A stretch of DNA of 64,000 bases from Allodiplogaster sudhausi (taxonomy: Eukaryota > Nematoda > Chromadorea > Rhabditida > Diplogasteridae), in NCBI GenBank assembly GCA_945643635.1, contig CALZFC010000013.1, positions 582,501 through 646,500 of the forward strand, given 5' to 3'. The notes under the pieces were generated by a model. That model did no database searches, was not told the origin of the DNA, and saw nothing but the letters and a program-made list of their open reading frames with translations. Positions 1 to 64,000 of the stretch are shown here, in pieces. The translations under genes and the position numbers were made by a program. Position 1 is the first letter of the stretch; every line of letters begins with the position of its first letter.

Positions 1-2752
<2,752 letters not shown>

Positions 2753-4540
2753 GACCGCCGTCCTCGCTCCCAATCGTCGAGTCAGCCCTCCTCCCATCTG
2801 CTGGCCACTCCTCGCTGCGTCGTCGTCGACCGAGAAGCCATCGCATCGCAGCATCACCGCCTCTCCACGCCGACAGGCGAAGACGTCGAGCGGTTTGTGC
2901 TTTTTGGCGGGGAAAAAATTTGAATAATATTTTGGCGCGAAAATTTAAAATTCAAATAATTAGAAAAAAATAATAATAATAGGAATAAAGTTTGCAGATC
3001 ATCATATTAAGAATACATAATGAACGCTATTATCCGGCATTAAATAGTTTCACAGTTTCATGCGCTTCTCAAAATAGCACAAAGGAGGCGATATGCACAT
3101 GTATGCATGTATTCTCTGCTTATGATAGCCATTTATTTATTTACTTTTATAAGCTTATGTCCCTATTTTTTCTTCTACGTTTATCGTTTGCGACAAGATT
3201 GCCTTTCCATTTTAGCGGCGCGGGACCAGTAAAAGCGCCTGTCACACTACTAGTCTAATTTATGTAGATTCTCAATTTTTATTTTTATATATTTTTTATC
3301 TACCATTTAATTAGTCATTGACTCCTTCCCTAATCGCTTCATACTGTGCAATTTTGCGTCAACACTGATATTTATGTTTTTTTTTTCTTCTTCATCGTCT
3401 TCCTTGTGCTATCTTATTGTTAGTTGTTCTGTGATTTAAATAAAGTGTAATTATAAGCATAAGATTTGAGAGTAAGTTTCAGTCTGGCGCGTCGCGGCTC
3501 GCGTCGCGGTTCGCGCATATCGCTCGGCCTGCCCGAGGAGCACTCACCGCCCGGGATGGGCGGCAATACGAGCAGGTTTGGGGAGGGGCGAAAAGTGCAG
3601 ATTTATTTTTAGTGCAATTTAAATTTAGAACAACTTAGCATTTAATACAAACTCATGTTATTTTTTTTTCCTTTTTAGTAGAGATTCATTTTAATACGGA
3701 TTTATTTTTGAACAGATTCATTTTAGTACAGAATAATTTTAGGACAGATTCAATTAATACGGATTCATTTTTAGTACGGGTTCGTTTTAGAACAGATTCA
3801 TTTTAGTAATGAATTTGTTTTAGTATAGAATAATTTTAGAGCAGATTCATTCAAGAACTGATTGATTTTAATACAGATTCATTTTAGTAGTCCTCATATT
3901 TTATACGTATAAAGTGTAATAATAATAGTAAGTAGGTTATTTTTTTACTAATAAAAAAAATTAATTAATTAAACATTATTTAATTTAAAAATAATTAATT
4001 AATTGATTATTACAATAGACGCGGCAGCCGCGCCGGCCAGATGGAGGGACGCGAGTCGGCGCGCAGCAATGGAGGAGTCGTCACGCTCATGGAAGCAGTC
4101 AAACTGAGCAGGTTTGAGAGAGAGGGGGAGGGATAGAGAGAGAGGGAGAGAGAGAGGAAGAGAGAGAGATAGAGCGAATGAGAGAGAGAGAAAGAGTGAG
4201 AAAGATAGAGAGAGAGCGAGAGAAACGGGTAGAGATAAAAGAAAGTATGGAGATGAGTTTGAAAGACCGAATAAGCGGTGATGAAGCCGAAGATAGCGAA
4301 TGGTCGAATCATTGAATTGATAAATATAAGACCACACAACAATTCCACTATCAATTAGCTATCGGATTGGATGAGTTTATGAGAGTTGCGAGGTGTTGCC
4401 AAACCAGCGTTGCGCAAAAATTGGTGTTATCTTCTGGATGAAATTTATCTTACATTAACCTCGTCAAGTCTTATGTTAGTTAATAAAAGAAATAAGACCC
4501 AATTTTCACTGATAGAGAATGAAATATTTTTTTCAATCTC

Positions 4541-4586
<46 letters not shown>

Positions 4587-7500
4587 TAGTATATATATAA
4601 ATATGTAAATGTAAATATAAATATATATATATTTATATATATTTATAAATAGTATTGTATAAATATTCTTTCCATTTGTATTTACAGCTATCAATGCTCA
4701 CTGCTGATTTCGACGTGGGCAAAGCTCCGCCGCGACCAGCACGTCTTCAGCCAGGTCTTCAAGTCAGTGTCCAAATACAAAATTGCACTTTCTTTATTAG
4801 TACCCCTGGGCGATACTATTTGTCAATACACTTTAGACGGAAGGGCACAATTAAAGTTACGGGTACTAATAGAGACAAAACGGTGTATATATGTACCTAT
4901 TTATGGTTCTTTATTTTGATTTCATTTATACACACTTTATTATAGTGTGCCAATTATTTAGTGCAGCAACAAGAAAGAACTCCCAAGAAAATCGCCTCGT
5001 TTTATCTTTTACCTATTTTTCTTGTAAATAATTTTTTTTAAGTTAATGAGAAGGATTTATTTTTAATTTTATTCATTTGTGTGAATGCTTAAAATCCTTA
5101 CTATTTGCAAAAGGAAAGAGCGCGAAAAAAAAATTTCAAAATTACAGAGACCTTTGCTGCAAATCGGCCGTGTCACGTGAAATCTTCCAGAAAATGTCTA
5201 TTCTCGAGGGATTCAAGGTATGTGTGATGCGGATGTAAAAGAAAATTTTTTTTGTTAATTAAGATATGGGACTTTTATTCAAATGTAATGTTAAATTATG
5301 CTAATTATTTGCAAATTATCTGCAAATTATGCAAATGTAAAAAAAAACTTTACTTAATTAAGCTTTGTGACTTTTATACAAAAGTAAAAAAAAACTTAAT
5401 TATTTTTCTTAATGCTAATTAAGCACGAGCAACTTTTAAAACTTGAGAGGGAGAATTTATATTAGAAAGTTATGTAGCAATAAAAAATAAACGCACCTCT
5501 TTATTCTGTTTCCATAATTTGCCCTAAATAGCCTTTATAATAAATTGATTTGTGCCGTGTGCCATTAAAGGAAGTATTAGACGAATAATAATAATACAGT
5601 AGCGCTAGAGAACAATTTTGAATATGCGCGCGAGCTTTCATAACGATCTTTTTTTTTTTTTATAAAATAGGAGTGCTCATCTGAAAGTTCCGTACCTAAC
5701 TAATTATCTACTTCGGCAGTTTGTAAAGTTCATCCGTTCATCTTATTCATCTTGTTCATCCTTAGGGCAAGATGAACTTTACAACAAGGTGTTTTCCATT
5801 GAAACTTATAAGATGAACTTTACAACAGGTGAACGAGATGAACGAATGAATTTTACAAACTGCCATCTACCTCTCAGTTTTCCAGTTATTATTGTGCTCA
5901 CAATATGATGGAAGAGAATACCGCTTAAATCTTCGTCTACATACAAATGTGTCAAGCCAAAGTGAAAACAAAACATTTGCGTATGGGAAAAAAAACTTAC
6001 CAGGGAATACTCAGAAACCCTGAGCTCGAAATATACGAAAATTATGTCTTCATCGAAATCCCTTGAAAATTTACGAATCGGAATAAAATAAATAGTTTGC
6101 TGGCATGCATAAGCAATTTTTTTAAATAATTTTTTCAAGACTAGATTATGTTGAAATATATATTTTTCACCAGAGGCCGGAGGATGGGATGGGGGGCTGG
6201 GTGGCTATTCGCAGGTTTCCTTCAGCGAATCGTAGTCGTGACCGCCAGAGAGATCTATGGGCACCCTCGATAGTTGTTGCCATGCATACGTAATTATTTT
6301 TTAAATAAATTTTTGAAGAATAGATTATTTCGAAATATATTTTCACCGCTTGCGTACAAATCAGTTAGGTAATTATTCCTTGATTAATCGTTATTTTCTC
6401 ATTTCTAGTCGACGGCAGATAATTGATCAGTCATTTTCTACATTTCAACTAACATTTCAATGCGGCACAAAAGAATTACACTTTGGAGCGGAGCTCCTTT
6501 CAATTTTGATTGTTTCCGAAAAAAATGGTTGGTCTCTGGTTTTTGCATGTCATTATTGTAGAAATTTATTGCGCCTCCTGTTTTCCCATAATCGTTCATA
6601 AAAATGCCCCGACTACCAATAAAATGTCAAATTTTCTTCGAGTCATGAAGCCTGGCAATTGGTAAAAAAAAACTAGTAAAAGAACAGGTTTACTTAAATG
6701 CATTGCGATGTATGTATTTTCATCGGAAATAATAAAAACACGCTTACGTGCTACCAGCTGCATTTTGTAATGGAAATACAGATGAAGAAACAAAAAAAAA
6801 ACTCGAAACATACATTTGCAATGCCAATCCTTTTAATGCAGCTTAACATAACATAATGAACAAAAATCGAAACACTTAAGCATGCAAAAACCGGAAGGGG
6901 TCTGGGGATCGCCATGCGGCACAAAAAATAAATTACATTTTGGAACAAAGCTCCTTAATATCATAACTGTTTCCAAAAAAAATCTTTGGTCTCTGGTTTG
7001 CATATCATAGTTGTAGGAATTTGCACGAAAGAGCGATTACTTTCACGAAACATTTATACGGGATAATGGAGGGGGGTAGGGAAGAGGGGAGGATGGGATA
7101 TGGAGCTGGTTGGCTATTCGCAGGTGTCCTTCAGCGAACCGTAGTCGTGACCGCCAGAGAGATCGATGGGCACCCTCGTGTTGTGGAAGACCGTGTAGTG
7201 CCAGGCGTCTCCCTTGCCTTGAATGTTCATGTGGCCCCATTCGAATTCCTTGGAATCGATCGGATAGAATGACACGGCGTTCGTCTGGCACTTTCTGTTG
7301 CAGATGTGGACGATCTTCAGGCAGTAGCTGTCCTGAATGAAGACAATATTAGTTGTGTAGATTACGAGAACAAAGTAGTAAGTTGTACTTTCGTAAACTT
7401 GACTTTGAGAGTTCGTTAAACTAACGAAGAACCAGTTGTGCGCGTCGCCATTGATCGTGTGCTCCGTCTTCCCATCCACAGTGACATTCATGCGAGTCAG

Positions 7501-10500
7501 AAACTTGTTAGCTAAAAAAAAGCTAAATTGCTTTTTTTTTTAAATTAAATAATTACTTCTCGAAATGAATAATTATAGAAAATATTCTTCTCAAGTTCTC
7601 AGCCCATTTATGTATTTTTTAGTAATCAAATTCTGACAGCTGAGAGTGTTGTAGTCCCACAACCGACGGTGGCATTGTCATTCTTGAGCCAATCTTTACG
7701 GCAGTAGAGCGTGAAAGTCGCCTTGATCGGGCTGCCGGCCGAAGCCAGAGAAAACAGCGCAAACGCGCCACTCAGGACGAGGACGGAGAAGCGAGCCATT
7801 TCTAGGACATAAAAGAAGTAAACTATTTGATCATTACAAACATTTGGGATAGAGCTCTTAGCTGAAATAATTGGGCTAGAATTCAGAGGGATAAACTTGG
7901 GAAGAAGAGCGCACCCAGAGTCGACAGATCGCCAGAGGAGAAGAAGCGGAGAATGACGATGATGTCGGCCAATTTTTCTCTTTTATACGGTTTTCAAAGG
8001 AGAAATTCAAGTGCATTAATAGTAGAAAAGAAGAATTTCTAAACGAGTGCATACTTACATGGCAAAAGTTCAACGATTCGAAAGAAACCCTTTGCAACGC
8101 ACGCAGAGCACATTCGCTTTTCATCAATTTTGCAATAGCGACAACCCTGGATGTGGTCGTTTCTAACTGATCGACATTGGAATAATTTAAATATGCTAAA
8201 TGTGTCTAATTATAAGCCAAATATGGCGCACGTTATGAATAGAACTAACTTACCTTCACGATTACTTTATAATTTCAGTTATGTGTATATTTTTCTACAC
8301 TTATTATTGTGTGAAATTTCGAAATTCGGATTCATTTTCGCGCAAATAGGGTTTCAAAATAGCCCCCCCCCCCCTTCAAACAAAAAAAAAGTACTACTAA
8401 AAGGGGTATTCGGCGATTACCTTCAGTATTGCTAAAAAAAAAAAACTCAGAATCAATGCGCGCGTGTTCATGTTTTTTGCTCAACTCTCTAACAACCGTG
8501 CGTTTTCAAGTTATTATTGCTCACAATACGATGAAGGAAAATCGCTCAATTCATCGCGTGTACAAATGTTTCAAGCCACAATGGAAAGACACATTTGCAT
8601 ACGGAAAAAAAACTTACCAGGGAATAATCAGAAACTCGAAATATACAATTTATGTCTCAATCAAATCCCTTGAAAATTTACATCCTGGAATAAAAGAAAT
8701 AGTTGACCAGTATTCGCTTTTATCAATTTGCAGTATTATTAATAGCAAATAATTGAATGGCAACAATTCATCAAGTCAAAGTAAACCCATTTAAAACATC
8801 GTAAACAATAGAAAAAAAGTAATTGATATTGATTGGAAGTATAACTCCAATACAACAATGTCGCTTCCGTTCAATTGGGGATAGACTACAGATAGGCATA
8901 AGCTGATTGTGAGTCTGAAAAAAAAAACCGATGAACTTTTGGGGGAAATGATGATGATTACGTGTTCTTATTCTTAGGTGCATTAGTAACGGCAATTCTT
9001 TTAATGCAGATGATACATATATAACAGAGGAAAAAAAACAAAAATCGAAACATTTAAGCGTGCACAAAAACGGGAAGGGACCACTGGCCATCCTTCCGGG
9101 GAGCCGTAGTTGTGACCAGTGGACAGGTCGATCGAGAGTTGTGATAGACTCCCAATACTACTCCATCGCCCCCCCCCTCTCCACAAATTGGCAGCCCACG
9201 TTGCTAGCCTCTTATTGTCTGATTTTCTCTCGTTTTATGCTTATGTTCACTATATCCTTTTCAATGCAATGCGAGCCAGATAAACACATATATAGCACTT
9301 GTAGCGATACTCTCCTCTGCCACATCACGGTCCATTCGCCGTGTACTGATTGACCGGAACGCAGGACCAGGCCTTCGTCGGGCACTTCGTATGGCAGAGC
9401 TGTCGATATGATCTTGATGAAGTATTTGTCCTCCTGTAAGCAACAATATTAGCTGTAGACAGGGAAATAAAAAAAAAATTTGGGGATATCTTTTTAGCGG
9501 AAATAATAATGCTCAAGAATTCTGAGGGAAGAACTGAAAGAGAAGAACGAAGTACCCAGAGTCGGCAGATCGTCAAAGGAGAAGGAACGAAGAATGAGAA
9601 TGAGCTCGGACAATTTCTCATGTTTGTATGCATTTCAAAGGACAAATTAAAGTGCATATGAATATCGCAACAAGTTCATAAGATGCCATATTGTTTCCTC
9701 GCTATCTCACGACTATTTGTAAGAATGGTATTCGCTTTTCATCAATTTTTGAATAGCGACAACTCTGGACAAAGGCATGTTTCGCTGAGCGAAATAGTGT
9801 TAATTTGCATATTATAGAATGGATCCAATTAAACTCCAAAGTCGTTCTCTACTTGAACTGATCTATTTTTTCTGGATTTTATCACATCTCCAATAGGAAA
9901 TTAATCAAAAATTACTTCAACAAATTATCTTAATTAAGCTCAAATTAAGTTTATATTTCAAATAAACTTTTTGGACATGTGTTTACGCCAAGATGAAAGC
10001 TTGTAAACACTGAAAAAAAAACATTCTAGGATTGTTGTTCCCCGGATGAATCCCTAATTTCTCATCACTACTCGATAATAGGTATTTGAACAATTAATAT
10101 TTCATATTGCAACCGCCCGTTTAATGCAATAAAAAAGAACTCAGTACAAATTCGACCAAGAATACAAATAATACAAATAGCTAGTAGAAGAACAGGCTTA
10201 CATAAGTGACACTTAAATGCATTTGAACAACAAAAAGCGAAAGATTTAAACGGGAATTATGCTTGGGAGAGGAGGAGTGTAGGCCAAGAGGCTAGAGGGA
10301 TGGAAGTGGTCGGAGGAGCGTTGGACTCGTCCAAGTCACCTCGCTGAATGCGTTCTACTCACAGTGGTCCTTCAGGGACTCGTAGTCGTGCCCGCCGGAG
10401 AGATCGATGGGCACGTCTTTGTTGTAGGAGCCCATGTGGCGATAGGCCGAGTCGCCCTCCACCACTCTCTATTCGTCGTCGCTGTCAGTGATGGGGAAGT

Positions 10501-13500
10501 ATGACCAGACGCTCTTTGGGCAATCCGAACGGCAGCGGTGGATGATCTTCAGGAAGTACTTGTCCTATAACAACAAAAGTGTCTTCAGGAAGTACTTGTC
10601 CTGTAACAACAAAAGTATCTTCAGGAAGTACTCGTAATGTAACAACAAAAGTATCCTCAGGAAGTACTTGTCCTGTAACAAGAAAAGTATCATCAGGCAG
10701 TACTAGTCCTGTAAGCAACAAATGTTAGCTGTAGATTACGAGCAGATTAGAACTTTATATTCGCCAGATGACAGTAATCCCTCTATGAAACTAGACTTTG
10801 ATGCAGTCAAAGAAACTTACGGGTTGGAAGAAATAGTTGTGGGCGTCGCCTGAGATCGTGTGTTCTGTCTTGCCATCCACAGGGAGGTCAGGCGTGGAGG
10901 TCAACAACTTGCGACCTCAAAAAACAGATGAAATTGTTATTTATTAAAATTAAGATAATTACCTACTTCTCGACTTACATACATATAGTGTGTAATTGTG
11001 GAAATTTTCTTTTGAAGTTGTACGACTCCGTTTTTCAAATGCGAAAGGAACTTGTGCGCGGGGGCTCATCTATGGATGCTTTCTAGTGTTTTAAATCTTC
11101 AAATTCTGACTGAAGAAAGTTGAGTAGTCCCACAACTCGACGGTGACCGTGTGATTCTTGAGCCAATCTTTACGGCAGTAGAGCGTGAAAGTCGCCTTGA
11201 TAGGATTGCCGGCCGAAGCCAGCGAAAACAGCTCAAACGCGCCAATCAAGAAGAGGAGCGAGAAGCGAGCCATTTCTAGAACAATAAACAAGGAAAGACT
11301 AGGTAATTGATCACGAAAAATTTTGGATATCTTTTTAGCGGAAATAATAACGCAAGAATTCATAGGGATGATTTGAAAGAGAAGAGCGTACCCAGAGTCG
11401 ACTGATCGCCAGAGGAGAAGGAACGAAGAATGAGGATGTTCCTCATTTTTATATGCATTTCAAAGAAGATATTAAAATGCATTACTAGTTCAAAATAAAA
11501 AAATTATGCAACAAGCTCATAAATTCTCTTCCTGTTTCCTCGTAATCTCACCTCTTTGAGCAATATTACGCTTTAAATAAATTTTACAGTATAATTAATA
11601 CCAAATAATTTCACGACAACGGTTTAACGAATCAAAATAAACAATTTAAAACGCACGTACGTAAACAGCAGAAAAAACCATTCTGGGACTTGACATTGCT
11701 TGAAAATATGGCCAATTTACTAATTGACTTACGCACATTTGATACTAGATTACAGATATGTACATAGAATAAGCTGAAATCGGGAAAGAATCGTATGAAC
11801 TGTTGACAACTGAACGATCGCGGAAAACGTACTTAATTTCAAATACTATAGACACCATGAAACGTCAAGAATTCGAACATGTCCATTTTACCAACTGCCA
11901 ACTTCATAAAACTTACAATTAAATATAAGCATTTTTATTTCTCACAATCAGAGCTATAATTTGGATATTTTAAAATGGATTCAATGATCTATCTTCACGA
12001 GTACTTTATCATTTCAGTTGTATGCATATTTCTTCAGCACTTAATGTGCTGTGCAGTTCGAAATTTTTGAAATTCAGTTTCAAGAAAATACGCTTAGCAA
12101 ATGATCTCATCTTAAGAAGCTTCTCATGGTCAGCTCGCAATGAATCCTTAATTGGGGTTTGAATGCGCGCCCTCTCAGAGATGAGCAGAGGGGCGCGAAG
12201 CGGTAGCGAGCGGATTAGCACGTGAGTTATGGGTTATGAAATAACAAGGGGGTTAGTCTTCATTCTACGCTCAAGTGTCCGTAAGAGGTGGTGTGGTTAC
12301 CCGGCCCGCCCCCACCCGTTAAGCAATGAAAGAAACCGGCTCGAACTGTATGGAGTTTGGTGTTATATTCCCAGGTCCGAGGAGGACGTTCTTGACGAAA
12401 GGACTACAGAAGTCTTCCCACAGAAGTGACGGATGCGATTTGGCGAGCAGCAGGGCAGTCCATGGCAGCAAGCACGCGAAAGATGTACGAGGGTAGCGAG
12501 CGAGCTAGGATCGCTTTCTGCAGAGGAATCGGGATGGACCCGGATAGCCCTTTTGCGCTGTGTGCATATGTTGCACGCAAGTTTGCCGACGGAGCTTCGG
12601 CGGCGACATTGACGACTGCGACAGCAGCATTCAAAACGGCGACTGGGCAGGCGGTCAACCATCTCAGAGAAGGGGCGGTTGTGGACATGGTGTGTTCAAG
12701 TTATCAGATCATTTTACTCTAGTTCTGTTTATCGCGGCTTTTCAAGAACCCAGGAGTTCTCAAGGGTGAAGGCGGCAGCTCAGCGGCAGAAGGCTGTTCG
12801 CCATCATTCAGCGGCCGAGAGGGCGGATGTAGACAAGCTGATCGCATGGGCGTTACGGGAGGGTTCGAAGCAGGAGGACATCCGGATTGGGCTGTTTGCA
12901 GCCTTGGCCATGGCGGCACTGCTCAGGGTGTCGGAAGCGGTGGCCCTGCAGCGCAAGGATGTCAAGAAGGAAGGTAATGTCGTGGCCATTTCCATCCGCG
13001 GAGCCAAGAACGACCAGAACAAGGAGGGAAGGGTGACGAGTGTCATTGCTGAAGCCAACTCGCTCGGTGAGAGGCTCTTCAACTCACATATGGACTGGGT
13101 CCCGTCCCATGGTGAAGTTTACATTTTTGCGAGTAGAAGTACCGGAAGGCCATTCACCACTTCTACCATGAGAAAGGAACTCGGCAGAGCTTGTGATGAG
13201 GCGGGCATTGCTCGCATCACCCCGCATCAACTCAGGGTGGGCGGGGATCGTATCCGGCGCGACTCTGGACCAAATCCGAATCCGAGGTAGATGGCGCTCA
13301 GTGGGAGGAATGAGTCTGTACATCAAAGACTCACTGCCGGCGTAAGGGGGCGCTCTTTCTCTTTAGGCCAACAAGTTTTGGGGAGTTGTACAATAGCTGA
13401 GGTGTACATAGGCTGTTTTTGTTTTACCCTATGAGGACAATTTTCAGTTGTATTGACAGCGTCATAACGAGAATTGTAAATACTGTGTTTGGCTGCTATA

Positions 13501-16500
13501 GCACTGTATTAATGTCTTCCACAATGTGTAATGTGTACATATTGTTGTACAGGTTGTTGTTCATGGTGCATTATCCCTGGTCTTGGTTTTGCCAGTGTAT
13601 ATACGGACACGGACGATAAAGCGTATACAACTGTAATTGTGCGAGTCTCTGAGAGGGGAGGGGTTCAAACGGAGATTATGGGGAGCGACGGAAGGAGCGT
13701 AGCGAACTGTAGGAGCACCCATAATTAGCATTCGGTCAAAGGCTTGGGTCAGTATATTAATGATTATCAACAACAGAATATTGATCAGTCATATTCTACA
13801 TTTCACCCGCCAATATAATGCAGTATAATGCAAAACAAATGAGCATAATATTTAGAACACAAAAGCTTACGTGCTCTTAGGTGCATTTGTAACGGAAGTC
13901 TTTTTAAATGCAGATGAATATAACCGGAGAAACAACAAAAAGCGAAACATTTATACGGGAATTAGGCTTGGGAGAGGAGGAGTGTAGGGGCAAGAGGGAT
14001 GTTGGAGGGAAGTGATCGGAGGATGTTGCCTCCTCCAAAGGCACCGACAAACGGCTCTACCCACACTGGTCATGAAGGTCTTCGTAGTCTCGACCGCCAG
14101 AGAGATCGATGGGCACGTCTTTGTTGTAGAAGGCGGTGTGGCGATAGGCTATTTGGAGGGGGGGGATACCTCACAACAACTGTCCATTCGTCGTTGCTGT
14201 AAGTGACCGGGAAGAACGACCAGACGCGCTCCGGGCAATCCGAACGGCAGCGGTGGATGATCTTCAGGAAGTACTTGTCCTGTAACAACAAAATTATCTT
14301 CAGAAAGTACTTTTTCTGTAACAACAAAAGTATCTTCAGAAAGTACTTCTTCTGCAAGAACAATTGTAGGTGTAGATTACGAGAGCAAAAATCAGTAGTA
14401 ATTTATGCTCACATATATTCTCATCAGGAGACATTAATCCCTTTATATATGTAACCCGAATTTGAATGAATTAAACGGACTAACCATTTCGTAAAACGGG
14501 TTGTCAGCATCACCGTCATTCGAGCGTTCTGTCTTGCCATCCACAAGGACATCGTCCAGTCGGCTCACAAACTTGTGTTCTCAAAAAAATATTAATTTTA
14601 TTAATTAATTACTTCTTGAAATAAGTAATTATAAAAATTTATAGAAGAATTTTATAACTTTTTAAACGACTTCTTTGGGTAAAGAGTATCGGTTGGCTTA
14701 CGACTTTCCAGGGCCGGGCCGGGCCCAAAAAAACTTTGGCCGGCTCGCAGGCCCGATTGGGCCCAACAATGAATGTTCGTAACACGAGCATGAAAAATTC
14801 TGAATTTCAAAATATATTGTAGCTCATAGGACTTTTTTTTTCCCAGAATTTTTGAAAAATGGGCCCACGGGCGGGCTCAAAATTCCAGGGCCCGGAAATG
14901 GATCGGGCCGGGCTGGCCGAGTCCTTGGGCCCGACGGGCCGGGCCGGCCCAAAAGTTTTGGGCCCGTTTGCACCTCTGCTCACGATGGAAAGTGCCAAAT
15001 TGGAAAAAGTCTTGATTCCAGATAACTTTATTTCCTTTGTACGTTTTTGAGTGCAGAATGTACATTAAAGCGGCAGCTCATTCCTTCTTTTGAATATTTT
15101 AATTCGTCAAATTCTCGACCGCCGGAGCTGTGGTAGTCCCACAACTCAACGATAGCCGTGCGATTATAGAGCCAATCTTCTCGGCAGTAGAGCGTGAATG
15201 CAATCAAAACATAATCGCTGGAGGCCATCGAAAACAGCGCAAACGCGCCAATCAAGAAGACGAGGGAGAAGCGACGCATTTCTGGAACAATAAATACATA
15301 AACAAGGATGGACAGACAATAAGCTATTTGACCATTTTAAGATTGATGGAAGAGTTATCGCTGAAATAAAATGGTGCGAGAATTTAAAGGGATGAATTGA
15401 CAGAGAAGAGCGGACCCAGAGTCGACAGCTCGCGAGTGGAGAAGGAGCGAAGAATGAGCATGAGCTCGGCCAATTCTCACTTTTATACGGATTTCAAAGG
15501 ACAAATTAATGTGCATTTTAAGAAAAATAAAATAAGAATTTTGCACCATTTGCACGCGAACGCTTCTTCATTTCTCGTAGTCTCTCCTCTCGGACCACAA
15601 TTAGCATTTAATTAATTTTGCAACTATACAAATGATACATAAATAATTGCATGGCAACAGCTCAATGACTCAATCAATATAAACCGTTCAAAACGCACGT
15701 ACATCAGAAAACGAATGAAACCTTGAATATCATTTGGTCAACTCGAGTCAGTATTTTTTCAAGATAAATGACAGAGGATAATCGAATCCAGCGGATTGAA
15801 CACCTTGAGTTGCACTCTTTCTTATGTCTTTGGTCAAAAATAGAAGCGCCTGTGCGCATCAGAGTTCACAGATGTTTGCTTTTCTTCTGGATTATATGAT
15901 ATCTCTAAAGGAAATTGGTGTGAAAATTGCGTTAAATAAATTAATTTAATTAGTCTATAATAAATTACTTACAATTAATCATTTACTTAAAAAAAATTTT
16001 GTCTCCAGAGCGGCCAATCGTCGTGTGATCTGAATGCGCATTTCCGCTATCTGACCGAACTCTTCGATACGCTCCTCGCTGACGTCTCGCAGCCGGCCAA
16101 GACTGTACAGGTTCGACGGCGGCGAAATATTATTTAATATTATTAATACAAGTAATATTTGCATTACTAATATTGTTATTATAATTTCATGTTATTATTA
16201 TTGCTAATATTATTCAGTATGTTTTTTTAGAAATCTAAATAAAAATATCAGAAATCTGAAAAAGAAGAAAAAAAAATTAAGTCATAAAAAGAGAATAAAT
16301 GTTATTTTTTATTTATTTATTTATTTTTTTAATGTTCTTGTACGATACTCTGCTCTTTTGACTCACCAGTCTCGCTGCATCGACATTGGCACACGGCACT
16401 GTGCGATGAGCGAGAAGACAGTGGGCGGCGTCTGGGAGCAGCTGGGCGAGACGCTTGCAGAGGTGTGTTTTGTGCGGGAAGATATTAAATACCGTATTTT

Positions 16501-17520
16501 CTCAATTACTACCCCCAGGTACTATTTTAAATGATCTGTCGAAGACTATTGGAGAAGAGGTGGGGGGGGGGGGGTTGGGGTAACACTAGAGGAAGGGGTA
16601 CTATTATGGTAGCAGCTGGGCGAGACGCTTGCAGAGGTGTGTGTGCGAAGATACATATCATCATGTTTCTCTTTTGTTATTTTTCTTTCTCTTTTTATTT
16701 GTTTTTTTTTTTAAACAAATTTGTGGTGTTTTTCTTTTTTTTAAATAAATTTTTTTTAATAAACAATAAATTTTTTTACCTTTTAAGAAAATATAATTAA
16801 CTTTAGGAAATAAAACATTTAAAAAATATATCAAAAAATGGGTTACTTTTCAGGTGTTCACCCGACAGGAAATTGTCCGCCAAAAGCGTGAAGCGGTCAA
16901 AGCGTGGATTCAGCTCATCTCTTACTTGGTTGGTTTCTTTTTTCTTTTTTTTTTGCAATTTTTTTTTTAATTTTTTTAAACATTTATTTCTTGAATCTAG
17001 CCAAATACATGCATATGCACATGAAAATACATAAATATTGAAAATTTAATCTAATCTTTTCGACCTTGTCGGTTTAAAATGTATTAAAAATATCTTCTCA
17101 ATTTTGTTTCCGATTCAAGACAAATATACATATTCCTATTTAAACTGCTTTATTATTTGTATTCTTGTGTATTTTCTCGAAATGACAATGAGGAGCATCT
17201 GTACACAAAATTATTGTACATAATACGAATTAGTAATTTGTAGTGTATTGTATTTGAATTTCCCACAAAAATTACATTGTCCTTCGCTATTCAGGGAATG
17301 GAGGGCGGGAATTCAAATGCACATTTTCATCTTAATTAAAAAAAATCTATCTCCTAAATTCACTGCTAAATTCCCCATGTTTATTCTAATGCTGAAGCTA
17401 ATAGTTAGCCACACTGGGCCCTTTTGATGTGAAACGAAACTAATCAACCCTAACAATGGGACACTTAACACGAACGCGTTCCTATCACGGGTGTGGTTGA
17501 TTTCTTTCTTTCTCTCTCTT

Positions 17521-17563
<43 letters not shown>

Positions 17564-19395
17564 TACTCTCTATGCCTCCCCTCTCATCTCCTCTTTCTTC
17601 ATAGCTCAGAACAAGGTGAAGCATACCTTACCCACTCTTTATCTCTCTTGCTTGCTATCTTTCTCTTTCACTTTCTCTCTTTCTTCACTTTCTCTTGTTC
17701 TCTCTCTCTATCTCTCTCTCTTGCTTGCTCTCTTCGCCCAAAAAACCCTATCCTGTCCCCGCGGTCGTATTATATTAAGAAAACAATACTTCATTTCCGA
17801 TTTCTGTGCTTTTTTCTTTCTCGCTCTCTATCTCTTACATTCCTCGTTCTTCTCTCTCTATTTCTCTCTTTCTTTTTCTCTCTAACATTCTATCTTTGTC
17901 TCCATCTTTCTCTCTCTCTCCTTCTCTTGTGACTCCCTCTCACTTTATCTCTTCCTCCCTCTCTCTCTCCCTCTTTCTCTCCTCCGACTCTCTCTCTCTC
18001 TCTCTCTCTATCTCTCGCTCTCTCTTCTCCAATCTCTCTCATCTCCTGGGGTCTGGGTCGGCCAGCCGGTCGCCCGCTACACTCACTCACTTCCGGTGGG
18101 CGAACTGGAAGTGTGAATGTGTTTGACACGGCCGGTTAGTTTGAAAATTATCGAGAGAGGGAGAGAGAGAGGGAGAGTGAAAGATAGAGAGATAGAGAGA
18201 GAGCGAGAGAGAGCGAGAGAGAGACAGAAGGAGAGAGAGAGAGAGGATGAAGAGACATAAGGGAGAGGGGAGGGAGAACAGAGGGAGAGAGAGAGGGAAG
18301 AGAGAGCCTTGAGAAAGAAAGCCAAAAGTGGTGTTAGGCGGATAAGAAAACATTTGGAGAACTCTTCGACTATCCAAACGAAGCATTCTTCAGCGAGGTA
18401 GAGGAGTGCTAATGAGAGAGTGAGTGGAAGAGAGAGAGAGAGACAGAGAGAGAGAGAGAGGGACAGAGCGAAGCGGAGAAACAGAGAAGGCAAGAGAGAG
18501 ACAGAGAGAGGGTAGAGAGACAGAGAAAGGAAAGCGAAAGAGATGGTGGTATGTAGATTGAGGAAGAGTGATGGAAACATGTGGTTTGGTGCCGGTGCAG
18601 GAAGTACTATTGAAAATGTGAATTATCACTTCCAAACATTATCTTCATCGACTTCTAGCGCAGAAACCAAGTAAAAACTACGAAAACTGTGCAGAGTAGA
18701 ACTTTGAAAGAGTCTTTTTGAGAGAACTACTTGATGTACATTCATATACATACATACATAGGTGCCACTCCCCAGATCCGCTGCACTTTTACACCTTAAA
18801 CGTTTCTAACTTTTCAACCTCTAATAAGCCTAGAAACGTAAAAGAACCGCAGCGTATTCCTTGAAGAAAAATAAATGCTCACTTCTTCAAAAATCGACCT
18901 TGACCATCTCTTGAAAGTAGCCTTGAGAATGCCTACTTTATGAATGAAAAAGAGCTTTAGCGTGTGTGAAATACTAATTAAAGTAGAAAGAAACTAGTCG
19001 CCTCTCTCTCTAAAACTCTCTAGATCGCCTTTGTTTTTTTACTCAAAAAGGCGCGAAAGGCGGGAATTCAAAATTGAGTCTTTATCTCCTTTTAGTAGAA
19101 TGAAATGAAGAACTTTCTAGTCTGTAAACGCTAGTTCCGTGGTCATGTGTGTGTGCCAATTTTGTCAAGACATGACAGATCAAAGAAGAAAAAAAGACGA
19201 TTTCGTCAATAATCATCAGCACTCGTAGAGCCGTTTCCCTGATCTGGCGCACTAAAAATAGCTCTCTGCCGATTTTGGCGCTGTTTCTTATCCTATTCTT
19301 GCACTTGTTCCGTCACACACAACAGCGGCGCTTTCCTCTTTTGTCTCCTCTCTTTTCCATTTTCATCCTATTTTTCCTCTCCTTCATTTGATTGA

Positions 19396-19440
<45 letters not shown>

Positions 19441-20961
19441 CACCACTTCCAGCCGCGCGATTCTAACGCAATTAATTACTCACATCTCATGCTCCTTCAT
19501 ACTTTGTCTATCCAACTCTTTTTTAATCTCATTCCCTCTCTCTCTCTTTCCTCTCTCTGTTTTCCTCTCTTTCTCTCTCTCTCTCTCTCTCACTCTCGCT
19601 CAGCACGCTGCTTTCATCTCCTTGTCATTGGTCTCCTCTCTATATCTCTCTCACTCATCTCTGTCATGCTCTCCATAAAGATTTTAATAGCTTGGTCTAT
19701 GAACTCACCCACTGCTCCTGCTGTGCAGCTTCGATAACCTCTCCAAATTGGGTGTAAGTCGTAAATTGAAACAATCGGCGGGGGGGGGGGGGGGGGGGTT
19801 TGGAAAAGGGGGGAAAGGAGATTGGAATATGGCGTGAGTGAGCGGTGGTGCAGAATGATGCATACATATTTGGCTGTTTGCTCTTGAGGCGTCAACAGAC
19901 TAGCCAAGATTAGATTAACTCGTCAAGTCATTTTAAAGAGAGCAATTAAAGTAAGTCGCACACACCTCTCGCATCTTCCTCGTTTGGTCAGTAAGGGAAG
20001 GCAGAAATTAATTTGCAAACGTTTGATTTCATCGCCGCGTTCAGCTCCTCTCTAGAATTTTATGATCCGTCGAAACGAAAGATGGTTAAATGACCAAAAT
20101 GACCAGAGTTCAAAATGAAACATCGCACGAATCAGGGCAGGACACTGCATCCGAATTAGATGATTTCATTTGATATACGTATGATATCATTGATATCATC
20201 GGAATGATCCTTCCGTCCCTCCGCTCATTTTAGTGGATCCGCTCTCTCTTGACAAACGATTTACGATGAGCGCCTCAAACGGTGTGTGTGTGTATGCGCG
20301 AACTCTTCGATCAAACCATCGAAAAATGTTCAGAAGATTGTTTTGTGCTCAGCAGAAGAAGAAACAGAATGACGCGTTAGGCCAAATATCAATGACGTCT
20401 TGCTTCCACTTAGTAACTTCTCTCTTTGAATCGCTTTTACCCGACATTCAATACATGCTCATTGAAAAAAGGTAAATATATTAAATGTGACATTAATCTT
20501 TTTTTTTTCTTAAAAAAAAAACCGTCAAACTCACGCATACTTCAATTGAAATGACACGCTTTTCATTAAGGAAAAATGGCGCGAATTCAAAACAGTGTTT
20601 AAAGAGTCTTCCAGAGGAATACATATCGCGCCTAATAATGTTCTTTTTTCAGGTCGATCTCATGAAGTCTGGCTATATCTCCGAGTGCCGCCGTCGCCAG
20701 AATCGACCCTCCTTCGGGCACGCGGACGCACCTGAGGCACCGGTGGTGGTTGCTGCGGCTGACCGCGACGCGTCAGTTCACGCCGCGTCGCGGTCGAAGA
20801 ATGTTGACCGCGACGCGTCCACTCACGCGTCGCGGTCGATGATGGCCGCGTCGCCTGTCGCGTCGCGGTCGCCGGTCGGCCAGCCAATCAACTACAACAA
20901 TAATAATAATAACTCCCAACAACAGCAACAACAGCAGCAAGCCACTACCGTACTCCAATAA
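2753..20961 (+). CDS. nematode-type globin, multi-exon, extended N- and C-termini
   Basis: Heme-binding globin, probably cytoplasmic or membrane-associated. Exons I can support: 2,753-2,892, 3,483-3,575, 4,019-4,111, 4,688-4,754, 5,148-5,217, 16,009-16,110, 16,370-16,462, 16,854-16,928 and 20,653-20,961 (TAA). The A helix reads LLISTWAKLRRDQHVFSQ; the B/C region reads SREIFQKM; an E-helix His lies in LNAHFRYL; the proximal (F8) His is in IGTRHCAMSE; G/H helices read VWEQLGETLAEV and AVKAWIQLISYL. These are globin-family landmarks. The long tail carries DRDAS/HASRS repeats, then poly-Asn and poly-Gln. Phases agree except between 4,754 and 5,148 (phase 0 against phase 2), so a small exon or altered splice site is missing. 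The true start is unresolved: the frame is open at 2,753, and an internal ATG at 3,556 gives MGGNTS. The 10.8-kb intron 5,218-16,008 contains the TTR-like array on the other strand. Confidence 0.75.
3680..3890. repeat. imperfect tandem repeat, TTTTAGTACAGATTCA type
   Basis: Roughly ten degenerate copies of a 20-25 bp unit built from GATTCATTTTAGTAC and GAATAATTTTAGAACA lie in a globin intron. Non-coding. Confidence 0.7.
4112..4232. repeat. GA-rich tract
   Basis: Purine-rich (GAGAGAGG)n tract starting at the donor of globin exon 4,019-4,111. It is complementary in sense to the CT tract at 2.3-2.75 kb, so a transcript carrying both could fold back. Confidence 0.85.
4540..4645. repeat. (TA)n microsatellite
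   Basis: TATATA run with minor interruptions inside a globin intron. Non-coding. Confidence 0.9.
5715..5864. mobile_element. 150-bp MITE with inverted termini and 9-bp target duplication
   Basis: The left end starts GGCAGTTTGTAAAGTTCATC and the right end is its near-perfect inverse (28 bp, few mismatches). The flanks ATCTACTTC (5,706-5,714) and ATCTACCTC (5,865-5,873) match at 8 of 9 positions, as expected for a target-site duplication. Inside are further copies of a GATGAACTTTACAACA motif. A 9-bp duplication suggests Mutator- or Merlin-type mobilisation; no transposase is present. Confidence 0.75.
5872..6110. repeat. segmental duplication, copy 1 (copy 2 at 8,498-8,720)
   Basis: Shares long stretches with 8,498-8,720, including AAAAAAAACTTACCAGGGAA and AATCCCTTGAAAATTTAC. 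It belongs to the upstream spacer of the TTR-like repeat unit, showing that this array expanded by duplicating gene plus flank. Similar spacer duplications link 6,460-6,600 with 6,915-7,030 (both contain ATGCGGCACAAAA and TTTGGTCTCTGG-like segments). Confidence 0.7.
6205..6270 (-). pseudogene. TTR-like gene fragment (3' end of last exon)
   Basis: The minus strand encodes RVPIDLSGGHDYDSLKETCE followed by a stop at 6,205-6,207, matching the C-terminus of the TTR-like copy at 7,114 almost residue for residue. Nothing upstream of it is recognisable, so this is a truncated copy. Confidence 0.75.
7114..7799 (-). pseudogene. transthyretin-like secreted protein, copy A, frameshifted
   Basis: Three exons on the minus strand. 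Exon 1 (ATG at 7,797-7,799) encodes a signal peptide, MARFSVLVLSGAFALFSLAS, then ATFTLYCRKDWLKN. Exon 2 (about 7,432-7,513) reads TRMNVTVDGKTEHT; exon 3 (to stop at 7,114) reads DSYCLKIVHICNRKC and ends DLSGGHDYGSLKDTCE. Order and cysteines fit nematode TTR-like proteins (TTR-52/Pfam TTL type): TLYC, VeLWD, dYCLKIvHiCn, DL. Compared with copies C and D, exon 1 lacks one base in the VELWDY codons near 7,665, shifting the frame. The intron between exons 2 and 3 has no stop in frame. An acceptor (TCCTAG) lies just before the ATG, so a 5' UTR exon is likely. Function: TTL proteins are extracellular and mostly of unknown role. Confidence 0.75.
7895..7995 (-). promoter_or_regulatory. TATA promoter and 5' UTR exon of TTR-like copy A
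   Basis: The minus strand reads CCTTTGAAAACCGTATAAAA (TATA box at 7,981-7,987), then a conserved block ending GTCGACTCTGG before a GT donor. The same block precedes copies B, C and D, with the TATA degraded only in B. Confidence 0.6.
8140..9060. other. spacer of the TTR-like array, no gene seen
   Basis: AT-rich DNA with the second copy of the 5,872 segment at 8,498-8,720. Short open frames in either strand show no coding signature. Nothing else is supportable. Confidence 0.5.
9080..9450 (-). pseudogene. TTR-like copy B, broken last exon
   Basis: The minus strand carries EDKYFIKII after a TTACAG acceptor (about 9,435), then CHTKCPTKAWSCVPVNQY in another frame, and the C-terminal motif QLSIDLSTGHNYGSPEG near 9,090-9,150 separated by unrelated bases. 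Frame changes and loss of exons 1-2 make it a pseudogene, although a degraded version of the family promoter survives at 9,530-9,650. Confidence 0.65.
9530..9650 (-). promoter_or_regulatory. degenerate TTR-like family promoter (copy B)
   Basis: Matches the promoter/5' UTR block of copies A, C and D, but the TATA box reads TACAAAC (9,621-9,628 complement). The exon 1 that should follow is absent. Confidence 0.5.
10355..11273 (-). pseudogene. TTR-like copy C, premature stop
   Basis: Exon 1 (ATG 11,271-11,273) reads MARFSLLFLIGAFELFSLAS then ATFTLYCRKDWLKN and VTVELWDYS, with the frame intact. Exon 2 (about 10,823-10,905) reads DLPVDGKTEHTISGDAHNYF followed by GTAAGT. Exon 3 reads DKYFLKIIHRCRSDCPKSVW and ends DVPIDLSGGHDYESLKDHCE at stop 10,355. 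After SDDE the next codon is TAG where copy D has TGG (Trp), giving a stop about 38 residues before the end. The exon 3 acceptor region has been copied five times (see 10,547). Family role and location as for copy A. Confidence 0.7.
10547..10726 (-). repeat. five 36-bp tandem copies of an intron/exon acceptor boundary
   Basis: Units start at 10,547, 10,583, 10,619, 10,655 and 10,691, an exact 36-bp period. Each holds the sense-strand segment TTACAG/GACAAGTACTTCCTGAAG, that is, the acceptor and first codons of exon 3. The two units furthest upstream in the gene are the most decayed. The same duplication occurs three times in copy D. Confidence 0.9.
11370..11465 (-). promoter_or_regulatory. TATA promoter and 5' UTR exon of TTR-like copy C
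   Basis: Minus strand CTTTGAAATGCATATAAAAA (TATA at 11,447-11,453), conserved GAACGAAGAATGAGG-type block in reverse, and a donor CTCTGG/GTACGC around 11,390. Confidence 0.55.
12152..13675. mobile_element. 1.5-kb tyrosine-recombinase element with inverted termini
   Basis: The arms 12,152-12,181 and 13,646-13,675 are inverted copies sharing GTTTGAA and CCCTCTCAGAGA. Just inside each end is a GAGCG-rich stretch (GAAGCGGTAGCGAGCGG on the left, GGAGCGTAGCGAACTG outside the right arm). The only gene inside is the recombinase. GC content is clearly above the surrounding DNA, which suggests recent insertion into the TTR-like array. No reverse transcriptase is present, so this is not a complete DIRS element; it could be Crypton-like or a deletion derivative. 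Confidence 0.55.
12426..13333 (+). pseudogene. tyrosine recombinase (phage-integrase fold), frameshifted
   Basis: The N-terminal SAM-like core-binding region runs from MTDAIWRAAGQSMAASTRKM (12,426) through FADGASAATLTTATAAFKTA. The frame is then disturbed at about 12,690-12,745 (frameshift or small intron) and resumes as the catalytic domain. MAALLRVSEAVALQRKDV holds the first catalytic Arg; TPHQLRVG holds the His-x-x-Arg. About 13,240 the frame shifts by one base, and the correct continuation, GRWRSVGGMSLYIKDSLPA with stop at about 13,331-13,333, contains the GRW box and the Tyr nucleophile candidate. All catalytic parts are present, but in different frames, so the copy is probably dead. Enzyme class: site-specific DNA recombinase. 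Confidence 0.75.
14262..14360 (-). repeat. three 36-bp tandem copies of the exon 3 acceptor
   Basis: Units start at 14,262, 14,298 and 14,334, with the same unit and period as in copy C. Two of the three carry a substitution (CAGAAAG instead of CAGGAAG). Confidence 0.85.
14709..14978. mobile_element. GC-rich foldback element, hAT-like right end
   Basis: Both ends are built of GGGCC/GGCCC blocks in opposite orientation: left CAGGGCCGGGCCGGGCCC, right, read on the minus strand, CAGAGGTGCAAACGGGCCC. CAGAGGTG followed by AAACGGG is typical of hAT termini. I could not match 8-bp flanks, so the left boundary is uncertain. No coding capacity. Confidence 0.45.
15400..15500 (-). promoter_or_regulatory. 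TATA promoter and 5' UTR exon of TTR-like copy D
   Basis: Minus strand CCTTTGAAATCCGTATAAAA (TATA at 15,481-15,487), the family block ending GTCGACTCTGG, then a donor. TTGTTCCAG directly precedes the start codon at 15,279, which fits an intron in the 5' UTR. Confidence 0.6.
16608..16650 (+). repeat. partial duplicate of a globin exon end including its donor
   Basis: AGCTGGGCGAGACGCTTGCAG followed by AGGTGTGTG repeats the last 25 bases or so of exon 16,370-16,462 plus the donor, 170 bp downstream. It creates a second potential donor. Between the copies is a G-rich patch (16,560-16,600). Confidence 0.8.
17490..18040. repeat. CT-rich tract in the last globin intron
   Basis: About 550 bp of CTCT/TTTCTC repeat with two ordinary interruptions. 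It is followed at 18,150-18,560 by about 400 bp of GA repeat, an inverted arrangement. Confidence 0.9.
18150..18560. repeat. GA-rich tract, inverse of the preceding CT tract
   Basis: GAGAGAGGGAGA-type purine run interrupted near 18,310-18,420. In the globin pre-mRNA this lies about 110 nt after the complementary UC-rich segment. Confidence 0.9.
18600..20650. other. rest of last globin intron, no gene seen
   Basis: Ordinary intron DNA with CT tracts at 19,400-19,435 and 19,530-19,680 and an 18-base poly-G run near 19,780-19,798. Short open frames lack any recognisable domain. Confidence 0.5.
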
Positions 20962-21060
20962 AATCGATTATTTGGGCAGCTACCGTAATCCAATAATCAG
21001 GGAGTGGCGGAAATTTGAAAAAAAAATTTCTCTTTAAATCATCTAACTACGCCGTCTTCT

Positions 21061-21097
<37 letters not shown>

Positions 21098-21923
21098 ACG
21101 AAATATATTCTGCCATTTGAGTAAATAAAAAGGGCCAAATTTACAATATACAAACAATATTTGTTTCTTCGATTATTATTGATCTCATATTAGCGCCTGT
21201 TCTCTATATTGAAGCTTCCAGAATTTGTCACAAATGATAAGTAGAGTAATTTTTAAGCCTTACAATTAGTATTGTTTTCCTCGAGCTCGACATTTGTCCA
21301 TCAGAGAATCATTTAAAAAAACGGAATTTTGAATTTTTTTTATTGACTGCTTCAAAATATTTTAAATAAATAAAACTTACTCCGAGCGCGAGTTGAATCA
21401 ACTCCGCTAGTTGTTGTATATAAACAACTTTTTGCAAAAAAAAAAACTATTCCAGAGCAAACTTCCTGATTAATTGATAAGAATTCTAGAGGATCATTGA
21501 TGTGCAATTGTTACTATTCTTCAATTATCTTGGCTTTGCGACATCTTTTGCTTTGCTCTATTCTTAATCTTCCGCTACAGCTTTTCGCTAATTGTTGTGC
21601 ATCTCTTTTTGTATTACTTCTTCATTCACCATCCCGAAACACCTCATGTACTACCGTTTATAAATCAAATGAAATTAAAGTCTGTAACACTTTTGTAAAC
21701 TTACTTACATCTGCTGTATATGATAACTTTTTGATAAACGGGTTGTATTTTATATTTTCTTTTTCTTCCCTCTCGTGTGTTGACGTAAACAAATTGAAGA
21801 ACCAACGAAAGACAGACAAAAACGCAAACTATACGTTTTTACTTCTTAGGTGTTGTTGAAAACAGAGAGATAAGTTACGAGGGAGAGAAGTGATAGTTTA
21901 CAAGAAAACAGAGACAGACAGAC

Positions 21924-21973
<50 letters not shown>

Positions 21974-22211
21974 TGAGTGAGAGAGAAAGAGAGAGAGAGA
22001 GAAACAGAGCGAAAGGAATGAAAGAGATAGAGAGGAAGAGCAAGAGAGAGAAAGAGAAAGCAGAGAATGTAAGAAAAAGAGAGAGATAGAAAATTCACGT
22101 GTGTATGTGTATAGGCTACTGTGACGTTTTGCACAGAAACGGAAGAGGGGGCGGTGACATAAGCGCGCCAAGTTTGGTGAGCAGCAGAGGAAGTGAGAAT
22201 GAGAGAGATAT

Positions 22212-22244
<33 letters not shown>

Positions 22245-22873
22245 CGAGCAAAGAAGCAGAGACAATAATGAAGAGTGATAAGGCGGCGGTGATCAGAATA
22301 CATGCCTTCTTCTTCGCATAGGCGGCACAAGCGCGGGACGATCTTCTTCCTTCCTCTTTTTGCTGGTGTCATCTGCCTTTATGTGTAGTAGGCCGATCTG
22401 ACCCAGTCGAGTGATGATGCCCCTTTGAACGCCCTCCCCCTTCTTATCACCCCCCCCCCCCCCACTCCAACCAATAAATTTTACCTGTCAGGAGGTCTAA
22501 CTAGTCATCTTTTTTCCGGTTTTTACAACTTTCTGAACATTATTTCGACTGTGTGTACTTTTACAGCGAGTTTGGCGAGTAAAGAAAGAGAGAGAGGAGA
22601 GAGAAAGAGAGGAGAGGGATAGAGCGAGAGAGTGAGAGACAGAGAAAGAGAGAGTGAGAGAGAAAGAGAGAGAGAGAGAGAGAAAGAGAAAGAGAGCAAG
22701 TGTTAAAGATAACACCTGTGTTGAAGCTGACCTTTCCGATGGTATGCCAAGTATGCGAGGGAGAGACTGTTAAGAAATGGAGAGGGTTTGCTAATTACTC
22801 TGGCGTGACTTTTTTCGCTCGCTTGCAAACGCGGTCGCCATCTCATTATCTCTCGCATAACATCAGTTCATGC

Positions 22874-22910
<37 letters not shown>

Positions 22911-23297
22911 TGATCCTAATCTTTCCAATCCTCTCTCTCTCTCTGACTCTCATTAAATATCTCTCTTGACCTCTCCTTCTCTCTTTCTCTCTCTCTCTCT
23001 CGTTTTTATCATCTGCATTTCCACCGATATGTCTATCACATCCTCTCTCACCTTCTCTTTCTCTTTCTCTCTCTCTCTCTTTCTCTCTCTCTCTCCCTCT
23101 TTCCTTCTCTCTCTCTCTCTCTCCACTACCCATCTCGAAATGTCTCTCTTATCAGTGATCCAGTGGTCTTGACTCTGGCCGGTCGGCCCGCGTCTCGTTG
23201 ACGTTTTTGCTATTCCACCACACGGTCGAGGGGCAAACCTTCCAAGGACCTTCCAAGGAAGCCCCCCACTCTTGTTTTTCTTCTTTTTTTTGGCACA
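20962..23297. other. intergenic region between globin and LGR genes
   Basis: Contains CT (21,063-21,098), GA (21,860-22,260 and 22,585-22,700) and CT (22,870-23,130) tracts, a G/C homopolymer (22,450-22,462) and otherwise AT-rich DNA. The globin poly(A) site and the GPCR promoter must lie here, but I cannot identify a convincing TATA box or poly(A) signal beyond several AATAAA-like runs near 21,120-21,370. Confidence 0.5.
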
Positions 23298-23816
23298 ATG
23301 CCAAAACCCCCGATAACTCGGGCTCACCTCAGCATTCTAATGCTGACGTCATCGTCATTGCTACTTCTTCTACTGGTTTCTACTCCGGGAGCCGGCGCCC
23401 TCGAGTCAATGCCAATTTTGGACCCACGTCTAATCAATAAGAAGGTATAGCTAGAGCAAGGCCGGCTTTTATCAACTATTGGTCAATATCATAGGGCAGA
23501 AGGAGAGAATAGGATGGGGGTATTGAATGTTATTGATTTCTAAAGCTAATTACATACATATATATTTCTTAAAGAAAAAAAAATAGCGAAAAGATGCTAA
23601 ACCCTTCTTTCATAATTTAAATAATTATTAAATTAGAAGTAGCTTTCGTACCTTTAAATGTATTTCACATGTCCTTGTGTCGCCGCCTCCTTTAAAGATG
23701 GATATAAGCGTGACTTAAGTCTCAAAAGTTGGAGGCGAGTGATCAGTGAAAACGAAGGCAGCAGAAGGCTGCCGTATTATCTCGCTCTTTACCTTTATCA
23801 ATGCAATGTCAAAGCT

Positions 23817-23862
<46 letters not shown>

Positions 23863-26800
23863 CAGAGAAAGCGAGGATTATCTTGCGAGCAAAGATGTCA
23901 CTCGTTTTCAGAACAAACGTCACATGATTGATTTTTATTTAAATATCTTTTTTAATGCCGTTATGCGTCTTCTCCAAAAAGAAAGCTCCTCCTGAATTTG
24001 TTCAAGTACTATCTGTGAGAAGAATACAGCTTACGTGAGAGCAAATTGCCACCTTTCCTGCCTTCCTAATATCATTTCTCTCGCCACTAAAACCGCCATA
24101 TCATAGCAGCAATAGAAATGATTTATTTATTGTTTATAAGAAACAAGTTCAAAAAATGTCAAATTTATCGCCATCTAAAATGTAAACATTTGTTTAAAAA
24201 AACAAAATTCTAAAAACCAAATTCAAATTTCCCGCCCTAGTCCTGCCGGCAGCGTCTGCTGGGCGCGCCTGGCAACTCTTCTTCCTCGTCGTCCGCGTGC
24301 GCGTGCGTGTCGCGCGTGCGTGCCATCATCGCATCCGATTGCTGTTGTATTGGGCGGGCGGGCGGCGCGGAGCTGCCGCGAGAGCTGCCGCTTCATCTAC
24401 GGTCATTGTTAGTGGAATCAATTGATTGCTCTCGATATCAGTCAATTAAGTAGCCTACCGATCAATTAATTGATTAATTGATTATCTTCAAAATCAATCG
24501 ATAACTTAATCGATCAATTAATCGATTACTTCAATCGATGGGAAAAACGGTCGGTGCAATCAATCTCCTCCATTAATTGAATCGATCGATCACAATCTGA
24601 GCCTTGCAACAAAACAACAAAAAAACTATCTGTCTGTCGATTAATACTTGCAAACATCAGATTGATCGTTAATCAAATAGAGCATGTCATATCTAAATCT
24701 TTCATCGAATGTTATTAAAGCGCTCGCCGTAAAATATGTACCACCCATCGAAAAAGAGATGGCTTGAACATAATGTGTTGTAAATTTCTAATTTAAATGA
24801 TAATTAAAATATAGAGATTAATTAATTAAATCGATTAATTAAATACATCATCTCCCTATCAGACTTCTCTTCAACATCAGCATCGAGCGCATCTCAGCGT
24901 CCGCCTTTGAGAAGTATCCGAATCTGGAGGAGATGTATGACTTTTATTTCTTTTTACGCGCTTTTCTTCTATTTATCTAATATATCTTTGTTCTATTCTA
25001 TATTTAATCCTATCATTTTATTGCACTTATTATTATTAATACTTATGAGAGAATCTATGTATTAGCTGTGAGCGCGCTTTTTAGTGCTTGGTTTAATCGA
25101 TTTAATATTTTTCACTGCTTAACTATGTATATTGACTCGCTCGGGTGGCTTGATTCTGATTGCCATTTTTGACGTAATTCACGCTGTAATTCTCCGTGAT
25201 CTCTCTCAATCTCTCTCTCAATCTCTCTCTCTCGCTCTCTCTCACTCTCAGCTCACTAGTTTTCGCTCTCTCGCTTTCTCCCCATCTCTCGCCCTCTCAA
25301 TTCTCTCGTTTTCTCGACCCGCTAAAGCGCTTCTTAACTTTGATCACATGTCTATTCTCATTTTCTCCTCTTCCCTTAGCATAGGTGACATTCCTCATGG
25401 ACAGAATAATCTCATATGGATTACCGTATTATGTGTTGCATGCGTCTAGCGAGCATACATAGAGAAGAAAAAAAGGGGAGAGTGAGAGAGAGAGAGAGAG
25501 ATAGGGCGAGAGAAAGAGAAGAGAAAGAGAGAGATGAGAAAGACTACCAAATGATCAGAAAACAATGAATTGTAAGAAGATTTTAAAAAGTTGATGGAAT
25601 TAAAATTTGGCGGGGAATTCAAATTAACTTACTTAATTAATTATTTGTTTTAAGTATAATAAAAATGCTTATTGCTTAGTGAGCTGCTGCACATGCCAAG
25701 TCTGACGTCATTCGACGCTGACGCGCTCACGCCACTGCCGCTTTTAAGGCGACTGTCAGTTCAGCTTTTCACTCTAGCTCTCTTTCTGTCTCTTTCTCTC
25801 TCTGTCCCTGTCTCTCTCTCTCTTTCTTGCTCTCTTTCTTTCTCGCTCGTTCTCTCTCCCTCTCTCTCTCAACCTTTTATTTTCATTATTAGAAAAAACA
25901 ATATTCAATCGACAACCGCTGGATTTCACAAGCTGCTAGCTTGTAAAAGGATAAGTACAAAATGTTTGACGATTGCTTGGTTCTCGATGTTCTTATTATT
26001 ATAAGTTGTTCTTCATCTCCTCACTCTCCCCCACTCCCTCTCTCTCAGTTTCTATTGCTTCCTTTCTCTCTATCAGTCTCTCTCTCTTATTCGCTCTCTC
26101 CCTCTCCCTCATTCCCTGTGTTCCCACTCTTTCTGTCTCACTCATTTTCTCTGCCCCCTGTTTTATTTGTTATAAAAACAATATTCAATCAATCGACAAC
26201 CGCTGGATTTCATGAGTTGCCCGCTTGTAAATGTAAAAGACCGAAATGGTAAACGATTTCAGAGATCTTGACGATCCTGTTATTGTAAGCTAATTGCTCC
26301 TCATATTCGTATCCTCTTTATCTTCGTCCTCTCTCCCTCACTCCCTCCATCTCCATCTCTATATTTCTTTCTTTCTCTCTATCGCACTTTCGCTCTCTCT
26401 CTCTTTATCTCTCTCTCTCTTTATCTCTCACTCTCTTTTTCTCCTACTCTCCTTCTCTCTCGCTCTCTCTCTTTATCTCTCTTTCTCTCTTTATCTCTCA
26501 CTCTCTTTTTCTCCTACTCTCCTTCTCTCTCTCTCCATCCCTCGCTTTTCAGACGCATCACTGATTGCCGGCAGCTGATCGAGATGCCCGGTGTGCTGTT
26601 CACAAACAACTTCAAGATTCAGAGTCTGTACGCTGGTTGATTTATTTTTTTTGGAATTTCAAATTTTAAATTTTCGCGCCATTTCTTCCACATTTTACGA
26701 TAATGCCTTTCAACTAAGCACAGTTGAGAACATGGAAACAAAAAAAATAGTAGATTCCTTTCGTCCGCAAAGTGAGGGAAGAAACTGAGAAAAGACGCTC

Positions 26801-29800
26801 GAGTTCAATGCAGATTGTGTACCGAAAATAGAGCCAGACCGGAAGTGAATAAATTTAGCGCCTCAAACAGGAACTATCCATCCTTTACATCGCCTCATTC
26901 TTATCGTTTCTCTCCTTTTCTTTCTTTCTTCCTTTCTCTTTCCCTAGCTCCCTCTCTCTCTCTCTCGATATATCTCTGTCTCTCTCTCTCTTTTTTCTCT
27001 CTTCTCTCTTCTCTCCCTTTCTCTCTCTCCCCACACAGAAAACGATGTGACACGGGATGTCACAATTTGATGTCACAATAATGTACCGATTTTACTTCGG
27101 TACATATGTGTTCCACCCCATGTCACAATTTATGTTCCAAAAAATTGTGACCTCCAGTGAAACAGAAATGTGACGCGCCATGTCACAATTTTCGAGCGGT
27201 GGAGGGCAGCGTATCCCAGCAAAAATGTGACATTGCATGTCACAATTAGGCGGCAGCACATAAATTGTGACATGCTCCCACCGTTAGCTCCGCCCCTTTT
27301 GCTCTCCCTCCCCCTTCATCCATTCTTCGAATTAGTGATTCATTTACTATTATGCATGCCACTGGCATTTAATAACAAGAAGAATTATTCATTAAGTTAG
27401 TGAGACCTTCAAAAGATTACAGTAACAACTCAACACATTCACAAGGAAACAGTAACAACTAACACACTTACAAGATAACCGCGCCGAGTTAAATGAATTT
27501 GGGCTACTTAATCATGATAAAATTGAGTTACTGGTCATAAAACGACAAGAATTAATACATTCTGTAAAGACTGTTTTTCTTAGAAGGATATGTCTATGTT
27601 ACCAGTTACTTTCTGAATGAATCTTGGAAATAAAAATTCGATAGTTCTAAAATGAAAGAAACGTATAGCATGAAAGCAAGTTAAAAAATGAAACAATCTT
27701 TTACTAAGATGAAAGAATGTTCTCAAGTGAAATAAACTCAAGTAAAAGAAAATTTTCAGATGTAAGAGTCAACAAAAAAATGTGATCTAATGAGATCAGA
27801 CTGGCCTCTATTCGGCCATAATGGCCTCCAACTTGCGGTAGATGAGCCCTGCATCTCTTGACATGGGCTCCGGAATGCCGAGCAGATTCGCAAGAAGGGA
27901 CAGCTCTTGTTTCACTTCGTGTGGGTACTCGAGGTCGAACAACCAGAAGCAAGCGAGGTAGGAGAGAAGCGCATGGGCAAGGTCTCCAGAAACCTGCAGC
28001 ATGCGTATTATAAAGCAGGTAAAAAATAAATAAAAAAGCTATGAGTATAAGAATTTTTTTTAATTTGTTAAAATTAAATTTTTTTAATTTGTTAAAATTA
28101 CATTTCAACTTTTTTTTTAAACAAAACATGACTGACGGTTACATCGACTCCCTCAAGAGCGATGATGAACTTGGCAGAGACATCACCGTATGCGACTATC
28201 ACCGGCTGCCGGATGCCCTCATTCTTGAGTTGATCAAGAGCCGACGACGCAGAATGATGTGCCTAAGCAGCATAGTTTACACTCCTCTCGCTGTATCGTC
28301 TCTCTTTCTCGCTCCTTTTCACTCACAAGATAAGAAAAAGGCAACAGGAAACTAATGTCACTTAACTTATAAGCAATAGGTAGATATTGATTGGGAATTT
28401 GAATTGTAATAAATAACGGACCAGGAAGCGATTGTAGACGAACTTGACACGAGATGGCTTCTTCTTTTTGTCTGTATGCTCGAACAGTGCCAGCATGTTG
28501 AGTAAGAACTCGAATGTAGCGAAATCTGAGGCATACAATTATTCTCTTTTTAACAGTTCGATGAATAGTTTGGAAATACAATTGAACCTGGGTTACAAAG
28601 ATAAATACTTAGTACACATGGATGCATTTTTTTCGATAACTCAAAACTTTATAAGGTTGAGAATACCGAACCATTTGTTCCAGGCGGGAAGGCGTTCGCT
28701 TCAACAAGAGATCTTCTCTTCGCTTCGGATATTACGCGCAGGGCACGCTGAGACATTGCCGGCGCAATCTTCTCTTGCAATCTCCGTGGAAAGTCTCCCG
28801 CGGAAGCGCACTTTGACGCGATGAAGTCATCGACAATCTGCAAGCAAATTCAAAAGTATATTTGTCTAATGTGAATTCCAAAAATTTTGTTCTAAACTCA
28901 AGCCATAGAGCAAGAAATAACTCATGTAAGTATAGACAAATTATTTAAATGTAAAACAAAATCCGACAAATAAAAAATCACATACGTAACGGGACTGCGC
29001 GTAGAAGGAGTAACGTGTCATTGTTGCTCGCGGAGGATTGTTCTGGCAAAAGCGTATACGACAGTTTCTAAAAAAAATTATATATCGCCATTTGTGAGAG
29101 AGCTGCTACTAGTAGTAGAATTTTACATTTTAATCTAAAGACTCTCTTATATATGACAAAATGAAATATCTGTATAACTTTAAAGACTCGAGAGACAAAA
29201 ACCTCTTCTGCTTAAGGAGTTCGAGGTGCTCGACAGAGCCGTGTATCAAGTTGTTAATTCGCTTAAACAAAAGGTTTTGTAATGCCTTTAATTTTCAAAA
29301 TATAACAGTATCTTGTAGAGCTTTAACTGACATTTAAATGATCGTCAGTTTCTCTCTCCTCCTCGTTATCCGAAGAAGCAAGCCACTCTCGGCTGCCTGC
29401 TTTCTTCTTGTACTCTCTGATGGGCTGTGATAGCAAGCTTCTTTTTCCAAGAAGAGATCTGACCCGCCTAACGCGGCATTCGACAAGTCCCTTGTGGCTG
29501 TCGATGAAGGCATCCTGAAATGCTTTCTGTAGTTACATCAGAGAAAATTCAGGTAACTAGCAATGCGTTATCGAGTCTTTCAAATTTCATAATGATCTTC
29601 ATTCAGTTAAAAACTGTTGTGTAGAAAAAAAGGTTGCTAACTATAGAACAGTTGGGGTATCCTGCGAATAGATGCGTAACGAAGCTCCGCGTCTCTTTCG
29701 GGGATGGTTTTTCTCTGCTAAAAAAGTGCGGTAAAATATCAGTTGTTCAAGAGTTGAAAACTAGCGTGTCAGCGTATGTCAGCAGAAAGTCGGCGATCCT

Positions 29801-32800
29801 TCTCGTAAGCAGGCAGCGGCCAACCCTGTCGTCCGAAATGTCATACGACGGGTCATCTTGTAGCCTCTTGAGGAATGGAGCTCCTTGCTTGCCAACCAAT
29901 AACTTCTCAAAGCTGCATTTCAAAAGGCGCTGGTTCAGACGATGGTAGAAGGGGTCTTAAACGCATACGTTTACTTGTTTAAAAGGAAAATTAATTAGAA
30001 ATCTGCTTGCGCCGAGTTTTGCTTGCATACTAAAGGATACAACAGACAAAAGTGCAGTTTACTAAACAGAAATTTAAAGGCCTGCCTGTGTACATCGTCC
30101 GATCTGGAACTGCCGAGGGAGTTCTGACCAACGGTGACTCCGAGCGAACTTGAGGTGTCGAGGGATGAGAAATCGCTAAGTAAATTAAATGAATTACTAG
30201 CTGCGCTTACAATCTGAGTATGATTTACCTCCAAGCTCTTCAAGATCGCGATCTTTGTCGACTTCTCTCTCACAAGGGTTAGCATCTTCAACATCAACTG
30301 AAAATTCATGAATCTAAGATATGAGCATTCATTTTAGTATAACCTTGCTCCGCTCGAGTATCATCAGGAAAAACTGCGTTTTTCTCCCACGAGAGCGCAG
30401 TCGGATTGGTTGGCGAAAGGGACTCATTTTTTGCCAGGAATGTGGAAGAAATCGAGAGGGATAGCTCCTGGCTGTTCATCGTAGTCGAAGTTGCCGGACT
30501 CTGAGAAGTGATCCACGTAAAAATATACTCATTTAGAGAGATAGGCAATCGGTAAACCTCGAGTAAGCTTCCTGTTGCTATGTAATGTGCGTGTGGCGCC
30601 GCAACAACTTGAGAGGGGTGAACGTCTATCATACGCTGAGGAGTGTTGAGCTGCAGCCTGACATTTGTCAGAGGGGAGCCAGTCCGTGTACTCACATATT
30701 GCTTGACTTGTGCAATGGTCTCGAAGTAGCAGTCCTCTTCGCCCAAACACTCGGGCTCAGGAGCACCCGCTTCCAACAGAATGGTTAGACGCATTGGGTC
30801 TAACGCTAAAGATCACACTAACTAGGAAATAAATCATGCAAATGATCACATATTCGTGAGCCGTCGTAAATAACGGGATAAATTGAAATATTGATCTTCA
30901 GATCAAAGTATTTGTTTATTGCTAAGAGAAAATAACGAAAATATTCTAGCAGTGGCAGAGGGCGTGTCTTGGCATGAAAGCGGTCTCATTTCCCTCGGGG
31001 TAGCCGTCAAGAGGCAGTGGATCAAAAAGTTCCTTGAAAAAGACAGTTGTGATCGCTCCAGATGCGGTGAAGAAGCAACATTGTCTGCTGTCATCAAATC
31101 GAGCGGGATGTCCGATCTTTGCAACGATCTTCCATGTTTGTTCCGTGAATGCGAAGCAATCGATCTGGGCAGGAACAAAGCTGCTACTCTTGTTCAGCAA
31201 AACGATGTCTCCCGACTTGTAGAGTGTCCCGTGATGCTGGAGTAGGAGAGTGCACTTCACCCGTCGTTCCTTCAGAACTGCCCGTGCGAGCGCTGACACT
31301 TGATGTTGCTCGATTCCTTTTCCGGGAACGAATTCCACCTCCTTCTGAAGACGTAGTGCCCAAAGAGTGCGCTGGATGTGAGTTGCGAACGTGCACGGCA
31401 GACACGTGAAGTTCCTTGTAATGTAGGACCGTCGCTTGACGTACGCATTCAGTTGCTCGAATTGCAGAGTACTCAGTTGTCCAACTGGCCCTAGAGAACG
31501 AATCGCAGCTGCATAGTGCAGCAACGCGTGCGTCTTGTAGATGGGCCTGGACGAATGGGCTGCAGCTGCGCGAGAGGGCGGAATGTCCAGAGGGACAACT
31601 CGCCAAGCAAGAGACACGTATTCCTCGGCCGTAGAACGTACCAAATCAATGTCGCCAGATGTCAACTCGAATGAGCAGAGAAGGCGACTCAACTCGGAAA
31701 AGCGCTGGAACAGAAGCCGGATCTCAGGTTCCGCAACCATTACGTCCAACGGGAAGAGAAATGGGACGAGCCGAATGAGAAATGCTGTGTCGGCTGCCTT
31801 TTGCCCGGACACAGGGTCACCTTGCGAAACATCGGCCGGGATTGGGTTGATTGTGCAGCTGCTGTCGACTCGCCCAGTAGCAAAGGCACATAACTTATCG
31901 TTGATATCCTTGAGCGGAAGTCCATTCCGAATGATGGCCCGAATGACCACTCCTAGAAGACGGCAGCTCTCGCCCTCGTACAAGTCGTGGGCGATATCAC
32001 AGTAGGCATCCTCCGACACGTGGTATCCCGTAATGCCGTTGAGTGGCGAATCCCCCATCACGCCAAAAGCAGGAGGGCCGTTCGCTTGATACCTTAAGTT
32101 ATCGCTTAAATTCATCCTATCTCCGATCAACGACAAAGGAACCGACCACGCCAAAGTCCGTAATTGGCAGTCCTTCTCTAGGTGAACGGCTCCAAAGTCG
32201 CGGTAGTTGGTCAAGCAGTGACGGCAAGGGAAACCTCCGGAAAAGCACGTCTGCATCTGGCGGACTTGGTTTAGTGCCAGGTTATCACCAAGAACCGAGT
32301 GCAGCCAAGGGTAGACGACAACGCTTCGCCCTCTCCACGACACCATGATTCCGTTTTCGTAGAGTACGTTCAACTCTACCTAAGAAGTTAAACTAATTGT
32401 TGATCTTTATTTACAACTTTTACGCTTTTTTAAAAATTTTACTTCAAATATATTACGGCACCTTGAAGCTTTCTAGAAGAGGCTTGTAGCCATAAGCCTT
32501 GTGATCAGACCCGTACGATGTCGCGTAGAGAAACCTAAAGCATTTACTTGAAGAACTGCTTTTTTTATTTTAGCATTTTGACACTTACTTCCATTTATGT
32601 AGACACGAAGCATGCCGTCTCAGTCCGGAAAAAGTGAAGAACATCATGGTTTGAGAGTGGATAGACGACGCCTTTCGTAGACCACTTCCAGGGCAAACGT
32701 CATCGAGGTATACCACAATCGGAAGTAGTGGTTTCTTCGTTCTGGAGGTAGCGTCACGAAACCGTTGCCCGTCCAGTGGAGACAGGAAATTCCCCCTTCC

Positions 32801-35800
32801 GAATGGCTCCATTTCTAACACCTGAAAAGCATACAGATTCTATATACTTCAATGTAACACAAAATAGCGATAAACCTGTTGAAATTCCACGTTCCGAAAG
32901 GCCGCTTCTATCGAATCCTTCAGTGGGACAATGTAGAACTTGCACGGTCGATCGACACGACTCTGCTTCCCATCCAAGTCGCGTACGGGGACAGTCATCG
33001 TCCCCATTTGTCGAGGCAAAGGTTCAATGTAGTCCTGTTCTTGTCGAAGCGCAGCCTTCCTTCTGTATGATGTAGCAACGGTGTTCAGTGTCGCCATAAA
33101 CTGATCGAAATGGGAGTCGTTCATGGCTCGAACGTTCTTAGCGATACGGCGAATCAGATCCACCATTTTATCCGTTTCCGACTCTGTTATTCCAATTCGG
33201 CTTGTGGAGGTGAGGATCTCGGCTCTAATCGTTTCGCAGAAGTTGGTCGAATCATCAGCTTCGAGCGCTTCCGAGTCGTCATTCTCATCGTCCTCCTCCT
33301 CCAGCTCAGTTGCAGATATGTCGCCGTCCAACTCCTCAACATCCTCTTGAAGAGACGAGGCATCCATGTTGCCATTGTCAGCAACATCCACATCCATTGC
33401 ACCATCGCTATCGCTGCTGTCGGAATAAAGACCCCTCATCAGAGCAGGATCTGAAGAGAAGACTTGCGATGTTCAATAGTGAGGTACTGTTATTACTTGT
33501 TTAAATTACTACTCACGTTGTTGGCTCAAGTGAACCCGCCATGCTTGAAATCGTCCGAACTCAGATGAGCAAAAGCGGCAGTGATATTGATTTTCTCCAA
33601 GGTGTGACTGTTGACAATGCCGTTTTAAGTGGGCCAATGTAGGAAGCTCCTCCTCGCAGACGTCCGCTGGACAACGCATCGTTAAGATTCTAAACTGTAA
33701 TTTGTTGTTTTCCTTTTTCATTAGATATTAACATTCAATGTTATCTTTCTATGTGCTCTTTCTTTCTATAGTTCTTGCAGCCTTGTATTCCTTTTTTCGT
33801 CTAAAACTTTCTTCCATAACTATATTGTTTTCTCTTAATAATGAATTTTTTTTCTGTATGAATATTCTTAAGCATATAACATGCTTAACAAATATTGGAT
33901 ATTGTAACGTAATTAAAAACCAACTTTGTAACAGAAAAATACAAATCACACGTTTGCATTTGTGCAATTCGTTAATTCTCAATTCGTTGTAACCAGTGGG
34001 TTGTGTTACAGTAGTTCATAGTAAACAAAAGAGTTGCCCAGAAAAAAATACTTTGTAAAAACTTTCAAATAACACTCTTACAATGGAGCGATTCGCTTAT
34101 TTTCAATCAGTTGTAACTACTGGTTGGGTTACGGTAGTTTATAGTAAACATAAAGGTGCCCAGAAAAATCCACTCAAAAAACTTACTCTTTTGAATAGGA
34201 ACGCAATCGCTTATTCTCAATTACTTCAAGGAATTTACTTGCACAGACACATACAGAACAGATTGGGATACGGTACCTTTAAGAAATTAAACTTGTCCAG
34301 AAATTTATCACTTTCCATTTAAAATAAATCATTGGTACGGATTCGCGAATTAATTCGCTCAAATTTCGTAAGGTTACGGTTCTGGGCAACTCTCCTGAAA
34401 ATCAAGAACAGTTTCCCAGAAATGGGAGAAAATAAATACCTTTGAATATAATTTAAAAGTCAAAAGATATAAGCTTACATTCTCTAAACTTAGCGTAACT
34501 TCGCTAATCAATAGCAACTACAGCTTCGATAATTGTAATTGTAAGTCACATAAAGCACTTACAAAAGCATCTCAAGGTTTCAAGTAACTTTTCACTTGCA
34601 CCAACAGTATTCCAATACTCGATAAGTTTAAGGACGAGAGTACGGTATGTTAAATATTTAAAAAAAATAAGTTAAATCATATCCCACCTTGCTGCAAATG
34701 TCGCACCGGAACGGCTTCCGATCAGTGTGGTTGACGGCGTGTTGTTGGAGACCTGGAAAAAACTTACATTTGGAAATATTTCAGTTCAGAATATACAATG
34801 GTAATCCTGTATAAAATGTTGAGCAAAAAAGAAGCATTAATTATTCGTCGTACCAAAATTTATTTTCTTTTTTTAAAATATACACATCGAGTTGGGTTAC
34901 GGTACTTCTTAGAAAAGAAAAGAAAGAAACAAGAAAAGAACAGTTTCGCTTATTTTAAATAAGTTATACAGAGCTGGTTTGATTACGGTTTTTTTTCTGG
35001 AAAACAAAAGAAACTTGCCCAGAAATTGAATTAACTACATAACCGATAGGGTATAAAAAGGTATTGTCGATTTCACAGAATAATTCCTAATTTTGGGCAT
35101 CATCCTGAGGGACAGATGGGCAGAAACAGCTAACAAACCTTGCTAATATTTAGGATCATCGACAGTGGCTTCTATTCCCTGATAATAACAACTACAAATT
35201 TCTAACCACGTTACCCTAGAATTGAAGACTAGACAATGTATATAAACATAACGAACCTTCGCAAGTCTGCGGCAGCTTCAGATGGCAGAAGCGCGGTCTG
35301 CGCGGAGATGCGATGTCTTCCAGCTCCGGTAGGAAGTCAGGGGAAGAGTGCGTACCGATTTTCTAAACAACGCATTATTTATATTTAAAATCTTTTGAAT
35401 TGTATTATCCTGCTTTCAAAGTTAAGAAAAATAATAAACGTGGAATAGGTAATAACAAATGAACAAGGAAAAAAAATGTTCGGAACAAACTTTTCAATGT
35501 GTGGGAAAATGAGTTTTTTGTACTCTTAAAGAACAATAAACGAACGAAACTTATTTAAAAGTCAAAGTTGTTAGACGAGTCTGAAAAGTTATCGTACCTG
35601 GACAAAAATGCAGCAGCTTAAGCGTTGAAGCTGCGCGGTGCGCGGTTGTTGGGTGGATTGGGCAAGAGAAATACTGAAAATATAAAATTGCTGAAATAAG
35701 TATACGAATTTCAACATGAAATATAAACGATAGTTAATGTACCAATAAAGAGAAAACACATTAAATATTTAAATTCGTTGGGAAGAATGGCAGCATCAAT

Positions 35801-38664
35801 TAACAGATGTATCAACTTATGAAGAAAAGAATTAAAAGCAAACCACGCTCGGATGTCGAAAGAATTTGATCTTGCTGCGCGCGCCGACACGCTGTCTAGT
35901 TCCAGCAATCGCAGACAAGAAGGGCTAGCCTGATAATAAAAGAACAACGTTGCATATTCAGCATATTTAATAATGTTAATTTTATCACTCATTCGTGAGA
36001 AAAGAAGACAAAAGTGCTAACAATAAGGGAATAAAAACTGCAATAGAAACTTGCAAGAATAACCATTAACAAATCAGCTTTTTCATATCAATAGCGGGAT
36101 GAATGAGTTAAACTTTTCAATTACTTACTATTAGAAGTTGAGTCTCCAGTTGTTGATCGAGAGCACAAAGAGCAGCTTGGCTAACTACGCGGCCCGGGGA
36201 CTCTCGCTTTCTAACTGAAACAAAAGAGCAGAATCGCTACGCTTACACGTTATAAATGTCATATCAAAAAGCGATTCAATATTACAAACATGAAATAAAA
36301 AAAGGATAAGTTTTAAGTGTTTGTTAACCCGAGATTTTCTTCCGAAAATTAAACGTTCCGTTCAAATGATGATTCCGAATATTTTTTTAAACATGGTCGA
36401 AAGTGGTACAATGTCACATTTTCTGTTCTCGCATCGCCTCGTCCCTCCTTGCCACCAAAATGTGACATCCGTTGTCACAATTCTCTTCGGCGGCCGCTTG
36501 CGTGTCACATTTTTGGTCACAATTTTGGATGGAACATTAATTGTGCGTCACATTTTTTTCTGTGTGCCCACACCCGTCTACCTCTCCTTTTCCTGTTCAT
36601 GAATTGATAGTCAGACTAGAGCTTTGATCTAGGTGCTATTTGAGGCAATTTGGAGGCTAGTTTAAAATAACCTACAGATACATAGGCACCGCTATCGCTT
36701 TGAAGCGAGAAGAGAGATCTATCATAAATCATTACAAATAGCCCGGTTCGAGTCGGTGAATGGACCCATCCGAAAAATTGTATGAATAACCTCAGTTTCA
36801 TTTCTACTTCTTGTTCTTCTTCCTACAAAACGACGATTGCTATGGAGTTGCGCTGAAAATTTAACTACTATCGTGTCTCGTCCAAAATATCCTGCAAATA
36901 TAGAAAAAAAACACTCTCACAAAGGAATGAACCCAATGCGCAGTCCCCCTATCACATCAATCATTTATAAACGATGCTAATTGTAAGAGCTTCTGTTTCT
37001 TCTGTTTATTGATCTCACATATGGAACCATTGCCAATTCCGTAAACAAATTGTTAAGAAAACTTCTTCACTTTGGCAGCATATCCATTCTATGAGAGCCA
37101 TGCAAACGAGTTGGATACAGCGAATAAACAATAGTGTTGAAGCTCTTAAAGGATTCCGTATTCATTCGATAGATGCGCGCGAAATTCAAATCGTCTATTT
37201 TGGATTACGGTATACATTTTGAGCGAGCTCCGCCGCACCGGCCTGACGAGTCTGCCCGAGATGCGCATGACCGAGAAGCACAAGCACGAGATGGACATCG
37301 TCATCAGCGAGAACTACGGCATATCGACAGTGCCCTCCGGGCGGATACAGGTATCATAGCGGACCGGAGTTGGCCTGGTGGTTAGTGGCCAGCGCGCTCA
37401 ATCGATGAGTCAAGGGATCGGTTCCACTTGGAGTAGCTTTCCGGCGAATAACTTACGCAAGACTTTCTCTTCATGGGTCAATCCGTTATGGTTGAAAATA
37501 ACGACCAAGAAAAAAGAAAGTGTTATTTGCCGCCATATGCATGAACAAAAAATTAAAGCAGAAAAATTTGCGGGAAATTCAAACTGTATTTTCTTGGCGC
37601 TATTGTTCGATGAAGATCAATTCAGGGCTTGCGCGCACGCTTGCTGCATCTCGCGAAGAACCGCTTGATAGCTGTCGAGGCAGACGCCTTCGTCAACTGT
37701 AGCATACACAATCTGTACGGGACCAAACGTTTTTGAATTCCTTCTTTTATTTAATTTTCGCGCCTGAAATTTTCAAATGTTAAATCGACGACATCAATCA
37801 GCATATTTTATACAGCGAGCTTCACAATAATCCTACGCTCGTTCGTCTCTCGCCCTTTGCCTTCCGCGACATTGAAGTGTTGAATAATCTGTTAGTCTCT
37901 CTCTCTCTCCCTCTCTCTCTCCTTTCTCTCTGTATCTCTTTCTATATACATATATAAAAACTGATAACATAACTTTTTTTTTATTTTTAATAATATTTTT
38001 TGAACTTCTGGGTTTTATTTTACTTTATTATTATTGTGTTAGTTTCCAGTTTTTAAGGAATTTTTTGCTAATTTATTTCTTAGCAATATTTATAAGTCGA
38101 TACAAAATATTCAGTGATCTCTCGCGCACTTCCCTCGCCGAGTTGCCATCGCTTGGAATGAACAAGGTGAACTGAGCAGTGAGCTTTAACTCCTTGGATC
38201 CATTGCGCCTTAAATCCTTTGCTCTTTGGATTCTTGTGCCTTAAAGCCTTAGCTCTTTGCAAATTACAAGGAAAAAAGTTGTTTATTGTAATTGCCCAGA
38301 CCGCCGGTTTCGCGTGACAGCGAATATTCATTAGAAGAAGCAGAAATCAAGCTTTCGATTGCATTTATAATACGTTGGATCGTAGTGACTTAGATAAATC
38401 CGTACTTAGCACCATAAGACCTTAAACCTTTAAGCATGTAATGCCCTATCCTTATCGTTAGCATTCTTGACACTCTCTTAAGGTTCGCCTCCTTCGTGTT
38501 CAAGACGTCGAGACGCTGAAGCGCCTCCCACCCGTCCTCGCCTTCTCCTCACTCACCACTGCCGTCTTCACATATCCACATCATTGCTGCTTGTTCAAGG
38601 TAGGGAGAGAGAGAGAAAGAAAGAAAGAGAGAGGGAGAGGGAAAAGAGTGAGAATACAGAGAAA

Positions 38665-38713
<49 letters not shown>

Positions 38714-41097
38714 GGGAGAGAGAGAATGGGAGAGCGAGAGAATACTATTGCGAAATTATGAAAGCTGTTTGCAAAACACGCAATTTCTGACAGTAACGAG
38801 CAATGGTACTTTTCAAAATCTTGTCCAAAATAAGTAAAGGACGCAGTTGGACTACGGCGATATTCGTGAGTTGTCAGTGCAAAACAAAATAAATTAACCG
38901 CCGAAAATTAAGTTAAATTAAAATACTAAATTGGAATAATTTTTTAAAATCTTCAAAATATATTTATCAAATTAAACAATTAAATGAGAATAAGAAGTTC
39001 TGTATAATTTATGTATGTTTTAAGCACGTCTCGAAGAAGGAGATCGCTGTCGCCGGCTCGCGTGTCTGCCGCAAGAGAGCGGAGGAGAAGGAGAAGGCGG
39101 AGAGTGTAGAGGAGGGAGAAGGGAAAAGGAGAAGCAGAAGCAGCAGGAGGAAGAGAGAAGCAGGGAACGATCAACTACAGCAGGTATTTGCAGAAAGTTA
39201 TTCAAAAATCACTTTTCTTATACAACTCGACTCGTTCTATTTCATTTTAAACATTAAGCTATCGCATTCACAGAGCAACGACGAGTGGGCCGCGTCGTCC
39301 GCTGGCAACTGGTCGCTCTTCTTCGCCGCCTTCTTCCCGCCCGACGACTTCTTCAGCAACTTCTCGCTCGCCGACTACGATGACGACGAATCGCCGCGTG
39401 AGCTTTCATTCCTTTTTATATTTTATTTTTACTAAATTTTATTTTGTTTTGTTATAAAATGTTCATTGATTAGCAATCTACAATCTATATTTGATCTACA
39501 TTTAGTTCTTATTCTACATTTATTTTGATCTACATTTATTTTAAGCTACTTTTGTTTTTGATCTACATTTAACATTTATCTGCATTTATAACTGATATTC
39601 ATTTAATTCTTGATCTTAATTTATTTTCGATCTACATTAATTTTTGATCTACATTTATTTTTGATCTTCATTTTGATAGCCTTCTCCGACGACGAGCTCG
39701 GCGTCGCGCGTTGCGAGGTGGAAGAGCGCGAGATACGCGACCACCTCGAGCGTGTGCAGTGCTCGCCCGAGCCGGACGCATTTAATCCGTGCGAGAACAT
39801 TGTCGGGTCAGGATGGACGTTTTGTTTGAATCTGTATTCTTTTTTTTGTTTATAAGATTAATTTTTTTTATATATACAAACTTTTTATTTACGGTTACAT
39901 GAAATGGTTAGTTATTTTTATTTTCCAGGATATTTTTTTCATAAAATTATTTATTGTTCTTGATCAGACCCGGCGGTTTCTAGTGAGAACTAGATGTTCA
40001 TTAGTAGAGGGAGAAATTAAATTTTCGATATTGTGATCTTACCGATCTTATTACTATGTTATTTCGATTGAAATTCATTTCTTAATCTTCCTCTTTCTCT
40101 AATGTATTAATCTTAGCGACTTTCTTTCTCTAATATTACTTTGTTATAGCATATTGCTTGAAATCCGCCTCTTCATCTCCACCATCTTCATCTTCTTCCT
40201 CTTTCCAGCTACGTGCCCCTCCGCTACGCGATCTGGTTCATCTGGACGCTGTCCGTCGTGTTCAACGCGGCCGTCTGGGTGCTGCTGGCGATGGCGTATG
40301 AGGCGCGTCTGCGGTCGCACTACCTTTTCATGTTCAATCTCTCCTTTGCGAACGCGCTCTCAGGTAGGACCGTGAAATAGAATTCAGAGAGGACCGTGGA
40401 CTAGAATTCAGAGAGGACCGTGAATTAGAATTCAGAGAGATAAATTAATCGGTTTCATGTTCAATCTCTCCTTTGCGAACGCGCTCTCAGGTAGATCGAG
40501 TAACAATTAAAAGAATCTTTAAAATAATTCTTCTTTTTCGCGTCTAGCTTTCGGCTCTTTTTAATGGAAAGATATTATAAAAAGGCTTTTGTAGCTGAAG
40601 ATAACAATGATACAGGTTCATATAGTATGCATGTATGTTTTTACATACTATGTACATCTGAATGATATACGTAGAAAAACATACACGCATGAAGTTATAA
40701 CTCTAAATTAATCATGGAGCGAGAGAGAACGAGAGCGAGAGAGTGAGATGAGCGAGAGAGAGAGAGAGGGACGAGAGAGTGAGATGAGCGAGAGAGAGAG
40801 AGACGAGAGAGTGAGATGGGTGAGAGAGAGAGAGACGAGAGAGTGAGATGAGCGAGAGAGAGAGAGAGAGACGACTTGATTGACGATAGACAGAAAACAA
40901 GAGAAATGTTGTTAGCGCAACGAAGACGGCGGCGCAAGTTAGCCCTCGCCTTTTGTGCTGCATGCTCATCAAAGGATGACAGAAGAACGATTGGACAAGT
41001 ACACATTTTAGAAAGAGCAAGACGCTGCTATTCATAGGGCGAGCGCACTAGAGATTAGAAGGGACGCAGATCACAAATAGAGGGAACGTTTCTTGGG

Positions 41098-41148
<51 letters not shown>

Positions 41149-41477
41149 CGAGAGTGGAAAAGAAAGAGAGAGAGGAAGAGAGTGAGAGAGAGAGAGAGAG
41201 ATTAAGTAAGGAACGAGAAAGCGTCCAAGAGAAAGAGAGATATTGAGAGTTTCAACCAAAAAGGCATCATGCCTCATCCTGCGAATCATCCATCAAAATT
41301 AGCCTCGCCCTGATGTACCCTCAGTGGGAAGCGGACTAGCGAGTGATGGAGAGCGAGTGAGAGATAGAGAGAGAGGAATAGAGAAGGAAGGCAGTTAGAG
41401 AGAGGTATAGTGTGAAGCGAGAGATAGAGAGATATATATAGAGAGCAAGATAAAGCGTTACTGATAGGTAGGCAGAG

Positions 41478-41519
<42 letters not shown>

Positions 41520-42128
41520 AGAATGTAGTTCATAATCTAATGACGTCACAATTGCCAGATCCCTTTATCGTCATCCCGAGAGAGCGAGAGAGGGATAGAG
41601 GGAGGAGAGAAAGAGACAGTCGGAAGATTGGTCAAGAGCATGTGACAATTTCAGCCCACAGCAGAGAATGATAACGCGTAACAATTCGGGGATCTTTGAA
41701 AAGTTAACGATCGTCGCAGAAATGTGTGCGCATAATCAATTAAGAAGATTGATTTGATTTTTTTTTAAAAATATTTATCGATTTAGATCCATTAAGAGTT
41801 ACTCATGAACATGAATGCTATTCGTAGGCGAGATGAATGCAAATAGAATTATATACCTTTTTGGAATCAGTTGACGAAGTCCACTTCATGGCGACTTGTT
41901 CTTTTTGCCCCTTTTAGGCAGTAAATAACAGAGTACAGTGGAATCGAGCTGACTTTTAAGGAAGAAGAAGAAGAAAATGACTCGACAAAATACTTGCTAA
42001 TTTTCACTCTCGTTCCCTTCAGCCATCTACCTCGGCTTTCTGGCAGTCGAAGATCAGCGCACGGCCGACGAGTACTTTCGATTCGCGGTCGACTGGCAGA
42101 CGGGCATCGGATGCGCGGCAGCAGGGTA

Positions 42129-42162
<34 letters not shown>

Positions 42163-45100
42163 TGAAAGAGAGATAGAGTGAAAGAGAGAGAGAGAGAGCG
42201 CGAGCGAGAGCGGGAGAGAAAGAGAGAGAGAGTGAAAGAGAGAGAGAGATAGAGTGAAAGAGAGAGAGAGTGAACATTTGTATATTATTCTTTCCCGACA
42301 ATTTTTGCTTATTCATTTTTCTGCTTCATATTCAAATCGATATGTTTTGTCATTCAGCTTTCTTTGCGTGTTCTCCTCAATTCTGTCCATTCTCTCGATG
42401 TTTTTCATCGCCTTCGAGATCACGTACACGACTACGTTGGTTTTTATTTTGTCTTTAATATTTTTCATATATAGGTATCTAAGACTGCATTTATTTCATT
42501 AAAATTATCTATAATACGCGATTTATTATTTTATTATTATTTATTGTATATTATTACTATTTTTATTTTTAGGTTTATTAAAGTAATCTATCAATTAAAG
42601 CCAGTCCGTCTACGGCCGCAAGATTTCGTTCTCGTTCTGCGTCGGCTGCTCCGTCTTCTCGTATCTCTTCTCCGCTCTCATGGCCGCCCTTCCACTCGTC
42701 GGCGTCTCGTCGTACGCCAAGACGGCCACATGTCTGCCACTCTTCATTGACGACACGATTGACAGGGTATGTGCGTGGCCGATTGGTAGAGCGCGCCAAT
42801 CTAGCAGCCAAGTGGTTGCTGGTACGATTCCGCGCCATGTAATATCTCTCGTTGTTTAAAGATCTACATCGTCGTCGTTCTCCTCCTCGTCGTGCTCGCG
42901 TCTGCCGGAATGGCCGCGTGCTACGGACTCATCTTTCGCGTTCTCCTCGATCCCAAGACGCCGAATAGGTATGTAATGATAACAATGTAATGTTATATGT
43001 GTGCAAAATACAAAAAAAATTATCTTTTTTGAGGAAAAAAAGTGGAGAATTCTTAGTAACTGATTATGCTTGCAAATAAGCATTCTCTAACCACAAGCAT
43101 GAAACAAAATGATTCTTAAGTATTAAGAATACTCATACTGCTTGGAACTAATTGCGAAAATTTTTCTAATATTTTGGAATAATGCGAAAAAGTAATTTTC
43201 AGACCTGAAGACACGCACATCATCATGAAGTTCCTTCTGATGATCGTTACGGATCTCATCTGCTGGATGCCATCGGCGTTTCTTGGTTTGGTGGCCACTG
43301 TAAACTTTATTTAAAAAATAATTAAACTACAAATTATTTTATATGAAATGAAAAGCGCTATATATTTGCTGGTAGAAGATTGTTATTGACCAACATCTTT
43401 TAGACATGTAAAAAGAAACCAATTATTCTATCCATAGGTAGGTAAAAAAAACATCTCTATGGTTTTAAATATACAAGAAGATAATGTGGAGATTTTAATG
43501 AGCAACATAATTAATTAATTGTTGTAGTTAACTAATTAAATTCCGGATCCGGCTGAGAAAATGAGGGAAATTTTTTTATTAATAGATAAAACGAATTTTG
43601 AAGGCGTCGTCGCGGCGCTCGGCTACCCGCTCATCTCGATTTCGGTGGCGAAGATTCTCATCGTCTGCTTCTTCCCGCTCAACACTTTCACGAATCCGTT
43701 CCTCTACGTCTTTCTCACAAAGGTTTGAGAGAACTAGTTATGTCTTTAATTAATTTAAAAAAATTTGCCAATAACAAACATTAATCTCAAAAAAAGGAAA
43801 GCACTAATTTTTTTACACTGATACGACTATTTGTTCTGTCATTAGGTCCCCAACGCAGAAATTAGCACACACCCACACCGGTGGTTTTGTGCGGAGGTTG
43901 TACTATTAAAGTTCCTTTTCGATTTACCATTTCGGTAGTTGGATGGACCGTTTTTGAAGCAAATCAAATCTAGTTTATGTTTAGGCAAATACCGGTTTGA
44001 AAGTACTCTGCCAAATTGATGTTGATGACGTCACCTTCATAAATTTACAGGTGATTCAGCGAAAAGTGAAGAAGCGCGCGCTTCCCGTCATTCGCCGTCT
44101 CGCGCACACTCCTTCGAATACACTTCAGTGGGCATACATCTTAATTTTTTTTTGTTTTAAATATAGCTTTTTTAAACAACTATTTGCTTGGTGATTCAGT
44201 TCGATAGTTGAAAAACTTTCGGTGTGCCTTTCGGGAACTTCAGACAGTAAACCTACGATAGCACTATTAAAAAAATTGCACACTGTTTCTTAATTTCCCA
44301 GACCAACATTTCAAATGTTGAGGTGGTCATCACACGATTTTCATTCATAATAATGTTACTGTTACACTTGTACTGTAATTATTCACTGTGATTTTTATCA
44401 TTGACTATAAAAACAATCTTGGCGAAAATGCCTATGTTTCATATGTAGCATAAAACTCATATTTTTCAGTTCACTCTCCAATCTGTACCAAGCGAACGCG
44501 CCTGGTGACGGTGGAGGCGGCGGCTGTAATGGCGGGAATATGGCCAAGCGACGCGGTCGCGACGCGGTCATCGACAGCGGAGACGAAGCACAATACGCGC
44601 TGCTGCAGAGCTCACCGACGCAGGTTCCTATTCAACTTATCTTTCTTACAATTACATTTCTCGTAATAATATTTTTGCCTCCGGGAGGCCCAAAATCAGG
44701 GTGGACAGGTAAAGTATCGCTATTTATAATGAGAATTATCGATCATTTTTCAACTAATCATTCTTTCAATTAGCATCTAATTAGTATAACCTGCGTAATT
44801 TTTACTTTTAAGCATAATTCTATAATTTTTTTAATGATAAAAAAGTTTTATAAAACTGGTTAGTAATTACCTTTGTCCTTTGACTACAGTATACTCGCAC
44901 GACGTACGTCAGCGACACGCCTCGCGGCAGCTCGAGCGCGAGCGAGCGAGAGGCGGAGAGTCTGCTCGCGAACGGGAGACCGAGGTTAGCACGCCAAGAC
45001 AGGATCTAAAAGCAGGAAAGAAATCATTACTTGTAATCACATCCTAACCCTATGGCAGGCGGATTTCCTCCGTAAATAATTGTTTAAAATGAATCATTTC

Positions 45101-46564
45101 ATCAACTTTGATTTTCTGTGCTATCCGTGACGAATAATCAGTTGACCAAAAGTCGCGGCAATTCCATTAACAGAACCTCTGATTCCTCCTACATTACAAC
45201 ACCCGCCCCCTATCCCAATTATAGAATCTCGTCTCCAATCCCAATAATAGAAGCCCCGACTCGTATCCCAATAATAGACCCACACCTCCTTCCTCTCCAG
45301 ACTCTACATCTCGCGCGTCACGTTCGTGCCGACGCCGTGCGCCTACTCGACGATCCCGGCTGCTGCTTCTGCCTCGCGGCGGCCTCTCCCGCCATTCATG
45401 ACGACTGTTCCGGTTCCGTCTTCAGCTTCATCCCAAGCCTCCTCCTCACAACAACAACAGGCGACCGGGAGAAGACGATCACTCGGCATTCTCAAGAAGG
45501 TCTCCGCGCTTCCGGAGGTGAGCAGAGACCCGAGAGCTGACCAAAAAATCTGGCACTTGAATTCGCGCCTCTGCCTGGCATAAGTGCGAAAGTGCATGTG
45601 TGTGATTTAGAGAGACGCCAATGGTCAGGAAGCGTGAAATAGGCTACGAGCTCCTTTAATAATTATACGCCAAATATGTTGAGCGAAAAAAAAATTATTC
45701 AAAATATCGATTTATATAATGATTTTGTTGTAAATTATTAATAAGTTATAAGAAAAAAAATTATAGTTAATTAATTAATTAAAAAAACTTGTAAAATTCT
45801 TCTCCTAAAAGGTCTCCGATCTCTCCGAGCATTCGTCCGAGTCTCATCACGAGCATGTCATCAGTGCACCGGCACCCCAACGCGCGTATTGCGAGCTGGT
45901 TAGGCGCACGCCTAAATAGCTTAAGACTTTCGAACTTAAGTGACCTTAGCCTTAGCTCCCTAAGGTTATTCCTTAATTGAACTTAATCCTAAGGTCCGTC
46001 CTCATCGTTGTCGCCTCGAACGACGGCCAGCGTCGTCGATTCTCGACTCGGGACGCGGCAGTCTTGCGTCCATATCGACGGTTCGAAGAGATTTTCTGTC
46101 ATTTACTAAGGATCACTCGGATAATGAAGACACTCTTGGGCGCACTAAAATTCAAACACATTACAATTGGAAACGCACTAAAATTCTTCTTCCTATTTTA
46201 GCGTGACACGCACAGCGTGCATGTGATGCTGCCGACCGGCGATGACGATGTCTCCGAGGACGAGGCCGTCTCTGGTGGCGCTATTTCCGGTGCGTCATCT
46301 ACCGTAGCCCTCCTGGCATCGCGCCAAGAGACGAGCACAGAAGAGGCGAGCGAGGAGAGAGGAGGAGGAATCGTCAGAAGCAGCAACAAAAGGCATCACT
46401 ACGCCGATGATGAAGGGCCGCCTTTTACGTCGTTGCCACCGAGACTTTACGGCCCCGGCCCTGGCCCAGGGCCCCGCCGGCTCCACAACGTCGCGCAACA
46501 CGCGCACGCCGCGTACGCGCGACAACCAACCACAGGGGAAAGGCCGAGACTGTTCACGCTTTAG
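23298..46564 (+). CDS. fshr-1: leucine-rich-repeat GPCR, glycoprotein-hormone-receptor type (FSHR-1-like)
   Basis: Twenty-five exons whose phases join into one frame of about 1,044 residues. Exon 1 (23,298-23,444) has a signal peptide (MPKPPITRAHLSILMLTSSS then poly-Leu). Exon 2 (24,241-24,407) is a Cys-rich LRR cap. LRR exons: 24,863-24,934, 26,553-26,627, 37,224-37,350, 37,626-37,714, 37,816-37,890 and 38,115-38,166. Hinge: 38,483-38,599 (TYPHHCCLFK), 39,025-39,183 (Lys/Glu/Arg-rich), 39,274-39,397 and 39,680-39,806 (CSPEPDAFNPCENIVG, the glycoprotein-hormone-receptor hinge signature). Transmembrane exons: 40,209-40,363, 42,023-42,125, 42,358-42,435, 42,601-42,766, 42,862-42,968, 43,203-43,285 and 43,604-43,722 (NPFLY in TM7). 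Tail: 44,051-44,127, 44,470-44,623, 44,890-44,984, 45,301-45,517, 45,812-45,898 and 46,202-46,564. It is a plasma-membrane receptor expected to signal through G proteins. The TM3 end reads FEITYTT where an ERW-type motif sits in vertebrates. The symbol follows the C. elegans orthologue and rests on these motifs only. Confidence 0.9.
23818..23868. repeat. (GA)n microsatellite in LGR intron 1
   Basis: About 50 bp of GAGAGA with two interruptions. Confidence 0.9.
24415..24600. promoter_or_regulatory. cluster of ATCGAT / ATTAAT motifs in LGR intron 2
   Basis: Within about 110 bp (24,490-24,600) there are at least five ATCGAT palindromes, interleaved with ATTAATTGAT repeats. ATCGAT is the core recognised by CUT/ONECUT homeodomain proteins, so this could be an intronic enhancer. 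It may equally be a simple AT-rich repeat that happens to contain the motif. Confidence 0.3.
25200..26550. repeat. CT-rich tracts in LGR intron 3, with a duplicated flank
   Basis: CT runs at 25,200-25,310, 25,780-25,875, 26,020-26,155 and 26,330-26,545. The segment AACAATATTCAATCGACAACC, GCTGGATTTCA occurs twice (about 25,897-25,930 and 26,176-26,212), each directly after a CT run, so repeat and flank duplicated together. A TTTATCTCTCACTCTCTTTT unit is also repeated (26,422 and 26,493). Confidence 0.75.
27032..27275. repeat. left subterminal repeat zone of the CACTA-like element
   Basis: Seven or so copies of TGTGACAT or its inverse ATGTCACA, often paired as palindromes (for example TGTGACACGGGATGTCACA), plus TGTGACGC and a hairpin around GTACCGATTTTACTTCGGTAC. 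Such zones bind the accessory transposition protein in plant CACTA elements. Confidence 0.7.
27808..30794 (-). CDS. second gene of the CACTA-like element, unknown function
   Basis: Begins MRLTILLEAGAPEPECLGEE (ATG 30,792-30,794) and continues through exons I can pick out by frame and splice sites: SLEVNHTQIV near 30,200, KCSFEKLLVGKQGAPFLKRL at about 29,740-29,930, QDAFIDSHKGLVECRVRRVR at about 29,340-29,518, SQRALRVISEAKRRSLVEAN at about 28,690-28,840, TFEFLLNMLALFEHTD at about 28,430-28,530, QPVIVAYGDVSAKFIIALEG at about 28,140-28,225, and the last exon SGDLAHALLSYLACFWLFDL to the stop at 27,808. The layout resembles the large uncharacterised proteins with such C-termini that occur beside related transposases in fish and cnidarian genomes. 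I do not assign a domain. It starts about 150 bp after the transposase stop, so the two may be co-transcribed. Confidence 0.6.
30946..36215 (-). CDS. CACTA-like transposase with N-terminal C2H2 zinc fingers
   Basis: Supported exons on the minus strand: about 36,130-36,215, 35,850-35,940, 35,597-35,670, 35,257-35,362, 34,688-34,752 (HTDRKPFRCDICSK, half a C2H2 finger), 33,517-33,694 (CPADVCEEELPTLAHLKRHC and YHCRFCSSEFGRFQAWRVH), 32,876-33,450 (acidic, SSDSDGAMDVDVADN), 32,589-32,821 (LLPIVVYLDDVCPGSG), 32,462-32,534 and 30,946-32,379. The core reads PLLESFK, LNVLYENGI, LHSVLGDNLALNQV, GGFPCRHC. In order and spacing this parallels plant TNP2/Transposase_21 proteins (PLIDEL..L...G...D.P....PC..C). 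The first exons are the least certain. DNA-cleaving transposase of the host element; catalytic acids cannot be named by eye. Confidence 0.7.
33740..34680. other. large intron of the transposase gene
   Basis: AT-rich. The motifs CAGTTGTAAC/GGTTACGGTAGTT with GCCCAGAAA recur at about 33,985-34,045, 34,105-34,165, 34,370-34,420 and again at 34,890-35,030, so the intron is built of diverged tandem repeats. No coding signal. Confidence 0.5.
36395..36566. repeat. right subterminal repeat zone of the CACTA-like element
   Basis: Copies of TGTCACAT and TGTGACAT-type motifs (ATGTCACATTTT, ATGTGACATCC, TTGTCACAATT, GTGTCACATTTTTGGTCACAA, GCGTCACATTT) mirror the left end. Confidence 0.7.
36620..37220. 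other. intron DNA between the transposon and LGR exon 5
   Basis: No gene, repeat or RNA that I can support. Confidence 0.4.
37362..37440 (+). other. tRNA-like sequence in an LGR intron
   Basis: TTGGCCTGGTGGTTAGTGG resembles a pol III A box/D arm and GGGATCGGTTCCACTTGG a B box/T arm, about 40 nt apart, just downstream of a splice donor. The stems do not pair well enough for a working tRNA; a tRNA-derived SINE relic is more likely. Confidence 0.35.
38602..38755. repeat. GA-rich tract following an LGR donor
   Basis: GAGAGA/GAAAGA run starting immediately after GTAG of exon 38,483-38,599. Confidence 0.9.
39488..39678. repeat. tandem repeat of GATCTACATTTATTTTT type
   Basis: About eight imperfect copies of a 20-25 bp unit leading up to the acceptor of exon 39,680. 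Confidence 0.75.
40370..40495. repeat. 25-bp tandem repeat plus duplicate of a TM1 exon end
   Basis: GAATTCAGAGAGGACCGTG occurs three times with a 25-bp period (40,380-40,440). Then 40,456-40,495 repeats the last 37 or so bases of exon 40,209-40,363 and its GTAG donor (CATGTTCAATCTCTCCTTTG, CGAACGCGCTCTCAGGTAG). Confidence 0.85.
40713..41640. repeat. series of GA-rich tracts in the TM1-TM2 intron
   Basis: GA runs at 40,713-40,873 (with a GAGAGTGAGATGAGCGAGAG unit repeated four times), 41,100-41,235, 41,345-41,520 and 41,580-41,620. All purine on the plus strand. Confidence 0.85.
42131..42275. repeat. GA-rich tract following an LGR donor
   Basis: Starts within a few bases of the GTAAGA donor of exon 42,023-42,125. 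Confidence 0.9.
42767..42861 (+). other. 95-bp LGR intron consisting largely of a tRNA-like sequence
   Basis: Between TM exons 42,601-42,766 and 42,862-42,968 the intron reads GTATGTGCG then TGGCCGATTGGTAGAGCGC (A-box/D-arm-like) and GGTACGATTCCGCGCC (B-box/T-arm-like). Cloverleaf stems are only partly formed. It may be an intron created or filled by a tRNA-derived SINE. Confidence 0.45.
45899..45990 (+). other. palindrome over a splice donor and CTTAAG-rich repeats
   Basis: The donor GTTAGG of exon 45,812-45,898 is part of the palindrome TTAGGCG-CA-CGCCTAA (45,900-45,915). Downstream, CTTAAG, CCTTAG, CCTAAGG and CCTTAATT repeat to about 45,990. Confidence 0.55.
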
Positions 46565-47320
46565 TTTTTTTTGATTTTGTTAGTAACAAAAAATATATTT
46601 TATATCTTCATGTTGTTTGTTATATATAGTGAGTGTATTGTACAGTAATAAGGAAAGTTTCACTGATGAATCTATTGCTCATTGCTCTTCTCAAGCACAA
46701 ATTAAACACATGTATTAACTGCTTTTGATTGCCTTGTGAACAATATCTCTTGCACTGCTCAATACGTTGTTGTTAATATTGTCTATTGTTGCGATGATAT
46801 TAATTCTTTGTTCTCACAATTCGGCGCCAAATTTCCGTGCTGTCTACACTTTGGAGATCTCTTGAATTATTTTATAATACCCTTTGTTTCAAACAGCAAA
46901 TCTGAACGATGGAAAACTGTTTACTCTGGCTCACTGTGATAAATACTCTGGCTCACTGTGATAATTTTTGATTGCCAATTTTGAAAAATTCTAAAAGTTG
47001 CCGTCGAAACTTTACAATTTAATGAGACTTAAATCCATTTTCACTTTACTTTCTACACTATTAAGAGGCCAACTTTATACATACGTGGAGAAACGGATTG
47101 GTGAGGTCTTTGGTGGTTAAAAGCAGACAATGAGAAAATTAGGAGCGGAGAGAGAGGTGCTCCGCTATTTGAGGAAGCCTATGAAAAACATCGAATAATG
47201 AAATATGTACGACTGACAACACTGAACAGCAAATATTTCTATGCCAACTTTTGATGTCTTCTTTTTCTGAATGCTGTGTTATCTAGAGTTATCTAAAAGT
47301 CGACTGTAATTTATTTACTG
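46565..47320. other. region downstream of the LGR gene, no gene seen
   Basis: AT-rich. AATATATTTT at 46,593 could serve as poly(A) context but no clear AATAAA is seen close to the stop. A short direct repeat, ACTCTGGCTCACTGTGATAA, occurs at 46,922 and 46,944. Confidence 0.45.
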
Positions 47321-47322
47321 GT

Positions 47323-47500
47323 ACACACAAAAAAAAATTGTTTGAAACAACATTGTTTGGTGCACGACATTGTTTGGTGTTTGATGAATTGTTTGAAACA
47401 ACAATTGTTTCAAGAAAATTGTTTGGGTTATCAAACAATTTGTTTTACAAATTTGCACGCTATCCAGTCCGAGGCAATTGTTTGGATTGTTTTACATTTT
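47323..47500. repeat. TTGTTTG/CAAACAA motif cluster behind a CACACA terminus
   Basis: From CACACAAAAAAAAA (47,323) about nine copies of TTGTTTG or its inverse follow, some as palindromes (TTGTTTGAAACAA). The flank upstream (TCTAGAGTTATCTAAAAGTC, GACTGTAATTTA) recurs at 50,346-50,386 without the cluster, so the cluster marks an insertion boundary. It resembles the end of a CACTA-like element; I could not find the other end. Confidence 0.45.
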
Positions 47501-47799
47501 TACGGTATTTAGCGGGATGATCGTAAACAACTAATTAACGGACGGAGAAAAGAATGTTTCAAACTTTTACTACGAGATCTAATTAAAAGCTTGTTTTTGT
47601 TGTTGCCCGTGTTTGTTTTAGTTCTTTTTTATTTGATAAGAATATTTCAGCAGCGAAGGTAACGGGTGCTGCTCCTTGTCGGGCGGTGCGAACGCGGGCT
47701 GTTGGCCTGGAAGGATCTCGTAGGAGTTGCCATTTGTGAGGTGGGCAATCCGTGATTGTTCTTATTTTGAGAACAAGTAGGATGTATTTCACATGTGGA

Positions 47800-48530
47800 A
47801 CTCTATTTCTCTTCGGTTTGAACAGTTTTGTAAAGATGCTTTCTATTTGAAACAGTTAAACCGATCCGTTTGAATGGTTTTTTTTATTCGGGAGTTTTAG
47901 CTTGGTAATGGGATTACATTATGTGAATGACGTGTCTTTTCTTGTAGTTTGGAGTATTTCCTGGTATCTGAGGCCCTTTCGCGTCTTTGGAACGCTCGGA
48001 GTCTCATCAGCTTGCCCTTCCAGGTTTTCTTGTCGATTCTTTTTTTAAATTATTATTATTATCATTAGCTTGAGTATGCAAAGCCTATTTCTCTTTCTTT
48101 TTATGCTTTCTATTTGAAACTGATTAAACCAATCCATTTGATTCTTTTCTTTTTATTTCGGGAGTTTTGTCTTAATAATGTGATTACGAATGTCATTTCA
48201 TTTCTTGCAGTGCGGAGTAGTTGACAGGTCTCGGAGCGCGGTTCGCGTTTTGAGACTCGCGGAGTCTCTTCAGCTTGCTTTGACAGGTTTTCGAGTAGTT
48301 TTTTTTAAAATTATTTTGCTTGAGCCTTTTTCTCTTTATTTTTTATGCTTTCTATTTGAACCCGTTCAAACCGATCCGTTTGAATCTTTTGTTTTATTTC
48401 GGGAGTTTTAGCTTAGTAATGTGATTTCATTAAGTGAATGACGTCTTTTTCTTGCAGTTCAGTGTTCTTGCCAGATCTCTGACGCCCCCCTTGCGTCTTT
48501 GAAACGCGCGGAGTCTTTTTGAGGTTTTTC
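47800..48530 (+). repeat. three diverged 240-270 bp tandem units with exon-like cores
   Basis: TTTCTATTTGAA, AACCGATCCGTTTGAAT and TTTCGGGAGTTTTAGCTTAG recur near 47,842, 48,108 and 48,351. Each unit contains a TTCTTG(T/C)AG acceptor-like site, a 65-80 bp GC-richer core (GCGTCTTTG, CGCGGAGTCT) and a G/GTTTTTCG-like donor. The cores share no common open frame, so coding is doubtful; they could be exons of a non-coding RNA. Confidence 0.45.
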
Positions 48531-48755
48531 GAATCGATTATTTTTTTAAATTATTATTAATTTTCTTAATTTTTATTTTAATAGGGATCCTTCTTGAAAG
48601 TTGAAACAATTAATTGAAATTTTAAAATTAATTGAGCTGGGTTTGTTGAATTAAAGTAATTACTTTACATTAGAGAGATGCCGCGTCCAGTGGGAATATG
48701 CTGATCCTTTTTTGTTGACGTGTTCACCAGAATGCATGTTCCATGAGTTGCTGAT

Positions 48756-48857
48756 TGCAGCGAATACGCTGTCGCGCTGGCTTCTCTCTCCAACCTCCGA
48801 GACTACACTTCTGCTTCCAACCGCGCCCGAGCAGCTTCTCTTCCACCTTGGCTACGG
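48756..48857 (+). other. possible isolated exon
   Basis: Bounded by TTGCAG and G/GTAAACG. One frame reads EYAVALASLSNLRDYTSASN and stays open. No match to a family that I recognise, and the linking exons are unknown. Confidence 0.25.
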
Positions 48858-49169
48858 TAAACGAAGTGTTAGCAATTACAGTAAACTTTATCGTAAAGGA
48901 TTGTAAGGGATTTTCCGGGTTAATTTTATTCTGCTTTCTGTTTAAGCTGAATTCTTTGTGCATCTCATTTTTAGTAATTAACGCTGTGAAACATTATGCG
49001 GCTTTTTTAAGGAGTACTAGTGTGCATTATACACTAGTATTCCTGAACTTTTTTTCTAACTCCCGTAGTAAGCAGATTGTCCCCAGTATTTCGCCGTAGC
49101 TTTCTTTTAAACAAATTTTCTTTTTTCTCTCTATCGCTTTCTCTCTCGTTCTAACACTTACTCGCTGGA

Positions 49170-50150
49170 GCTCTGATTTGGGCTCTTTGGCGACTTTGAG
49201 GGGTTGCAACTTTTTTTGTAGGAAAGCTATGGCGATGAAAAAAATAGTGTCGGGTAGCCCGTTCAAAAATGAATATGATTCCTGGAGTTGAGATCATTTC
49301 GAGTTTTGGTAGATCAGTGGGAGGCCGCCGCGCAAACCATACCCTTTTGGGGTACTTTTTGAGAGGGTATTTGCCTCTCGGAATCTACAAAGTCCGCTTT
49401 TGATTAAACTGAATGCGATTGTAGAGTTTTTGACGGCGCATCTTTTAATACCATAATTATCAACTTTTGGACACTAGAAGTTGTAGATATTATCGATTGA
49501 AGGGTCAAATTTTTTTTGTTAGGAGCGAACTTTCTAAAATTCATATCTTTATGAATAGGGAAGGTAGAGGGATGAGAGTTTTAGAATCACGCAGAGGTTC
49601 AAGAGAGCTTTAATATGAGTATACATAGGTTAGGGTGGGTTATCATTAAAGTGCCCTGCCAGGGCCGTAAAATCTGAAATTTTTGGAAGCCACTTTGAGC
49701 CACCGTTTCTTCGTGATAGTTAAAGGTCTTGCCACAGATTACATATCATTCTGTAGCTCTCGTGATGGCGAACAACTTTCTCATACAAAACATTTTGATA
49801 TTTCGATGTTTTTGATCTACTTTTGGGGTCAGAATGTTCAGGCCACTATTTCGGCCTTACCTATAACTGACACTTTTTGGCGCATATTTGATTTATTGTA
49901 GAGTCTAAAATTATCTATCGAATGATAGGTAGATCATTGGATTTGATCCAGGCATATTCGAGATATGATTTATTTTGTGGCTTTTTGGGCTATTTTCTCT
50001 CCACATCGAAACTCATGGGTCGCAGGTTCGAATCCGCGCGCGCGCATACTCTTTTGCGCGCTTTTGTATGACTCCTGAGTATTTTAAAAGAGTGATATCG
50101 CATAGTAAAGACTCCAAGCTTTCTAATGAGCTTAAATTCAAAGGCCCAGA
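49170..50150. repeat. 0.9-kb dispersed repeat, copy 1
   Basis: Nearly colinear with 50,520-51,480: shared blocks include AATATGATTCCTGGAGTTGA, AAGTGCCCTGCCAGGGCCGT, TTCTCATACAAAA and TCGAAACTCATGGGTC. Ends in CAGGTTCGAATCCGCGCGCG, a good pol III B-box look-alike. No coding frame. Confidence 0.85.
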
Positions 50151-50272
50151 TAGTCCAGTAGCGCCGCTAGAATAGACTTTTGACCCTTTAGAGCCATATT
50201 TTAACACTTAGAGCCAACTAACAACCCTTAGAACCAGATAAAAAACGTTTGGATAAATTTTTTTATCGGGAA

Positions 50273-50343
50273 ATGGCCTCCGGGGCGATAGCCCCGGTGG
50301 CCATTGACCGGGCCAAAGGCCCGTAGCGTGACAAAGTCACGCT
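50273..50343. other. three perfect consecutive hairpins
   Basis: ATGGCC-TC-CGGGGC-GATA-GCCCCG-GT-GGCCAT (50,273-50,304), CGGGCC-AAA-GGCCCG (50,309-50,323) and AGCGTGAC-AAA-GTCACGCT (50,325-50,343) stand end to end between the two copies of the 0.9-kb repeat. They could be a transposon terminus or a structured RNA. Confidence 0.7.
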
Positions 50344-50519
50344 AGTCTAGAGTTATATAAAAGTCGACTGTAATTTATCGGCTGGTATAGCGCGGAGCGG
50401 TGTAGCGGGCGCGGGGGTTGAGATACGGGGAAGCGGTTTTTTGCGGATTATGGAATAGTATCTGGGCTACAAGAATATATGGGTTTCAAAAAATTAGGAT
50501 TCTTTAAAACTTTGGTCGG

Positions 50520-51480
50520 AGGCGACTTCGATTTTGGCTCTTTTGCGACTTTGACGGGCTGCAACTTTTTTTCTGATGGACGTACAGAAATGAAAAAAAT
50601 AGTGTCGTGTAGCCCGTTCAAAAATTAATATGATTCCTGGAGTTGAGATCATTTCGAGCTTTGGTAGATCAGTGGGAGGCCGGCGCGTAAACCATACCTT
50701 TTTGGGGTACTTTTTGAGAGGGCCATTCCGCTTTTGATGTAACTGAATCCGATCTCTCCTAGATCCCTCCATTCCGCTTTTGATGTAACTGAATCCGATT
50801 TTAGAGTTTTTGACGGCGCATCTTTTAATACCATAATTATCCACTTTTGGACACTGGGTGTATGAGATATTATCGATTGAATGGTCAAACTTTTTTGTTA
50901 GGAGCGAACCTTCTAAAATTCATATCTTTATGAATAGGGAAGGTAGAGGGATGGGTGTTTCAGAATCATGCAGAGTTTCACGATAGCTTCAATATGAGTA
51001 TAGTTGGGTTTGGCTGGGTTGTCATTAAAGTGCCCTGCCAGGGCCGTGAAGTGGCAAATTTTTGGAACGCACTTGGGGATTTAATTTCTTCTCGATAGCT
51101 AAAGCTTTTGCGACATGTTATATACCATTCCGTAGCTCTCGTGAAGGCGAATGACTTTCTCATACAAAAGTTTTCATATTTTGCCTTTTTTGATCTACTT
51201 TTGGTGTCAGAATGTTCAGGCCTCTATTTCGGCCTTAGCTATCACTGACACTTTTTGGCGCATATTTTTTTTTATTGTAGAGCCTTACATTAGCTATCGA
51301 ATGATGGGTAGATCATGATATTTGATCCAGGCATATTCGAGATATGAATTATTTTGTGGCTATTTGGTACATTTTCAGTGCACGTCGAAACTCATGGGTC
51401 TCAGGTTCGGAGTCGCGCGCGCGCAAACTCTTTTGCGCGCTTAGGACTCCTGCTGAAATTATAAGAGTGCTATCATAGAC
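50520..51480. repeat. 0.9-kb dispersed repeat, copy 2
   Basis: Direct-orientation copy of 49,170-50,150. It has an extra tandem duplication, CCATTCCGCTTTTGATGTAA at 50,720 and 50,769. The B-box-like end is mutated (GGTTCGGAGTCGC). Confidence 0.85.
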
Positions 51481-51732
51481 TAAAAAGTCCATGCTTTCTA
51501 AAGAGCGTAAAACTGAGAACTAGGACAACGTTTTGCAGGTTAATGATTCTCCTTAATCTCGTTTGCGTATATGCGGGAAATATTGCTATGCTCACAAGAT
51601 ACATCTCTTCGAGCTTCTTTTTAAAAAAATGATTTAATTCCACACTTTTCATTCCATTCTGCCCTTACCACCATTAGCATATCCATTTGCCATTCGAATG
51701 TCATTATGATTTCATTATATTTGTAGTCACTC

Positions 51733-51812
51733 TCCCCTGGCTGGCTCTTTGCGAGCGGTTCTTTCCATCACTGTGGGCCTATGCAGAGCTGGTTGCTGAG
51801 AAAAAAAGGTTA
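51733..51812 (+). other. possible isolated exon
   Basis: Bounded by ATTTGTAG and AAAG/GTTATC. An open frame reads TLPWLALCERFFPSLWAYAE then LVAEKK. It could belong with 48,756 in one unrecognised gene. Just downstream, AAGTACTACAATCACTGTTT, CGTGGAATTTAATATGCATT is tandemly repeated (51,853 and 51,900). Confidence 0.25.
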
Positions 51813-52297
51813 TCTCCCCGAGTCTTCTTCTTCACGTTCATACATTCTATCAAGTACTACAATCACTGTTTCGTGGAATTTAATATGCATTTTAAAGCTA
51901 AGTACTACAATGACTGTTTCGTGGAATTTAATATGCATTTTCTGAGAAATAATCACGCAAAGCAGAAAGAATAAAAAAATATAATATTTAAAAAAATTTA
52001 ATGAAAATATAAAATAAAATAAAATAAAAGTAGAAAATATAAAATAAAAGTAGAAAAAAATAAACGTAAAAATCTTTTGCATCTGTGATCCCTTGGTCGC
52101 ATTTTGGAATCGCCGCTTAAACCAAACTCTTAAACGGATTCGTTTACTGTAGTCTAGGGAGGAAACGTTTAAATTTGGTTTTGGAGTAAAGTTTCCTCGT
52201 GAATTGAATGCAAATTCTATGTGTACATTTGTTATTGTTTCGTCGCGAGCATTTATTTGTATTTATTGTGAAGGAGAAAATTAGTTTAGTCCTAGAA

Positions 52298-54102
52298 ATG
52301 GCCACTGCTCCGCGATTCCCCATCGGGCCTTCTCCGCATGAGCTGCGCGGTTTGATGATTCGTCAGTCAGCATGCGAAATGTTCATCAAATTCCCTGAAG
52401 GTAATAATCTGTTAATGAATTGCTTTACTCACTATTCACCATTCATTATAATCATTGACGAGGATTTGGTTGCTTCTCTTTTTTAGGGGACACTCCCACC
52501 CAGCCCGGCGTCAAGAATTTGATCACGGCGCTATACAAGAGTTATAGCAGCAGACTCGACGGCATCCACCCCTCGCTGGCCGAGCCAAGCGTCTTCTTGG
52601 AAGATACACGTCAAGGATTCGAACTCTTCCGCCTTTGCTACTCGAGCGTGCATCTCCGTGACATGGGATTCAAACTCATTGCAAGGTTTGTGGTTTTAAC
52701 TGATTTATACAAAAAGGATATCTAAACATATTGCAACCATCTTATTTCGGAACATTGAAAACTTTTGCAATGACGTGACATTTTTGTTTAAAACAAAAAT
52801 ATGTTGATTACTCCAAACGGCGTGTTGATGGAGAACAAGAGATGGGACTTCAATACCAACACATTCGTCGTTGAGAACTACGAGAGCAAGCATCGCCGCT
52901 TCTCTGAACTGAGTTTGTATTGAAAATGTTTTCAGTTTCTTTCCCTAACAGTAAAATAAGGCTATTTTTGCGATGTAAATTTGCATTTAGATTTCTTGAA
53001 CGAGCTGCCAAAAGAGGTACGCGAAGTCGTCACGAAGCATGGGCTTATTGGGAAGAAGAAAGAAGAGATGTCTTCCCAATTCGTGGATGCGAACTTCTTC
53101 AGTCAGGCAAAAGGTACTTTCATTTTTTTTTGCTAATTGTTCATTTCCTTTCACTACATGTCTTTTGATTTATAGCTTTGCGGCTTAATTATTATTTTAT
53201 TCTCTGCTAATGTTTCTGTAACGAAAGTAAAAAGGAAAGTTCAATATAGTTCATGCCTTTTAATATTAAATAAGTTAAACATTTTTCTCAGCTGGTGCTG
53301 CGCTGTCGCCTCCGCAGAAGGAAGATGACAAGTACGGCGCTAAGTTTCCGCGAAATGGTAAGTCTACGTTATATTCACACGAATGTTTAAACTTACTCTT
53401 ACCAATGACAAGAAGGCAGTCGACAAAGCTCAGCTCATTTGTCATATTTTCGCCCTGATTTCTCCTTTTTTATTGTTCTAATTTAACATTCTTATCTTCA
53501 CAAAAGCTTTGCTTAAGCATTTTTTTCTCTGCAGTTGCTCATCTCCCGCAAAATGATTCTGATGCTGTCGTTCCCGTTGATGCTGCGTCTTCTGCAGGTG
53601 AACACGATCCATTCAGTGATTTGTTCAAATGGCCAACTCCTTCTTCTGCGAATAAGAGTCTTGGTTCGTAATCTATTGAATTCAGAATATCTTTTTTTCA
53701 ATATGTTTGCTTATCCAAGTATACTGAAAACATAATTCAGTTGCATTATTGAAGTTTTCATGTCCACATAATACTTTGCAAAACAATTTTTGCAGCAATG
53801 GAAAACAAATCGAGTGTGGCCCCCGCACGTGCGGCATCTGAGTCACTCAAGATAACTGACTGTGCAGGTTCATTGTGTTTTTTTTAAACTGTGTTTCCCC
53901 AATATATATCATTATAGTATTAGAATAGTTCTTTTCAGCAATTCCAATCGACATTCTGACCTCTCTCACCTCCGCTGGCATGGGAATTGCTCTCTCTGAT
54001 CACTTTGTCAACTACTGGAGAAGCAAGGGGGCCGCAGCTAGAAACCTTACCATCAAGGATCTCCTCAGGCTCTTCAAGCGAGACGGTGCCTCTAAGGAAT
54101 AA
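52298..54102 (+). CDS. unrecognised small multi-exon gene
   Basis: Start MATAPRFPIGPSPHELRGLM (ATG 52,298). Exons 52,298-52,400, 52,487-52,685, about 52,801-52,912, 52,991-53,113, 53,292-53,357, 53,535-53,663, 53,796-53,867 and 53,939-54,102 (TAA). From exon 3 onward every intron is phase 1 with a canonical TTTCAG/TGCAG acceptor. The exception is the exon 2/3 junction: no AG in suitable phase precedes LITPNGVLMENKRWDFNTNT, so a non-canonical site, a missing piece or a second start at 52,801 is needed. Other segments: NELPKEVREVVTKHGLIGKK, EHDPFSDLFKWPTPS, and C-terminal DILTSLTSAGMGIALSDHFV, RNLTIKDLLRLFKRDG. No signal peptide, membrane segment or known domain is apparent. I do not recognise the family. 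Confidence 0.6.
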
Positions 54103-54780
54103 AGTGATTCCCTTTGGCCCTGACTCTTTTTTTTGTCCTTTAACGTCGTGTATTTAATTGCATTTTATATTTAAAACTTTTTAATCGAAGGACTAAACTT
54201 AAACCATTTGTTTTGTTGGCAAATTTAATTTTTTTCTTATTTTCAAACATTACTAAGAATAATGATCCCGTCTCTTAGCATTCTGCTACATTTCAATCTC
54301 AGCATGAGTTGTTTGGCAAATATGAAGCACAGTTTAATGGTCAAGAACCGCGGCAGTGATTTGGAGTTCTTGCATAGTAACTCTGTCTGGATGTACTTAG
54401 GGTATATGCTCTAATTATTTCTGCCTTTCTCATCTCCCTTATTTGATTCTGTTCCTTTATATTCCCTCAACGAACAAAGACTTCCTTTAACTACGAACGC
54501 TTTAACTTTATTACTTATTCTTCATTTTGCCTTGTATAATTTTATTTGTTGTTGAATTCGACGTTGGCACTTATGAAAGTGTTGATAAAACGACCTTGAC
54601 TGTTCTTATTGTTTATGCTCCGATGTTCTCGTTTGGCCCTTTTTTATGATTCGCACGTCGCGATGTTTGTTTTCATTTAATTTCCATTTTGTTAAACTGA
54701 ATAAAGCTCCCGCAAAACGATCTTTCATTTCATGATTGAAAAGTTGAATGCGATGTTAATACATTCAAATATTTAATAGA
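54103..54780. other. region downstream of the small gene, no gene seen
   Basis: AT/T-rich. TGAATAAAGC at 54,699 is a plausible poly(A) signal, about 600 bp after the stop. Nothing coding. Confidence 0.4.
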
Positions 54781-54814
54781 TGGTATTGCTTCGTTCGGTG
54801 TAGTACGGTGGTTA

Positions 54815-54950
54815 CGGTGAGCCGAGGGTATACTGTAGCGCCAGTCCCAACCACACCGGGCGGGCTGCTTGTGGTGTGTAGCTGAGACGTGATCGATAGG
54901 CGCCGAGATCCGGTTCGGAATCAAGAGCATCCTGATCCAGGTTGGTTTTT
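54815..54950 (-). pseudogene. possible short coding fragment
   Basis: The minus strand reads DQDALDSEPDLGAYRSRLSY then TPQAARPVWLGLALQYTLGS and a stop, with codon use and GC content unlike the AT-rich surroundings. The source gene is not recognised and no convincing acceptor precedes it. The opposite strand has stops and a CCAG/GTTGG donor-like site. Confidence 0.3.
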
Positions 54951-55134
54951 TTTGGAATAATGTACCTGTAAAGTTTGTCATCCTCGCGCCTTGCCTTCTT
55001 CCATTTTATGTTCACGATTATCACGTTCCTTTTTTTATTTTGTTCTTGAAACATTGAGTTTAGTGTCATAGGTCTCTTTTGCAAGTAATTTCTGAGTTTT
55101 AGTTGTTTCGGATTGAAAGCGTTTTATTTTCTAG

Positions 55135-55217
55135 GTCTTCGCATCGAGTGCCTTCCCTGGCATTTCCCGATTCGTCGGCTTCTTCTTCCCGCTGATCCTC
55201 TCTTCTCTTCATTTGCG
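55135..55217 (+). other. possible isolated terminal exon
   Basis: After TTTTCTAG the frame ASSAFPGISRFVGFFFPLIL, SSLHLR is open to TAG. Hydrophobic and short. It could be the end of an unrecognised gene or chance. Confidence 0.2.
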
Positions 55218-55479
55218 TTAGTATTTTCCTAAATATTACTGAGTTCTATTTTGTAACTCCTACAAGCAAAAGATTTCTCTTTTCCTTTGACCATGGGAAT
55301 TAGATCTTGCTAAGGATTAAACTTTTTTCGCCGCTCCTTTGATATATTATTTTTCTAATAATTTTAAGGATTTAATTTCTTTCAATAGGCGTTGAAGCAA
55401 ATAAAAAATAAATTCAATTCAAATGCTCACAAAAATGTTGAAAAAAGTAATGCATCTTGGGCACCGAACTTGGCTCGGT

Positions 55480-55540
55480 TATGTTGCAGTCCAACCATTT
55501 ACCAATTAGACACGCAACCTCTTAAGACGAGCGCTATTTT
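55480..55540 (-). other. tRNA-like sequence
   Basis: The minus strand reads GTGTCTAATTGGTAAATGG (A-box-like), then GGACTGCAACATAACC and GCCAAGTTCGGTGCCC (weak B box). Probably a tRNA pseudogene or SINE relic. Confidence 0.3.
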
Positions 55541-55737
55541 AGTTTGAATGGTGTAAATCCGAGAATTGAATTTAGAAACCTAGCAATATGTATATCTATC
55601 GAAAGAGAAATGGAAGAGCAGTTAATTGCATTTTGAATAATCCATATTGGTTTATTGTGCACTGAGCAATATTAACAGGAAACGATGAGCTTTGGCATGT
55701 TCACTAAGGCGTTCTGATAGAAGCATTGAATAGGCAA

Positions 55738-55815
55738 TCGATTGGAGGGTCCGTGGTATGTTGCTAGCGATGTCGGTTGTGCACCCAAAGGTCCCGGGTT
55801 TAATTCCCTTGTAAT
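55738..55815 (+). other. tRNA-like sequence
   Basis: GGGTCCGTGGTATGTTGCTAGC followed by GGTCCCGGGTTTAATTCCC, a good B box and T arm, at tRNA-like spacing. The acceptor stem does not pair, so a SINE or pseudogene is more likely than a functional tRNA. Confidence 0.35.
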
Positions 55816-56250
55816 GAAAGAACTTTTGTCGTTTTAGTTTACTCACCTGAGCATAAGGAATGTTATGTGCTTACCTGTAATAAAGCTAATTGTGTTCAAT
55901 TCCCATTTCCTCTTGAAATTCTCTCGCTCCACTCTAATTTTTTTTTTCTTTGATTTTATTATTTTTATTTTTGTTCGAATGCGGTGAATGTCACTGTTCT
56001 TGTCTCTCTCTCTTTCTCTTTTCTCCTTTCACTCTCGTTCCAATCTAATTTTTTTCCTTTTTTTCTTTTTGTTCGAATGAATCAAAATTCTGACTAATAA
56101 AAAATTTGTATTTTTAAGAACATTTTTTTAATGTTTGTTTTATTTTTAAGTTTAAGAATATATATTTTTTTCCTAATATTTTAACTAACTTTTTAGGTTT
56201 GAATATCTTTTTTTAAACTAAATTTTTAAAGACTGCTTTTTTCAGGTAGT

Positions 56251-56532
56251 ATGTCTGAAGAAGTGAGTAAGGTGCTGCGATCTGCGGAACGTGTGTGCAG
56301 TGACGACTGCGATGAAAGCAACCACACCGGCCCTGGCGAGCACAAGGTACTTCACTCGGTAGAATAGTAAAAAGAGAGAATGAGTTAGTGAGAGAGAGAG
56401 AGCGAGAATAGGATTAGACATATCCCACCCCATCCCTCACATCGTTGACGGTGACGCCCGTGTCGTTTGTCGAGGAAGATGGCCATCGACCTCATCGGCA
56501 ACTCGGATGTCAGTCCGCCCTTCCCTGACTAA
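56251..56532 (+). CDS. possible two-exon small protein
   Basis: After a TTTTTTCAG acceptor (56,245) ATG at 56,251 opens MSEEVSKVLRSAERVCSDDC, DESNHTGPGEHK to a CAAG/GTACTT donor at 56,346. After a 132-nt intron, MAIDLIGNSDVSPPFPD ends at TAA 56,530-56,532. Both parts are in phase 0. About 50 residues, acidic, no known domain. The 5' acceptor suggests a 5' UTR intron or trans-splicing. Low certainty. Confidence 0.3.
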
Positions 56533-56949
56533 TCTACAGTACCTTTGCAGCATTGATTCAAGAGATGAAGTGAGAGTTTTTGTTTCAATTTTTTTATGAA
56601 GGGATGATATAAAGTGGGCAGGACAGGATTAGTATTCTCTAATTGATTTTTTTTATTATTTTAGTTTAATAGAAAAGAAATAGCGCAGTCGTTGAAGCAC
56701 ATTAATTTTTTTTTCTCAGAACATTTTTTAGCGAAGTTTATGGTGAAGTATTTTATTCAACAGTCTGTCTAAAAATAATTAAATGACTTGGACTATTTTA
56801 AATTGGTTAAAATTTTCAACCACTGCGTTTTTTTCTCGATATTTTTTTATTATTTTCAGATATGAGTTATTTACTAGAATGTTTTTTATCTGTGCATGAA
56901 TCACTTTTATCACTGCACGGCATGTCACAACTCATGCACACAGATAGAG

Positions 56950-57233
56950 ACCACATGAAAGTGTTAAGGTAAAGATCCGTGAAAAGGATGTAGACCTTAT
57001 TATTGGTATAGATCTGTGGCATGAGTTCACATCACCACACGGCACTGCACTGTTTGAATCATTGTAAATTGGTAGTCTTATTGGGTCCCGTGTTGATATG
57101 GGCAAAGGCATAGATCCGCTATGAAGGATAGAGACCACAGGCAAAGATCCATTAATGGATATAGGCCATCGCATAAATCAGTACGGTCAACTTGATGAGG
57201 CTATCTTTTTGCAAAGAATTACAGCGTTTCTGT

Positions 57234-57270
<37 letters not shown>

Positions 57271-58345
57271 ATGAGTTAATTGGTAACCTTGTAAGGTTCA
57301 CCGTAACTGATAAAGGCAACGGTAAAGATCCGCTATGAAGGATAGAGGCCACAGGCAAAGATCCATTAATGGATATAGGCCACCGCATACATTAGTACGG
57401 TCAACTTGATGAGACTACCTTTTCTCTCTCTCTCCCTTTGTATGTGTTAAGTGGTAACCTTGTTTGGTTCACCTAATACTGATAGAGGCAACGGCAAAGA
57501 TCCGCTCTGAAGGATAGAGGCCAAAGGCAAAGATCCGTTTAAGGAAATAGGCCACTGCATAAATCAGTATGGTGAATCTAATGAGGAAGCCTTTTTGTTA
57601 TGATGTCATACATGATATATCCGTTCAAAGGCCTTCGCAGCAAGCCTATAAACTGCTACATCTAATTGAAAGGCAAAGATCCGTTATGAAGGATAGAGGC
57701 CAAGGCAAAGATCCTTTTATGGATATTAGCCACAACAAAGCAGAGTGAATTGGTAGTCCCGGTTGGTTCACAGCATACTGATAGAGGCAACGGTAAAGAT
57801 CCGCTATGAAGGATAGAGGCCACAGGCAAAGATCCATTAATGGATATAGGCCACCGCATACATTAGTACGGTCAGCTTGATGAGACTACCTTTTCTCTCT
57901 CTCTCCCTTTGTATGTGTTAAGTGGTAACCTTGTTTGGTTCACCTAATACTGATAGAGGCAACGGCAAAGATCCGCTCTGAATTATAGAGGCCAAAGGCA
58001 AAGATCCGTTTAAGGATATAGGCCACTGCATAAATCAGTATGGTGAATCTAATGAGGAAGCCTTTTTGTTATGATGTCATACATGATATATCCGTTCAAA
58101 GGCCTTCGCAGCAAGCCTATAAACTGCTACATCTAATTGAAAGGCAAAGATCCGTTATGAAGGATAGAGGCCAAGGCAAAGATCCTTTTATGGATATTAG
58201 CCACAACAAAGCAGAGTGAATTGGTAGTCCCGGTTGGTTCACAGCATACTGATAGAGGCAACGGTAAAGATCCGCTATGAAGGATAGAGACCAAAGGCAA
58301 AGATCCGTTTACGGATATAGGCCACCGCGTATATCAGCATGGTGA
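56950..58345. repeat. 471-bp tandem array made of covarying hairpins
   Basis: GGTAAAGATCCGCTATGAAGG recurs at 57,321, 57,792 and 58,263, an exact 471-bp period with few differences; 56,950-57,300 is an older diverged copy. Each unit holds pairs of hairpins of the form GGCAAAGATCC-loop-GGATANAGGCC: an ATCC/GGAT inner stem, a purine internal loop AAAG opposite ANAG, and an outer GGC/GCC stem. At 56,966 the outer stem is AAGGT/ACCTT instead, a compensatory change. At least fifteen hairpins are present. Short CT runs are embedded. No coding. Confidence 0.85.
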
Positions 58346-58394
58346 ACTTTCTGGGGCTACCTTATTGAATTTTATACCATTCCACTGTGTTCTG

Positions 58395-58684
58395 CTCTTT
58401 CACCTTTTTTTCTTTATTTCTCTCTCTCTCTCTTTATTTCTCTTTCAATCTCTCTCACTCTATCTTTCTCTCTCAGTCTCTCTTTCTCTATCTCTGCCCC
58501 TGTCTTTTATTTCTCTTTCTATGTCCTTGCCTCGGTGTCTCTCTCTCTCTCTCTCTCTTTATTTATTTATCTTTCTCTCTGTCTGTCTGTCTGTCTGTAT
58601 CTGTCTCTCTCTCTCTCTTTCTCTTTCTCTTTTCCTCTATTTCTCTATCTCTCTCTTTCATCTCCCTCTCTTTCTCTATCTCTG

Positions 58685-58720
<36 letters not shown>

Positions 58721-58815
58721 CCTGTCTCTGTCTATCTTTCTCTCTCTCACACTCTCTTTCTCTGTCTTTTATCTCGCTGTCTCTGTTTCTGCCTCTGTAT
58801 CTTTCTCACTTTCTT

Positions 58816-58857
<42 letters not shown>

Positions 58858-58949
58858 AATCTTTCTGTCTCTGTCTCTGTCTCTCTCTTGCTCTCTCTCT
58901 CTCTTTCTCTCTCTCTCTCTGTCTCTCACTCTCACTCTCACTCTCTCTC

Positions 58950-58992
<43 letters not shown>

Positions 58993-59010
58993 CTTGTTCT
59001 CTCTGTCTTT
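58395..59010. repeat. CT-rich tract, 0.6 kb
   Basis: CTCTCT with CTGTCTGT interruptions. All long open frames here, on both strands, are repeat artefacts. Confidence 0.95.
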
Positions 59011-59168
59011 CCTCTCTACTTATCAATGAAAGACCAAGGCGCAGCATGTCTTTAAACTGCAGTCTGCTCACTGAATGCCATGAAAGCCAATTAATGATTG
59101 AACTGAGCCATACAAAGGCGACGAATGATCTGTAATTCATACGAGTACTACCTCAGGTTTATTAAATA

Positions 59169-59247
59169 ACCCGTCATGAGATTAAAGGGACGAAACGGGT
59201 CAATGTTTCTGTATATGTCAGGTTCTCATCTGATGAGTCCCGCCTGA
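59169..59247 (+). ncRNA. hammerhead-like RNA with permuted strand order, copy 1
   Basis: Stem III ACCCGT (59,169-59,174) with ACGGGT (59,195-59,200); C17 at 59,175; stem I ATGAGA (59,176-59,181) with TCTCAT (59,224-59,229); core CTGATGA (59,230-59,236); stem II GTCCC (59,237-59,241) with GGGAC (59,187-59,191); core GAA (59,192-59,194). A fourth stem TCAGG/CCTGA (59,218-59,222 with 59,243-59,247) encloses the CTGATGA strand. All conserved hammerhead positions are present, including the A15.1-U16.1 and G10.1-C11.1 pairs. The linear order is cleavage strand, GAA strand, CUGAUGA strand, so the stems cross (pseudoknot). Cleavage would be expected after C 59,175. Activity is inference. Confidence 0.75.
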
Positions 59248-59606
59248 ACTGATATGTTGGTGAAGAATGCTATCAATGCACTATTAATTTATTGTGAATT
59301 TTATTAACAAGGTTCCTTTTCCGAACCTTCCTGTCTTTCTTTCAAACAGTCGTAAAGCGTGATCGATCAATTTTATTGAGCCAGAATATGAAAGTAACAT
59401 TCACGACTGATTCATATATTTTTATTATTATGCATCGATAAAGATCCATTGATTTTTATTAATTAAGAATGATCGCCAATTTTTGCACTGAATCACATGA
59501 ATATTTTGAAGTAGAACGGGTGTTTTTCCAAATAAAGAATGAATGAAGTATTCTGAAAATATTACTCAAGAAAGAAAGGAATGATCGTCAAAGCTTCAAT
59601 TGCATA

Positions 59607-59685
59607 ACCCGTCATGAGATTAAAGGGACGAAACGGGTCAACGTTTCTGAATGTATCAGGTTCTCATCTGATGAGTCCCGCCTGA
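59607..59685 (+). ncRNA. hammerhead-like RNA with permuted strand order, copy 2
   Basis: Same strands at ACCCGT 59,607-59,612, C 59,613, ATGAGA 59,614-59,619, GGGAC 59,625-59,629, GAA 59,630-59,632, ACGGGT 59,633-59,638, TCAGG 59,656-59,660, TCTCAT 59,662-59,667, CTGATGA 59,668-59,674, GTCCC 59,675-59,679 and CCTGA 59,681-59,685. The TTAAA linker and all spacings equal copy 1, while the intervening segment has several substitutions. Confidence 0.75.
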
Positions 59686-60119
59686 AGAAATGCTTTGATT
59701 AAGAATGTTATCAATGCAATATTATTATGTGTGTGAATATTATTAACAAGGCTCGCTTTATGTTCCTTTATATCATTCTTTTGAATGAACCAGAATGTGA
59801 AGTTCATCTGAACGACTGATGAATATATCTCATTTATTTTAAATATAATAAATCAATAAAGTTCAATCGACCTTTGTTAATTATGAATGATCGACGATAT
59901 ATGCTCTGTATTACGTGAATATTTTGGAGATCAATAGGTGTTCTTACATATAAAGAATGATTGAAGTATTCTGACTATATTAATCGAGAATGAAACGAAT
60001 GATCGGATATGAATTGTATATAAGAAATTTTTACTCTTCACCATTCCGTTGAAAATTATCAGAGTATGATATATACTGAATGATTGAACTTCAAGTGCCG
60101 TCAAACATACAATTGCATT

Positions 60120-60198
60120 ACCCGTCATCAGATTAAAGGGACGAAACGGGCTAATTGTTTGCAATATACCAGGTTCTGATCTGATGAGTCCCGCCTGG
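60120..60198 (+). ncRNA. hammerhead-like RNA with permuted strand order, copy 3 (compensatory changes)
   Basis: Stem I is ATCAGA (60,127-60,132) with TCTGAT (60,175-60,180): relative to copies 1 and 2 one G-C pair has become C-G. The fourth stem is CCAGG/CCTGG (60,169-60,173 with 60,194-60,198), a U-A to C-G change. Core CTGATGA (60,181-60,187), GAA (60,143-60,145), GTC (60,124-60,126) and stem II (60,138-60,142 with 60,188-60,192) are unchanged; stem III keeps five pairs and loses the outermost. The 3' end is about 430 nt upstream of the ULP reading frame. Confidence 0.8.
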
Positions 60199-60628
60199 AG
60201 AAAAATATCTATAAAACAGTCAATATCATATGCAAGCTAATAACTTGTTATTGTGAGCCATCAACTATGAATGAATGAAATGGAACTGATTACAGAAGAG
60301 ATTGATATTGCATTCAATTTGAATTAATAATTCAGTTTGTTTGAGAAATCTGAAGAATGAATTTAATCTGTATGATCAAGATGTGACTGCAAGAATTGCA
60401 TGTACATATCGAGAGAGACGAGTAATGAACCAATAATAAGGATAAATTTTGTGTATCTGCTCTGTCTGATGTGCTATCAGCAAAGTTTTCTTTAGTGCCT
60501 GTGTGCAAATGAGGTGCAGAAGTGCCCGATCATGATGTATGTACATATTTGCATTGTTGATGTGGCGTGGCGCATAAGATATGTGTAGCCGATAACAGAC
60601 CAGTGAACTATTTAATTCACTTTTGCAG

Positions 60629-63600
60629 GAGGTAAGCAGTACTCTGGTGACAGTGACTCTGGAAACGACACAATTTGCGCATTGAGTTCCATTTATCAGG
60701 TCTTCGCGCAGAAAAAAGATGCAACAGCAGCAGGCGAATGTTACTTGGTAGATCAAATACACATTGACTTTGCATTTGCAAGAATGACCGACGCGATGAA
60801 GCTCACTGCAAAACGGATTCTCTTTGCTGTCCACTATGGAGTTCACTTTTGGTTTGCCGAGTATATTAGAGAGGAGAATGTTGTGAAAATATCAGATTCC
60901 ATGGAAGGCAAAACATATCATAAGGGCACATACTCGCAGCACATAAGCGCAAAGGGAATTTGTCAGCTGATAAAGCACGTGTTTGGAGATGTTCCAAAGC
61001 CAAGCTTCATATGGGAAACGGTTCAACAGCAGCCAGACACATTCAATTGTGGTGTATTCACATGCAAATACTACGAGTGCGCAGTGAAAAGAATTCCACA
61101 ACCAAAGGAAGGATTTGATTGCAGACTGTACAGATATGTCATGCTTAATGTTTTGGAAGGTCGGAATCAAGTTCCTGTAGTTATCCCAGCAGAAGAGAAG
61201 GAAAAACCGGTGCGAATTGAAAAGAAAATTGAAAATGAGTGGACTGAAGTAAAGCCAAGAAGAAGTCAGAGATCAAGTTCTAAAAATGATGACTACCTAT
61301 TCAAAAAGCCTCTGGGACCAGCAAAAAGGAAGAGCACCTTAAAGAAAAATGCCATTACGATCGAAGTAGCCCCAGAGTTTGAGACCGTCAGACCGTACAA
61401 TCTTCTCGAACTTAACGATTCAGATGATGGAGAAGAATTTATTGAACAACCATACGATGAGCTTCTGGATTCAACGAGAAAGTTGAAAGAAATGACAGTA
61501 CAAAAAATGTTTGAGAAAATTTCTGAAAAAAATAACAAATCTGAGACTATGCTTCTGAATGTATCTGCTTGTCACGTACTTAGGTATCTGGATTATGGTC
61601 ACAAGTTTGATGCAAAGGAAATGCCTACATTGTTCAAAGAATATTTAGTTCGAAAGTGCAAGTCAATGAAAAGAATTCTTATGCCATTTGTTGATGACCA
61701 TAGAAAAGGACAATATCTATGTGCGGTTTATGAGAAAAATGAAAACATTTTGACCATTTACGATTCATTGTGGGGTGATGGAGAGGAATATGAGTGGATT
61801 CAAATGAATGTGCGAAATTTAATCAGTCACCTTGTGAGGCCAACGAATGAAATAAAAATAGCGACGGTTCTATGCACGAAGCAAAAAGCGATCGTCGACT
61901 CAGGAGTGCATGCAAATAGGTTTGCTGTTAATTGTTTGAATAATAAGCCAGTTATGGAAGCCAATCTCGATGTATCTGAATATCGGAAAGAAATATACGA
62001 AATTTTGATTGGAAACCGTGATCTCGTGCCCAAATGTACAGTTAAAAGCGCTGCAGCAGAAAAGGATAAATCTCAAGACACTCAGCAAATTATGTTTGAT
62101 GTTGCCAAAATGGATAATAAAATTTTGATTGGAAACCGTGATCTCGTGCCTAAATGTACAGTTAAAAGCGCTGCAACAGTCCAGGATAAATCTGAAGACA
62201 CTCATGAAATTATATTTGATGTTGCCAAAATTAAGAAACAATTGAATGCAAAGCAAAAACCATTGGATGTCGATGTCATTGAATCGTGTATGCTTAGGTT
62301 GGCAATGAATAAACCTACAGCAAAAGCAGTAGTGTGTAAATTTGATATTTTCAAAAATAAAGATATTTCTATCGACAGAGCATTGATGCGATCGTATGAA
62401 GGATCACTTTCTGACTGTAACTTGGCTCAATTTGTTGTTACTGATCAGAATCGCCCAAAGCATGTTTATTACTGTGATTACAACTGGTCTTCCGGCAAAT
62501 TAAGAATTTGTGATTCTGATGAACAGGATAGCATAGAATACTACAAAAACACAACCGATACCATTTATGAAATCATTTCTCTTATTAAGCCTTCCTCATA
62601 TGGATTTAAAGCTGATCTTGAAGAATGCAAACAGCACAGTAAATCTTCAAAATTCAATGCTCACATTTATGTATGTGCATTTGCGGACTGCGCAATCTCA
62701 GAATGCGACTTTGATCTATTTGGTCATAATCCCATGATTTTCAAGAATAAGCTGATATCACTGTTTACAACTGATGAAGAAAGAAATACAAAAAGGAAAA
62801 GTGACACTCCTGTTTCGGCGAATATAAACACAAGTGGTGTTGAATTGAAAACTACGGAGCCTAATGACTCTGTCCGAATTACAAGAAGCCGAAGCAGAAC
62901 TCCAGTGTCAGACACTGACAACAACTTTTTTAAAGAACCAGCATCTGAAAATAAAATAGTTAACCAGACCCCAAAACGTAAATTCAGAGATAATGAAGTA
63001 CAGAGTTCTGAAAAGAAAAGAAAGATTGGAGAATTGGAAAGCCCATCTATTTTGCTAAATAGAATGAGTCAGATGCAATTAATACAGAGTCCTTTAAGTC
63101 TGAAGTCTGGAAGAAAGAGGAAGGTTGAAGGACAAGTATCAGGGACACCATCTTCAATTTTGTCTAATATGAGCCAAATGCACATTGCTGCCGATAACAC
63201 ACCTTTGCGAACATCTATGAGGAAACCGAGATCGCTATTCAAAAGTGAAGCTAATGACGAAACGTACAAAGCAATATTTGGCTCAGCCAGATCAAGTGCG
63301 CCTATTGGGTCCATTTCATACGAAAGTTTGAATAAATTGGACAGCGCAGAGTGCCTGCCTTGTGATGTCGTGTACCGTGCTTTACAAGTTTTCTGCTACA
63401 AGAAGAATGTGTATCTAATTGACCCCCTTGAATACCATGGTTACTGCGACAATTCACGAAAAGTACAAAAATTGAAGGAACAAAACTTTAACCGATATTC
63501 GAAAATAATGTTTCCTCTGGTTAATAATGATCACTACATGCTATGTGTCATTGAACCTGAGAATAAGAGAGCCAGAGTGTATGACTCGCTGAACAGAGTG

Positions 63601-64000
63601 CAAAGAAGTGAACTGAACACAATTAAGCAATGTATCTCCCATCTCACCGGACTTGAAGTTGATGTAGATGCACAGGACGAGAGCAAAGTGACAATGCAGA
63701 GTGATAGTATCAGCTGTGGACCCATTACTATTTTCCATGGATTACAAATTATTAATAAACGATCAACAGTTGTTAAAAATTTTAATGTAACATCATTTAG
63801 ACTTCAATTGAAGAAATATTTGGAAAGTTGCAATTTACTAAAGATTGGAGGAGGAACTGAGGAATTAACTGATGAAAGGTCTCGGAGATCAAGTTCATGC
63901 TGTTCATTTACTTCTGAAAGCAGCATTGCTTCATCAACAACTTCTGAAAGATCGATTAGTTGTGATTATTCCAAGGAAGCACTTGAAATGTTGAGAAAAT
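60629..64000 (+). CDS. giant ORF with four tandem Ulp1-like (C48) cysteine-protease modules, 3' end outside window
   Basis: Open from 60,616 to the window edge (stop TAA at 60,613-60,615 upstream); CACTTTTGCAG at 60,618-60,628 is a good acceptor, so 60,629 is probably an internal exon start. Counting from there: module 1 has His73-Phe-Trp75, Asp90, Gln134/135 and Cys141 in VQQQPDTFNCGVF, the complete C48 set. Module 2 has YDSLW but Gln for His and Ser (codon 425) for Cys. Module 3 has HVYYCDYNW and CDSDE, but FNAHIYVC has Ala (678) for Cys. Module 4 has DHYMLCVIEP, VYDSLN, Gln1024 and Cys1030 in SISCGP, again complete. Linkers are basic/Ser-rich (RRSQRSSS, TRSRSRTP, SGRKRKVE) and disorder-like. 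C48 enzymes cleave ubiquitin-like proteins and also occur in many transposons. No host orthologue comes to mind, and I infer a mobile or viral-type element. Confidence 0.75.
62000..62231 (+). repeat. in-frame 120-bp tandem duplication inside the ULP ORF
   Basis: 62,000-62,111 recurs at 62,120-62,231 (offset exactly 120 bp, about ten differences). It duplicates 40 codons containing KILIGNRDLVPKCTVKSAA in the linker between modules 2 and 3 and keeps the frame. Confidence 0.95.

Follow-up and report, generated by a model that had tools for sequence, protein, structure and literature searches.

The closest described relatives of the elements considered here are the type-SGC/HRIMA-1 hammerheads of Eckert, Friedrich, Weinberg and Weinberg (2023; PMC10085705). 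In the available portions of that paper, type SGC is represented by 583 sequences with covariation, five type-SGC RNAs cleave in vitro at the predicted site, and in one of these all four stems were broken and rescued. The same portions describe almost all motifs of the study as exclusive to metatranscriptomes, with none of its RNAs placed in the genome of a known organism except one type-GCS candidate, and give the linker between stems I and II of type SGC as typically 3 nt. Hammerheads likewise occur in eukaryotic mobile elements, namely retrozymes, Penelope-like elements and Terminons, where they are terminal or in tandem; according to the accessible passages of these reports (PMC7761336, PMC6431247) the elements are retroelements with type I or type III ribozymes, whereas the element described below is a DNA transposon with type SGC. 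The R2 retrotransposon carries a 5' ribozyme whose self-cleavage sets the 5' end of its RNA (PMC3414825, in the accessible part), a role similar to the one we propose, although R2 belongs to another class of element and the core here is that of a hammerhead. Known Helitrons (RepHel), as far as the consulted part of PMC6431247 describes them, have Helitron_like_N and PIF1 in one large frame, as is the case here; the present element differs from them in its N-terminal C48 peptidase region and in having ribozymes on both sides of the gene. In the titles and beginnings of abstracts that we searched, with preprints and most subscription papers outside the search, there was no report linking a ribozyme with Helitrons, and in two of the papers naming both Helitron and hammerhead ribozyme the accessible passages treat the two separately. 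The strand order discussed here is already known; for its genomic setting in a Helitron we found no prior report.

Three elements of this kind lie in the window, by which we mean the whole 64-kb stretch of DNA analysed (C13:582501-646500 of a 351.8-Mb genome). We consider it probable that they are type-SGC hammerheads belonging to a nematode Helitron and situated in its 5' region, predicted to be self-cleaving and likely to trim the transposon RNA together with a second ribozyme type located behind the gene. The features on which the argument draws are, in window coordinates:

57295-58363, no strand assigned: 471-bp tandem satellite upstream of the array, with similar repeats upstream of several other arrays among the matches listed
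59161-60203, plus strand: array of three ribozymes alternating with two bodies (unit lengths 438 and 513 bp), its limits approximate and set by homology between copies
59169-59247, plus strand: type-SGC hammerhead copy 1, from the descriptor
59169-59175, plus strand: copy 1, stem III 5' strand ACCCGT and C17, with cleavage predicted after 59175 by analogy with the published RNAs (PMC10085705)
59176-59181, plus strand: copy 1, stem I 5' strand ATGAGA
59182-59186, plus strand: copy 1, linker TTAAA
59187-59200, plus strand: copy 1, stem II 3' strand GGGAC, then GAA, then stem III 3' strand ACGGGT
59218-59222, plus strand: copy 1, stem IV 5' strand TCAGG, with its 3' strand CCTGA at 59243-59247
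59224-59241, plus strand: copy 1, stem I 3' strand TCTCAT, then CTGATGA, then stem II 5' strand GTCCC
59607-59685, plus strand: type-SGC hammerhead copy 2, cleavage predicted after 59613
60120-60198, plus strand: type-SGC hammerhead copy 3, cleavage predicted after 60126, with two compensated changes
60616-63999, plus strand: 1128-aa open frame with the Peptidase_C48 (Ulp1) part of the Helitron gene, continuing past the window, its N-terminus shortened relative to other copies
60621-60636, plus strand: TTTTGCAG followed directly by GAG and GTAAG, a putative trans-splice acceptor, 3-nt exon and donor

Within each window copy the blocks follow one another as ACCCGT-C, stem I 5' strand, TTAAA, GGGAC-GAA-ACGGG(T or C), 17 nt, stem IV, stem I 3' strand-CTGATGA-GTCCC, and stem IV again. 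This is the order cleavage site - GAAA - CUGANGA of type SGC, and not the classical order S-C-G of hammerhead types I, II and III. The initial annotation had placed three copies here, with the hammerhead core in the order cleavage, GAA, CUGAUGA and with cleavage after C59175, C59613 and C60126; the descriptor finds the same three copies, and on sequence the predicted cleavage positions are right. Its further proposal that the strand order is new does not hold, as the order is that of type SGC in the accessible text of Eckert et al. (2023; PMC10085705), with which the window copies agree in S-G-C order, in the core and stems I-III, and in a further stem that connects stems I and II at their outer ends; the size is also similar, and the spacer falls within the published range of 0-44 nt. 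The stems and linker had been correctly read: stem I of 6 bp, stem II of 5 bp (GGGAC/GTCCC), stem III of 5-6 bp, stem IV of 5 bp, and TTAAA. Stem IV may gain an extra T-G wobble. Copies 1 and 2 have stem I ATGAGA/TCTCAT, stem IV TCAGG/CCTGA and a stem III ACCCGT/ACGGGT of 6 bp. Copy 3 has stem I ATCAGA/TCTGAT and stem IV CCAGG/CCTGG, which are the G-C to C-G and U-A to C-G exchanges described before; its stem III is reduced to 5 bp by a mismatch at the outer end (A60120 x C60151). The spacer, earlier given as a constant 18 nt, has that length if stem III is taken as 5 bp and is 17 nt if it is taken as 6 bp.

With a descriptor allowing all six block orders at 5/5/5 bp, SGC was the sole order found in the 64-kb window, three times and always on the plus strand, and the minus strand of the window gave no hammerhead of any block order. 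Among 762 first-order Markov windows of 64 kb, searched on both strands, order SGC arose by chance once at 5/5/5 bp or more and 14 times at 4/4/4 bp or more. The Rfam scan of the window returned no family at its threshold, and in the array region none of the Rfam hammerhead families at E up to 10; six further loci scanned with Rfam likewise gave no hammerhead, and a search of the whole genome with RF00163 had no match, its control being equally silent. Folding energies of the 88-nt ribozyme regions are not below those of shuffles, which a pseudoknot would explain, and which lends support in neither direction. The three window copies should not be counted as independent, because the array is one diverged tandem repeat with steps of 438 and 513 bp: a single 1,043-bp repeat with a ribozyme at its start and at its end, the sequence before the first copy and after the last having no similarity to the units above shuffles. 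Elsewhere in the window, a 477-aa open frame without Pfam match lies on the minus strand (30946-32379), and a tyrosine-recombinase domain on the plus strand (12613-13287; Phage_integrase, E 2.5e-13) belongs to another mobile element.

In the genome as a whole, three patterns, the last of them a loose one, gave 74, 105 and 154 sites, against 0, 0 and 1 in the reversed controls. A descriptor at 4/4/4 bp applied to the window and 48 further loci (L247-L294) yielded 83 instances, 47 of them distinct; of the 96 middle-pattern matches in these sequences it passed 79 and failed 17. Two of the failing copies (L286, L287) do so solely on account of a bulge in stem I (GCG(U)GGU/ACCCGC, with stem II GAGAC/GTCTC), a variant present on C55, C255 and C140. 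Others carry uncompensated changes; L293 and L289 hold several such copies, and in one L289 copy the cleavage position is occupied by G and the core is altered. The linker measures 5 nt in the window, 4 nt in other copies and 3 nt in L262 and L263. Compared with type SGC as described in the consulted text (PMC10085705), the copies differ in the occurrence of a GUA site and of a bulged stem I, and in being DNA-encoded in a nematode genome and repeated in Helitrons; their linker is 4-5 nt in most of them, where the published length is a typical value and no strict rule. Descriptor rows of the orders CSG and GCS within arrays were ascribed to neighbouring tandem units or to 4-bp stems. As a separate observation, another SGC type, in which the linker is 3 nt long and stem II is GGGC/GCCC, lies 1.6-2.3 kb upstream of the usual array in L262 (1060-1130) and L263 (310-380).

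Pattern scans of IMG/VR and GTDB gave 0, at least 120 and at least 118 stretches in three runs. On the 238 loci so obtained the descriptor returned 213 rows of order GSC (classical type II), 188 of them viral and 25 in GTDB loci, together with 8 SCG, 2 CGS, 2 GCS and 6 SGC rows, each SGC row having at least one stem of only 4 bp. A linker-specific scan of IMG/VR gave seven matches, none of them SGC. Several of the IMG/VR loci, L001, L007 and L012 among them, have more than one pattern match per viral contig, and L001 has five.

The gene behind the array belongs to a Helitron. Beyond the window, at C13:646501-652500 (L284), Pfam recognises Helitron_like_N (E 1.3e-43), PIF1 (E 7.3e-39) and Pif1_2B in two frames, the continuation of the window element being split in L284 over three overlapping or adjoining frames; both the Rep (HUH) domain and the PIF1-type helicase of a Helitron are present. 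On C251 Helitron_like_N and PIF1 lie in one open frame of 3,304 aa, whose stop comes 9,900 nt after its start, and C48 stands at the N-terminus of frames of this type (seen in L271). A 200-aa N-terminal query, which on C251 falls within this frame, matched 70 places, some of which are pieces of one gene; at 11 of them the open frame is exactly 3,304 aa long. No protein matched residues 1-500 of the C48 frame at E 0.001, and its best PDB sequence matches were weak, to sentrin-specific proteases at E 0.07 and above. Helitrons carry TC at their 5' end and CTRR at their 3' end, and insert between A and T.

The placement of the ribozyme upstream of this gene is a repeated one. Four N-terminal protein queries were compared with the window region and 37 loci, taking matches on the ribozyme's strand only, and a match to the N-terminal part of the gene lies downstream of the ribozyme on the same strand in 37 of these 38 loci, window included. 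In the 36 of them that also pass the descriptor, 472-2,183 nt separate the last ribozyme from the start of the best match; at L249 the gene match is present and the ribozyme fails the descriptor. The remaining locus, L250, has no gene match, and since a ribozyme of the 3' type adjoins its array, the gene seems to be deleted there. In seven loci, L271 among them, the start codon comes 552 nt after the ribozyme. Among the matches listed, 47 of 63 5'-type sites have a match to the L271 query 0-6 kb downstream; 11 more have a gene match by other queries (window, L247, L252, L266), and of the last five, four belong to the L250 array and one lies on C51, where 401 bp of the surroundings were read. 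Starting from the gene, seven Helitron-like frames were picked for having no nearby site among the matches listed for the middle pattern (100 of 105), and a 5' ribozyme lies upstream of two of them and was absent from the 3.2-3.6 kb examined at each of the other five. On the short contig C267 one ribozyme family recurs at 18033, 50103 and 82177, with a period of 32,070-32,074 bp; this period, together with the succession of PIF1 end, ribozyme and next gene in L255, suggests Helitrons arranged head to tail.

A second ribozyme type stands behind the gene. It has stem I GCGAGA/TCTCGC and mostly CTGACGA, can form stem II only if two G-U pairs or a UU bulge are allowed, and accounts for 37 of the 100 loose-pattern sites among the matches listed (154 in total); its stem III is nearly the same as that of the 5' type in most aligned copies. 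In the window element the gene stops at C13:652564 and the predicted 3' cleavage falls at about C13:652706. Among the matches listed, the gene begins 6.9-18.5 kb upstream of 24 of the 37 3'-type sites, in the same orientation. Likewise, for 18 of 32 clustered 3' sites a listed 5' site precedes on the same strand by no more than 16 kb, the spacing being 7.6-12.3 kb in 17 of these 18 and 0.6 kb in one, the deleted element. A run of at least four A within 15 nt before the CCC of CCCGTC, just ahead of the predicted cut, was found in 13 of 15 3' sites read, which come from a few related families and are therefore not independent; the corresponding figures are 9 of 71 for 5' sites and 17% for positions drawn at random in the vicinity. 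The two 3' sites without such a run are second copies of a tandem pair. The C251-type family has GUA at its 5' cleavage site, and in the intact element on C251 the 3' site (L322 5172-5250, C251:1771771) has C3 changed to U, with TTGACGA instead of CTGACGA. On C50, C85, C86 and C107, with the same 5' type as C251, no 3' site appears among the matches listed.

One might instead regard the tandem ribozymes as a retrozyme-like parasite that releases RNAs of 438 and 513 nt, which circularise and spread, the Helitron being a mere carrier. The tandem units with one ribozyme each do resemble those of animal retrozymes, whose repeats are given as ~150-300 bp in the consulted part of PMC7761336, and one ribozyme family in this genome has 183-bp units. 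We nevertheless think this unlikely, considering that several loci (L271, L274 and L280, for example) have a single ribozyme, that the Helitron gene follows in 37 of 38 loci, and that a different ribozyme type stands behind the gene. Moreover, retrozymes are non-autonomous and of type I or III, whereas the strand order here is S-G-C and not that of type I.

The fold itself was assessed on three alignments of chosen sets, of 12 copies, of 49 copies (48 distinct), and of 31 copies including the 3' type. In the 49-copy alignment, in which five rows with shifted 3' ends were kept (L250, L262, L263, one of L268, and L270), 96.0% of the cells pair, and two-sided changes are seen at 10 of 22 pairs, with every helix represented (5 of 6 pairs in stem I, 2 of 5 in stem II, 2 of 6 in stem III and 1 of 5 in stem IV). 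The two-sided cells number 50 against a shuffle mean of 16.4, and in the 31-copy set 55 against 15.3, none of 500 shuffles being as high in either case; as the copies share ancestry, these shuffle counts are not probabilities. When the partners were slid by 1-3 columns, pairing in the 49 copies fell to 31-50%. Further pair types were not above shuffles, with 264 of 500 for the 49 copies and 494 of 500 for the 31. Stem IV pairs in 92.9% of its cells in the 49-copy set, and its outer pair appears as A-U, U-A and C-G. The non-circular, pseudoknotted strand order with stems I-IV, which had first been proposed from the window copies, is thus backed by covariation over 49 genomic copies. The core is kept in all 49, and of 13 core positions only N7 (1) and position 17 (3) vary, an invariance partly forced, since all but two of the 49 had been picked with a descriptor in which the core is obligatory; decayed ribozyme copies exist outside this set. 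Some distant subfamilies, for example those of L256 and L271, can be aligned as DNA over more than 60 nt in the ribozyme alone.

These observations bear on the notion that ribozyme sequences have simply been copied along with recent Helitrons and have no present function. Such passive copying would fit the relatedness of the copies, which are partly near identical, and also the failure of 17 of 96 matches in the descriptor and the C3-to-U change in the 3' site of an otherwise intact element. The two-sided changes in all four helices, and a ribozyme that remains alignable where the neighbouring DNA does not, point on the other hand to past selection for the fold, and we consider passive copying improbable.

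That strands of neighbouring units pair between copies as ordinary type III hammerheads, with the local pseudoknot not forming, is conceivable in arrays, where S and C of one unit with G of the next would give the classical order, and seems to us very improbable, as single-copy loci retain every strand as well as stem IV even where the next listed copy is 32 kb away (C267), and as stem IV, with its outer pair changing on both sides, is part of the local fold. Helitrons act through single-stranded DNA, and DNA hairpins could matter in that context; a structured element of another kind that resembles a hammerhead, such as a Helitron replication signal acting as DNA, is a similarly improbable candidate in view of the G-U pairs in the stems and of core positions that vary at only two of 13 in the 49 copies, even with that constancy partly forced by the selection of copies.

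Let us therefore consider what the type-SGC hammerheads might do for the Helitron. Assuming that the element is transcribed and the RNA cleaved in the worm, the upstream cut would detach the gene RNA from any read-through transcript of satellites, of host DNA or of a neighbouring element arranged head to tail. It would leave a 5'-OH end, which SL1 trans-splicing at TTTTGCAG could replace with a capped leader; if trans-splicing takes place at this first acceptor, loss of the natural cap would not matter. After the downstream cut the RNA would end in an A-tract encoded in the genome and then CCCGUC, bearing a cyclic phosphate. Circularisation of the released RNA is another possibility: in type SGC almost all of the ribozyme stays with the downstream product, and the 5' and 3' sites have a nearly identical stem III in most aligned copies, so that the ends could perhaps meet and join. 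In its most far-reaching form, the proposal would be that the Helitron excises its own messenger by permuted hammerheads at both gene ends, with an encoded A-tail and an end that is either SL1-capped or closed into a 10-12 kb circle, and that it is the first genomic home of the type-SGC fold; this we offer tentatively, at somewhat less than even chances. Because type SGC had been reported from environmental sequences, its bearer was unknown; here a genome, a gene and a place are given, which makes the role of the ribozymes testable in an animal. If the proposal is true, self-cleaving ribozymes would be linked to a rolling-circle DNA transposon.

The splice-like arrangement invoked above, a 3' splice-like site three bases ahead of a 5' splice-like site, recurs beyond the window. 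In L271 (3110-3172) and at like sites upstream of start codons it reads TTTTTGTAG or TTTTTGCAG followed directly by GAG and GTAAGC, and it is kept across Helitron subfamilies, with GTTAGC as the donor at some loci. In each of the 18 loci listed, the donor precedes a CAG/ATG by 44-47 nt; the window element is without this CAG/ATG, found after the donor in other copies. The exact 22-base SL1 leader occurs 1,821 times in the genome, and its reversed control 0 times, which marks the genome as that of a nematode with SL1 and bears out the reference to nematodes in the initial annotation. A dense SL1 array lies at C1:10148768-10204176, with many copies 460 bp apart and with changes of orientation near 10.1593 and 10.1893 Mb.
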